From the NCBI GenBank assembly GCA_950295325.1, contig OX485805.1, forward strand, positions 7,564,501 to 7,628,500: DNA of 64,000 bases. The letters are read 5' to 3'. Numbering within the stretch: position 1 is the stretch's first letter; each line of letters opens with the position of its first letter. Below the pieces are notes generated by a model, which searched no databases, was not told where the DNA came from, and saw nothing but the letters and a program-made list of their open reading frames with translations. Positions 1 to 64,000 of the stretch are shown piece after piece. Source of the stretch: Polytrichum commune (lineage: Eukaryota; Streptophyta; Polytrichopsida; Polytrichales; Polytrichaceae). A program made the translations under genes and the position numbers.

Positions 1-611
1 TATTTAGGTTGGGTAGACCTAATTATTGCTAATATTGTTATTACATGCATATTTACCCAAGTTAATGTTGTATTATGGGGGCAGGGGGTGCCAAAATAAT
101 ACCATGGTTTTGAAAATAAAGCCTCATCGATATCCTTGTATAGTTGCCACATGCAACACAACCAAAATAGATAAAGAAACAAATAGATAAATTTATTTGG
201 TCGATCTGTTCAGAAGAACCTTTTTACTCTTGCCATTTTCTTAGGTAGGCTAGTAGTTGGTAGGCCAGCTAAGTTGGAGCAATGTGGTTGGTCAAAAAGA
301 AAAGCTCTCTTTTGAAGGAAGTGTTTCTCCTACCCCATGACATATCTACCATTGCACAATCGCATATGAGTCTTACAAAATAAGTTCCAATTTGGTGTGT
401 ATCGTGACTTAGTAAATATCATCAATGGTTTGAAGGACTTCACAACGATACTTGAAAACAAGGAAGAACATAAACCCATAGAAAATAACCCGACTATCAT
501 GTAGGGGTCACACCAAAATGGAGAGAACCAATACCAATTTTGTGTATTGACAAACCGATAATCGTTCCGCTTTGACCGAACACGTACCCATCATTTGCAC
601 AAATGAAGTCA
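1..611. other. gene-free intergenic DNA
   Basis: AT-rich sequence. I see no coding pattern, RNA gene or recognisable repeat on either strand. Confidence 0.6.
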
Positions 612-1005
612 ACAAACAATGAGACCCGACTTCTCGTTGCAAAAAATGAACCGGTCAAGTTTGAGAAACATCCGGTTCAAAGGTCAAGACTTTAGGGAAA
701 ATACCGATCGTTCTCGAGGAGTTTGCCACAAATCAACGAAGAAAAATGTGAGTAGAAAACCATGAGAGATCATAACTCCAATTGGACTTGGAAACACTTG
801 GATCTTGACCAATTTCACCCAAATGTCTCCCGAGACACTACTTCATTAATTTGGGGCATATTCCATATTTATTTATATTTATTTATTTATGTTCCCCCAA
901 AACGATCGGTAGGTTTCCCGAGAGTCTTTACCTTCAACCGGTCATTCCTCAAAGTCAACCAATTCATTCATTTGTACTAGCGGTCGGTCCTCCAAGTTCA
1001 TTGGA
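612..1005. repeat. ACCGGT-rich dispersed repeat (family R5), foldback copy
   Basis: The left part (about 630-712) carries the family signature GAACCGGTCAAGTTTGAG followed by a second CCGGTT and ACCGATCGTT. The right part (about 900-993) holds the same signature in reverse complement, so the copy is an imperfect inverted repeat with arms of about 90 bp around a 190 bp spacer. Related single copies lie at 11608-11835, 43968-44190 and 51700-51905. No coding potential is seen. The class of element is unknown. Confidence 0.6.
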
Positions 1006-4000
1006 GTGAAGTTATCGTCGCTAGCTAGCTATAGAAAGCAACTATTTAGTAGTGGTAGCAAATGCATTTGATGTTAGCTAGTTAAGTTAGTGACGGTTGG
1101 ATAATGAAGGAAGGACCCCCAATGAATGCCCCAAACTTTGTTGGTTCCTTGGGAGGAGCGAAGGGCCTTGAATTATGGAGAGGAAGCAAAGCACCTCACT
1201 TTTGGCGCACGGAGAAGGGAACGAGGCCCCACATAATTTCATAACATGATCACCGGACTTCAAGGCCAAGCCATGATGCAAAAGGGGGAATTAAAAGTAA
1301 ACCCGAAGCAACTCACGAAAAGTTTGACGGTTCTTTCATGACTCTAAGTTATATATACACACCCACTCATCACTAACTTGGATTGATTGACTTAATGGGT
1401 TCCCAAACCCGCACTTGATTTGGGCTTGTCGGGATCGGAATTCCCCATTGGAAAGTGAACCCAATACAATCAAGCCAAAATCGTTTCTAAACTAACTTGA
1501 CACACAAAGTTTCTTCTTAATTTTTTGGAATGAGAATTTTGATTACGATAGCAATTTATGCATTATTGACCATTACTTTTGAATTCCAAAGTCCAATATG
1601 GGTTGACAAACCGAACTCGTGCGAAGCTTAGAATAAGTGACCTAGCTAGCTAGGTTGCCCACACAATGAGACTTGCTCTCCTTGTTGACAATTCACTTGA
1701 CCCTTTTGCAACTACTAAGTGTTGGTGTACGAAACCCCGGTCGAGTGAATTGTGGGCATTGTACTACATGAAGTTTTAAAGTACATATGGTCCTTTCGGA
1801 GTTGGTGAGGTCAAGCCATGGTCAATGATGTCACCATACCCATCAATGAACGTGTGACCCCTCTCTCTCTCTCTCTATATATATATAAAACCTTTCATGG
1901 GGAGAAAGAAATTGATCGAATTTGATTAAATCTTAGTTACCTTTTTCCTTTCTTGTATTGTAAAATAGCCAAGTTATGTAGGGCCTAGACTTTAAGGTTC
2001 GTTTGGTTCCATGTAACATGAAAGTGCTTGTCAACTTTGGAGTAGATTGATCATTTTTGGCTCAAAGTGTTGTCACATGTCATCATGTGATTGGTTAACA
2101 CTTTCCTAAGATGACATGGACAAGTGTTTGATCAAACCAAAAAGGATGGTATTTAGAAATTGTCTATACATAACTTATACCGGATGGAGATCTCCCCAGT
2201 TGGGTACCTACCACAACGGATACAATTATTGAGCCTAACTGAAGTTAATTGGGGCAACCCTAAGTTTGCAAGTTTGAAGATAGAATTCGAAATTATTTTT
2301 CATGGATGAAATTGTCAAAATTTTCTAAATCATAAAATTGGATGAAATTGGTTCATATTTGGATGAACACATGTGATGTCATCCATATGTGGCTTCATAG
2401 CTCCGATTTGATTGTCGTCATTTTGACTTTCTTCAAATTTTGGAAAAAAAAGAGGTTGACTTGGGTAAATTAAAGACAAGGTTGTTATTGGATGTTGGTC
2501 ACTTAGATTTGTCAATTTCGCATTATAGGAATTATCAACTTGGTTCCATCACCTGCACATTATGTATTCTCTATTCTTTTGGTACACAACACCTTGACCT
2601 AGCAAGAGTTTGGAGTTGGCAATTTGGCATGCTTTAAGCAAGAAGACATTGGTATTAGACTTTGACTGGTTCATGAGCATGTTTCTCTTTACGTTGGAGG
2701 TCTACAACTACTAAGAGAGATATCCCACATACTAATCTAAGGCAGAAGATTTGTGGTATTTTATGTGGTTTTCACCATAAATTAACAAGGATGGTGCCAT
2801 TGCAAGTATATTTGTGTGCAATGATCCTTCAACTTTTTGGAGATCAAAATTGCATGTTAATTTTGTTTTCTCCCTTTCACCATTCGTGTATATCCCTCTC
2901 TCAAGAAAATGAGTGATGGAGGCCCCATTTGGTTTTATGAATTCACTTTGATTCTCTCCAAAATAAGATACTTATAAGGAATATGGTATTATTATACTAT
3001 GCAAGGCGCTTCCTCATTGCTTCTTTTTTTGATGTTGAACTATAACTCCCACGTGTACATAAGTGAGTCTTAGTCACCAAAACATTGTCATGTGGCAAAG
3101 TTTCAAGTGAACATGTCAAGCAAGGTATATATGGGCGTACGTAGTTACTCTTCTTCACCAAACACCTATCTTTAAGTCGGGTTTGAGTGGAGGTAGGCAT
3201 CAGCATGGTCTTGTGGTGCATGTGCAAGGGCATAGCCATGGGTACATGTGTCATCTGTGTGTGTGTGTGGGGGGGGGGGGGGACTCCTAAGTGAAATGAA
3301 GTATGCATTAGTAGGGAGTCTTACGTCTTGCAGTGGAGAGGAGGAGTTTGTGAGTTCTCCAAAATGTTTGTTGTGTCTAACCATTCGCATGTTATTGATG
3401 GTGGGGTTAGTGCCCATAGAGAGGAAGGGAAGGCATGCGTTGGCGGTTTGTACTGAGCATAGGTGCCCATTTACAAACATTTTGGTCGTTTCCCTAAAGA
3501 ATAAGCGGATAGCATGACCAATACAATTATAGGATGGAAAGGGACACATGCACTTGCATGATATTAAAATTGATTTCTACTTTAACAATATTCATTTCTA
3601 AACACCCCCAACCTTTCTAAATTGTTTTGATTTTGTGTGCAAAAAAGAGAGAGTGTAGCAATTAATTTGATAAATATTGGATTTGTTTATCTAAGTGATT
3701 CTTGGGCTCCTCACCTGGGGGCTACCACGGACATGTATGATGCACTCTCATGCCTTTCCTACCACAATGCATTAGTAATCACAATGATAAACTATGGTTA
3801 GGAACATTATTCATAGATTTGGCACAACCCAATGCCCACGACTTTAGAACTTTAAAACCGAAGCAATAATCACTGACACTATAACATGGAATGTAAAAAA
3901 TTTGTAAAATGTTGTGATTACACTCCTAGAATTTCGTGGCCCACCTAACCGAAGGTACATGCTTACTAATATTATGTAAGATGTTGGAATCATTTATGGA

Positions 4001-4499
4001 TTGCCAAGTTTATCTTACCAAACCCAAATTTTGTGTTGTAAGAATAAGAGGGACTCGAAGATTGCCACTCCATGTTGTCTACTTGGAGGCATTTGGATCG
4101 AGATTGCCTTTGTCATCCATTCATGCTTTGGATGTTGCTATCGTCACTCGTCGAGGTAACTTTTTTAGGGTTTGAGATCGGGTAGTAGCGTACATAATTG
4201 TACTAGAGATATACGAGTGGTATACTCTTGCCGAAAGTTGTCCCAAGTGACGAGGTTGTACTCATTAGTGAAAGAAGATTTTGACTTGATGTGGGACCAA
4301 TTTTTTTGTGTTGACATATATAACAACTTTGGGGGGTGGGGGGCTTTAGTATTTGGGAAGGCCAAATGGACCTCATGCCATTGGGGGCTTGTAAATGACG
4401 ATAGTCGCACTTGATTGGGCTATCCGTGAATGACGGACTGACATATGAAGTTTAAGGCCACACGTTCTTGTAACAACTACAAACGCGTACCCAATACAC
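1006..4499. other. gene-free intergenic DNA with microsatellites
   Basis: No gene is supported. Low-complexity tracts include a (CT)n(TA)n run at about 1859-1887 and a (GT)n run passing into poly-G at about 3258-3282. One stray copy of the 9-mer TGTAACATG, the motif abundant in the large MULE, lies at 2012-2020. Confidence 0.6.
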
Positions 4500-4607
4500 C
4501 TCAAGCCTAGTGTAGCTAAAGTGGATGCGTCTTCTTGAATGGTTACTTTTTTTCTCAAGCCTAGTGTAGCTAAAGTAGATGCGTCTTCTTGAATGGTTAC
4601 TTTTTTT
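4500..4607. repeat. 54 bp tandem duplication
   Basis: Two adjacent 54 bp units (4500-4553 and 4554-4607), each starting CTCAAGCCTAGTG and ending in a T run, differ by a single base. This is a recent local duplication with no gene attached. Confidence 0.85.
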
Positions 4608-4652
4608 TCCCTAGTAGCCCATTTCTCGTAGGATATGAAACACGTGATAAGG

Positions 4653-5053
4653 TACACTTATATATATATGATATGTGGTGGCATATGGTATTTAATGACA
4701 CTATGGTAACTTTTTGGATGACACTTCTCATGAATGAGTGAACACATATTGTCATGGATGATGGAGGAGTTCATCCATTGGCGAAAACCTTACCTTCTCT
4801 TGTCAATAACTTGTGATGACATATTGTCTTGGACGATTGAAAATTGGATGAAAAATCACTTGGTAAGTGACGGTAATTGCAACCATGTAAATTTGTAACC
4901 CCCTCCCCCTCCCCCTCCCCCTAAAAACATTATGAGGAATGGAAAATAATGTTGGGTTAACATTTAGTGACGGTGACACGACACCATGGTTTACAATTAG
5001 TATTGAGCAAAACAATTAAAATTTGGTGACATTGAATATCATATTTAGTGTAG
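4653..5053 (+). mobile_element. MITE family 1, copy A
   Basis: About 400 bp, non-coding. It shares its whole length with copies at 14292-14670 and 52375-52768 (same strand) and 57458-57839 (opposite strand). Shared internal blocks include GGATGACACTTCT, the GAGTTCATCCATTGGC block, GGATGAAAAATCACTTGGT and CATGGTTTACAATTAGTATTGAG. The right terminus ends ATTTAGTGTAG, complementary to the CTACACTAAAT-type terminus. The left terminus of this copy is eroded. The target duplication is not clear. Confidence 0.75.
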
Positions 5054-6427
5054 TATCAGATAGTTAGCAAATCCAAATCAGGGATTTGTAAATCCAAATC
5101 GTGGTCCTTGGCCGTCACGTCACATAACGTTGGGACGTGATGCCCGTTGACATGGTAATTTTTCTTTATGGCACCGATTACGTTTTAGGTTGGCCATTCT
5201 TTTTAGGTGAATTTTTTTTATTGTAAATTTTTTTTTTGGGCTTTTCCTAGAAGTTGACTGCTCTTGGTCGACTACATCAATCAAATTTGAGTAGTCGACT
5301 GTTGTGGTTGATTGCTTTGGTCAACTGTTGCAAGCAACCATAGTAGTAGACCACAACAGTAGACCACAACAATCAATTGCTAAACTAAAAGTTGCAAAAT
5401 TGAAGACGCCCCCAAAATATGGATTGTCAGATATTGTAGGCAAAAAGATCTAACGGCCCATTTTTTTGGGAATATTTTATTTTTATTTTTTCCTTTGTAA
5501 TCGACCAAGGGTTTGGCTGTGTCAGTCTACCCTTGGGCAAATTGTCAGATTTACCCCTCACTGAGGTGACGTTTTTTGGTCCGGTGTCACGTTGCTATCA
5601 CATGATATGATGTGATGGACGTGGACGTGATTTTCATAATCCAAATCAAGGTTGTAGCCACTTCTATCATGAATTTTGGAGTGATATATTAAGACCAAGT
5701 AATGTCGTTTTTCAACTTTGTGACTACCTGTGAAGAGGATTCATAGGTAAAACATATTCATACATAAAACAAATTCATAGTATAAATTCCTATAAGAAAA
5801 TGTGGAGTAAAAGTGCATGATGAAAAAAGGGTTACGTGGTAAATAGGTGTGATAGGCTAGCAACATGTTTATTACTTATGGATACATTGGTCCACCACAA
5901 ATATAGTGTGAAGAACAACTGTTCACTAGGGATAGCAATTTGCTCTTATACCAAAGATCTCTCATAGTTCAGGCACCTTCCTGCCTAATAATTAATTAAA
6001 GTGCGGAAGTAAGTTAGGCAACCCATAAAATAATATGCTAAAATTGGGAAAATCCAAATAATAATCTAAAATAAGTTAGACATTCATCTAGTTATTTTTA
6101 TAATTCATGGATGGTTTTCCCAATTTCATCTATGCTAGCTATGAGTGACTTAAACACTTCCCTTAACCAACATTCCTTCCTTACCCTAAAGTTTGTCTTT
6201 TACTTGTATTGTTTTTAGACCACGAGTGAGATTGAGGCCACGTGAAGACATAGGTGAATTTGCCAAAAACCATACCATTACACAACTCCTTGGTTGTGTT
6301 ATCAGAGAAAAGGTATCACATGAACATAATTCTCCTTTAATTCTAGGATCCCCCGTTTATGAGATACAATCTTTCTATAAACCGTAAGCTTTTTGACAAA
6401 CAATTGTAAATTATGACAGTTTTAAAA
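5054..6427. other. gene-free intergenic DNA
   Basis: No coding pattern is seen. A locally repetitive patch at 5255-5400 is rich in GTCGACTG, TTGTGGT and ACCACAACA words on both strands, giving short inverted repeats of unknown origin. Confidence 0.5.
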
Positions 6428-6482
6428 CCGAGACTTCTTTCTTTAAAAAAAGACCATCATGTAGCTGCTTAATAATGTTATG
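6428..6482 (-). repeat. short dispersed repeat R6
   Basis: Read on the minus strand this begins CATAACATTATTAAGCAGC, then TACATGATGG and TTTAAAGAAAG. The same block occurs on the plus strand at 26636-26700 and 51992-52060. It is probably the conserved end of an otherwise unrecognised repeat. Confidence 0.6.
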
Positions 6483-7284
6483 AATGAAACCATCAAGTTC
6501 ACCTTGGATGAATGTGTTCATACGTGGATGAAAACATGTAAAAGTTTGTCCATGCGCGGGTTCTCTCCAATGATTGTGGCCTTTTCGGCTTTCTTGAGAA
6601 TTTGTAAAAACAAAAGCACTCCGTCCGGGCCCTACTACAATGCAATCTACTCCATGCCCTTATTATGTGTATACTCTACTCTACCCTTTGATTACTTTAG
6701 CGAAAAGGGGCCAATCGTGATGAATACGACCATCATCAACATCATCATTCGTGTGCCTTCTGATCCGTCCCATGTTTGTGGAAATTTTAGGATTAAAAAA
6801 AATTTGTTTTTGACTTCCGGGTCGGTCACACAATCGGTTAACAAATCCAAAATCGGATGATGACTCCAACTTTATCTTAGCTAGCCACGAAATTTGGACG
6901 AGAGATCATCATCATCTTCATCATCAATCCCGAGCCCATGGCCTATTATTTCCATGCATGGTTTAACGGTCACATGCAACATTTCCACGCTCGGGTTCTA
7001 TTTTAATCAAGATTGTTATGCAATTGCATGTGTTAAATCTATGTATGTGTGCTTCTACACGGTGTTTTTGACTTCAAGTTTTCGAGAGACGAAGCCCTTG
7101 GCTAGCAAATCATTGGGGTGACGAAGCCAAATATGGATGATTATACCATCTTTCATCCAAATTTATACACGTTCATTTAGAAGTTGGTAAAATGAAATGA
7201 AATTGGTTTTGAAGCTTGGAAAGTCGACAAGGTTAATGGGATCAAAAGTACATCAAGATGGTTTCAAATTCATTAGTTCTCTAG
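6483..7284. other. gene-free intergenic DNA
   Basis: Short open frames here have no recognisable composition or domain. No repeat shared with the rest of the window was noticed. Confidence 0.5.
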
Positions 7285-7965
7285 ACTGGCGGAGTGCGGT
7301 TGCCTCGATGAGATAGAGGCTGATGATAACTTGTTGTTCTGATTGAAAGGAAGATTTCATGCTTCCTAGAATTACATTCTCAAATAGTGATGGAAGCTTA
7401 TCTCTAATGGGGTTGTATAGTGGGAGTCCAATACAAAATGTGCCTCATTTTTTATGTGCCTTGTAGGAGCAAAAGTGACATAGTCTAGTATCTCTAGAGA
7501 TAGGGATACTCGTTCATCGTCAAGTTTCAATGTCCAAGTCTATGGTTTGAGGTGCGGTAAGCAGCAATGATCTTGCGTTGTGGTGGAGTTTTGAATGATT
7601 GCTTCAAGTACAATTCATATTCGTAGTTAAGATAATCCTTGAGGTGGAGGTAATCTAGTTTCTTCCCAGAGAGATGGAAAGAGTTCCACTCTTTAGCAAG
7701 AAAATCCTCCTTGATATCAACATATGTTGTTTTTCTTTATTTGATTGGGTTGTCATGGGTTTCCCAATGAGATAAACCCCATGATGTCTTCCACATGGTT
7801 GTCGATTTGTACTAAGTGTTAAATCCTTGTTTGGCCAAGTGTTGGGATATTGAGGTTGCTTTACTAACTAACCAAGAGGGGGATGGTGGGCATGTCATTG
7901 TTGAAAGCCCACAGGAAGCTTGAGAGCATATAATTCTTGAAACGATCACCTGGACATGTTGAACT
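7285..7965 (-). pseudogene. LINE relic, C-terminal region of ORF2
   Basis: On the minus strand about 63 codons (7718 down to about 7527) read without a stop and end in RTSNHRLG. After a frameshift come IET-stop-R, then RDTRLCHFCSYK and NEAHFVLD. This matches the zinc-binding C-terminal tail of many LINE ORF2 proteins, which run HRL-IETGRW, then CxxC, then E-x-HF. Stops and at least two frame changes show it is dead. The upstream part (to about 7965) is compatible with the preceding ORF2 region but weak. A shortened second copy lies at 8370-8530. Confidence 0.65.
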
Positions 7966-8369
7966 ACAAGAGAATAAGCTTACTCTTTACCCTCTTGACG
8001 TTTGTTTACTTAACAAAGCTTGAGATTACTTCTAACGTATCTAGTTGCCAAGGTCTAGGTGGTTTGATTTTTATAAAATTTAGGGATACTTTTGGCTATT
8101 TTATTCACAAAATCATAGAATAATTATGTAATACTATATATATAATATTTTAGAATGATAATATACCGGTGCATGGCTAGATTAAAAGTCACTGCTTCCA
8201 CAATTAAGTTAAGTGGGGCATGTCTTCATCTGCATTGGTTGGCCCCAAGGGGTTCATTGAATTGATCAAAGTTGTATCTAATAGCCTTCGAAGGATCACA
8301 AAAGAACTTCTTGTGAGATTTTTAAAAAAAAAATCCTCTTGATTGTCATGGCCAATGCAATGAAATGAA

Positions 8370-8530
8370 AGTCTAGGAAGCCAAAAGGATTATGGGACTA
8401 GAAGTACATCAAGATGGTGTCAAAGGGGTTAATTCTCTATAGTAGTAGAGTGCAATGTCCTCAGTAAGATAGGGGTTCCACTCTTTAGCAAACATGCATG
8501 CTTGATACTGTCAAATGTGATTGTTGGGAT
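8370..8530 (-). pseudogene. second, internally deleted copy of the 7.3 kb LINE relic
   Basis: The stretch with GTACATCAAGATGGT, TTCTCTA and AGATAGGGG parallels about 7245-7320 of the neighbouring LINE relic. It then jumps to GTTCCACTCTTTAGCAA, which parallels about 7683-7700. About 360 bp is therefore missing from this copy relative to the other. No open reading frame remains. Confidence 0.5.
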
Positions 8531-8883
8531 ATCTTGGATTTGCCATTGTGGTAGACTCCATGATATTGTTTTGTACCAAATGCCCAATCCTTGTTCAGTT
8601 GGGTGTTGAGAAAGTGAGGTTGCTTGATTGACACACCAATAGAAGGGTCACTTGATTAACCAATGTGATTACTTCAAGAGAAATATAATCTTGAATTTGA
8701 CGTCCTACAACTTTGCACCTTTCATCAATTATGAAGTATGAAATGACATCCTTTATGATTTGCAATTGTTAGGGAGATGAGATAGATTTCGATAGGTTTT
8801 CATTTCAATTACAATGAAAAGTAATGATGCTATGAGGTAAGGGGCCCTAATTTAATTGCTTATCTTAATCAAAGACATATATT

Positions 8884-9012
8884 TGAGTAACAAATGGTTA
8901 GGTGTGGATCTAAGGATGGACGTCATAAAGGCATGTGCTCAAAAAAAGATTGCACTACGTGCTCAAACTGTGTTGACTATTATGGTTTCAACGGTCAACG
9001 TAATTAGACAAA
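8884..9012 (+). repeat. partial copy of dispersed repeat R4
   Basis: It carries GGTTAGGTGTGGATCTAAG, then ATGTGCTCAAA and a GTTGACTATT-TCAACGGTCAAC block, in the same order as 24206-24340 and 58503-58615. Only the left part of the family is recognisable here. Confidence 0.55.
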
Positions 9013-10041
9013 TCTATAAATGTTCTCTTGTTTATAATTAAGATATTCCTTTGAGCTCCCAAAAATAACAAGGAAATTCATGAGGCCTTGATTTGATCTA
9101 CTATTTATCTCATACCAATCACATGTTTCATATCCTATGAAAAGTGGTTGCTAAGCCAAAAGTGTCTATTTAAGACCCACCTACCTTATACTTCAAAATT
9201 CAATAATTGTACAAAATGAGCTTGATAAGAAAATAAAAATAGGGGAATTGTTTTTTGATGTCAAGTGTCTCCAACACGATGATGATATGTCATTCATCCT
9301 TGTATCATTTCCATAGGGAAATGGAAGAGGGGGATGGTGAAGTGCATATTCATGAATAGGTGGACTATGTCCTAAAGTGACATAACATTATTCAGTTATT
9401 ATCACCCACTACATTCTAGTAATATCCAATGATAGTGCTTCACGTGAGTTTATCATGTTGAATCTGCTTAGACAATCATCCATAAGGTATAGTTCTAGCA
9501 CCTTACATGACATTTTCCCAACCCCACCCAACTCGACCACTCAACTGAATAATGTTGTGGAATGACAATTCAAGGGAGTTGATCAAATTGGATGGGGGAT
9601 TGTTGTTTTTAATATTGTGTTTATGAAGGACCATGTATGAGAGATATTTGATGGCAAGATGATTCCTATTAAGGACTTAATTTTTGTGGAGGGGATGTCA
9701 AGGTCAAGGAGTTTTTAATGAAGGATTGTGCATGATACCTCTAATTTCAATAGTAATGATAAAGGGGCCGGGGTGTGCCACCCAAGTTGGCAGAAGTAAG
9801 GTCTAGGACATCATATTTCGTATGCTAGCGGGTGGTAGCAATTTCGGTTAATTGATCACTACAATTGATGTGAATTTAATGAGTTGGAGTGTGTGTTTTG
9901 GGGATGCGGTGGATGGTGGAAAATCCATGGGGGATTTCCTTGAAGAAGCATGATACATTGGAGTAATCTAGCAAGGCAATTGCATCCTAGTAGGTATCGA
10001 AAGAAAGGGTGGAGCCAAGATACGAGGGTGTTTTTCAATTT
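9013..10041. other. gene-free intergenic DNA, possibly more LINE sequence
   Basis: No open frame of convincing composition. Because the LINE tail at 10042-10718 runs right to left, the region left of 10042 would lie beyond its 3' end. I see no clear poly-A tract marking that end. Confidence 0.4.
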
Positions 10042-10718
10042 TTATTTTGTTGGATTCTTGCATGTAAAAATGTGAAATAACGCATAGAGATATGTGGTAC
10101 AAGAGGTATGTACAATGGCATATACAACTTTATTATGTCTATATGTGCAAAGATTATTTACGTGTTTATTGGTACAACATGTGAGGAGGTGGAGGTAGTT
10201 GTTGTTTTGGCAGAGTTGACAGAGGTTACAAAAGTGTGCAAGTGTGAGGTTGAATAGCTTTCGTTTGCAAAAATTCCCAATGTATCGTCCATATCGGAAT
10301 ATCAACGCTTGAGTGATTTGGGCATCAACGGTTTGTTTGGAGGTGGTACCACCCATCGTGGGTGGCGGATATCTCAATTGTTGAGTCGTTTCTTGGCATA
10401 GAAAAGGGTGTTGATTGCAGAATAAGCTTGATATGAATCCCATATGAGTGTGATGGCCATTCATTTGCCTTCACATGCTTCACATAGAATAATTATTTGC
10501 CTATACCATTGAGCATGCACCAATCAATTGTCAATTGAAGTTGCATCTACCAAGATTCGTTGTGCATTGGACCATGCTATGTTGTCGGTTGTCTTTAAAG
10601 TGGTTGAACCTTTCATGAAACATGTACTAATAATTGGATGATATGTGCAACAATCATATATTTGTAGTATAGAATGGATGAATGAGCTACATTCTACGAG
10701 ACAATTTTCATTGGGCAC
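10042..10718 (-). pseudogene. LINE ORF2 C-terminal relic (second LINE type)
   Basis: A 140-codon minus-strand frame contains LIFRYGRYIGN, then CNLCQLCQ, then YLHLLTCC and CTYRHNKVV. The order R-Y-G, then CxxC, then H-x4-C, then RHN is the usual zinc-binding tail of one LINE ORF2 group, with the second motif part mutated. The adjacent minus-strand stretch 10718-10524 (WSNAQRILVDATSIDN) may belong to it in another frame. The type differs from the relic at 7.3 kb. The assignment rests on motif pattern only. Confidence 0.55.
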
Positions 10719-11607
10719 TCATTTATTGGTCAAAACTCATGATAGGTGCACTCATCTCATGCAAATGTATCAGTTCAAAATTCAAGCTCTTATTTAAAAT
10801 ACATTCTAACACATGTGATTGGTGATTGGGCAGATGATGTGTGAAGGGTTTGGCACACTAAATGATATGCACCGGTGCAACGTGTCGGGATGACATGGAC
10901 CCAGACTATCAGGTAGTGCACCAAGGGTGAATTTTGCACTAGGGTCCAAGACCAAAGAAACTCCAAAAATCAACTAATCCTACCGGTTGAAAGTAAAACT
11001 TTGGACCCAAGGAATGTACACACACGCAAGTTTAATGGGCTTGGGCCTAAAACTCACCATAGGGGCAAACATCTTTATAATGTCCGTTTTGCAAAAGGAA
11101 GTTAAGACTCTGTCGATGTTAGTAAAGCTTTGGACAACCTCTCATTATATTATGTTATGAGCATTTCCATGTCGGGTAGGGGGGTCAATATATGGCATAG
11201 TAGAATTGGCTTGTTGCCCAACTTGAAAGCTACAATGTGATTGTCATCCCATATATCCATTTTGTATTAGTAAATAAATTGAACTTTGTATCTTGGCATT
11301 CTAAAAAGGTGATTTTATTCCAAAAATTATTAAACTTTGAAGGAAACATTGACAAATAAATACATGATAAAATTCAAACATTAAAACCATTGCAACATAC
11401 AAAACTTTAAGTCCACGCTAACAAGGTTCTATAGATTAATTATTTCCCACTCTAATGTTTTTGTAGAGAGATTTTCAACTCCCCTTCACAAACTTCAACT
11501 TCACCCTAGAATTGTGTTTGGCTACTAAGTGTTAGTCATTGGAAAAAAAGTCAAGAACACTTTCAAGTGGTTTGGGTTGAATCCATAGTTCATGGCAATG
11601 AACAAGG
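10719..11607. other. gene-free intergenic DNA
   Basis: No coding pattern and no recognised repeat. Confidence 0.5.
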
Positions 11608-11835
11608 AGAACTGACCGCTACTTACAGATGAACCGGTTGAATTTGAGAAACAACCAGTTGAAGTTCAGGACTTCATGAAAATTACTGATCATTTAAGAG
11701 GAGTCTATGGAATATAGTTCAAGTTAATAAATAATAATTGATAGATCACAACATGTAATCGCTTGGACTTGAAAACACTATGGTTTTAACCGATTATGCT
11801 TAAAAATCTCTTTGGATATTGGTTTGTGGTTCAAA
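11608..11835 (+). repeat. ACCGGT-rich dispersed repeat R5, copy b
   Basis: It shows GATGAACCGGTTGAATTTG, an AACCAGTTGAAGTTCA block, then GGAGTCTATGGAATATA and AAAAATCTCT, in the same order as 43968-44190. It is a single copy without the foldback arrangement seen near 630-993. Confidence 0.65.
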
Positions 11836-11850
11836 GTAGAAGAACACAAC

Positions 11851-11935
11851 TCAGGGTTCGTTTCCGTGTAGGCCACTCGCCACAACATTTTCATTAGAAT
11901 CTTGTGGGTGAGTGGCCTACATGGAAACTAACCCT
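11851..11935. repeat. near-perfect hairpin (foldback) element, 33 bp arms
   Basis: The left arm starts AGGGTTCGTTTCC and includes GTAGGCCACTCGCC. The right arm includes GGGTGAGTGGCCTAC and ends GGAAACTAACCCT. About 33 bases pair with four or five mismatches around a 16 base loop. Diverged arms of the same sequence bracket 14183-14962. It could be a minimal foldback element, and its transcript would make a long hairpin. Confidence 0.8.
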
Positions 11936-14182
11936 TAGCAACCTCTATCATAAATTCTCATGGTCGTAATCAAATGCAACCATCTTGAAATATGTGTGTC
12001 AACACATGCCCACCCATGATGCCGTAGGTCTAGTGCAAGGTGTTGCTCCAGGTGATATTACCTTCCACGGGTAGATCACTCTAAGGCATTTTTGTGCACC
12101 ACGTGCGGCTGGGGTTTTTTTTTGTTTTGGGGCTATTTACCTTCAAGGGCTGAATTAAAGCCTCCCTATAATTACTTAAATTTCAAAAATGGCCCATTTG
12201 TTTGCACCCTTCCATTACTTATATTGTCCAAGTCACTGCAATTTTTTGTACTCTATATTCCTTTTAAGTAATTTTGGATAGACGGAAATCCCAATTATCA
12301 TCCATCCCCGTGAGTCCTAAACCCATTTACATACCACACTAAACATACCTTCAAGGATCCTTATCTTCAGCCCCTATATTAATTTTACAACAAAATAATG
12401 GCCCACGTTTTATGTCCACCTAACTTACTTATAATGGGATTGTCTACATTTAATGGCCCCTTCATTATTTGGAATTCCTTTATAATTTTTATTTCAAATG
12501 ATTTTAATCCTCTCTATATTATGCCGCATGTCGTTTTTAAAATGCACTAAGTGATCTACCCGTGTTACCTTCTTGGTACATGTATATTATGTCCTACTGC
12601 AAAATTAGTCAAGCAATGGTTGTCAATGAAATAGATTGATGTACTTGGCCTCTTCAATCACTTGACCTAAATCCAATGGAGCATGTGTGGACACTTGTGA
12701 ATTGGAAATTAAACGAGTATCCAACACCAACCAATATAATACGTCAATTGTGGGAGTGTGTGCAAGCTTCTTTCTAGTCCATCACTCCTTAGCAATGTCA
12801 AAAGTTCTATTATATCATGCTAAATCGTATACAAGTTGTTTAAGCTTCTAAAGGAGGGTGAACAAATTATTAATCTGTAGGTAGATGTAAGTTACAAAAT
12901 TGATGTGTAGTCTTGCAATAAACACAAGAATTTGGAAATGATGTACTAGACTATGATTATTAACATGTATAAGTGAAAGTTTGTATATTCTTGTGTTTAT
13001 ATGTGACAATTAATGTAGTGAGTTATTAACTTAATTTTGAGAGTCAGTGTATGCTAATGCCTCAAATAATGCCCCTTCTTACACTCAAATTAGTTTGTAC
13101 GTGGTAAGAAGAATCCACCCCCAGGACAGAGATCAAGACTTGTCCACTGTATTATGCTTGCACCCTCAAATTGATTGTCTTTAAACCATGGGCGTGGAAG
13201 GTGCAAGTTTTTGTTTTAGGGTTTCACCCAACTGAAATTAGTGTGGGCTCTTCCAAAATTTGTTGTCACACTAATTAGAAGTTCTTAACGTACTTAAGGA
13301 AATAAGTTATGATCACCAACTACTTGTGTTGAAGCATGTAAATCCTATCCTATGTTATGCAATCCAACATATGAGACCATGTTGTACAATGAGGCTTTTA
13401 TTCGACTAGAAAATGTCATCAACCTACATGAATGAATGAATGATAATACCAACTTTGACCATGACAAATGCCATTACAATTTTTTCATGAGGAATCATAT
13501 ATTGTATTTAAAAACAGTGATGTATAGCAGGCTTGATTGCCTTCACATGTGTAAGTACAATTAGGGTAAGCATACCAAAAACCAATGATACGTACCATTG
13601 TCATCTCTTGAATCCCTCAATGCAAGATTGTGGTACACATTGTTGGGTTTATGTTGAGTGTTGGTTTTGGGTATACGTACCTTATTTTAGATTAGACTAG
13701 GTGTGTCAGGTTCAAATATAGATGAGGTTGTCCTCTCATGTCCTACAGGGGGGGGGGGGTAATAGCAATTTTGTATATGGAAAAAAACTAACCAATCACA
13801 TCACTCGAAGTTAATAATCTAGCTAACTTCTTGACACACAACTACACCGTAATGGTATCTAGTGTAATAGTATCCCTTACCCTAATTTAAGGCATATGCT
13901 AGAATATGTGGAATCGTGCTATGAGGTGTATGCCTATGTTACATAATGGTCTATAAATTGGCTAAAGTGTACACAAATGACACTTGGCATTCGTATGCCA
14001 ATGTGCATCACTTAATGTCATAATGCAAATAAGTTCTTACTTAAAATATATTTTGACGAATAATAACATGTTAGCAATTGGCAGACATGACATTTTGAGA
14101 CCTCTAAGCGTCTAGTTCAGGCCATTTGCAAATAGTGTATATCACACTAAATACTATAAATGATGTAGTAGACTTCTGATAA
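11936..14182. other. gene-free intergenic DNA
   Basis: No gene supported. A poly-G tract lies at about 13749-13759. Confidence 0.5.
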
Positions 14183-14962
14183 TAAGGGTGAGTTTTCATG
14201 TAGGTTAGTTGCCCAATAAATTATAGTGGGAATAAGGACAGACTCATCCAAATTTACAAGTAATCTAGTTGGATAGGGTTTGTATATGCAACTGCACTAA
14301 ATATCATTTTAGTGTTATATAATATTTTATGTCACTATGATAACTTTTCAGATGACACTTCTTATGAATAAGTGAACAAATATTGTCATGGACGATGGAT
14401 GAGTTCATCTATTGGCCAAAACCCTAACTTCTCTTGTCAACAACTTCTGATGAAATATTATCATGGAGGATTGAAATTTGGATGAAAAATCACTTGGTGA
14501 GTTCCAATAATTGCAAAAATGTAATTTTATAATCCCTTAAAAAAAATATACAAGGAACAACAAATGATGTTGGGTTAACATTTAGTGTTGGTGACACTAC
14601 ACCACGGTTTACAATTAGTATTGAGGAAGACAATTAGAATTGGTCACAATAAATATCATATTTATTGTAGCTACTCCTATCTTCTCAAATCTAGGCCCAC
14701 CTACTAACTTCCTCCTCTAGGTCAAAAACCTCTCCGCCTCGTACAATTGGTCTTCAATCCTTTGATGACCGGCACTTGTAGGGTTAAGATTCTGTACTGG
14801 GTGCATGAAAGTCTAGTGGCTCGTGTTCACAACCCTCGACACTCTAGCAAATCGCTAGAATGTCGTTGGATGACAGCTTATGCTTAACTACATGTGAACA
14901 CTTGCAACCCACTATTACTAGAATCAAGTGGGCGAGTGACCTACATGGAAACTTACCCTTAC
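14183..14962. mobile_element. foldback element R7 interrupted by a MITE
   Basis: The left terminus AAGGGTGAGTTTTCATGTAGG and the inverted right terminus CCTACATGGAAACTTACCCTT pair with each other and match the arms of the hairpin at 11851-11935. The 780 bp between them includes the complete MITE at 14292-14670, so the host element was probably about 400 bp before it was hit. No target duplication was identified for the outer element. Confidence 0.5.
14292..14670 (+). mobile_element. MITE family 1, copy B
   Basis: Termini CTGCACTAAATATCAT and ATCATATTTATTGTAG are an imperfect inverted repeat. The interior is collinear with copies A, C and D, including TCATGGACGATGGATGAG, TTGGCCAAAACCCTAAC and CACGGTTTACAATTAG. 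It lies inside foldback element 14183-14962. Confidence 0.8.
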
Positions 14963-17900
14963 CCCCCACCCGCTACTCAACTCGTACAATTTTTGGAGAA
15001 GGAACATTGATTAATGTGGATGCTCATGTTCGGACAATTCTATTCTTGTGGAGTTGTCCCCATGACCAAGTTTTTCTTTATCCTTTTCCGGGTAGGTTAA
15101 GGACTTCAAAAAAAAAAACCTGGTATTTTTTATTAAAAAATGTTTTTATTTTTAACAAGCTTCGTGAACTGCCCGAACTATGTGGGGACAAGATTAAGTT
15201 TAAGCATAATACTTTACGGGTTTAACTTCTACACTGATATGTGGAAATAAGTTGTCTTCACAATTAGGTTCCTTATTTACCCTTGCAAATTACCTTGGGT
15301 CCAAACTATATCACAAGATTATTTCCCTTCACGTGAATTAGAAGAAACAAAATAAGAAATTAAATGGCCCATTAAGACTAACCCTTAATTATCATTTCTT
15401 TAATAGCAGATAATTTACCTCCAAAACAACTACCCAGTCCAATGATGATAAGGAATGACAATAATGTATTACATAATTGGAACAAAAAATGAGTAATTTT
15501 GGATCCCAAATATTCCAAAGGGGTATCAATGACAAGAATACATGCATCATTTGAAGCTACTATGCCAAAATTTGGATATGGTGAGTTTGTCATCAAATTT
15601 ATGCTAAGAGGTGGTTTCTAGCAACAACAACATGCAATTGCACGTTGCGTTTTACTTGTGCAATTGATTTGGTTATTTCAATATATTTTCTTTTTAAATT
15701 TAAATTCAATTTGTGATCATTTACAATTTTGTGTTAATGTTTCATAATCACACTCAAGTACTTGCATTTGCTAAAAATTATATGACATTGTATGAATGTT
15801 CTCTACTATAGATGTTTATATATGTAGTGTAACACGCATACAAGCACAAAAACCTAATTGAAATGAGATTTGCGGATGCTGGAGAAAATAAATTGCATTA
15901 AAAGGTGATGAATAAAAGATGCGTAGATTATAAAAAAAGATTTAATATTTCAAAAACTATTGTGTGCTATTAAGCATAATAATCATGTATGCATGGTCCT
16001 TAAGAATGTAAATTTTAAGGGGCCTTGGGGATGATAGATTGGATAAAGGCAAGGATGTGGTTTACAATGAAGATGAACTGATTGGCCACCACCAACCCAT
16101 TGTTGTTGGCACTCCTCCCATGTCATTTCTCAACACTTCAAAGCCATTTCCCACAACATGACATCAACTTATTTTGCCCCATGACCTTGTTGTCATTTAA
16201 AAAGAAAAACTATTATGCATGAATGGGTGGTGATACCAAGGTTGTCGGGGGAAATTGGAATCTATCAACCAATTTGAAGGTTTTTGTTTGAAGCTATCAA
16301 TCATGGAGCATGAACACAAAAAAAAAATGGGGTCAACTGAATTTTGGAGGAGTTTGTGGCATTTGGATCCTATGGAAGGGAATGGGTAATACGTATGGCC
16401 TTGGAAAGAAGGAATAATGATTAGCTATTATTTTCTTTTTCTTTTTTGCCATCCAAGTCATACCACAATCCCAGACTATTCATATCCCCTACCATCCATT
16501 ACATCAATCAAGTTTGGGCAAGGTCTAGATTTTTGTTGTATTTTTGAAAATACATGCTTCCTATAAACGAATTTCATAGAGCATGTTTGAGGTCAACAAA
16601 CACATACACATGTTTAGAGTGAAGGGGATGGGGGAGACGGTCGCAAAAAAATGAAGAAACAACATGAGTTAAAATGAAGGGTCAACTTTCCTCTTCTCAA
16701 AATTAAGTAATATACATGAGGTTGAAATTTAAAAATCAAGTAATTGCACATATTATATTTATATTCAACGAGGTGTAATGTAAAGTTTTGTTTTCTAATT
16801 ATTGATTCCATTGACGACGTGAAGTCGGAGATGGCTTATGCCCTATGTGAACTCCAAAGTGCTCAACCAATAAAATATCAACAATCTTTTTTGGGCATAT
16901 TCTATATGTGTACATTGCAAATTTTAGATTCAACACTAGGGTTGAACTAGACATGTTCTCCACATTTGAAGTAATTGTAGTAGAACATGTGAAGGTGTAG
17001 GGATAGTAAGAGGAGAGATAAAATAAAGAGGAGGAGATAAATTATTTGTTTGGACATGGATTGGCATGGCCAATACCAACAACTTGTAAGGCAATGAATA
17101 TTGCTCATCTTTGAATCCTACTCAGGTATATGTCAATATTCAAATAACCAACTTTAAAAGCAGTCTCAATATCCGAATTTAAATTGATGCATATTTGAAA
17201 ATATAAATCTTAATTCCAACACAAATATATTTTTATATTTTTAATGCTACCTAGATCATATATCAGCATCAATGGTTAAGTGGAGCATCGCAAAGCTTTT
17301 AATGTAGTTGTTTAATGCTAGCTTCCCTCCCAACCAAATTTATTATTGTATTTTGTACATCTACCTCTACTTTAAGATTCTCAAGGGCCATTTTATTTGT
17401 AGACAACAACAAATGATAACAAACAATAACTCCTTGTTACATGTATTATGTACATTAATGTCCTAAAAAAAATACCCTTTCATACACTCATTTTATTTAA
17501 TTTTTGGTGTCCAAAGAGCATACTTATCTCCCCAAAAATATAATGGCACCCTATTGATTTGTAAAAAACCAGATGAAACAATCTCTCTCTCCCCCCCCCT
17601 CTACCAATGTATACATTTTAAGCCAAATTTTCAATAGGAGCCTTAGCTACTAGATTACAATGTATGTACTTTGTGTATTTTTGTTTTGGTTTCTTAGATG
17701 CCATCATATTTGATCTAGAAGAACGACAATTATTGGTCAAAAACTAAATTTTGCAACAACTAGAGCATGCTATGAATTTACATCTCCTAAATTGTTTAAG
17801 TAACATTAGGATCAATGAAATTGACAAAAAAATAAATGGTGTTATGTATAATATTTGGGTGCATTCAAATCAAAGATCATGTAGATAATACTCCTTCGAC

Positions 17901-20900
17901 TTATATGTATATCACAACAAATATTAGTTGTCCTCCCTTAGAACGTACCAACAACATGTGACCAACTCATTCTCTGTAACAGAAAGGTCACAATGTCAAT
18001 TGTTTGAAATGTTCTAAAAGATTTCTTTTGTGACCGCATTAGAATACAACTAGGTGTCAACATAGAGTGACATGGTATTATGTTTCAACATCCTCATTCT
18101 ATTGTGTACATCTAATCCCCTTGCAAGGTTTTCGTGTTGGAACTATAGCAATAATTCTATGTGTTTTTGGGTGATTTTGTTGATGTTGGCAAACATCTTG
18201 GAAAATAATTACATTTAGGAGCCTATATGACTCCAATATAAACATCAGATTCGTAAATTTTTCACACTACAATCCACTTCACATGGGCATTGTCTACATA
18301 CAGTTTCATGTATTATAACTTATTTTTCATTCATACATGATGGCTAAGTATGCGATGTTAACCTTGAGGGTTTAGGTTAACCCATCTTAGTGTGCTAATT
18401 AGGCTTGTGAATAATATTTTTATGTCATTTTGTGCTCATGTTCGGTAGAGGTTGTTTAAGAATTTGCAATCATGGCTTAGAGCCAGAGGCAAATCAATCA
18501 TATGTTCCATCCCATTGACAAGGATGAGAGATTATTTTGTGTTGCAAATGATATTGAAGTTTTGAAAGCCCGGGTAGAGAGAGATCGCCTTGGAGAGATT
18601 GGGAAATTTCTTAAAATTTAGGCATTTTCATGATTTATTCATTTATTCATTTCATTTGGGCCATCTATCCCAATAAATTCCAAAAAAACAACTTAATTAT
18701 TCTTATTTCTTTCTTGCCCAACAAAATATTAGCCTACAATATGTTCTTCATCATCATCATCGAGGGAGATCATCTTCGCCATGAAGCCACCACCATGAGG
18801 TGAAGGTGTAGTATTGTATGATGATACCAAGATTGACATTGAATTTGACAAAGTCTCTCTTGAATGCGATGAAGTAGATGCAAGTGCAATCCACATAATC
18901 ATAGAGGTTATGTTTAGTGTCTGAAATCCATAGTTACATTGAAAAAAATTCACATGTAGATGCATAAGCATCAATAATTGATTGAGGTTTAGTCAACATT
19001 TATATTAAAAAATGAAAAACTTTGGATTATTTTATCTTTCACCTCTCCATGACACATATACTTTCTTGATTTAGGTTTATGTAGTAGTGCAATCAAAGAA
19101 CATGCGTATCTCAACTGAAATTCTCTCTATTACCCCTATTAGCTAGCCCTTCTAGTTTATGCTACCTTAGTATTACCTAGACCTTATTACTATCATGTTA
19201 ATAATGACAACATTCTTGAAGGTTGAACCGACACTGCCCACCCCTCAACATTGGTTGGGACTCAAAGGTGTACTACCTCATAATTTGACCTACTTATAAT
19301 CATATCGTTATATTAGTTCAATGATATATCTATTGATATACTCCCTCTTATATCAGCAACGTTATAACCCTTCAACCTAAGATTATGCACTTCTACCCTT
19401 ATTGATCTATGATATTTACTTCTAGCTCCCCAAATTAGTTTGTAAAGACCAAGATTAGAGAACTATACAATATTCCTAAATGCAGTTTGTACTTCTTGCT
19501 ATTACAATAGCTGAGGGTGAGACATAAATAAGTTTAGTCTCTGCAATATTTCTTGGCTCCGAGTGCTTGAACAATGACAAGCATTATTACAACCACAAAT
19601 AAACTAGGAACCCCTTCAAACCCCAATACCATTATTCCAAGGACCAACACTACTACATTTAGTAGAAAGGTTGTACACTACAGAACTCCACCACTCCCTT
19701 GTATTACTCACATTTTTTATACTTTCTAAGTAGGTATTGGGATTTGTGGCGTAAGAAAGCCTCATATCACTATCCTAACCACCACTTCTCATACAATCAT
19801 CCTAAGGTTTACAAGTGCCACTCTTAGACTCATCCTTTGAAAATCTTCTTCTTTGCCAATAGTTGTCATTGGTTGCCTCCTCAAAAAGAACCTAATTCTA
19901 CCTTTAACTAACTACTTAGTAAAACACAACCCTTTGACATGGGAGCCCGTACAAAAGCGTTGAATCTTTTTTCTTCTTCAAATTAAACACCATATTAACT
20001 GTCCAATTGAACTTTACCCCCATCCTTATAGAAAGCATTTGAAGGTATCAAAAGAAATATTCTACCAAATTTAAAATATCTAGAATCAAGAGGTTTAAAT
20101 TTAGATTTATAGGTAATTTTGAAGTTCGTTTCCAAATCCCCGCCCCCCAAGCCCTAGGGAGTGATGCAGTGGTCATTTGCAAAGCACTTGGGGAAAATAA
20201 TGAAATTTGAAAGCAAATAAAAATGATCAAAACCTTGATATTCAACATCGGTACTGGAGATTGACGGCCCTAATTCTAGTGCCACATTGTAAGGTTGTCA
20301 CCCAACTCTACCAAAAGATGTTGAGCAATGCAAACCATCACAATGACTTTGTGCAGTGCCAAAGTGAGAACTAGCAAATATGGCACTTATGCTCCAATGT
20401 ACAAAGAGATGAAGAAGAAATTCATTTCCACCAGCAATGTGGAGCATGGGTGTTGATTTTGCCATGACAACATCAAGCTTTGTGTGAGTGGCAACAAAAA
20501 TGAATATATTATGGACTGGCCTATAGTACCCAACACATGACTATTAAAGATAGAAATCAATATCTCAAGGGAGAAGGTATTGGCGCTAGAGTACACCATG
20601 TTCCAATTGAAGCAAATGGAGGCATTTTCAGCTTGTTGTAGGCTCTCAAATGAGAGAGTGACGGACTTATGAATGGACATTATGTTCTTGGAGTCATTGT
20701 CCGTATCCATGATTTGGAGTGTTTATCAACATCGTCTTCAAGGAGGATAACTCCTAATGTGTCACAATGGATGATATCCCATAATGCACATGTTCGGACT
20801 TCATCAAAGTGTCTTTCATGGCTTTGGGAAAGAAAGAAAAATGTATATTGCAATTACTTGTACTATGCATTTAGATGTCTATTCAAGGTGAATTACAACA

Positions 20901-22717
20901 ACAACTTCATCCACGCTCCAACATGCACCTACAACAAGGTCATGCAACCACTTAAGCTTGTTGGTGTTGTTGAACACAAGTAGTGATGCTAGTATATTGT
21001 TCATCGTAATATTTCAAAGTAATAATTGATGAAATTATTTTTAATCTATTTTGGTTGCAACTAGCAATGTTTTGGATTATTACAATAAAAATCAAAAAAA
21101 TGATTGAATACTTTTCTTGTAGTCCATGGTAGTAGGCTTGCTTATGTTCTCAATTTTTGAAATGTTAATATTATACATTTGAATAAAATAAATACATAGT
21201 ACAAATTTTAAGTTATGATCCATATAGTCATGAAACTTTTCTTTGACTTTATTGCTCACATGTTACCGTGCATCGCTCATCGCTCATGTCTTAGGTTCCC
21301 TCACATAACATAGTTTGGTTATAGAGAAAACTTTCCATAAAGTAATGGGAGCACACAATGGGAACACTATGTGAAAGAAAAATAAAAAATCCAATGACAT
21401 GTGTATTCAAACACATTGTCTTATAGTAGGCATGTGTGTGTGTCACTAGGAAGCCTCCAGTATAAGTGTGATACACCAAATATTATATGTAAGTATCATA
21501 TATATGTACTACTCAATATGTGCAATGCATTTTGGGTTTGAAGATTCCTTTTAATCCTCCATTATTGAGCCCATTCAAAGTGCATATTGTTATCATTGCT
21601 TTCTAACTCGAAGGAGGCTACCATTGACCACATTTTTATGCTTTGTCCCTGTATGTAGTTTATGGAACTAATGACAAGTTTGTTGAAAGACAACATCTTT
21701 GAATTTACAATTGTCATATCTATTGTAAAAAATCCTTATTTTTCATTGCTTTGCAAAGTGTGTGTTGACACATGCACATGCTTCTCTAAGCAACTCAAAT
21801 AAATGTACTTAATGTTTTGCGATGCCCTAAACCACAAAATATTACGAGCAACCTATAAAGAAAGAGGGTGTACATATAGACACCCATAACCATGGCTATA
21901 GGTGCTTGCTCATGTCCTAGCTTCTCTCATTTTTGGAACCATGTATCCTTACCTATTATTCTTGAATGATTTTTGAATCTTTTTCAATGCCCGTTCACAC
22001 CGGGGTATTCTTCCATCCAACACAACACATGCTTCGTTAAAGTTTTTCTCCTTGGAAAATAACTCTTGCTTCCAAGAGGCCTTCGTTCTCATCATTGGCA
22101 AAATTTGGTGGGTTTGAATTGTGGATTTTTTTGTGTGTTTGATGTTGTAATTATGCATTGTGGATGTGATTTGGAATAGACATTATTCAGTTATGATTTG
22201 AGCTAGCATGTGGATGTTCATATTGAGCTAGTATTTGTTGTTCTTGTTTCTTAAGCTAAACTTTTAGATCACATTTGTAGCAAACACTTGAATGGATTGT
22301 CATGGGTGAGATCTCATTGCAAAGACCACAAGATGTAGTACAAGATACACCCATATTTCTTTTTCCAATCAGTGCAAAAGGTGGGTGGAGATGATGGGCA
22401 TGGACATATATGCATGTGGCAAGTATGCATGACTATGAGGAGCATATGGTTACATGGGCTTATGGGGTTGGGACAACCCAAGATTTTAATTCATATACAT
22501 GGGTGCAATTGGCCAAGAACGGGATGGGCCCAAACTACCATAGAAGACGCTTTATTTCTTCATTACCATTGTTGGAATGTGGTTTCCATGTGAGATACAA
22601 GTAGGTCTTAGCCAATGTTTGCGTGATGCATGCCAAAGTTTGAAGGAAGAAGAATTATTTGTTGGAATATAGAGCCCTCTATGGTAGTAACACATACAAC
22701 ATAGAGGGTGAATCCCC
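14963..22717. other. gene-free intergenic DNA
   Basis: This is the longest stretch in which I recognise neither a gene nor a shared repeat. Open frames are short, AT-driven and lack domain signatures. A CT-poly-C tract is at about 17582-17601. Older, unrecognisable transposon sequence is likely but not shown. Confidence 0.5.
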
Positions 22718-22727
22718 CAAGACCATG
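22718..22727. repeat. target duplication, left copy (533 bp element)
   Basis: CAAGACCATG here is repeated exactly at 23261-23270 on the other side of the element. Both copies are followed by C, so the duplication may be 10 or 11 bp. Confidence 0.7.
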
Positions 22728-23260
22728 CAACGACGCTATCTTGTGAGCGGTGAGCAGAAAATTTGAAATTTTTGAAAAAAAATTGATTTAAAAAAAAAAT
22801 CAAAATATTTGACTTAATTCTTACACCGAGTAGGACTCTTCGTATAGTTTCTTTACAAATATGACTAAAAGTAGATGGTACGTTTAACTGTGGATGGTGC
22901 CTATAACCATGGAGTGGAAGAAATTATAAACTTTTGAAAAAACCATCCATAAAAAGAAACGGAAGAAAACGAAAAAAAAATTTAGAAAAAAAACTTCCAA
23001 AATAATAGGGAACATAAAATAAGGGATAAGAATGTAAATTAAAATTTTAAGTATTTATCCACGAAAACTCAAAAACGGAAATAGGACCTTGATTAATTTT
23101 TGTTAAATAATATGCAAATTTTATAGAATGAAACCATAAATTCTCCACGGTCATAGGGTCTATATCATACATTTCATTGAAAAATTTGAAGAATAAAAAT
23201 TCAAATTTTCTGCTCACGGCTCACTGCTCACCGCTCACCGCTCACAAGATAGCATTCCTG
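22728..23260. mobile_element. 533 bp non-autonomous DNA transposon, Mutator- or hAT-like
   Basis: The ends are inverted repeats: left GCTATCTTGTGAGCGG then TGAGCAGAAAATTTGAA, and right TTCAAATTTTCTGCTCA and CAAGATAGC. The right terminus expands a CACCGCT unit several times. The last base triplet (CTG, read inward as CAG) is hAT-like, but the 10-11 bp duplication fits Mutator better. No coding capacity. Confidence 0.7.
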
Positions 23261-23270
23261 CAAGACCATG
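23261..23270. repeat. target duplication, right copy (533 bp element)
   Basis: Exact repeat of 22718-22727. Confidence 0.7.
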
Positions 23271-24205
23271 CCATTTGGCTTTCAATGATTTAGCACCCCA
23301 CACTAACTATTGTCTATGCTAGATAGTTGAAATTAATGGTGTAGGTATAGACGACTCAAAATTGAAGGGTCTTTTGAACATTGTGAATTTTCTCTTCATG
23401 CAAGCCGTTAGTGAATGTTCCATTACGAATCAAAGTTTGGACACTATAATGTACTATCATATTAACGTACTACATAATTCTATGCCTTGGCTGAGCAATT
23501 AGTGGTCTCTGGGTACATGTTGAGTTGAAGATATGTTCATGGTCTTATCCATTAACGTAATCTCTTTAGAATGAGCATTGGCCATAAGTTAGCGATTGCA
23601 CTACGATGTATGAATACTACAATACTCATGGGGTCACACACCCTAATGTATATGGGTACATCTCATTCATATACATTTGTGTTGTATATTATCTCATTAA
23701 TTGTATTAACTTCAATTGGTGAGAATTTAAAAAGAAAAAAGTGAAGAAAATGAAGTCAAATTGAATGAAAAGAGATCTTCAAAACCTGGGTGAAAGTTTG
23801 AACCGAGATGTTTCATTTTTTGCTCTAAAGAATCATGAAAAAAAGTTACAACACATCAAGGGTACTTTTGTTTTTATCACATACAATTTGCACAAAGCTT
23901 AACATGTACAATTTAAGAAATAAAAATGAAAAATCAGTTGTAAATGTACATAGGCAAATTTGAAAGTACACACTCACGTGGTGCTAATCCTCGACATTGA
24001 GTTCAATCCCCCACCCCACCACCCCCCGGGAACTAAGATTCTTCTTCTTTTCTAAATTTGATTGTGATGCAAAGAAGTGGGTTTTATAAGTTGGCTTGGT
24101 TGTCAAGTATGCCATATGAATCATCCGATTGGATGTGTACCATCCATGTTCATCTCAAGGTTGGCATGTCTAGTTCCAAGACAACAATAATATGAACATC
24201 TATAG
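23271..24205. other. gene-free intergenic DNA
   Basis: No gene or shared repeat recognised. Confidence 0.5.
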
Positions 24206-24572
24206 TTGAGTGGTATGTGGTTAGGTGTGGATCTAAGAACGAACGCCCAATTTTAAAGGGACGCATGTTTTAGATTAGAGAATGTGTTCAAAACATGCTA
24301 ACTATTCTAGGTTCAATAGTCAACATGATTTTTAATTTTTCTTTTTAATCTTATTTAATCTTATTTTTTGGGGGGGACTATTGACACTCAATGAGCTGGA
24401 GAATCTTCACTTTGATGATGGAAAATAAATATCTATATGGGCTGCAAAAAAACGTGAGACAAATGACTACAAGCACAATTTGGAGTTACTAATCGTGTCG
24501 GCACATATTGCGTGTTCGTATCCTCCAAGAAGTGGGTGTAGAGAGAAATGTATCCAACAACACACGTCCACC
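24206..24572 (+). repeat. dispersed repeat R4
   Basis: It shows GAGTGGTATGTGGTTAGG, GTGGATCTAAGAACG, then ATCTTCACTTTGATGATG and finally AAGAAGTGGGTGTAGAGAG. The same order occurs inverted at 26430-25120 and on the plus strand at 58495-58800. No protein-coding content is seen. Confidence 0.65.
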
Positions 24573-24685
24573 TTATGTTATTTCGTGGGGCGCAAGGTAG
24601 TAGATGATGGGAATTTATGATCCCAATGAAAGTCCTCAAAAGCAGAAGCTTGTTCATGAAGCCATAGCACAAGTAAAAATGCAAA

Positions 24686-24760
24686 ATAAAAATTCCGAGG
24701 CTTGAGCTTGAAGGCAACGGCAATGCTCTCCACAAGGGTTCGAATCCCATTTTTTTGCCT
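24686..24760 (+). repeat. possible tRNA-derived SINE head (B-box-like)
   Basis: GGGTTCGAATCCC at 24736-24748 is a good RNA polymerase III B box with a T-arm fold. GGCTTGAGCTTGAAGGC upstream could be a decayed A-box region. The bases do not fold into a complete tRNA cloverleaf, so a SINE head or a chance match is more likely than a tRNA gene. Confidence 0.3.
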
Positions 24761-25423
24761 GACACGTATAAAACTAGCTTGGCTTTCACGTCATTGCCAA
24801 AGTTTGTTAGGTCCCGTATGTACACTCTCAATTAAAGCTCAAAGGTTTTGAAAGTTTGATGCATTGCATGCCCACTTAACCCGGCCATGGGGGATTCACC
24901 AAACCTAAGTTAAAGTAAGTGGGTTCAAAGTGAAACCAAGGATTGAATTAAGTCACCGACCACTCCTAGGATAACAAATGCAATATTTGCACTAGGTTAT
25001 TGCAAATCAAAAATCAAGGTCATATTCCATTTTTTAATAGGTTTTAGAGCTCATATGAATGTCTTGTTCATTATCATATTGAACATTTTTACTTCTCTAA
25101 CATTGAAATTGGTACTAAGGTAGATGTGCGTTAGATGGATACATTTCTCTCTACACCCACTTCTTGTAGGATAGGAAACATGCGATTATTGTGAGATGAT
25201 TAGTTAATGCAATTTGTGTCCATAGCTATTCGTCTAGTAATATTCGTAGCTCATATGTATAAGTAATTCATTATCAAAGTGAAGATTTTTGTGCTCATTC
25301 AATGGTCATATAGATCTCCCCAATCATGTTGATTATTGAGCTTCTAATGGTTAGCATATGTTGAGCCCGTAGTGCAAATCTCTTTTAAACACACGATTTT
25401 CTGGTGCAAGTTCTTAGATCCAC

Positions 25424-25438
25424 ACATGTGACCTAATT
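25424..25438. repeat. LINE target duplication, left copy
   Basis: ACATGTGACCTAATT (15 bp) is repeated exactly at 26393-26407. Confidence 0.9.
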
Positions 25439-26392
25439 GCTTCTTCTTTTTGGCACAAATTGAAATCAAATTCAATTGCAAAAGAAAAGTAGATGCCACC
25501 TCGGGGGATCCAACGCAAAACCGAGGGGACTCAAGAAATAATGCCCATTTGGGGTATGACCTTCCAAGTAACCAACAAATTGCTACGAGTAACAATAAGA
25601 CCTTTGACACACCATATCCGGCGCAAACTAGCCATTTTGGCATCATATGCTCTACGTTTTTATACATACCAACCCATTCCTATGAGGTAGGTTCAACACC
25701 ATGTTGACTATGCATCCTCTCACAAAACAAGCCATGATGTTCCACTAGTTTGATCCAAAAAGCATAGTAAACCTCAACAAGGGAGAATTCAAGTTGTGCA
25801 TCCTCCCATCTTAAACAGTCATTCCTACCATGACCAACTATCTCGGAAAAATCTCAAACCTTTCTTGTAAAGGGTGAATGTCCTAGCCATGGTGATCCCA
25901 AAATACAGGCCTTGGTACTCCATTTGCCACCAAAGGTTAAATTGTAAAATATTTTCCGGACATGAAGGAGAGAGAAAGGTGGCCTTGCGCACCATCGCCT
26001 TCCACAATTGAGCAATATGGCGCCATACTTTCATTCACCTTTAACAGAGAAGTTGGAATAGAATAACTAAAGAGAGGAAGGACCCCAAGAGCCATGGTAA
26101 GACGGTTGCAGTTGCACGATGGAGTACTTGAAAAGAATTTGTAAATCCAATTGTGCTGGTAGAAGAGCTTGAATAATCCATTTGCTTATGAGCGCTCTCA
26201 TAACATCTTCCGGGGAAGCAAGGCTTAGACCTCCAACTTTCTTAAGCAACACGTAGTCATCCCAACTAACATGAGATCTTGTCGTGTTTTCCGAGCCTAA
26301 CCAAAGGAAGTTGCAAAGCAAAGCTTTAATCTTTCCCAAGACTTTTCTCCATCCCACCCAAACTGAAATGAAATACCAAAGGGAGGACATCA
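25439..26392 (-). mobile_element. 5'-truncated LINE insertion (reverse transcriptase tail)
   Basis: On the minus strand 26396-26067 encodes KALLCNFLWLGSE, VSWDDYVLLKKVGGLSL and a KW residue pair. The next frame, 26034-25825, encodes VWRHIAQLWK, then NLWW and LYKKGLRFFRDSW. Together these match the zf-RVT region at the end of plant LINE (L1-type) ORF2: FLW, SW, GGLG, then WR. The 3' end (WALFLESPRFCVGSPE, then a short A-rich tail at 25439-25460) matches the LINE stub at 53678-53794. A stop or frame change near 26050 breaks the ORF. Perfect 15 bp target duplications flank the 954 bp insertion. Confidence 0.85.
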
Positions 26393-26407
26393 ACATGTGA
26401 CCTAATT
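26393..26407. repeat. LINE target duplication, right copy
   Basis: Exact repeat of 25424-25438. Confidence 0.9.
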
Positions 26408-26635
26408 ACATACCACTCAAATTTAAGTGTTCAACTTATTGTTTTGTTGTATGTAGATGCATTTACCTTATAGACCCCCCAAGTCATATAGTGAAAGTGG
26501 AGAAACTTTCAGCCAACTTGACCACTAATCTTACTTCTTTACGATCAATTGTTAATTAATTGAAATGCTTGAATAGCTCCTTGTGATTTTACTATCAAAA
26601 AATAATAAATAATTTAAATACACAATGTAGTAGGT

Positions 26636-26700
26636 GCATAACATTATTAAGCAGCTAGAGGATAGTCTCTTTTCAAAGAAAGCAGTTGTGATTAAAAAAA
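26636..26700 (+). repeat. short dispersed repeat R6
   Basis: CATAACATTATTAAGCAGCT is followed by GATAGTCTCTTTTCAAAG. The family also occurs at 6428-6482 (minus) and 51992-52060 (plus), and a fragment, GGCATAACATTACTAAG, is at about 26806-26822. Confidence 0.6.
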
Positions 26701-26871
26701 AACATTGATAATGTATAGTTGCTTGTTGAAGACTCTACAATACACGGCAAGAAGTGAATTTCTATACAACGAAGCAATAATTAAGAGTAGTTTGGTTACT
26801 ACTAAAGGCATAACATTACTAAGAGACCCCTTGGGGCTCCCTTTCTAAACAGGGGAGGGCCATGTATCTGA

Positions 26872-27323
26872 GGGCCACTTCACACACGAGACTGAGAGCC
26901 CGTGACCATGACACTTCAAGCACTCTCATTGGTGGAAAAGGCGGAGCTGGTCTTCACACTACGCTTGAGGGACCAACGGAGTATGTGAATGCAAGATAGA
27001 AGTAAAGTCTACACGGATCATGTTTCATGGTCACTTGAACTGTTTTCAAAATCCACCTCTTGGAGGTAGGCCTAACACAAAACCGGGAGACCACGGCACT
27101 CCAAACGCTCACAACCGTTAATTTATTCTATTTTATCATGTGTGAGGGCCCACTTGAATAGCATTTGGTTGAGGGCCCAGTCACATATGGCTTCACACTA
27201 CACTCGAGGGCCCGTGACTACACTACATGATTTTGGAGGTGTATTGGGACGGCCTTTGGACACGTTCTTTTGGGCTCTCACAATTACATGGTCATGGCTC
27301 TTGGCTCATGTGTGAAGTGGCTC
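26872..27323 (+). mobile_element. Tourist-like MITE (family 2), copy I
   Basis: The termini GGGCCACTTCACACACGAG and the inverted CTCATGTGTGAAGTGGC are flanked by the 3 bp direct repeat TGA (26869-26871 and 27324-27326). The interior matches 40961-41460 (inverted) and 50574-51074 (same strand), for example TTGGAGGTAGGCCTAACAC. A 3 bp duplication and GGGCC-type ends fit the PIF/Harbinger (Tourist) superfamily. This copy is about 48 bp shorter than the other two. Confidence 0.8.
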
Positions 27324-27326
27324 TGA

Positions 27327-27526
27327 GCTTTCTTTTTGTGGCTGGCATTCATGCAACTCATTACTTGTACTATGTGTTGACTGGCCTCGGCTAATAGCCG
27401 CAGTGTTGTCAGTGAGACAAGTAAATTACCCAAAGTTTAATTTAATGCGGGTGTTGGGCCCAAGTGCCGGTTCACTTTTGTGAAGTGAATAGTACTCCTA
27501 TTGAGGAGCGTTCACTTTGCAAGGGT
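27327..27526. other. gene-free spacer between MITE and MULE
   Basis: About 200 bp with no recognised feature. Confidence 0.5.
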
Positions 27527-27535
27527 AGCCTAACA
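27527..27535. repeat. MULE target duplication, left copy
   Basis: AGCCTAACA is repeated exactly at 39207-39215. Nine base pairs is the characteristic Mutator duplication length. Confidence 0.95.
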
Positions 27536-28056
27536 CCCTAACATTACCGGACCCAATAGTCTTTATTGAGTTTAGGAAATCGAGGCCCTGCAGTCGGGTG
27601 GCAAAAGGGGCCACAGTACCAGCAGCCACTGACGACGAAAGCCTCCTTGCACGGGAAGGGTCCCCTTTCTCTCCCGGCCTGCGCCCGCCAGCACCGCCAC
27701 CGTGGCTGCCACGCGGCCTGCCCTGCTGGCCACACTTTGAACGGAACGGGGCCGTCCCACCTCCCGAGGTTACGGTCTACCCTAGCAGCTACCAGGACCG
27801 CATGACCCCATGGCGGCATCATGCCATTGGGGCGGATGGATCATCATGAGATCCATCATCCACATCCATGACCCACATCCATCGATGGGTGGGATGCCGG
27901 CCGTCCTCGGGGAGTGCGCGGCCCATACTCTTTCAAAAACTCCATTCTGCCACTCCCCTTGTTTCTTTGTAACCTGCTCCTCCTTCCACAGACTGCCCGG
28001 ATTTCTGCCGCGATGGAGCCTGTTGCGATTCGAGTGGGGCCTGATGCGACTGATGC
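27536..28056 (+). repeat. MULE terminal inverted repeat, left
   Basis: It begins CCCTAACATTACCGG and ends inside the 21 bp repeat region (ACTGATGC). It matches the reverse complement of 38686-39206 over all 521 bp without gaps, with about six substitutions. It is GC-rich compared with the surrounding DNA. The proposed transposase start codon at 28013 lies inside it, so, as in other MULEs, the promoter is probably in the TIR. Confidence 0.95.
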
Positions 28057-28150
28057 GATTCAAGTGGAGGTTGATGCGATTCATGAGGAGCCTGATGCGA
28101 TTCAAGTGGAGGCTGATGCGATTCAAGTGCAGCCTTATGCGATCCAAGCG
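28013..28150 (+). repeat. 21 bp minisatellite straddling the TIR boundary
   Basis: Units of about 21 bp (consensus GATGCGATTCAAGTGGA plus four bases) repeat about six times. If translated from the ATG at 28013 they give the heptad DAIQVEx, for example DAIQVEADAIQVQP. The TIR homology stops within this array at 28056. The array is probably the first coding exon of the transposase or a subterminal binding array. Confidence 0.7.
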
Positions 28151-28159
28151 CCACTCCAA

Positions 28160-28714
28160 GTGGGAACAATCACCCTTGCTGACTGCATTTTCCCATCATC
28201 TCTTGAGATCTACACTCGACTAGGTTTTTTGTTTGATAGAGACCTGCTTTAACTACGCAGTCCACATTTATGTTGTATTTGACTGTCACTCATGAAGTGA
28301 AGTGAAGCGACTATGACAATGATGTGCTGATGCTCTACATGCAAGATCCTCTCATAATGATTGCCGTGCTATGAATGTACTTCCTTCCTCGTTGTTGTAG
28401 TCAGTGCACTCATGTTACACATCACATAATTGCAATCCCCAACTTTCATTTGTGCATTAGGTTGATTGAAATGCTGACCACGAGCATGATGACGCGGATG
28501 TCCTTGTAACTTCCTGTGATTTGTGCGCGGTAGTGCGCGGTACTGCAAACCCCAAACCCCTAAGCCGCGAAACACAACCGCCGATCTGGGGGTTCATTCA
28601 CCATAGTGCCGGGAAGGGGTTGGGTTTGCGAGGCATTTCCACTTGTTTTCTGGATGTTGTACTTGCAGTTGTAGGGCCTAAAGGGGAACCTTTGTAACTG
28701 GTGCCGTTGTGCAG
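28160..28714 (+). other. MULE subterminal region / proposed intron 1
   Basis: Non-coding. It contains a 27 bp block (28406-28432) repeated in inverted orientation at 38383-38409, with an exact CATGTTACA at 28411-28419. Partial motifs TGTAAC occur near 28505 and 28692. The acceptor is TTGTGCAG at 28707-28714. Confidence 0.55.
28406..28432 (+). repeat. subterminal inverted repeat, left arm
   Basis: GCACTCATGTTACACATC plus CACATAATTG pairs with 38383-38409 at 26 of 27 positions. It lies 350 bp inside the left TIR and includes one copy of the CATGTTACA motif. Weak similarity extends on either side. Confidence 0.8.
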
Positions 28715-31508
28715 TCCCATATTGAAGGGCACAACAAACTTGACGTTCTCGTGCATGGAGAGCCTGCCTCGGAACCAACACTTCGCCCACCGCAACACAT
28801 AGAGCCTTCGTACGAGTCTGTGTACCAGGAGGTACAGAAGGCAGAGTTACACCGGATCTGCACTTTAGTCCAAACTCCCAACATAGGCACTTTCACGCAT
28901 ACAGATCTTACGTGGGCATGCCATGTGCGGGTGAAAGGGAGGAGGGCCTCTCCCAGAACGCTTGCTCCAGTGTCGGTTGCGTACATACCTTGGGCAAGAG
29001 TGGAGGATTTTTTAAAAGGTGAGGAGGCACGCAGTGATGCTCCCTCCAAATTTGTCTGCCAGGGTACTCCGACAAACGAAAAGGGGAAACTGATGTTCCC
29101 TCAGTGGAACAGCTACTCTGCCATCTTCAGGTACGTTTGTAACATGCACCCAAACTTCGATTGTGCATGTTCCAATGTTACACTGTTTTGCCACCTTTCT
29201 TCCCTGCTATATATGACTCTCACCGTAACCACCTACTGTGGTCCCCATCCCACAGGTATCATTGTCAATATGGACCAAATGACAATGCATCGTACATACC
29301 AGTGGTTACAAATGACATGTACCAGAAGAAAAGAAAGCTTGACGCGAAGGGCAAATACGTTCCAAATGGAAAGGGGCACACAGGTCCACGGACATCCGCA
29401 AGGATGCGAGGATCGGGGCAGCGAAGGGGATGCCAGTGTGGATTGTCGTCAAGCGATTGTACCTACAGCCTGTAGTGGCATAAATAACATACCATCAGAT
29501 GAACCATGTGAACCTGAAGGGGTTTTTCTGCCATGGTGCCACAAAGACTGGGCATAAGAGCAGATTCTCAAGCCATCTGTCGCCACATGTTCGTGAATTC
29601 ATCATGAGCCATTTGCGGCTAGGATTGTCTATCCCACAAATAATGGACAAACACATGAAACGTTTCATGGAGGTGTGCGAGAGAGGCGAAGAGCTCACCC
29701 GGGATCTCTTCATTTCTGAGCAAGACATCCGTAACATTGCTGGCCGCCTTGCGATTGAAACCTACAAACGCGACAACAATGATGCAAAATTTGTGCGCAT
29801 GTGGGTGCAGGAACATCCTTTTCTTGTGTTCTACTATAAAGAATCAGGTGTGCACGTTCATGGGGCTATCACACGGAAGAATATTCCCTTCACAATAGGG
29901 ATCCAAACATCTTGGCAACAAGATATGAGGCTGAAGCACGGGCACAAAAAAACCGTCTCCATTGACGCCACGTTTGCAACTAATGAGAATAAGGTTTGTG
30001 CCCATAACATTTCTCACAACAGCATGTTACAGACCACTTCTCCCAAATGTTTGGCCACAAACATAATTCTTTGTTGTATGTATTCTTGCAGTTTCCATTG
30101 TACACCTTGATGGTCTTTGATGACTGGCTGAATGGAGTGCCGGTGGCGTACATTACCACTTCTAGTTCCAAGCAACCCGATCTTAAACCTTGGATGAAGG
30201 CGCTTGCAAGAAAATTGTGCTCGGTGCAGGGAGATTGGATGCCGAATGCCTTCATAACAGATTGTGCGCAGGCTGAGATTGGGGGCTTGCAGAGTGTATG
30301 GCCCAGCGTGAAAGTATTCCTCTGCTTGTGGCATGTCCGAAGTGCATGGCTGAAACAAGCGGTAGCAAAAATAAAAGATCATGCCATTAGGGCTGCTGTG
30401 TTAAAGGGGTTGGGGCGTATTATGTATGACACTAAGTGTCCACAAAGAGATGAAATGGGGCCTTGGGCTATCCGGCAGTTGAATGCTCTTATGGAGTGCT
30501 TCCCTGTTGTGAGCAATTTTTGGGCTTACTTCAACAAACAATGGGCAGACAAAACGCATATGTGGGTTGTGGGGCATCGTAACCTGCCATATGCGGGCCA
30601 GGATACAAATGCAGCTATTGAAAGCTACCATTCAAACCTTAAGGCTACCTTGCGTGCATCAAAAGGTAGAGCGCATGGACAGCGCTTGGACTGGGTGATA
30701 TACGAGTTGACAGGGGAGATTCTCTCCCACTACTGGTACCAAGCAATGAAAAAACAACACGGCTTTGTCCCCAACTTAAAACATGAGCAATTTGTTATAA
30801 ATGCAGTGCTGAAAGCGAGAGAAATTCCTGATAGTTGTGTCACTCTCTCCATTGCAGATGACGGTCCAGCTTTGGTAACGTCAAAGAACAACCCGTCTAA
30901 ACTATATTATGTGTACAGCCCAGACTGCGAGTGGGGTTGTTGCGATTGCGTCTGGGCACTAAAGGGGAACATATCTAAACATCAAATAAAGGTGCTCATG
31001 ATACTCCATCCTAGCCTTGCAGAAGGAACAATTACACGTTACTGTGGATCCCTTGCAGGCACAACTGAGGGAGGTCGTGGTAACATGCTCGATCCCGTTG
31101 TTCATTTTCCAGAGGATTGTGCTGACACCGGGCCACTGTGCCTTACCCCTACGCTATGCCGTCCTAGAGGTAGCCAAATTGTCACACAATCTGGGGAGGA
31201 CATGGAAAACCAAGCGCGTAACCTCGCAGAGGAGTTCATGGACGTTGCCATTGGTGATAGATTTTTGTTGCAACATCTTGTGGCCGACCTGCACGTCGTT
31301 CGTGGGAAACAACAAACGTTGTTGGCTCAAATTAAGCATGGATTGGTGGAGCCATCCCAAGCAGATGTGCACTTTCGGCCCAACGAAGACGGCAACAACA
31401 TGTCCCTGAAACGTAGAAGAGACTTCCTGGACCGCAGATAGGTCACGTCATTCAAACGTCCTGTAACGTGCGACTGCTGCATGGGCGTCCCCATGTTACA
31501 ACCCTTCC

Positions 31509-31541
31509 CACGTGCAGGTGGACGTGGCTGCGCATATAAAG
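31509..31541 (+). promoter_or_regulatory. G-box and TATA box of the small MULE ORF
   Basis: CACGTG at 31509-31514 is a plant G-box. CATATAAAG at 31533-31541 is a plausible TATA box. They lie just downstream of the transposase stop and about 130-160 bp before the ATG at 31672. Further ACGT cores (CACGTCA, AACGTG) sit at 31443-31470. Confidence 0.5.
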
Positions 31542-31671
31542 TCCGGACCCTTGACACACTTCCACATTTTCAGCCTTTCTTCCGCCGGTCCTGTGTAGTG
31601 GTCGGCAACTGAGTGCTCCAGCGGCTCCCGTGTTCTACCCAAGGTGCCTTTGTGCATTTCCTCCCCTTGTC

Positions 31672-31881
31672 ATGGCACCTACTCACGTCACACGAGTCAG
31701 CACAGCGGTTTGGAAGTGGTTTTGCAGGTGTCCGGAGGTCATTGGACCCATTTATGACACTTCCTCCGATGAAGACTTCTTCACCCCGCCAACATCTCCT
31801 CCGCCCTCTTCCGAAGACCAAAGTGCGGAAGTAACGACGGGATCCCCCACAACGTTCTGCTCCCCAACACATGGCGCGTAG
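31672..31881 (+). CDS. small acidic/proline-rich ORF within the MULE, unknown function
   Basis: A 69-codon ORF starts at an ATG in good context (TCATGGC). The protein begins MAPTHVTRVSTAVWKW. Its second half is rich in S, D, E, P and T (YDTSSDEDFFTPPTSPPP). No domain is recognised. The reasons to take it seriously are the upstream TATA box and G-box, a GC-rich codon bias like the transposase, and its place between two convergent genes where no other promoter is needed. It could instead be a 3' exon of a longer transcript or a chance ORF. Confidence 0.35.
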   Translation: MAPTHVTRVSTAVWKWFCRCPEVIGPIYDTSSDEDFFTPPTSPPPSSEDQSAEVTTGSPTTFCSPTHGA

Positions 31882-32611
31882 ACGCTGCTCTCACCATCGC
31901 AGACAGGACGCCTCCGCCGGCGTCATGCTCAAGCTGTTCGCCAGCTCACAGCCCCGCCCCCGAATGTCGCACCCAACCCACAAGGTCCACTGAAGGCATA
32001 CCAACGTCCTCTGAAGGTATATAGGCCTAGTTGGGCGCCATAGTGCAACGCGCTAGGTAGTTGTCGTGAACATTGTGATACTTTGTGAAAAGGGATTTCC
32101 GCCTTTGTATTATCTGGCATTTTTGGGGCATTTCTACAGTGTGGGGTCCTTGTAACATGTTCAACATGATACGCAGTAACACATGTACAATTTGGCCAGT
32201 CATGTTACATGTATTCCTAGCAATGTTACAACAACATTCTTTCGCATTGTCATTGCAGAATCGAAGTAGCCTATAGACACATTGCAATGAACCCACATGT
32301 GGATTGATGTTGGTAAGCCCATCATATCAGTCTTGCATTACATTACCTACAACAAACCCTAAGTCCTTCACAGAAATTTATAGCAGTCACTCAAAAGCAG
32401 AATAATTGACCGTATGTAACTATGTGAATCAAAAGCAGCCAATGTTATAGATGTTACACATTGTACACATGATCCTTGGGTGCGAATGGCTTGGGAAGGC
32501 TTAGGTAGTCACTAATACTAACCCTGGTTTTCTATTCTATCCCCACCCTAACACTGTTGAAGATTAAATCCTCGTCGTCAACTATTCATGTCTTGTTGTT
32601 GTAACATGACC
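31882..32611. other. intergenic region between convergent MULE genes, motif cluster
   Basis: Non-coding. It holds the densest cluster of the 9-mer TGTAACATG or CATGTTACA: exact copies at 32151-32159, 32201-32209 and 32600-32608 (one more at 31492-31500), and one-mismatch copies at 32222-32230 and 32450-32458. The 3' ends of both flanking genes should lie here. No clear AATAAA was assigned. Confidence 0.7.
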
Positions 32612-33746
32612 CTAATTTGACACGTTCGTGGTTGTGGTCGGTGGGTCTGTCTCCCTTTCTGATTGCTGTTGTGTGGCGTGTACGACGGCCTCGTGTGCAA
32701 TTTGCGAAACCTCAACAAACGCGCTCTCCTCCGGGTCTTTCGGCGCCACGGCCATAGCTGTAGGTGCTGCAGGTGTGCCCTTAGGAGACACTGAGACTTG
32801 CCAGTCAAAATCCAATTGACTCGGCAACTCTTCTAGGGTCTTGTCTTGAGTCATTGGTATGTGGAATGTTGGCCCGACTGTCGTGGCCAAATTGCCAACG
32901 CTTTCAGGAACTGGCTGGTGCACGTCAACGCGATCCTCGCATTCGCCCCCGTTCTGTCCTGGTGGCTGCACCTCTGAGTGCTCGCACCTCTCTCTGGCAA
33001 TATTGTCTGCCATGTTGCGGATCTCGTACATGGACTCGCTACGCTCCACTGGAGGAACCATCATATCTGGAAAACATGTCACACATTAGTATGCTTCGTC
33101 GTAACAACATTGGAAGGGATGTCCAAAGACAAAAATCATGTAACATATGCAAGCGCCAAAATTTACCTGGGTTTGCAAATATGTAACCAATATCCAGGTC
33201 CTCTTGATACTGAAGCCAATGATCGTAACGTGCGAGGGGTGTCGAGGAGCCAGGGGGCCGATCCTTTATCACCCAAGCCTCCAACCACGTTCGCCGCTCG
33301 TGAAATGCCATGTCGCGGACAGCCCTGAAACGAGTTGAGTTACACCACAAGTGCAACTCTGCCCACCATTCAGGTGTGCCATTTAGTAAGTCTTCAAAAG
33401 CATCATTCACTTCATCAAGCCACTGGTCGTGTGAATCCACGGGCCTGGCGCCTGCGAACACGAGGAATCCTTCTTCTTTGAGGTAGGCGGTTGCCAGGTG
33501 CCACGCACTCAAACCATCTCCAACCACTTCTTCCGCGAGCTTCGACCATTCCGCCACATTGGCAGGAGTACATCCAGTGTCAGGGTGTGATACTAACGGG
33601 GGCGATACCCTATGAAATTTAAGGAAACAACGTTGTCGGGTAGAGAGGGTTCCGCCTTGGGAAAGCGCTGGGCTTCTGGCTGCAACTAGATTTTATCAGA
33701 CCCGTCGAATCTTCTGATCTTCAATCGAATCTTCCGGTCTTCTAGT

Positions 33747-33800
33747 CTTCAATTTCTTCAATTTCTTCAATTTCTTCAATTTCTTCAATTTCTTCAATTT
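33747..33800. repeat. 9 bp satellite, six units
   Basis: CTTCAATTT is repeated six times perfectly. It is a simple repeat, not a CRISPR-type array. Confidence 0.95.
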
Positions 33801-34003
33801 CTTCTAATCTTCAACCTCTTTCCCGTCGACCTATCCTGTTGTGGCTCTATATGGATAAAGGGTAAGGGTAGTGTGATAAGAAACCACGGCTTCGGACGGG
33901 TAAAACGGGACGTCAGAACACGAGCTGACGTCCGAAAGATTGGTTCCTAAACTTTCAAACCCACGGTGACCAGCAATCGCGCCTCACCAGTGGGAACAAC
34001 AGA

Positions 34004-34081
34004 AAACAACCTTGTGGGTGATTAATCCCACTTCGTTGTCACAAACAACCTTGTGGGTGATTAATCCCACTTCGTTGTCAC
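34004..34081. repeat. 39 bp direct duplication
   Basis: Two identical tandem 39 bp units, each containing CTTGTGGGTGATTAATCCCA, which itself includes the inverted pair TGGGTGATTAATCCCA. Confidence 0.9.
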
Positions 34082-34556
34082 ACAGGAAACAAATTACGAT
34101 GCAGAAATGAAATGCAACTAGCCTCCAAAACCGGCTTGGAATCACACACACAAGAAAAAGACAACGTGCCACAAGCAACCACACATTCGAGTCTTGAAGC
34201 CTTCAATTCTTTAATCTGTCCGTCTTCTATGGTCGGTCGAAGTCTCAGCTCTTCTTTTAAGAACCAACAGACTTCCCTCCACTCAAACAAGCACAAATCT
34301 TGATTGCTAACTTCCAAAACAACAAGTGAGATCTCTCATGAATCACAAATCCCTCGTATTTTATTTCATATTCTTCTCAAAAACAACTCACACCGTGAGC
34401 TTCGAATCCACTTCTCTCTCTCTCCACAACTTCTCTCCCTCAATAATCACATAACATCTTTCCTTCACCACCTCTCCCTATCCATGCGAGAGACAAAGTT
34501 CTCTCTTATCCTCATCACATGGCTTCTAATCACCCATTGGTCCAAAGTAACTCAAG

Positions 34557-34745
34557 ATAACTAAAAGACAAAAATAAACTATGAGTAAATAAAAAGGTAA
34601 TCTATTTCTATCATTTGGTAAAGGTAACTAAAAGTAACTATGAGTAAACATAAAGGTAAGCAACTTCTATCCACTTCTATCTTTAGGTAATGATAACTAA
34701 AATAAACTATGAGTAAATAAAAAAAGTAATCTACTTCTATTCTTT
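34557..34745. repeat. three ~63 bp tandem units
   Basis: Each unit holds AACTATGAGTAAA, then a GTAATC or GTAAGC word, then ACTTCTAT-like ends. The units are about 85-90% alike by eye. Confidence 0.75.
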
Positions 34746-34783
34746 ATTATTTTTCTCCAAGACCAAGATTCACAATGCAATAT

Positions 34784-34818
34784 TAAATACGTACACATCT
34801 ATATAGTGTACGTATTTA
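34784..34818. repeat. palindrome at the edge of the insert
   Basis: TAAATACGTACAC and GTGTACGTATTTA are perfect 13 bp inverted arms around a 9 base loop. The proposed splice donor of the second MULE gene (GTAAATACG on the minus strand) lies inside it. Confidence 0.85.
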
Positions 34819-36961
34819 CATCACGACAACGTAGGAGGAGGACTGACCAAGGCACTGGATAGACTCGTTCAACATGGCATTGTTCCATGAGCAAAGAATG
34901 CACCTCCGCACCTTCAACTAGAGAGTGATGCAAAGGGTAGGGGGGTCTGAAGTCGACACAGAGAGGATTAGCTACAAAGGAAGAGTAGAACGGATGCCAA
35001 CCCCAAGTCGCCTGCAGCAAACGTGGGTAGTGTTGATCATCCCACTCCTTCATTGCCACAGCAATGGCCTCCTTTACCTAAGTATGCCGGTCCTCCTCCC
35101 ATTGTTTCCGTTGTTTCTTCACCTCTCGCATGACCAGAATGTGCTCGACATACTTGAGAAGAGCATCGATCTCAGTTGCCACCGCTGTTGGGTCATGGAC
35201 CTTGCTAACAACGTTCACAACACTCTGAGTGATGAGGGGGCCCACATCTGGTCTGGCCTGCATCACCCTCAGCCAGCACATGTTACAAAGACATACTCTC
35301 CCTAAGCACATGTTCCATTGACAAAATGCTGAACCATGCCGGCTGCGGAGAATGTGTACATCACATAATGGTGACCTGATTGCATGTTACGAACTTAATC
35401 AAAGATTAGCCACCAACAAAAAGAATGCATGGGTGCAAGGGGGAATAGGTTGTACCTGATGAGAAGGAGAGTAGAATCTACCATAGGCTGCTCACAATCT
35501 GTCCATGAAAGACGGATCGTTCTGCCAGTTGTGAAGCACCTCCTAAAATGCCTGCAACTCACCGCACTCCAAGTCGAATTGCAGCAAACCACAGGCCATC
35601 AAATAATACAAACCTGGGGGTTGAATTGGGGCCCTCAATTGTGGCTTCGGGATGTCCATCTTCACGCCCGAACGCGCCGCACTTGCAGCTTTCACATAGA
35701 ATTGTTGTCGATCCTTCCGTAACGCCTGCGCCACATCCTCTGAACCTGTGGAAGTTTGCATAGGAGAAACAGGTGCCCTAGAGGAACCACCCGCAGCATG
35801 TGGAGCAGGAGTAGGTGGGGGCAAAATGGCAACCCTCTCCGGGGAGGGGCTGCGGGTTTGGATATGCGTAACATGGATGGGTTGGGGAGGCGGTCGCCGG
35901 GGTACACCTTCGGCAGATTGTTTCGTATGTTGGGCCTTGAACTGGCGGCTTGAGTGAAAAACTCGGTGGCCCCCGGCCATCTCCGCGTGTGAGCGTTTCT
36001 TCGGATGTCGGCTGGGCGGCGCTTCAAATTCATCGTCTCCATCATCATCAAGGTCAACATAGGCAACTGCGGCGGGAGATGCAGTGTGTTGCCTGGAGGG
36101 GCGTTGCGGTTTCGGCTTCATTTGTGGCTGCGGATCTCCAGCAGGGGGCAGACTGGCTGTCAAAATCTCCAGCGTGGGCAGCATGAATTGCCGTTGTTGC
36201 ACTCTGACTCCAGGGGGAGGGTAAGTGACGTCCCTCAACTCCGGGTTTAGGTCTAACCAAATTGAATTGTTCTGCAAGGTGCCCCATACAGCTCCATCGC
36301 CACGCTGCAAGGCAAGTTTGAGGTCCTTGCCTTGTTTCGCAGTCTTCAGATTCGGGTAGACGGGTAGCTCCAACCTCAATCCATTCGAGTCCACAGGTCC
36401 CCGAGGGCAGCCACTCACACGGTGATCTGTCAACCGCAGCTTGCTAGGAAAGGAGCCTTTGCAATACACACATAACGAGTCATCTCTGGCCTTCTGCCCA
36501 TCCCTAGACCGGTTACGAGTAAACTCTAATTTTAATTCAATGTACACTCGTCTCCTCACGCGCTGCGCTACCCAACCAGCAACATCCCTATTGACATAGT
36601 ATGTAACGTGGTCGTCTTCATGCAGGGGTGGTCTTCTTTCAGATTCCATTTTCTGCACAGAACAATGTAAGTCAATGGCAAGAAACAAGGCAGCTTCAGG
36701 TGCCAGCATCAATGGTGGGCAGTGGATGTCTGCTACGGAGGCTGTGTGTACCAACGTGCGGGGCTCGGAGTACTTGCTACCTATGGGAGAGAACTCGCCT
36801 ACGGCCATGGCGAGCAAGGTGCGCAACAGAGTGCAGCAGACCCTAACCCCTAAATAATTTAGAGAGGACAGTGCAATGCCTCCAGGGAAAACAACAACCA
36901 AAACAGAGAGAGGAGCCCTAAGCATGCACCCTAAATGCCACAGGAAAGAATTGCCATGGAT

Positions 36962-38180
36962 AGTGACATACAACTACAAACCCCAACACATCCAACCCGG
37001 GCATGCTTGAGAACTCCCTATACCCTAAACCCAAAGGAGAGGAAGGCGGAAGGAGGTGCTGGGTGAATCTACAGTGAACAAAAAAAAAACAAGTACAACC
37101 GGGAATACATACAACTACAAACCCAACACATTCAACCAGGGCATGCATCTAAAGTGCTTATACCCTAAACCAAAGGAAGAGGAGGGCGGAAGGAGGTGCT
37201 GGGTGAATCTGCACTGAACTCCCCCAAAAACAAGTACAACCGGGGCGCCCCTGAAAACACAGCGCCGCTAACACAGAAGAAGGGGAATGCTCGAAAAAAC
37301 TGCCGGGAATACTACAACTAACCCTCCAACACATTCAACTATGGCGTGCATCTAAACCCCATAAACCCTAAACCAAAAGGAGAGGAAGGCGGAAGGAGGT
37401 GCTGGGTGAATCTACAGTGAACTAACAAAAACAAGTACAACCGGGGCGCCCCTGAAAACACAGTGCCGCTGCAACAGAAGAAGGGGATTGCAGGAAAAAA
37501 CTGCCGGGAATACATACACCCCCAAACCTAACACATTCAACCAGGGCGTGCATCTAAACTGCTTATACCCTAAACCCTAAACTAACCCTCCAACACATTC
37601 ACCGTAAACCATGCATCTGAACTCTTAATACCCTAAACCAAAAGGACAGGATGGCGTAAAGAAGTGCTGCGACAATCTACGATGAAGTTCCAAAAAAAAC
37701 CCGTACGACCGGGGCGCCCCTAAAACACCACGCTGCCACAGAAGAAGGGGATCAAGGAAACAAGCACCGGGAATAGACATGGGAAACGCAGATATGTTCG
37801 AAAGCGAAGTATGCGCAGGCACAGAAAGAGAGGGTAGCGCAAAAAAATGGCGAGAAGACAAAGACTGAACTAGAAAAGACATAGAGAAAGCCTATGCGTG
37901 CACGGGAAACGCCATGTGCGCATCGAAAGAAGAAGAGCATGAACGAAGGAAAAACATATGAAAATCTCGAAGAAAAACAAATAAACCAGGGGCATGCATG
38001 AAATCGCAATATGTGCCGCTACAGTAGAAAAGGATGCAGCTTCTAGGTGCCTGCAAAAAATGGAAAAGAAAGACAACAGAGACACAGAAGGCTTGATGAT
38101 GCATGAAAACGCCGCATACACGGACACAGAAGATGCAGATGGAGGGGTACAATGCAGGAAAAACTTACAAAAAGGTCTCA
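36962..38180. repeat. ~200 bp tandem array upstream of the second MULE gene
   Basis: Diverged units start near 36962, 37103, 37308 and 37509, with a fifth decayed one after 37773. Each contains ACACATTCAACC, a telo-box-like ACCCTAAAC, GGCGGAAGGAGGTGCTGGG, GTACAACCGGGGCGCCCCT and AGAAGAAGGGG. Lengths vary from about 140 to 265 bp through internal deletion or duplication. It is GC-richer than flanking host DNA. As it lies 5' of the minus-strand gene, it may act as an enhancer or binding array. Confidence 0.8.
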
Positions 38181-38382
38181 CATGTTACAACTGCAAGCAC
38201 TCCTTGGATAGCGTACGCCTCTTGTAACCACCTTTATGTGCACCTTCTGCTCGTGCGACGTTGAACATACTGCGGTGAAATGTCAGCTCTCCCTGCTTTT
38301 CGTCGCACTTCACAAATACACACACACACACAACGAGGAGGACCTCAATGACCCTTATGCGCCAATCAGGAGTTCATGAATC

Positions 38383-38409
38383 CAATTATGTGATGTGTAA
38401 CATCAGTGC
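38383..38409 (-). repeat. subterminal inverted repeat, right arm
   Basis: CAATTATGTGATGTGTAAC plus ATCAGTGC is the inverted partner of 28406-28432 (26 of 27 identical). It lies about 280 bp inside the right TIR. Confidence 0.8.
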
Positions 38410-38685
38410 ATTATTAGAAAACACAAGGACCAGGTACATTTGCTACATAGTCTTCCTGATGACTCGATCTTCCTTGTCACTGTCTAGCACATCATCGTTG
38501 CATGCTATCACCTCAAGGAAAACACTCTAGTGCGCCACAAATCTACCCTATACAACACATGAGTAGGTTACAATGAAGCCTACATGATGGCTGATTGGAG
38601 GTTTGAAAAAAGGGTGAATTCATTCAACTCACCTTCGGTCTAACAATTGTTTTCGAAGACAAGCGCTCCACGCTGCGATCTCCCT

Positions 38686-39206
38686 GCATCAGTCGCATCA
38701 GGCCCCACTCGAATCGCAACAGGCTCCATCGCGGCAGTAATCGGGGCAGTCTGTGGAAGGAGGAGCAGGTTACAAAGAAACAAGGGGAGTGGCAGAATGG
38801 AGTTTTTGAAAGAGTATGGGCCGCGCACTCCCCGAGGACGGCCGGCATCCCACCCATCGATGGATGTGGGTCATGGATGTGGATGATGGATCTCATGATG
38901 ATCCATCCGCCCCAATGGCATGATGCCGCCATGGGGTCATGCGGTCCTGGTAGCTGCTAGGGTAGACCGTAACCTCGGGAGGTGGGACGGCCCCGTTCCG
39001 TTCAAAGTGTGGCCAGCAGGGCAGGCCGCGTGGCAGCCACGGTGGCGGTGCTGGCGGGCGCAGGCCGGGAGAGAAAGGGGACCCTTCCCGTGCAAGGAGG
39101 CTTTCGTCGTCAGTGGCTGCTAGTACTGTGGCCCCTTCTGCCACCCGACTACAGGGCCTCAATTTCCTAAACTCAATAAAGACTATTGGGTCCGGTAATG
39201 TTAGGG
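38686..39206 (-). repeat. MULE terminal inverted repeat, right
   Basis: It ends GGTAATGTTAGGG and is the inverted partner of 27536-28056. Visible differences from the left TIR are four transitions near the outer end (within the outer 100 bp) and two transversions near the inner end. Confidence 0.95.
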
Positions 39207-39215
39207 AGCCTAACA
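39207..39215. repeat. MULE target duplication, right copy
   Basis: AGCCTAACA, identical to 27527-27535. Confidence 0.95.
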
Positions 39216-39265
39216 TAAGAGGGGTATGATTCTTATGAAATATCTCAAAACTCCAAGTACTAAAA

Positions 39266-39846
39266 GGGTTGTATACACGAGGGACCATGAAGTCGTCCCA
39301 AGGCCCTGTAAAATCTGTGATTGGCTATCGAACTTGTTCTGGGACCACTTCGGTTTACACCAAGGTAAACATGTTAGTGACCATGAAGTTCGCGGTCCCC
39401 AAAAGACATATTTTAAGGTCTATGTTATCCACTAACATGGTCCAACGGGTTTTGCGGTGGGAGAGGCAAAAGAGATGCTCTGGTAGAAAAAAAGGGCAGG
39501 GGCCCACGGCACAGAAATGTTGTTATAATAGTTTTTTATTGAAATTGTTTTGGGGGAAGAGAAAATGAAGATAAGCGAAGACAAGAGAACGGTCAAAGTT
39601 GATTTTTATTTTTTTTCTTTTCAAAACTACTCGTTTTGGGCATATATCAAAAAACCCAACACATTCACTATTTGGTGCATGGTCTTTCCTCTTGGTCCAC
39701 ATTTGGTTTACACCTAGTGAAGGGCCCAAAGGCTTTGTAGTTTGTTTTCTTAATAAATCGGACTGTGGAAATTGGACCATGAAGTCCGACTATGGGAAAA
39801 TGCCATCCTCCATGGTCCAATTTCATGGTCCTTGGTGCAACGCCCC
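39266..39846 (+). mobile_element. MITE-like family 3, copy a
   Basis: The termini GGGTTGTATACAC with GGACCATGAAGTCG and the inverted TCATGGTCCTTGGTGCAACGCC are imperfect inverted repeats. The interior matches 47799-48340: GACTGGTTGTTGAACTTGTTC-like block, TTTACACCAAGG-like block, GGGCCCAAAGGCTTT and GGAAAAATGCC-like block. Non-coding. No clear target duplication. Confidence 0.65.
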
Positions 39847-40957
39847 AATTTTTAGTAATTTTATGAGATGACATATCATTAATTTATTTCGGCACAACCA
39901 AATCATTCCTCATGCACAACACAAAGCTGAAGTATAGAAGGTAGAGAAACAAAAGAGATTTTAAATTTAATAAGTCTTATGGAAAATTTTGAGAAAAGAA
40001 AATGGGTGAGTCATGAAACAGATACCTTAGTAGACTATTTGTGGTCTAGAATTTGAATCAAAGGTTAAAAGTGTCAACGTAGTTAATTTGGCTTCGTTTA
40101 CTACAAATGAGGGGATCGTATTGTTGTAAACTTTTATAGTGTAGTATGATGCACAACTTCATTATTCCATGTGTGAAGGTTAATCTACAATCTTTCGTCT
40201 CTTTGGTGTGGGTACTTCAAAGAATGCCGTCAAATTAAGGTGCTCTATTTTAATTGGGTTCTAAATTTTGTGGATGAAAGTGGCCTACTAAGATAATTGT
40301 CATCAACATGCATCGTTGTGTGGGTTTATGTAGCCTTTCGTAGCGCATCACTGCCAAAGTGAACAATGTCTCTAAAAATCTTAAAATTGCTTGTCATACT
40401 TTTATATCGAAGTTGTTATATGTGAACATTGTGTTTTGGATTACTCTTTTTTTAGAGTAAGCTTAAGCTTACATTTAAGCTCACATTTTGTATTGTCTTG
40501 TGCAGTACACAAAAACACAATATAGTGTGCACGGGTTCAAATCAAGCTAAGTCAATTAGTGACAAAATTTTGAAGTAAGCAAGAGAAGAAAGAGTGTAGC
40601 CAATACCTAGACCCCTCACATTTCCACAATAACCAGTTGGAGATGCAACGCTAATCTAGTGGACTTTATGACAAGTTGACGATATTGGTCAACTACCAAA
40701 TGTCTGAATTTATTTTCTATAGTTGCAAATATATGTATATTTAAAAGAAAAAAAAATCTATTCGGGAATCAAAATTTGATACTTGAATCTACATGTAAGA
40801 GGGAGGATGATAAATCACACAAAACCCCAACTTATGAAACACAAGGAGACTAGATTAATTGATTGCTACTTTACCTCATTTAAAAAAAATTGTGGGTGGG
40901 AGGTTAAAAGACAGACTCACGACCGTTAATTGTCTAAAGTTTGATGCACATGAATAC
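39847..40957. other. gene-free intergenic DNA
   Basis: No coding pattern or recognised repeat. Confidence 0.5.
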
Positions 40958-40960
40958 TTA

Positions 40961-41460
40961 GGGCCACTTCACACACGAGCCAAGAGCCGTGACCATGTAA
41001 TTGTGAGAGCCCAAAAGAAAAGTGTCCAACGGCCGTCTCAAGACACCTCCAAAATCACGCAGTGTGGTCACGGGCCCTCAAGCGTGGTGTGGAGCCATAT
41101 GTGACTGGGTTCTAAACCAAATGTTGTTTCAATGAATTTCTATTCAAGTGGGTCCCTGCACATGATAGTATAGAATAAAGCAAGGGTTGTGAGCGTTCAA
41201 AGTGTCATGGTCTCCCAGGTTTGTATTAGGCCTGCCTCCAAGAGGTGGTTTTTGAAAAGAGTCCAAGTGACCATGAAACATGATCCATTCGATGCCATGT
41301 AGGAATCCATGTAAACTTTACATTCATCTTGCATTCACATACTCTGTTGGTCCCTCAAGTGTAGTGTGAAGCGAACTTGGACTGGCTCTGCCTTTTCCAC
41401 CAATGAGAGTGCTTGAAGTGTAATGGTCACGGGCTCTCAGTCTCGTGTGTGAAGTGACCC
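40961..41460 (-). mobile_element. Tourist-like MITE (family 2), copy II
   Basis: Exactly 500 bp between GGGCCACTTCACACACGAG and the inverted CTCGTGTGTGAAGTGACCC. It is flanked by TTA on both sides (40958-40960, 41461-41463), the preferred PIF/Harbinger target. The interior is the reverse complement of copies I and III. Confidence 0.88.
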
Positions 41461-41463
41461 TTA

Positions 41464-43967
41464 TTGCATTCTCTCCAAGTCATCTACATGTTTGACCTCT
41501 ATTTATTCAATCCATACCCAAAAAGTGGATATATTATATTTTATGATGTAGATTACTCATTATTGGAACCGAATTACGTTGCTTTAAAAGAGATTGTCCC
41601 CCACGTGATTTTTAGTCTCCATTTGACCATGAACTTGGATCCCACAAGAATATATTCAACAACTTCACTATTAGTGTCACCTCATGACACTTCGAGTTCA
41701 TGTTTGCTTGCTAATATCTTGGCATGAGTATGTTCAACAGTGTTATGAGGTGTATGCCTATATTACACAATGATCTACAAGCTGACTAAAGTGTACACAA
41801 ATGACACGTGCCATTAGTATGCTCAGTAATGTTTTCTTCCCTTGCAAACTAAAAAGAAAAACTACCATCTCCAATATCCCAATGTGCTAAACTAAATGTC
41901 ATAGTGCAAACATAGTTTCACTTTAAAATCTTACTTTTGTTGCCAAATAATATCATATTGACAATTAATAGACATGACACTTGGAGACCTCTTAAGCAAA
42001 TGGTGTGCATGACACTAAATACCATACATGGTGTAGAAGTATGACAAGTGGAGATAAAGCCCACAAAATTTATTTTTTTCAATCCGTGACAAGACTAAGT
42101 TACCAATAGAAAACTAGGAAATATATTGAGTGCATCACGTGCCTTCATGAGGCTAGTCATGATGGCTTTGAGCACCTACCTCTTGTATTGAAAAAATATT
42201 AAGTGTCCATTTGCAAGTTATCATTGTAATTGAGAGCCGTGCGTATGTTATACGTTTCAAGTTGTGCCATGTGTGTGTGTGGTTCTAATTAATAAGACAA
42301 TGTGGGGGGTTAAACTATTATGGGGCTTGCTATTAAGATTCATTTTTTAGGTTGATGTAATAAGTGGGAGGGGAATATTTGGGAGGTTGGTCAACGCCCT
42401 CTATGGAGGAAATTGTAAAGAAGGGGTTTGGCTTTAATGTGGGTTGGGTGGAGATTCCCAAACACTGGCAAATAAGTTATTGACTTACGAAGTCAATGTG
42501 GGAACGAAATTCGTTGACATAATAACATAATAAGAGGGTCTCTCACTCAAGGATCATTTATTGAGACCAAACAAACGGGCCTTCAAAACGTTGTTTCACT
42601 CACACTGTATATTCCAAATTTGCTCCACATGTATCTTTTATATGCATGAGGTAGGAAAACGGGGAAAAAATAAGTGAAAATAAGATGATTTGGCCAAAAT
42701 GAGCGGTCAAGAAAGAGTGTGCAATATTTGTTAGAGATGGGGTAGAGGAAATGACGATGTATGAAAATTGTTTTGTGATATTATTCCGTGTAGATTATTA
42801 GTTACATAATCCCTAAGAGGCAAGTAAGTCAAACCCCTTGTTCGTAGAATAGAGTCTCCTTAATTTGAGCATCGAAATATCTTACCATGCATGCAAATGC
42901 ACACAGAACGGCTAACTTAATGGCACCATGAAGTGATCCCAAGTGGTGTGCAACATAACATATCTAGCCAATCACTGCATCCGGCCTATCATTGCATGTT
43001 TTTCAAGTTATTGGATATATAATTAGTCTATTACGCCAACACAATAACCATTCTATTCCTAATCTAGTATACCAATAATGGTCATTCATCGTTTTCCATT
43101 TTCATGCCTCATTTGAACATTTGTAGGTCTTGACTAGTCTATCATAGTTTATAAGGAAGAGGGTGTTGTAATCAACACCTCACCCAAACGGCACCCCCTA
43201 TGCATGCGTCTTAATCTCATAACCATAACACACCTTGAGGTGTGTGGTTCTATTGAAGTTATCCTTACACTCTCGGGATGTTGGGTCATACTAAAGGTTT
43301 CACCCTAGGTTCAAGATCCCATGCGTTATTTAACTTTCCTATGGTATTTTGTTAGTACCCTAAACATAACCCAAGGGTCGAAGTTCAAACACCTTGAGTT
43401 TAGGGTCGTTACCCGGTTTTACCTTGTATCTAGGGTTTTGGTGCGGACCTAACCCCCTTCCCATTTCATTGTTGGACTTCATTTCCTCCAACAACTTCTC
43501 AAGAGCCGAGAGTCCAAAGTTGCAGTTAGCTTTGGGGGGGGGGGTGGATAGGAGCTAAGGTTTATTGTCGAAGGGTAGTTGTGGATCGTGGGAAGCTAAG
43601 ACATGAGCAATCAGCAACAAGCGATAGCATGTGAGCAATAAAATCAAATGTAGTAAATTTTCACAACTATAAGGGTCATAACTTAAATTTTGTATTTTTG
43701 TTCAGTTTTAACTTTCACCTCATCGGCCATCAAACACCATGTTGGCCATTTTTCCTCCCAACCTCCGCACAACTTGATGGCTCAGTGTATGACAACCTCA
43801 AAAGCTTCATAAATAAAGAGCATGTAAGTGCACTCGTCTCCCATGCAAAAAAGAATATTACCTTATATAGACAAATGGCTCTCTAAAACCGACATACACA
43901 GAAAATGGTCAAACCTATTATGGGATGCCCCTTGGGATTACCGATGTGCAAATTACACAAACCTATG
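41464..43967. other. gene-free intergenic DNA
   Basis: No gene is supported. A poly-G tract lies at about 43534-43543. Confidence 0.5.
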
Positions 43968-44190
43968 ATCAGGGAGAACCGGCAATTAGTTACAAATGAA
44001 CCGGTTGAGTTTGAGAAACAACCGGTTGAAGTTCAAGATTGCAGGAAAATTACCGATCATTTTGGAGGAATCTATAGAATATACCTCAATTTAATACAGG
44101 AAAACCGGAGGATGTCAACCTGTAACCGGTTGCACTTGCAAACGCTAGGATCTCAGCCGGTTATGCCCAAAAATCTCTCCGATCACTGAC
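43968..44190 (+). repeat. ACCGGT-rich dispersed repeat R5, copy c
   Basis: The best-preserved copy. It has GAACCGGTTGAGTTTGAG, AACCGGTTGAAGTTCAAG, ACCGATCATTTTGGAGGA, then TGTAACCGGTTGCACTTG and CAGCCGGTTATGCCCAAA. CCGGTT recurs five times at irregular spacing. No ORF. Confidence 0.7.
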
Positions 44191-46768
44191 ACAAACCCTC
44201 AAATTTTGATATGGAAGATACCTAGGGAACTACCGAATATAACACATCCTTAAACAAGACATACCCCCAACATGTAAGCTATGCACATCCCCCCCCCCCC
44301 CCACACACACACACACAATGACACATGCCTCCATGTATTATCATGTTGCACTAATAAGCACATAGACAACCCAAAGGACAAACCGACATAATAAAGCAGT
44401 ACACGCGTGAGCAAATACATTGCTTGCCCACCCCACAACCCGATGCTTTGCCCTAATTAACACCATCAAAATTAAGGACCCCACACCAAACAACACCATC
44501 CCCTCATGGCTACTCCCATGTGCATGTTACCTACCAAGTTGTAAATGCCTAGCCTGATTTCCACCAAATACACTATGCATCTTAGGGGCCCCACCTACAG
44601 CTAAATTGCCTTTCACACCCAACCCGAACCCCAAAGTACAAATATTTGAGATCACTTATTGCAATGATAGATTCCCCACCAAAGCTACACTGAAAGCTAA
44701 ATAAATACACCATTCTACACCCACTTCTATCCCAATTAGGGTGGACAATACTACCTATTATAATCATGGCAAGAATACAAGGCCAAATCACACAATATCT
44801 ACTAAACACTTCCAAGACCTACATATTCCCAACTCCAAAATCCATAAACTAATGGAATCCTTCTCACAAATTGCTATAAGGTACCTAGCACACATTATTC
44901 TTAAACAAAAAAGAATTAGAAGGGGAAAAAAAAAACCCAATCCCATTCGACTAAAGTACCCAGTAACACTGAAACCTAAAACTAACATATAACACATAGA
45001 CCTAACACTAAGCACACGCTCCACCTATGAAAATAAGCATTAAACCACCCCACTCCCATGCCCACGCAGACACATGAAGGAGGCAGTGAATGGACATTGC
45101 ATTTGAGTGTAGAAACAATGACATCCTTTTTCTTTCTTGCATCAAGAAAACAACAATTTAACTACCCATCATGCATGTTGGATTAGGTGTAAATTACTTA
45201 TTTTGACCCAAAATGCCACGTGTCACCATGTAAGTGGTTGGAACATTTCAAAAGATGACATGGACATTGGCTTTACGCAAAGATATCCCGATTTAGACCT
45301 AGATGTACGGTATGCATGACAACAAGAGTAGAAATTTTGTCTTGATATTTTATATTATGGTGTATGAATAATTTGATTTTGAAATTAATGTGGAATAGTT
45401 TTGTGTAGGTAATTCACATGAGTGTGGTGCAATGGTATGTAAGAACATGCTTAACAATTATCAAGATTTTTACAATCACATGCAAAGGTTGATACCCAAT
45501 TGCCACTATAAAAGTAACTTGGACTATTCATATACTAGACCCAATATTTGCATCAAAGCCATCTTGATATGTGTATGTTTTGGCTTGAGTGTTGAGGTCA
45601 TTGCATGCTACATAGACCAAACTATTACAAAAAAAAATTATGTATAGATATATGGATACATAAATATCTCTAAAACATGTTGAATTACATGTACCCAAAT
45701 AAGTAGGAAGAGGAAGAAAAACGTTGATTACATAGACTTGGCTAATCTCAAATATGCTTATACCCGAGTAACATTGCATGGACCACAATACTTTCAAAGA
45801 CTCCACACTAAGTTCTAATTGAGTGGGATCCCAAAGGACATGCACCTTCCATACACATGACAATTTTGGAACTTTTGTTTTGTGAGACGAACTTTTTGAT
45901 GTTACCTACATAATGTAAGGTACGTGGCCGATTGTAAGCACTTCCAACTCCTCATGAGTCCGGAATCTACATTGGATTGGCCTTGTATGGTTAGAATTTG
46001 CAAACAATGTAATTCAAAATTTAGAATTGAAGTTGAGATGAAAAGAATTGAGAGATTAAAATGATAATACTCCTTGTCCTTAAACTAGCACAAACACCCT
46101 TTCCATTGTGTTATCCATTAAATCTATGATGATTAATGTATGTTGAGCACACGGTCCACTATCATGTTAACATATGTCTTTTTGATGTCTAATCTTAATT
46201 ACAAGCTCAAATATAAGTATATGACTGAGAAGAGTGCTCATATAAGGTATGTGAGTGTTATTCAAGTTATTTACCATGTTCTCCAACTTCTATTGATTAC
46301 ATTTACACAATAATACTTGTGTTGCGTTAGCAAAACTTGGATTGAAATTTGGACTTTCTAGGTGATTTAGGTATGGTTATTGAAAATGCATGTTTGTTGG
46401 TTTCTTGATTGAATACAGAAGTCCTTTGATTGTGTTCAATGTGGAGCATGGAGTAGTAAATAAATAATTTAAGACATAGTCCAATCTCTTCCAAAACATG
46501 TGTAATTATGGTGTGTGTTCTTTGATCCTCACCAAACCACACACCAATCAAACATAGGGGCATGACTAAGAAATGAAACCGATTCGCACCCGCATACCTT
46601 AAAGCCCATACACATGAGCACAAACAAAATGTTGAATTGATGGGCACTACTAATTTATAATCCACAACCATCCAACATTTGTAGTGGAAGTACCTTAGAT
46701 GAATTCTTGGACATATCAAATGCCCAATGGTTGTGGTTACAAGAATCGATTGCCTTCGACACTGTGCA
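44191..46768. other. gene-free intergenic DNA
   Basis: No gene is supported. A poly-C to (CA)n tract is at about 44289-44318. Confidence 0.5.
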
Positions 46769-46835
46769 CTACACTAAATATTGTATTTAGTGTCACCGCC
46801 TATTGTCACCGCCTATTGTCACCGCCTACTGTCAC
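46769..46835. repeat. solo MITE family 1 terminus with 13 bp tandem repeat
   Basis: CTACACTAAATATTGTATTTAGTGTC (46769-46794) is the end sequence of the MITE family 1 elements. It is followed by GTCACCGCCTATT repeated three times plus a partial unit (46792-46835). The rest of a MITE is missing. Confidence 0.65.
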
Positions 46836-47798
46836 ATTGGTTCCCAACGAGGAAGAGTTCCCACGCAAGTGCAGGCAAGAAGACCAGACAGTGAAGGAAA
46901 CGTGGGAAGGACAAGGCCCAGCCAAATGAAGATGTGATCTAGCCCAAGGCAATGACTTAAGACCCACATTTTTTTTGCAACGCAACTTAATGATCCTACA
47001 ATATTGTACACTCCTTTAAAAAAAAACATAAAGCTATATGGATCGGATCAAGACCCAATTGGGATTTGGTGGTTAAGTTTAAGTTGTTATGTCAAGTGGT
47101 AGAATTAACATTGATTTAAACCTTGCAAGTTGATATCTAGTAGCTAGTCATAGATTGAGGCTTGCTTTGGGCTGGAGTACTTGACTTCTTTTTGGAATCC
47201 CTGGGAACAATTGCTCTTCTCACTTCCACACAAGTTTGGCGTGCTTCAATGTCAATTTTTCAAACCCTGAGGACTTAATATTATAGCATATATGCGACTT
47301 ATGTTTCATGGCATGATAAGCTCTCATTGTACCCGTCTGCAAATATATATATATAAATATAAAACGATGGGTGTTGGCAACTCTCGTCCCGAGGCAGTGT
47401 GTTATAACGGGTAACGTATAAGGTAGAAGTGCCTATAGCGGACACTTTGAGCACTACGGCCCCTTGTTACCTATTCTAGAAAGAAAAGATTCATTGTTTT
47501 GTTTGGATTAGCGGCAAAGTTATGAGCACGACGACATTAAGCTCACATGTATCATAAACATATCCAATTTCCATAGAAATGCTCATTTGACCCATTGTGA
47601 TTACATAGTCTGTCCCACCCACCCCTCCCAAATGGACAGTGTTGTTTGTTGACATTTCGTCTCCTTCAACCAATTTGGGTTTTGTTTTAGTCACTAGGTT
47701 AATAATGTTAATGATGCAGTATGTAGTTGTTCAATGTGGGAGGAAAATAGTTATCGGAATTGGGGTTAATGATGGCATCGGACACACTTCTACCTTAA
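46836..47798. other. gene-free intergenic DNA
   Basis: No gene or shared repeat recognised. Confidence 0.5.
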
Positions 47799-48340
47799 GG
47801 GGTTGTTTACATCTTGGACCATGAAGTCGTCATGTGCTCCTCTAAAATACGTGACTGGTTGTTGAACTTGTTCCAGGATGACCTCGCTTTACATCAAGGG
47901 GAAAAAAATGTAAGAGTGACCATGGAATTTGAGGTCCCCAACAAACTTGTTTTCAGGCCTACATTGTCCACTATCATGGTCCAAAAAAGGTTCTCTCGAT
48001 GCAAATGTTACGGGACTATGGCATAGAAATCCCGTTTTTATATTTTTAATTGTTTTTTTTTGCCAAATGTTTTTATAGTTATGCAGAAAGAAGGGGAGAA
48101 GATCAAACATAAAGGAATTTCTCAAAGCTACCCTTTTTGGACATATATTAAAAGAATAAGCACATATATGTATGATCACTTGTATTGGTCCATGTTTAGA
48201 GTACACCTAGCCAGGGGCCCAAAGGCTTTAAGAATGCACTCTTTAAGAAATTTGACCATGGAATTGTTACCATGAAGTGTGACCATGGAAAAATGCCCTC
48301 AAATATGGGACAACCTAGTGGTCCATGATATAAACAATCC
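47799..48340 (+). mobile_element. MITE-like family 3, copy b
   Basis: The left end GGGTTGTTTACATCTTGGACC and inverted right end GGTCCATGATATAAACAATCC pair. The interior is collinear with 39266-39846. Non-coding. Confidence 0.7.
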
Positions 48341-49315
48341 TTGAGGCCCATGATGCCACTTACTAAGGGTGGGTTTACATTAGAATATGGATTCAAGAGA
48401 CTCGGAGCCTAGGATACATGATAACCCTTAAACGTCTCAGAGGCCAAGACTAGGTTGCAAAAATTTGTATATTTGAGTTCTATACTTCCATTTTTGGCTA
48501 GGTATTTCAAGTATGATTTGTTTTCATATTCACTTTTCAAATTGGTTGACAAGTTGATGTTATTGAATATTTGAGTTTAATTACACATTTTGGGTGCCAG
48601 TGGATGCAAATAAATACATTGCATTTTGGTTTCTCAAACTAGCAAGAGTATTCACTTGAGCAAGAAAATCATGCCACATTAGCTCCACTTTGTTTTCCCA
48701 TGTCTTGGACCCATATCCTAGTGTAAGAAGCTCCTTGGGCCCATAATTTGGCACTCGACCAATAGGATTGTTTGATTTTGAAGTTTCTTTGGTCTTGGAC
48801 CTATTGAAAACCCTCCTTAATATTGTTAACTTGAGCAAGCCTCTGTTCTTTCTAACATTAGGCAAAGATACAAAACAATTCAAGTAACAAACCAAATCTA
48901 GTCCGGAACAATGAACAATAAATGAATCTTGCCTCCATTATTCCAAGATAATGGCATCTTGGCTCTTGGGAAAGGGAACATGTGCAAGTAATGCTATAGT
49001 AAACTTTCCGACGTAGATTGGAACACCTACTAAGATGATAGGTCATTCAATGAGGTAATTCGACCCATATTTGACCATAAATGGGTTTTGATGTATAGGT
49101 GCATATCCAAGTCTAAAATGTATGTATATGAAGAAAACTACAACACATCATCTATGAGTCTAATCTCAAGATTTTAGAAGATATTCACCTTGACTTCAAG
49201 AATAGCAAGTTCAATTCTCATGTTCCCCGTTTGGATTTGTTAGCATGCCTATGTAATTTATTGTTGACCCCTCGGGCCTCCATAAGTTGGAACATTGGAG
49301 ACCTAGGGCCACTTT
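48341..49315. other. gene-free intergenic DNA
   Basis: No gene or shared repeat recognised. Confidence 0.5.
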
Positions 49316-49797
49316 ACATTAGAGCTTGAGACTTCTTGACCAATGATAAACAAATTATGATGATTGGTTGAGAAGTTGGTGAAGGTCTAAGTTCACTTTA
49401 CACTAGACCTTGAGGACTCAAAGGACCAAAGAAATTGAAATGGATGAAAAATCTATGTGGCGTCCTACATGGCACCAAGTGGATAGTATTTTTTTATGGT
49501 CTATTGAATAATGTGTTAGACTCCATGAAACACAAAACTAAGGGCCGTGGCACCAACTAGATTTTGGCATTGGCTCCTACAAATATTATATTGCCATGAT
49601 GGGTTCCCAAACTACCTACTATTTTGGATTGTCCATAAAAGACATTCAAATCCCTGAACATGGTCCACTTCACTTTACACTAAGCTTGAGGGCCCATCAA
49701 TTGCAAAATTGGATTTCTATATTCCATGGTATGGCCAATTTTCAAGGACCCTTAGCTTTTCATGTTCATGGCTATTGAACATGTGTGAAGTTGCCCC
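49316..49797. mobile_element. diverged MITE with GGGCCACTT-type ends
   Basis: The left end GGGCCACTTTACATTAGAG and inverted right end CATGTGTGAAGTTGCCCC resemble the Tourist-like family 2 termini. The interior repeats TTCACTTTACACTAGACCTTG-like blocks and differs from family 2. Flanking CTA/TTA-like bases may be an imperfect 3 bp duplication. Confidence 0.5.
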
Positions 49798-50573
49798 TTA
49801 GGTCCTAGGGTTTATATATGTTAAATGTAGGTATTTATTATGGAAGGAAGGAATATATGCACTCTAAAATCAAGTCACTTGTCATTTTTAAATTGGTTGA
49901 CATGCACTTGCATGCCATGTGAAATCACATCCCAACACTAGTAAATTCCATATTCATTACAACAATTATCCCAATTAGTGTGTGTGGTACTAATTCCCAA
50001 AACACGCACTAATTTGCCAAGTCTCAAAATTAGTGAGGGCTGAACTTCTTAACGAGTGATACTAAATTCATGAAATCGTGCTCATTTACTATACATTTCA
50101 AGAAAATTAGTGCGTGCTCTAAGATGTTTGTAGAGTGATTAAAAATGAATAATGCTAGGATAAATAATGCTGATATTTTCAGTGAATAGTGTTTTCAACG
50201 AATAACATCAGGATGAACAATGTTTCCTAGATCTTTTGGTGGCACTAATTTCATAGTGTAAAGAAATTTAGTACCACCTTCACTTACTTCCCACGCTCAC
50301 TAATTGAAACAATCGGTGTAGTGCATGATGCACATTCTACGCTACCATCAATTTCCTCGTACAACACATTATTTGCTATTAATAATAATGTTGTTAAAAT
50401 CTCAAGTAGGCTAACCCATTTTGCCTAAACACACAATGTCGACACCTTAACACATTTTGGGTAAGTCGAAAATCCATGTAAATAAGATTGAAAATTAGAT
50501 TCATCCCTTGCATGTAAAGAATGTAGACGTAGTCTTGTTGCAATGACTTTTAGTTGTGCATCTACGGATATAA
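49798..50573. other. gene-free intergenic DNA
   Basis: No gene or shared repeat recognised. Confidence 0.5.
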
Positions 50574-51074
50574 GGGCCACTTCACACACGAGACTGAGAG
50601 CCTGTGACCATCACAATTCAAGCACTCTCATTGGTGGAAAAGGTGGAGCCGGTCCAAGTTCGCTTTACACTACTCTTGAGGGACCAACGGAGTATGTGAA
50701 TGCAAGATGGATGTTAAGTCGACATAGATTCCTACTTGGCATCGAATGGATCATGTTTCGTGGTCACATGGTTTACTTTTAAAAACCAACTCTTGGAGGT
50801 AGGCCTAACACAAAACCAAGGTACCATGGCACTCCCAACGTTTTCAAACGTTGGTTTATTCTATTTTATCATGTGTGAGAACCCGCATGAATATTGACAT
50901 TCATTGAAAGGGCATTTGGTTGAGGGCCCGGTCACATATGACTTCATTCTACACTTGAGGGTCCGTGACCACACTACATGATTTGGGAGGTGTGTTGGGA
51001 CCTCCTTTGGACACTTTCTTTTGGGCTCTCGCAATTTCATGGTCACGGCTCTTGGCTCATGTGTGAAGTGGCGT
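50574..51074 (+). mobile_element. Tourist-like MITE (family 2), copy III
   Basis: It starts GGGCCACTTCACACACGAG and ends GCTCATGTGTGAAGTGGC. It is the same length as copy II (about 500 bp) and retains the segment deleted from copy I. Flanking triplets are TAA and GAA, so the duplication is imperfect. Confidence 0.8.
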
Positions 51075-51385
51075 GAAGGCACTTAACAATATGTAATAAT
51101 ATGGGATTGAGGAAAGCAAAACCATTAAATGATCCCTTCAAATTTCCCGGGAAGTAAGTAAGAACGCATTCCTAGTTAATAGGCATAACCCTATGAAGTG
51201 AAGGAGATGTACACTACCACCACCACCAACAACAACAACGAAAGTGTGGTTTGCTCTTATGTCAACATCTTTAGTCACCGGGGTTTTGAATACACAAGTG
51301 GCACTATATATTGGAGTCACCGAGTGTGGTCCTTTTACTTTGGAGTATACGACAAAGGAAAGAGCAAATACAGTCCAACTAACTA
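51075..51385. other. gene-free intergenic DNA
   Basis: A short ACC/AAC trinucleotide tract lies at about 51211-51238. Nothing else is recognised. Confidence 0.5.
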
Positions 51386-51599
51386 CTACAATAAATGTTT
51401 TTATTTAGTGTCACTTGCTATATTGAATTACACAATGTCATATCTATCGTTTTTAACCAACAAATGTCAAGTTGGTTGTTCAGATATTGGAGAACATTAA
51501 CAACTGTGTTTGGTACAAAATCGCATCAATGGTAACAAAAAGATTTAGCATTGTGTAATTCTAAATAATAAGTGACACTAACCATCATGTTTAGTGTAG
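51386..51599. mobile_element. short foldback MITE related to family 1
   Basis: The left end CTACAATAAATG and the inverted right end CATGTTTAGTGTAG begin arms of about 52 bp, with shared inner words TTAGTGTCACTT and GAATTACACAATG in inverted orientation. At 214 bp it is about half the length of family 1 MITEs. It shares only their terminal motif. Confidence 0.75.
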
Positions 51600-51699
51600 C
51601 GACCTTTTTGAAAAATCAAAAACTTTTTTTCTTTCATTTTTTTTTCCTTGCTTCCCCCATCGCACTCTGATTTAGTGTCCGGGGGGGGGGGGAGGATTT

Positions 51700-51905
51700 T
51701 TGGGCATAATTGGTCAAAATCCTAATGTTTCCAAGTTGAATTGGTTACATGTTGTGATCTTTTGGTTTTCTTTATCATTTTGAAGCATATTCGATAGATT
51801 CCTCATAAAATGATCGGTAATTTTCATGAAGTCTTGAACTTCGACCGGTTATTTCTCAAACTCAACCGGTTCATATGTAACTAGCGGTTGATTCTCCACA
51901 CTCAT
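51700..51905 (-). repeat. ACCGGT-rich dispersed repeat R5, copy d
   Basis: On the minus strand it reads GAACCGGTTGAGTTTGAG, AACCGGTCGAAGTTCAAG, ATTACCGATCATTTT and AGGAATCTATCGAATATG, parallel to copy c. A poly-G tract (about 51681-51691) lies beside it. Confidence 0.65.
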
Positions 51906-51991
51906 TGCTTTGAGTTGCTCCAAGAAAGTCACTTCACTTTGTTGCTAGGAGACCCGAGTTACTAAGTTTTGCTCGTGCAAATCCTTGGCCA

Positions 51992-52060
51992 AGGCATAAC
52001 ATTACTAAGCAACTACATGATGGCCTCTTTCTAAGGAAAAAGGTTGCAATTTAAAAACTA
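51992..52060 (+). repeat. short dispersed repeat R6
   Basis: GGCATAACATTACTAAGCA, CTACATGATGGCC and TTTCTAAGGAAAAAGG match the copies at 6428-6482 and 26636-26700. Confidence 0.6.
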
Positions 52061-52374
52061 TGGTAATTTAAACCTACTTGTTGAAAAATTCAATGTACAC
52101 AACTTGAGTACTCCCCATAAACAAGGAATCATGGAATCAAAGGATAATTATGCTCATGTAAATACTTGGTCCCATGAAACGCATCCAAGGAGTTGTGCAA
52201 TGTTATGGGCCCATCATTTGTGTCAATGTTTTATTTATTTAATTTTAATTATTTATTTATCCTTTCCTTGAACTGAAAGATTTAAAAGTACCCCTTGCAC
52301 TTCTTTCTTGCCCCATCAATTGATGTAATTAAGTTCATGACCAACTAGCACACTAAGGTTCAAAAAATGGCCAA

Positions 52375-52768
52375 CAACACTCAAGGTGATATTTAGTGTC
52401 ATATGGTATTTCATGTCATTGTGGTAACTTTTTCGGATGACACATCTTTTGAATAGTTTACAAATACTATCATGGATGATGGATGAGTTCATCCATTGGC
52501 CAAAACCTTGCCTTCTCTTGTGAGCCACTTGTGATGAAATATTGTCATGGATGATTGAAATTCGGATGAAATATCACTTGGTAAGAGACAGTAGTAGCAA
52601 CACTGCAAATCTATAAACCCCCCCCCCTTATTTAAAAAAATTTATTTACAAGGAATGATAAATAATGTTGGGTTAACATTTAGTGTTGGTGACACTACAC
52701 CGCAATTTACAATTAGTATTGAGAAAGACAACTAGGATTGGTCACACTAAATATCATATTTAGCGTAG
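52375..52768 (+). mobile_element. MITE family 1, copy C
   Basis: The left end is CAACACTCAAGGTGATATTT and the right end ATCATATTTAGCGTAG. The interior is collinear with copies A and B (GGATGATGGATGAGTTC, GGATGAAATATCACTTGG, GTTGGGTTAACATTTAGTG). Confidence 0.8.
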
Positions 52769-53664
52769 TAAAAGGGTCACGACGTCATTGTAATAACATT
52801 GGACTTACAAGCTACTTTTTGACTAGCCAAAGTATTGTTGAAAAGTTGATCCAATATTGAGAAATTTGTGTAAATGAACAATTATTCTTTGAAAAATCAT
52901 AGTAAAAAATTTATGGCATCTAAGTGCTCGGGTGGTTTGCTATGAATTTAGACACCCTATACACAATAAATGTATAAAGAAAATAAATGTATACGTACTA
53001 ATGGTAGGCTGTACATAGGTTCATTTATTTATACTAAGCTTTTCAATTTAATGTGGAGAATACCTCACTACATAAATCAACTATACAAATATGGAATAAA
53101 TAGACCTTCATGACATATACAAAACCCTACAAAATGCATATAGTGGTCATGTGGGGACGATTATCATATGACAACAATGAATGAAAGTAACACATTTGTT
53201 GTCAGTTGTTTCTCCAAATCTTAAGGCCCCCTTTTGTACATCTATCTTTACTTAAAAGATTCAATAGCCTTTTTGAATGTACACACTAGGAAAAGAAGAA
53301 TACCTCTCCCTTATGTATCCCTTGAATAATACCTCTCTCTACACTCACGTTAGTTCATACATGGTATGAAGAGTCCACCTCCCCCCCAAGGTCTAAGTGT
53401 ATGTTAAATGCTACATGAAACTACCAAGTCATGTATCCATTATGTCCAAGATTTCAACTCCTTAAAACAATGTTTGAAGTGTTGGATTGATTTTATTTAT
53501 TTATTTATCCTTTTCTTTAAGGGCACATGTCCAAACTTTTGGATACTCCAAATTAAGTGCCCAGTAAGTCATGTAAGTCTCAAGAAGTTCAATGCCAAGC
53601 AAGAAAACATATCCGATATGACATGAACGTACAATGTATCCAACTTGTACCCAACCTAGCAAAT
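52769..53664. other. gene-free intergenic DNA
   Basis: No gene or shared repeat recognised. Confidence 0.5.
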
Positions 53665-53677
53665 GAATAAAAATAAA
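53665..53677. repeat. LINE stub target duplication, left copy
   Basis: GAATAAAAATAAA is repeated exactly at 53795-53807. Because the site is A-rich, its length may include part of the LINE tail. Confidence 0.7.
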
Positions 53678-53794
53678 AGGACCTCAGATGGGCATTGTTT
53701 CTTGATGTCCCCTCGGGTTGTGCTGGTTCATATGAGGTGGTTGTGTTTTTGGTTCCTTTCTTGAACTTGAATTTTCAATTTGTGCCAAAAAAAA
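53678..53794 (+). mobile_element. 117 bp LINE 3' stub, same family as 25439-26392
   Basis: ATGGGCATTGTTTCTTGATG, CCCCTCGGGTTGTGCTGG and CAATTTGTGCCAAAAAAAA align in order with the minus-strand 3' end of the LINE at 25439-26392, and the A run is the tail. It is an extreme 5' truncation, as is common for LINE integration, with 13 bp target duplications. Confidence 0.8.
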
Positions 53795-53807
53795 GAATAA
53801 AAATAAA
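53795..53807. repeat. LINE stub target duplication, right copy
   Basis: Exact repeat of 53665-53677. Confidence 0.7.
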
Positions 53808-56800
53808 TGGTTAATTTTTGGTATTTCCTCAAGTTCAATCATTGCCACCATGTATAGTGTACTATGAAGCCTGACTAGGGATACAATTTATACAACCTAT
53901 CATACGCAATTAATACGAGCCCTTATCAAGTCTTCAAAGCATTAAAAAAAAAGGGAAGTATGTAGCTCAATTACATGTTCAATGTATGGAGACCCAAATT
54001 GGACCCAAATGGGACGTTGATGAGTTAATGTGACAAAGGGAGCACAAAATAATAAACTTACATGCTTTCATTCATGTCAACACCATGAACATCAAGGTGG
54101 TTTTTTTTTGTTTTGTTTTTGTTTTTGTGGGTCTTCTTCTTGAAATTCAAAAATTCTTCACACTTTTTTTTAGAAGCAAAGACAAATGTCGTTGAGTTTG
54201 TTTTGTTATCATCGAAGGTCGCCATGGTTAGGGTTGGATATTTTTCCCACTCACGACCACGTTCCCCAACACCCACAAATAAAAGCCATTAGCTAAGCCG
54301 TTGAATAACATTTCTCCGGGCGGACTTGGCATCATCCTTTCTCACAACCCTAAAAACCTCAAAACCCTAAAATCCAAAAGTACGAAGGGATCCCCACGCC
54401 GATGGAAGGTGGGGGTGGGATGAGTGAGAGCGTGGTCTTGGGATGCGCTTCCGGTTTAGGGTTAGGTGTTGGTTTCATGTCACATTCTTTTGCCGCTTCC
54501 GCTCATGTGTGTGTACGAAATTAGTACTTTGGAGAATGTGTCAACCCCATTGAGGGAATGGGTGGGTGGGTGAATCATGGAAACGCTTTTTACAATGAGA
54601 ACTTCCAAAAACAATGATGCAAGGCCACCTAAAATTTCACAAATTGGAAGAAGAAGAAGGAGAGAGAAAAAAAATAAAAATAAAAAATAAAAATCCATTA
54701 TTTGTGAAACGGCCAACGCCCTTTCCCAATCCTAGATGGGAATATACTAGTAGATATTATTGTCCCAAGTTTGTCATTCTCAACGTTCTTGGGCATGCAC
54801 ATTGGTTGGTGATACCAAGGCAACGTTGGGTCCAAGTTGTGAGGAATATTGTGACCGCTTTCTCCAAGTGAACCTTGACCTTATTGAAACATACAAGTTT
54901 CAAGGCGAGCCTCCGAGGTTTTCAATTCAAGAGAAAATAGAATTATAACAATTATTCATATTCAAAAATAATAATGTTGGATAATAATATTTAATCTATA
55001 AGTTGTACTATTTCCAAGAAGCCTTTGGGTACTCTTTTTTTGTTTATGTTTTTGGAACATAAGAGGTGCTTTTGACCACCTGGCTAGTTCTTCTGTCAAG
55101 CAGAGGGAAGATTTCACAGGCAGGAATTAAACTCCCCACCACCCTGTTCAGGCATTTGGGTCCTCTTGAGAGTTGAGACGGTGTCTTTTCGTTTTAGTGG
55201 ATTTTGAGTGTCTTTACTAGACATGCATAATTGGAGGAAGTTGGCCATTTGGGATTGCAAATGCAATTTAACATGCATTCATAATTTGACACCACGAAAT
55301 TCGGGGCCTTGTTGTCTTCACCCAATCCTTAGCACATGTGTGTGTGTGTGTGTCCAAATAATCAGAATCTAGGTAATTTTAGGGTTTTTGATGAGTTGGG
55401 AAATAAGCAAGCAATGTAGGGAAATGTGAACACTCTTGCTTCAAGTGTTGTCATAAGTGCTTGTCATGTAGCCATTATGTAGATGACTATGTATTAAAAG
55501 CTTGTTGACATGATGTGTGCAAACATTTGGCACCATAGTGAAAATAATAAAGTGGGCGTGTGGCAACATTTTAGTCCATAAATGGCCAAAAAGTCCAAGA
55601 TTGTCTGTATAGAGGTTAAGTTTTAAAATATATTCAATGTTGGATGACTTTTAGAATAAAAATTACACTATAATATGGTTGAAATGAACTCTTACAAAGT
55701 TCTAGAAAGAAAAGGGAACGTCAATATTTATTGTACAACTGACATGCGATGTCCATTCAACAATTTCTACCCGTGAGTTGACCAAAGTGATCTCGAAATG
55801 GACTTTACAATGTCCGGATTTACACTAGTGATTTTATGCATCATGACCTTCATGTCAACCACCGAGTCCTCATGTGCATTCATCCAAGATTTGGCACCCC
55901 CAATCTTGTGATTAATCTTCCATACTAGGTCTTACTATAGTTCCTAGTTCTCGGTTCCTAAAGCTTAATTGCTTGTCGTGTCAACTTCAATAAGGAACTA
56001 TAGTAACTAGGAACTCCACGCAACATAATTTCAAATATTGTGTAACACTAAATACCCTAAACTATGTAATCCTAATGCACTCCATGTGTGAAATTTTAAA
56101 AGACACGCTTTAGTTGTTGTCCTTAGAAGTCATAATAAATAGTCTTATTACGTCCTAACTTCTGTAGTGTCACCCTCCGTATTGCCATTGCCTCTCTTAT
56201 ATTCCAAAACCCTAGGGAATGGATGTGCTTAGTTTAAGTCTCCCTCCTTGTTGTCACATTTTCCTCTCATATATCATGGAGCATTAAAATAATCCACTAA
56301 AGAATTCCAACCACACGCATGCATGCATCATGTTGTCATCATTGTAATTATTATCATTATTGCAATGTTGACTTTGTATTATTTCATAATGTTACATGCT
56401 AAACTAATTCTCCATTATTATGCATCCATGTTAACATGGCAAACCTTCTCAATTTCATGTGCACTTTGGTTGCCAAAAGTGTGATATCAGGAAGGTTGGA
56501 GTGAATTGTGGGCCACAATAATTTTCTACAACCCATGCTAATTCTCATAATGAGAATTTATGTGGGTCACATAGTTTTTCAACCCACACTAAGTTTCTAG
56601 TAGAAAATGAACATGGACCACATTAATTGTTCTTTAGAAAAATATTAATGTGAGCGATTATTTGATTTTGTGCTATTATTGTCTTATAATGAATATTCAT
56701 TGTGTCGATTGATAGTGTCCATTAAGACTTATGGGAAGACTCAAGTTCTTGGACCCACGTTATTTTCACCCTGACTAGAAAATTAGTATGGCCCTAATTA

Positions 56801-57049
56801 TTTCCATGCTAATTTTCCACCCACACTAATAGGACTTTCAAGTATACTCACATGTGAAATCCACTCAAACCAATGCATTACCGTGTACATGATTTTGATG
56901 TTGAGCATATTATGTTCTTTGCATGTTGTATGTTTTAAACTTTGGTATGATGCCTTAGTGTTGCTGCAAGGAAATCAATGCATCACTTGCATGCAAACAA
57001 TGGCTTGAGCTTCCATATGATTATGTTCATTCATTCATCCTACATGAAG
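53808..57049. other. gene-free intergenic DNA
   Basis: No gene is supported. A (GT)n tract is at about 55338-55353. A small inverted pair around 55929-56014 (TTACTATAGTTCC and GGAACTATAGTAA) suggests another minor foldback. Confidence 0.45.
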
Positions 57050-57051
57050 GC

Positions 57052-57083
<32 letters not shown>

Positions 57084-57213
57084 GTGTGTCACTATAGTGT
57101 CCATCCTCGAAAGGGGACAGTAGTATTGTCCCAATGTCCCCTTGTTCGGGTCATTGGCATTACGAACGGACACTTCATTCATGCCGGCCCCTTGCTAAAA
57201 AAGGACCGGAGTT

Positions 57214-57244
<31 letters not shown>

Positions 57245-57245
57245 G
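57050..57245. repeat. paired TCTA microsatellites around a unique 130 bp block
   Basis: (TCTA)n runs occur at about 57051-57082 and again at about 57214-57244, with about 130 bp of non-repetitive sequence between. This may be one split microsatellite or a repeat-flanked insertion. Confidence 0.75.
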
Positions 57246-57457
57246 TATAAACATGTAATTTTTGGATAATTCATTTCAATTGGACTCCCCTACACTAATT
57301 TGGGATCTCTACACCGTTTTAAAAATAAGAACCAATTGTTTAGAGAGTGCAAAATAATATATTGAGTTTACAAAGTTTGGGGGAAGCTCTACTTAGGCAT
57401 GCAACGACAACCCCCCCTTGCGACCACATCAATACCACGTGCAATATTATGGGTGTA

Positions 57458-57839
57458 CTACACTAAATACGATATTTAGTGTTGCCAATTCTAGTTGTCT
57501 TTCTCAGTACTAATTGTAAACCGCGGTGTAGTGTCACCAACACTAAATATTAACCCCACATTACTTGTCATTCCTTGTAAATATGTTTTTGGGGGATTAT
57601 AGATTTACAGCATTGCAATTACTGTCACTTACCAAGTGGATTTTCATCCAAATTTCAATCATCCACGACAACATTTCATCACAAGTTGCCGACAAGAGAA
57701 GGTAGGGTTTTGGCCAATGCATGAACTCATCCATCATCCATGACAACATTTGTAAACTTATGCATAAGAAGTGTCATCCAAAGAGTTATCATAAGTGACA
57801 TTAAATACCATATGACACTAAATATCATTCTTAGTGTAG
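57458..57839 (-). mobile_element. MITE family 1, copy D
   Basis: The cleanest termini of the family: CTACACTAAATACGATATTT at 57458 and the inverted AATATCATTCTTAGTGTAG ending at 57839. It is oriented opposite to copies A-C. No coding content. Confidence 0.85.
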
Positions 57840-58494
57840 CTTTTCCTTCAATATTAGGATGACATTTAAATTAATTGATTAAAATTTCACATTAAAATAT
57901 AATATCATGCAAATTTAAGCAAAACATTAACATTTTATATACAAATAATACTAATACTATATTTCCAACCCATTATCATTTTTGTTTTGTAAAAAACATT
58001 GATTATATATTCCTACCTTTGAGCATATGGTATTGTGGGCTAAAAAATGACGTGGGTTAAAAAAAAAATACATGCACCAAAATTATAGTGGGCCACAATA
58101 GTGGGTATGAAAGGTGTAGTTGTTTAAAAAAAGGTAAGAAAAGCCACATGTCATGTTACCATTGCTCCCACACTTTACCCTAAACCTTCCCACCCTTTGC
58201 CCACAAACCCAACTTTCCCCGACCAAACACATGACAAAGGCTTCTCCCAAGCACCGTACGTATAAAAAAAACCTAAACTCTCTAGCTCTCCTAGATCCTT
58301 TATAATCGTGGCTTTATTCATTCCAATTGGATCCCATCCACTAATTTTGGGTTTCTACAACTATTTAGGACAAAATAAATTGCATAATTTAAAATGGTTG
58401 AAAATAATCCATTGCATATTTCACCTTCGGAATGGTTGAGTGTACCCTAAGACAAATGGGACCTATTATGGGTTCATTTTGCCTTGTAGTATTC
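57840..58494. other. gene-free intergenic DNA
   Basis: No gene or shared repeat recognised. Confidence 0.5.
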
Positions 58495-58800
58495 AAGTGT
58501 TGTTTGGTTAGGTGTGGTGGATGTAAGAATAGGTATCATGATAACATACTTTCGAAATAGGTTAGATCACATGCTCAAAATATGTTAACCAGTCTGGACT
58601 CAAACAACATAAGGGGGGGAGGGGGGACGTATATGGCCATTTGATGTCATTGAGAATAATACCTTGACAATGAATACGCTATTCATAAGAGCTTCAAACA
58701 TATCAGAAAAATAGTTGTCGACGTGATTTGGAATTGACAATCATCTCACACTAATTGCGTGTTCCACAACATGTGAGAAGTGGGTGCAGCTTACTGTGAC
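58495..58800 (+). repeat. dispersed repeat R4, third copy
   Basis: It has TTGGTTAGGTGTGG, GATCACATGCTCAAA, ATGTTAACCAGTCT, CATCTCACACTAATTGCG and GAGAAGTGGGTGCAG, in the order of 24206-24572, but more diverged. Confidence 0.55.
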
Positions 58801-59554
58801 CATTTAACCCGTGCGCTTACCTTGATAAACATCACTAGGCATGCACAACAACACCCCCTTCCGCCTCTCCCTCCCCTAGCAACCACGACTGCGTAAAGCC
58901 CTGACAACTTATTAAATTGTTTAGGACAGATGCCTTATAACCAGTAATAGCACGTCGTGACATCCAATGGGACGTTATTGGATCATCCATCCAACATGAA
59001 CACCTCGACCCCCTATAGGTTTGTTGCCCATTCATCTCAAACGATCTCGAGTAGACTAATTCAGGATCTTTGAAGCTGATTTTGATGTCAAATCAACTAA
59101 AAAGAAGACAACTCCGGACTGCATGACTTGTTTTAGGGCTTTTATGTTGGATGAACGAGAAGTATGCTCGTATACGATAGCTCTCCCTCTCATTCTCCCC
59201 ATTATCACTCCCGTATTTCACGGTAAATCCTTCCCACTCTCCGCCCACAAACCCAACTTCCGTAAACAAGGAACATGCGATGAAAGCTTCTCCCCGGAAA
59301 AAGTCTACACAACACTTTACGGTGTATGTATACCCCAACCCCCAACCCCCTCCCCCCTCTCTCTTTATCTCTTGAAAAAAAAAAAAAAAAAAAAACACAC
59401 CATCCCCCCCATGCTACAACCCTTCACAAACTTCCCCTTGCCTGCCCGTACAGACCGTTACCCATGCCCGGAGTTACTGCCCGTACGTGTATTCATACGT
59501 ATAATTAAAAATACTCCCATGATGTGGCACATACTACGAAAGAGTAGACCGTAT
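58801..59554. other. gene-free region upstream of the DUF506 gene
   Basis: GC content rises towards the gene. A poly-A tract of about 21 bases is at 59375-59395. Individual regulatory sites cannot be assigned with confidence. Confidence 0.45.
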
Positions 59555-59564
59555 TATATAAATA
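59555..59564 (+). promoter_or_regulatory. TATA box of the DUF506 gene (candidate)
   Basis: TATATAAATA is a strong TATA match. GC-rich sequence begins about 25 bp downstream, consistent with transcription starting near 59590. This would give a leader of about 920 bases. Confidence 0.45.
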
Positions 59565-59589
59565 TACACGTATAATGTACGCTACGGGC

Positions 59590-60513
59590 CCTGCCCTTCG
59601 CTTCCCTTCCCCGACGAGGCTACAAAGGGCGACGGCCCAGGCGACCTCACTTCCCTGAACCTTCACGTCGCCTCGCCATAGCCATCATCGCAAATTGCGA
59701 AACCGCCGCACACCCATCACCTCTCGCTGCCTCACCTCTCACCTTGAGTCACTCCCACATTCCCGTCTTGGTAGAGAACAATGGCGCCATTCTCATTAAG
59801 GGCAGCCCGGGGTCTCGTATAATCATCAATCATCATCATCATTATCATCGGTGGTTGTGTCGTTGTTGCTGCGATTGCTGCGGCGTAATGTACAATTAAT
59901 TGGGCGAGCTTTTTTTTGTAAAGTGTTTTGTGATTGTGTGTAATTGTGGTTGGATGTGGGAGTGATGTGAGTGAGGAAATTTGAGTGAATTTTTGGTCTG
60001 TGTGGGGTTATTAGGTGGTTGGTGTTCGGTGGAGTTTTGATCGATTTTGGTGATCGTTTGGTGGACTGTGGGTGTGTGTGTGGAGAGAGAGAGAGAGAGA
60101 GTTGGGGCACGTGAATGAGGCCGATTGGGGGGCGGAGGAGGCGAGGGTTTTCGGTTCCAATGAGGAGAGCTATTGGTGTGGATACAGGATAGAGAGAGAG
60201 AGAGAGAGAGAGAGCTCCTTTTTGTGTTATTTGTGTTGGAATTATCAAAGAGCATCGACAAAACATCATCGCAGAAGAAGAAGAGGATAGAAACATGGAA
60301 ATATGATTTGAGGAGAATTGAATTACTTTGCATGCGAAGGTATTCCGTTTTGCCATTGGGGCAGGGAAGGGAAGGTGGGGTATACCACTAGTGGAGGAAG
60401 AGGGAGAGGGAGGAGGGAATTGGTGAAGTTGAGTGGAGTTGTTGCTGTGGTGCTTTCGTTTCGTTCTTCTTCCTTTCAATCGTGGTTTCATCATCGGCAG
60501 ATTGAGAATAAGG
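59590..60513 (+). promoter_or_regulatory. long 5' leader with upstream ORFs (DUF506 gene)
   Basis: The leader is GC- and GA-rich, with (GA)n tracts at 60083-60101 and 60191-60214. Upstream ORFs are 59781-59822 (13 residues, in strong plant context AACAATGGCG), 60115-60192 (25 residues), 60295-60306 (3 residues) and 60332-60391 (19 residues). If they are in the mature mRNA they should lower translation of the main ORF. A leader intron is possible but was not modelled. The start and end of this leader depend on the TATA assignment. Confidence 0.4.
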
Positions 60514-62834
60514 ATGCCAGGTCTTCGGAACGCGGCAGGAGGCATCAGGTCGTACGCCAGCTTCGCACCATACTTCCCGACCACCACCACAACTACCACT
60601 GCGGACATGCACATCCCCGCTCCTCCCCCGCCACAACAATCATGGGAGAATCTGGTGCCTTCCTCCCATAACAATTACTTCCACCGGCCCTCCAGCCAGC
60701 AGCGATCGGTGCACCGGCCGCTGCAGTGGTGGCATCACCAGCAGCAGAGTCGGCGAGAGGATTTGAGGTCCAATTTCCTGGGGACTAATCCCAATACCAT
60801 CAACAACACCAACCACAATATCAACAACATCAACAACAATACCAACAACATCAACAACCAGCATCATCAGCAGCAGCCACGGCACCCATTGATCTCGCAT
60901 GGAAGCAATGACAGCGACGACTTGCAAGCCATGGTGCACGATTTCATCGAAAATGATTCCGTGGACTACATGGATGGTGCAGACAGCGATGGAGCCCCGC
61001 CAAGTTTGAAGCTAACTGACAATCTTCAGGTAGCCTAGATAGCTTTGCCTAACCCAAGCCTAACCCACCAACCCATTCATTGCAAGTTTCTATGGAATCA
61101 CTACCCACACATACAGGATGGTTTGGAGCTTATTTTGGGTAAAATAAGCGTCGAATTTGGTTTGAGGCGTCCGATGGGTTAAGGATTCTTGATGTGGTGG
61201 CGATAGGACTTGCCTGGGGTTAGTTAGCCAATCTTTCTTGGTGTTGTATTGTGCTTCAATCCCCTCTTGAAGCTTAACTAACAATCTTCCCACCAACCCT
61301 TTGCAAGTAAGTGTCTCCGAGCTTGTTTCTGGAAGCTCTACCGACACATCATCATCGAATGCCTTGGAGATCATTTGGGGTGTGTGGAATCATCTTTTGA
61401 AAATTTGACAGTGTAGGTAAAGGTTTCTTGAAATGGCCAATCTTTATTTTATTGACCTTAGGACAATTTTGTATGTTGTGTTGTTGTGCCACTTATAGAT
61501 GCTCACCACTCCCTACGGTGCGCTGGAGCGAGAGCTTCATACGGATGTGAGACTCCTGCTGCTCACCATCAACGAAGACACTGACCTAATTTGTGACCCG
61601 GAGGGATCCGATTGCAAGGGCGGATGCACCAAGCGCTTCCTGGTCAAGCACCTCAAGGTGGCTGGCTACAGCGCCTCCGTTTGCAAATCCAAATGGGTCA
61701 GCGCCGGCCGAGTCCCTGGAGGTGCAAAATCCATCCCCATTCTCTTCCATTCGCCCATGCGCAGATTGCTGCAGTTCCAAAGTGCAGTAATCCATTGCCG
61801 AAGTTGTGGCCTGAGAGTCATGATGATGATGATATTTGAGGGTTAAGTGTCCATATTCCGGTTGCGACTGATTGATATGGGTTAGGCAGAGTTGTGGGTG
61901 ATTTGTCAATCAAATCGATTGTCATGTGTAAGGGCTGATGGATTAAGATTGATGTAGATAAGACATTGTTCCTGACTGTTTTGGTGTTTGTAAGATGCTA
62001 ATGGGGGGTTGTCTTTATCAATTCGCAGCAGAGTGTCAGTCCATTACCAAGTTGTGGCATTAGAGTCATCATGATAATGTTTTGTGGGTTATGTATCCAT
62101 TTCTGTTGCTTGACCAATTGTTATGGGTTAAGCAGAGTTGTGGGTGGGTTGTCAAATGGTTGTACATCGAATGGATTGGTTTGGATTACCATCTCCGAGG
62201 GATGTACGTTTTGATGGAGTATTAAAGTTATCAAAGATGAGGACACTGCGAGTCCTGTTTTTTTGGAGTTGTAAGTTGTTTTTAATGTTGTGATGCTGTT
62301 TGTCAATTTGCAGGAGAGTATGAGTACATCGACGTGATGTTCAACGGAGGGCAGGCGGCAGAGCGGATGATTGTGGACGTCGACTTCCGAGCGCAATTTG
62401 AGATTGCAAGACCCACTCCGAATTATGAGGCGGCGCTCAAGGCGCTCCCTACTGTATTTGTGGGCACGCCCACGAAGCTTCGGAACATCCTGGAGCTCAT
62501 GTCCGAGGCTGCGAAATCCTCTTTGAAGCAGAACGATATGTACCTGCCGCCATGGCGCACGCTTGACTACATGAGCGCCAAGTGGCTCTCCAATTTCGAG
62601 CGCAAAACCAACCCGGTCGCGATCATGGGCGCACCAATTTTCAAAGGCCCATGCAGCTTACACCGGCGAGACAAGAGATCTGCCTCCGCGGTCGTGCCAA
62701 TTATTGAGGCCAAGCACTGCGGCGACCAACTCCGGCGCACCAAAGTTTCCCTCATTGCAGAAGTGAAAGGGTTAGGCGCCCTTCCCCGAGGGCGAAGCTC
62801 TCGCGCCAACCTCCTGCTCCGAACTGCCCTCTAA
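60514..62834 (+). CDS. DUF506 family protein (PDDEXK-like, PF04720 type)
   Basis: Three exons: 60514-61029, 61499-61721 and 62314-62834. The introns are GT-AG (phase 0, then phase 1) and give 419 residues, in the usual DUF506 size range. The start is the first ATG in frame (A at -3). Residues 1-136 are low complexity: a T run (23-29), a P run, and an N/Q/H-rich stretch (92-121). The conserved blocks are DDLQAMVHDFIEND (about 136-148), the exon 2 stretch GALERELHTDVRLLL to VAGYSASVCKSKW, and in exon 3 YEYIDVMF, ERMIVDVDFRAQFEIARPT, LPTVFVG and PPWRTLDYMSAKWLSNFER. DUF506 proteins share a PDDEXK nuclease-like fold whose catalysis is unproven; some Arabidopsis members act in root-hair control and calcium signalling. 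The exact role here is unknown. The arginine- and serine-rich tail after the KTNP motif is variable in the family. Confidence 0.93.
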
Positions 62835-63629
62835 GGTGCTGATCGGAGAAAGAGAGGCTCTTTTTAATTTTGCAAAGAATTTTGTTTTTGAGTGCTTGTG
62901 GGGCCGGATGATCAACCCACCAACCAACCAGCCAACCTTCTGAGAAAAACCAAAAAGAATTTTGATAGATAGCCTAAGTGCATTTTGTAGAAAGGAGAGT
63001 CCGCACATAAACTCGCTCATTCGGGATGCATTCGTTTGGCACAATTTACGACGGCAACAAGGAAGCCTGCAAGCAAGCAAGTCTGTTTATATGCAGAGAG
63101 ACAAATTTTGTGCAGAGGGAGACGACGGTGTTCGATCAAAATATTGAATTTTCCGAACTGACCTGAAAGCCCACCATCATCATCATCATCATCATCACCA
63201 CCACGGAAACCTTAACCCTGTCACGGCACCCATGACGAGCATCATGACCTGCCTGATGACTTCTGAAGAGACAAAAGACCTTGTTATAGTTAGGTAGGTG
63301 GTAGCTACATAGGGCAACGGAGGAGAGAAATCAATCAAGTGAACCTGGTTTTTGGAAGGGGTGAAAGAAAGAGGACTAGCTTGTGTCTGCGCCCATGGCT
63401 GGTTTTTGCTAAGACATTGTTCATAGTGTTGCAGACCAGCTGTTCCGAGTGGATCTCGTTGAAAATAGAGTTAAAAGAGACAGAGAGAAAAAGAGGAGAG
63501 AGAGAGAGAGAGACAGAGAGAGCTACATGTATGTCATGTATAGACAGTAAATCAGGTGACCTCCTTCCGAGGACCTTATACACATTCACAAGACATTCTT
63601 CACAGTTTTTTTATCCTTTTTTTCTGATC
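62835..63629 (+). other. 3' UTR of the DUF506 gene
   Basis: Transcribed tail up to the poly-A signal at 63630. It contains a (CAT)n tract at about 63176-63198 and a (GA)n-like tract at about 63478-63522. No ORF of interest. Confidence 0.5.
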
Positions 63630-63635
63630 AATAAA
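63630..63635 (+). terminator. poly-A signal of the DUF506 gene
   Basis: AATAAA lies about 800 bp after the stop codon, preceded by T-rich sequence (63606-63623) and followed by ATGTGCTTGC. It is the only canonical hexamer I noticed in the 3' region. Confidence 0.5.
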
Positions 63636-63659
63636 TGTGCTTGCGCCATCAAAGAATGA

Positions 63660-64000
63660 TTGGTTGCTTCCTGTCAAATTTAACCTCCCTTCATGATCTG
63701 TGATCAAGCTCTTTTTTTGTTGTATTATTGAACATCATGGGAACAGATAGGAGTAGTCCTTATCATTGTCCCGGAAAGAGCGAGTGGAGACACTGAATAG
63801 GTAGGAAAGCAGGTACCACTCATGCGACCTGAGTGAGTGTACACATCTCTTTTTGTCACATTGAGTGATTCAGATTGAAATGGACATGGCAAAAGTGGTC
63901 CAGACGGGAAGCAAATACTCACATTTCACAACACAGCCATCAATTGAGTGTATTTTGGAGGGTTAACTCTGGACTATCGGGGCTTAACTCTGATGGTGTT
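63660..64000. other. gene-free DNA at the right edge
   Basis: No coding pattern or repeat recognised. A neighbouring gene may begin beyond the window. Confidence 0.4.

Follow-up and report, generated by a model that had tools for sequence, protein, structure and literature searches.

A Mutator-like element with two convergent genes

The window analysed here, a 64,000-nt stretch of DNA, contains a Mutator-like element (MULE) at positions 27536..39206 (no strand assigned), whose limits are given by inverted ends of 521 nt and the same 9-bp sequence on either flank. Its host is probably a moss or a liverwort. The left terminal inverted repeat (TIR) occupies 27536..28056 on the plus strand and the right one 38686..39206 on the minus strand; the two arms differ by six mismatches in 521 positions, and AGCCTAACA, the 9-bp target-site duplication, is found on both sides (27527-27535 and 39207-39215). 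The element also encodes a MULE transposase domain (PF10551; E 1.1e-6; 29.5 bits, cut-off 27.6), so that both characteristics by which MULEs are recognized are present: the transposase domain, and a target-site duplication of about 9 bp with inverted ends. The earlier classification, a MULE that has TIRs and carries a further gene in convergent orientation, is supported.

The transposase gene (28700..31441, plus strand) was recognized through its PF10551 match and its relatives, and it is broken in this copy: its frame is disturbed, with a stop near 29473-29483. Gene models were built from open frames and homology rather than from transcripts; the inferred transposase exons lie at about 28700-29131, 29257-29993 and 30095-31441, with the start position left out of the model, and the join of exons 3 and 4 matches that of an annotated Ceratodon protein. 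The second gene, hereafter gene 2 (32612..36808, minus strand), was delineated from open frames and relatives and is likewise broken, with at least two in-frame stops. Its inferred exons are 36808-35456, 35257-33167 and 33066-32612, the second of which is split by a nested insert at 33634..34828 (no strand assigned). This insert, bounded by TGTCG...CGACA between ACGT flanks, is probably a solo LTR and is absent from the relatives of gene 2, whose sequence continues across the point. Next to gene 2, a tandem-repeat block falls within 36809-38180 (1.4 kb).

The two genes are convergent, the transposase gene on the plus and gene 2 on the minus strand, with their 3' ends facing each other. The genes of maize MuDR are arranged convergently as well, and the MuDR-type layout of two convergent genes between long TIRs is found here. 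Long TIRs, a 9-bp target-site duplication and a transposase accompanied by a second gene are further features shared with MuDR and its mudrA and mudrB genes, as these are described in PMC8224964 and PMC6446971. The transposase and gene 2 probably travel together, since four sizes of contigs of at least 5 kb are common to the relatives of both, while 0.11 would be expected.

The first exon of gene 2 encodes a C2HC finger-like pattern, whose residues C113, C116, H129 and C134 are invariant among the 57 sequences of the gene 2 family. This family is large and lacks a significant Pfam match; the zf-C2H2_4 model is matched weakly by 20 of the 57 members.

A nine-base motif dispersed through the non-coding DNA

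The initial annotation had drawn attention to a nine-base word, and its nine exact copies as well as a sole outside copy were all recovered at the places it had named. Exact TGTAACATG occurs nine times in the element (27536-39206) and once, at 2012, in the remaining 52 kb; one-mismatch copies number 17 within the element and 26 outside, and all ten of those named earlier reappeared in the one-mismatch scan. In the left subterminal DNA, an exact copy lies at 28411..28419 (minus), within a 40-nt inverted repeat that has its partner at 38371-38410. The transposase intron 29132-29256 holds an exact copy at 29138..29146 (plus) and the variant TGTAACATT at 29174..29182 (minus), and the intron 29994-30094 an exact copy at 30023..30031 (minus), 30 nt from the donor. 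Between the transposase gene and gene 2, exact copies are present at 31492..31500 (minus), 32151..32159 (plus) and 32201..32209 (minus), together with the variants TGTAACATT at 32222..32230 (minus) and TGTAACATC at 32450..32458 (minus), and a further exact copy sits directly beyond the end of gene 2 at 32600..32608 (plus). Intron 1 of gene 2 (35455-35258) contains an exact copy at 35279..35287 (minus) and the C-type motif CGTAACATG at 35383..35391 (minus); intron 2 (33166-33067), to which a one-mismatch copy had been ascribed, indeed has near-copies at 33075, 33137 and 33139, the last of these being the variant TGTAACATA (33139..33147, plus). In the right subterminal DNA, an exact copy at 38181..38189 (minus) is joined by the variant TGTAACATC at 38396..38404 (plus). 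The earlier assertion of an exact copy in each of four introns was thus borne out for 29132-29256, 29994-30094 and 35455-35258, while the proposed first transposase intron, to which the copy at 28411 had been assigned, was not confirmed.

These numbers are far beyond chance. In 100 shuffles of the whole window, 1.24 exact copies were expected and the largest count was four; the expectation falls to 0.13 for the element core and to 0.07 for the non-coding part of the element (1000 shuffles, maximum 2), and when this part was shuffled 300 times no 9-mer of any kind exceeded four copies. Among the over-represented words of the element core, motif words rank top for each k from 5 to 10. The motif is also non-coding in its placement: TGTAACAT occurs 14 times (five plus, nine minus) in 4,214 nt of non-coding DNA vs zero times in 5,220 nt of inferred coding DNA (Fisher 1.3e-5). 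The earlier statement that every exact copy lies outside coding exons stands, with none in the inferred coding exons, although the 7-base core GTAACAT, present 18 times within the element, is exonic in three cases (29731, 31080, 35868). Both the excess over chance and the non-coding placement are supported.

Copies that arose by chance, or as debris of one duplicated longer unit, might be suspected from the sites at 28411 and 38396, which sit in the 40-nt inverted repeat, and from those at 35279 and 38181, which sit in a 25-nt match of 76%. However, shuffles of the window and of the non-coding part reach far fewer copies, and, taken together, the 18 core copies have no flanks in common. No exact copy lies in the tandem repeats of the element, and the nested insert 33634..34828 contains no motif copies.

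The description of the motif as saturating the non-coding DNA was overstated, as the TIRs and the stretch 36809-38180 are devoid of exact copies. This distribution bears on the notion that the transposase itself binds the sites, either for transposition or for a transposase-driven activation. MURA and TnpA are reported to reduce methylation of their own elements (PMC10398659), and each TIR does contain a one-mismatch near-site, TGTAACCTG, at 27968 and 38766, respectively. Yet an exact site is missing from both TIRs, and the motif is densest in the middle of the element, where four of the nine exact copies lie within 31492-32608; we consider binding by the transposase quite unlikely. A short motif in introns, the element middle and subterminal DNA would also fit enhancer or insulator sites gathered for a host transcription or chromatin factor, with gene 2 doing other work such as integration, for which mudrB of maize is described as needed (PMC8224964, PMC6446971). 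The motif is, however, unenriched in the other 52 kb (one exact copy there, with 1.24 expected for the whole window), an argument that is weak against a factor with few host targets, and we regard the involvement of such a factor as rather unlikely.

Retention of the motif in introns of related elements

Relatives of this element were studied at the protein level: some metagenome proteins continue across introns of related elements, and these introns were scanned as peptides. Motif-compatible peptides were found 24 times in these introns vs 2.67 times in shuffles. GTAACAT ranks first among 8,192 words and GTAACATG first among 32,896 eight-mers; when the three introns of relatives were scored separately, GTAACATG ranked third, first and third. 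For the site at 30023 in the intron 29994-30094, a compatible peptide is present at the equal place in all five relatives that are read through from the upstream exon. Retention of the motif by relatives in three introns is supported by these read-through sequences, and the family motif is probably YGTAACATG. Together with the shuffles of the non-coding part and the flanks, the independent retrieval of an equal core from relatives' introns already contradicts an origin by chance or duplication, which we find scarcely credible.

With introns of both genes holding sites, the motif might instead act at the RNA level, for example as a splicing enhancer or branch site, and the sense orientation is indeed commoner in intron 1 of the relatives' gene 2 (12 sense and 4 antisense motifs, the latter within the shuffle maximum of 4). 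Both orientations are found in the relatives' transposase intron, though (5 sense and 7 antisense, with a shuffle maximum of 2 each), the exact copies in the two transposase introns of the present element are oppositely oriented, and six of the exact copies are found elsewhere than in the three supported introns. Hence, an RNA-level signal appears most improbable.

A candidate self-recognition system

We suggest that YGTAACATG may be a dispersed recognition site that marks this element family off from the remaining genome. The gene 2 protein would bind these sites, spread across introns, the element middle and subterminal DNA, through its conserved N-terminal domain, residues about 60-220, which bears the C2HC zinc-finger-like pattern, and would prevent or reverse silencing of the element so that both genes become expressible. 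Because this copy has a broken gene 2, it could respond only to the protein of an intact relative. What is shown directly comprises the sites and their position in non-coding DNA, the finger-like pattern, and the persistence of the motif in three introns of relatives; gene 2 as the reader and anti-silencing as the outcome are what we infer. By analogy with VANC of Arabidopsis, we give about an even chance to the proposal that the gene 2 protein reads YGTAACATG and keeps the element unsilenced.

Motif-directed anti-silencing across a whole element has been described for the Arabidopsis VANDALs, where VANC21 binds YAGTATTAY at non-coding sites within the element that encodes it (PMC5735166). The present element resembles VANDAL21/VANC21 and VANDAL6/VANC6 (PMC5735166) in being a MULE that has an additional gene and in repeating a short motif many times in introns and in intergenic and terminal non-coding DNA, the motif being rare here in the rest of the window; a C/T-variable position is common to YAGTATTAY and YGTAACATG. 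In contrast, the VANC proteins of that account contain DUF1985 and DUF287, while neither domain is present among the Pfam families listed for gene 2 at E up to 1 (12 for 57 members, 11 for 38). VANDAL motifs are arrayed in tandem, all in one orientation, and the TIRs of VANDALs are degenerate (PMC5735166), whereas here the motif copies are scattered and point either way, and the TIRs, 521 bp long, are nearly identical. For VANC, binding and demethylation have been demonstrated (PMC5735166); for gene 2 they would be predictions. Judged by DUF1985/DUF287, the long TIRs and the dispersed rather than tandem motif, membership in the VANC system was rejected; a distant kinship of the gene 2 protein with VANC may nevertheless exist.

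Spm of maize belongs to another superfamily and has repeated short binding sites within the element, which are subterminal and confined to the element ends; such confinement is not seen here, where exact copies also occupy introns and the central part of the element (31492-32608). In both Spm/TnpA and the present case, an element-encoded protein is tied to activation and demethylation, as reported for the former (PMC10398659) and as proposed for the latter. MURA is reported in the same source to reduce methylation at TIRs, while the motif studied here lies outside of them.

The initial annotation had read the motif as part of a self-recognition system, and had named as contrary outcomes that relatives with the second gene lack the motif, that it is equally frequent genome-wide, or that it lies equally within exons. 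Instead, relatives with the second gene carry it, as intron read-through shows; the window has a single exact copy in its other 52 kb; and the motif is depleted in exons. The non-chance, non-coding motif, its retention in relatives, the TIR-bearing MULE and the C2HC pattern support this reading in part; the dispersed copies in both orientations, tandem repeats that are free of the motif and a gene 2 product in which no VANC domain was found speak against a straight analogy to VANC. More tentatively, and with somewhat less than even confidence, we propose that the VANC strategy evolved separately from the VANDALs, in a MULE with TIRs whose host is bryophyte-like, through an apparently unrelated protein family with a C2HC zinc-finger pattern; the protein would read the dispersed nine-base YGTAACATG throughout the non-coding DNA of its family and keep the copies that bear it unsilenced.

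The motif gives direct predictions on binding and methylation. If the proposal is true, a second system would exist with a different protein family, a different motif layout and intact long TIRs, and the element would serve as a test of the link, proposed in PMC10398659, by which such anti-silencing systems accompany degenerate TIRs; a further pair of motif and protein would also become available for locus-specific epigenome work. The sequence-specific protection of an element from silencing by its own product would then have more than one origin, and self-addressing would be a recurrent escape route rather than the oddity of one lineage.

A nine-base motif in the non-coding DNA of the element

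The 9-mer TGTAACATG occurs ten times in the window, and nine of these copies lie inside the Mutator-like element (MULE) that extends from 27536 to 39206 and ends in terminal inverted repeats (TIRs) with AGCCTAACA on either flank. All nine were found at the positions assigned to them in the initial annotation, while the numbers expected by chance are 1.24 for the window, 0.13 for the element core and 0.07 for the non-coding DNA of the element. In a ranking of over-represented words against a first-order expectation, a word belonging to the motif came out on top at each length from 5 to 10. With gene models in which 28057-28699 was taken as non-coding, TGTAACAT was found 14 times in 4,214 nt of non-coding element DNA (5 plus-strand and 9 minus-strand copies), never in 5,220 nt of coding DNA, and three times in the 52,329 nt that surround the element (Fisher 1.3e-5 versus coding, 9.1e-14 versus outside). 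The same partition yielded 15 non-coding, 3 coding and 10 external copies of the 7-base core GTAACAT. The flanks of the 18 core copies in the element showed no agreement across the set, but two pairs of motif copies do have longer stretches in common.

The earlier proposal that the motif saturates the non-coding DNA held with respect to its strong enrichment there, but not for every segment: exact TGTAACATG is absent from the TIRs, which contain only TGTAACCTG, and from 36809-38180, despite the tandem-repeat block found there. This block (36966-37690), upstream of the second gene of the element (gene 2), consists of diverged units of about 140-203 nt with telomere-like CCCTAAA words, and is devoid of the motif. 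A 40-nt inverted repeat (28405-28444 and 38371-38410; 85%), carrying one motif copy per arm within otherwise diverged subterminal DNA, is perhaps a remnant of longer TIRs.

Architecture of the element and its protein relatives

The TIRs, with 6 differences over 521 nt, enclose a plus-strand transposase gene with a MULE domain (PF10551, E 1.1e-6) and, oriented towards it on the minus strand, gene 2 (conserved start 36808, end 32612). The gene order of MuDR is convergent, and the element resembles MuDR in its two convergent genes between long TIRs. Both gene copies are broken: the transposase has a disturbed frame and, near 29473-29483, a stop; gene 2 contains at least two in-frame stops and is split by a 1.2-kb insert at about 33634-34828. 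Judged from its sequence, this insert is probably a solo LTR; it is AT-rich, has TGTCG...CGACA ends with ACGT on each side, and relatives are continuous across the site and lack it. A tandem duplication of 39 nt and a (TCTTCAATT)n array lie within the insert.

At the left edge of the element, partly within the left TIR, 21-nt tandem repeats (GATGCGATTCAAGTGGAGGCT-like) lie in an open frame (28020-28148). A small plus-strand open frame between the two genes (31672-31881; 69 aa, MAPTHVTRVS...), preceded by a TATA-like stretch at about 31532, is a possible third gene. The CpG o/e amounts to 0.65-0.69 in the element and thereby exceeds that of the flanks (0.48), which fits a young insertion and also a history of low methylation. 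Elsewhere in the window, 62286-62831 (plus strand) covers part of a host gene that belongs to the PDDEXK_6 family (PF04720, E 4.3e-42).

The transposase search returned 78 matches, 43 of them metagenome-derived at 78-90% identity; the two named matches are from the moss Ceratodon purpureus (52% identity across 44% of the query) and the liverwort Riccia sorocarpa (33% across 74%). These matches make a bryophyte host probable.

The motif in the introns of relatives

The open frames of many metagenome proteins related to the two genes continue into introns, and these were scanned as peptides, which determine the underlying bases only partly. TGTAACATG translates, among others, as Cys-Asn-Met or Val-Thr-Cys/Trp, and its reverse as His-Val-Thr or Met-Leu-His/Gln. 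The transposase intron contributed 15 pieces, gene 2 introns 1 and 2 contributed 67 and 27, and the leader added 2, for a total of 2,487 residues with P0077 and P0010 left out. Motif-compatible peptides were found 24 times, compared with 2.67 in shuffles (at most 7 in any of 300), with 6 versus 0.39 in the transposase intron, 15 versus 1.85 in gene 2 intron 1 and 3 versus 0.35 in intron 2; some sites in different relatives descend from a single ancestral site, so that the counts do not represent independent events. Matches in the exon parts of these proteins likewise outnumber those in their shuffles (42 versus 16.4, maximum 26), but they are spread over 43,091 residues at a tenth of the intron rate and occur in diverse contexts, some of them conserved exon peptides found repeatedly among homologues. 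The 210 residues scanned from a distant transposase clade, too few to weigh, contained no match.

Among 5,040 letter permutations the motif ranks third, and both higher-ranked ones contain GTAACAT. Motif-blind scans placed GTAACAT first among 8,192 seven-mers (65 versus 14.8) and GTAACATG first among 32,896 eight-mers (40 versus 6.3); scanned apart, GTAACATG ranks 3 in the transposase intron, 1 in gene 2 intron 1 and 3 in intron 2. The top six of 131,072 nine-mers all contain GTAACAT, TGTAACATG being fifth. The most enriched tripeptide overall is Arg-Asn-Met (7 pieces versus 0.09), which is compatible with CGTAACATG. The sense reading (Arg-Asn-Met 7, Cys-Asn-Met 3, Ser-Asn-Met and Gly-Asn-Met 0) makes the base preceding the core look like C or T; the antisense reading is less clean, with 8 T-type, 3 C-type, 2 G-type and 3 A-type cases.

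Pieces with a peptide compatible with the probable family form, YGTAACATG, make up 10 of 15 in the transposase intron, 9 of 67 in gene 2 intron 1 and 6 of 27 in intron 2 (10/13, 9/40 and 3/12 among pieces of at least 15 residues). Both orientations occur in the transposase intron (5 sense and 7 antisense, with a shuffle maximum of 2 for each). Sites in gene 2 intron 1 are mainly sense (12, with 4 antisense; maxima 4 and 4), and the counts for intron 2 (3 and 3) stay within the shuffle maxima of 3 and 4. A compatible site lies 30-31 nt from the donor in all five relatives read through from the upstream transposase exon (P0007, P0024, P0039, P0060, P0063), matching the window's own copy at 30 nt.

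Arg-Asn-Met-Phe/Leu peptides in introns of P0016, P0020, P0028, P0030 and P0225 suggest GTAACATGTT (14 versus 0.81 expected), which is one half of the palindrome GTAACATGTTAC. This half-palindrome suggests that the motif reader might bind as a dimer; the extension is not general within the window.

A putative reader of the motif

In the best-supported reading, the gene 2 protein would recognise YGTAACATG, and hence its own element family, as suggested by its finger-like pattern, the presence of the motif in introns of both genes and the precedent of the Arabidopsis VANC proteins. As described in PMC5735166, VANC21 acts via YAGTATTAY in the non-coding DNA of VANDAL21, protecting it from silencing. 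From this precedent alone comes the further step, likewise the best supported, that the gene 2 protein would by such recognition shield the elements of its family from silencing. Alternatively, a host factor might recognise the motif, or the transposase itself; the maize proteins MURA and TnpA are reported (PMC10398659) to counter methylation of their own elements. A transposase reader is less likely, since such a protein would be expected to bind in the TIRs, and exact copies are missing there.

The element resembles a VANC system, the comparison offered initially, in the length of the motif, its non-coding placement and its contrast with the surroundings, but it differs in other respects. 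Unlike in VANC systems, DUF1985 and DUF287 were not found in the gene 2 family, the motif does not form same-orientation tandem arrays, and the element's own tandem repeats do not carry it; unlike those of VANDAL elements, the TIRs are long and not degenerate. Judged by the features tested, the system of this element is not a VANC system. The putative mechanism would instead represent a variation on VANC-type self-recognition.
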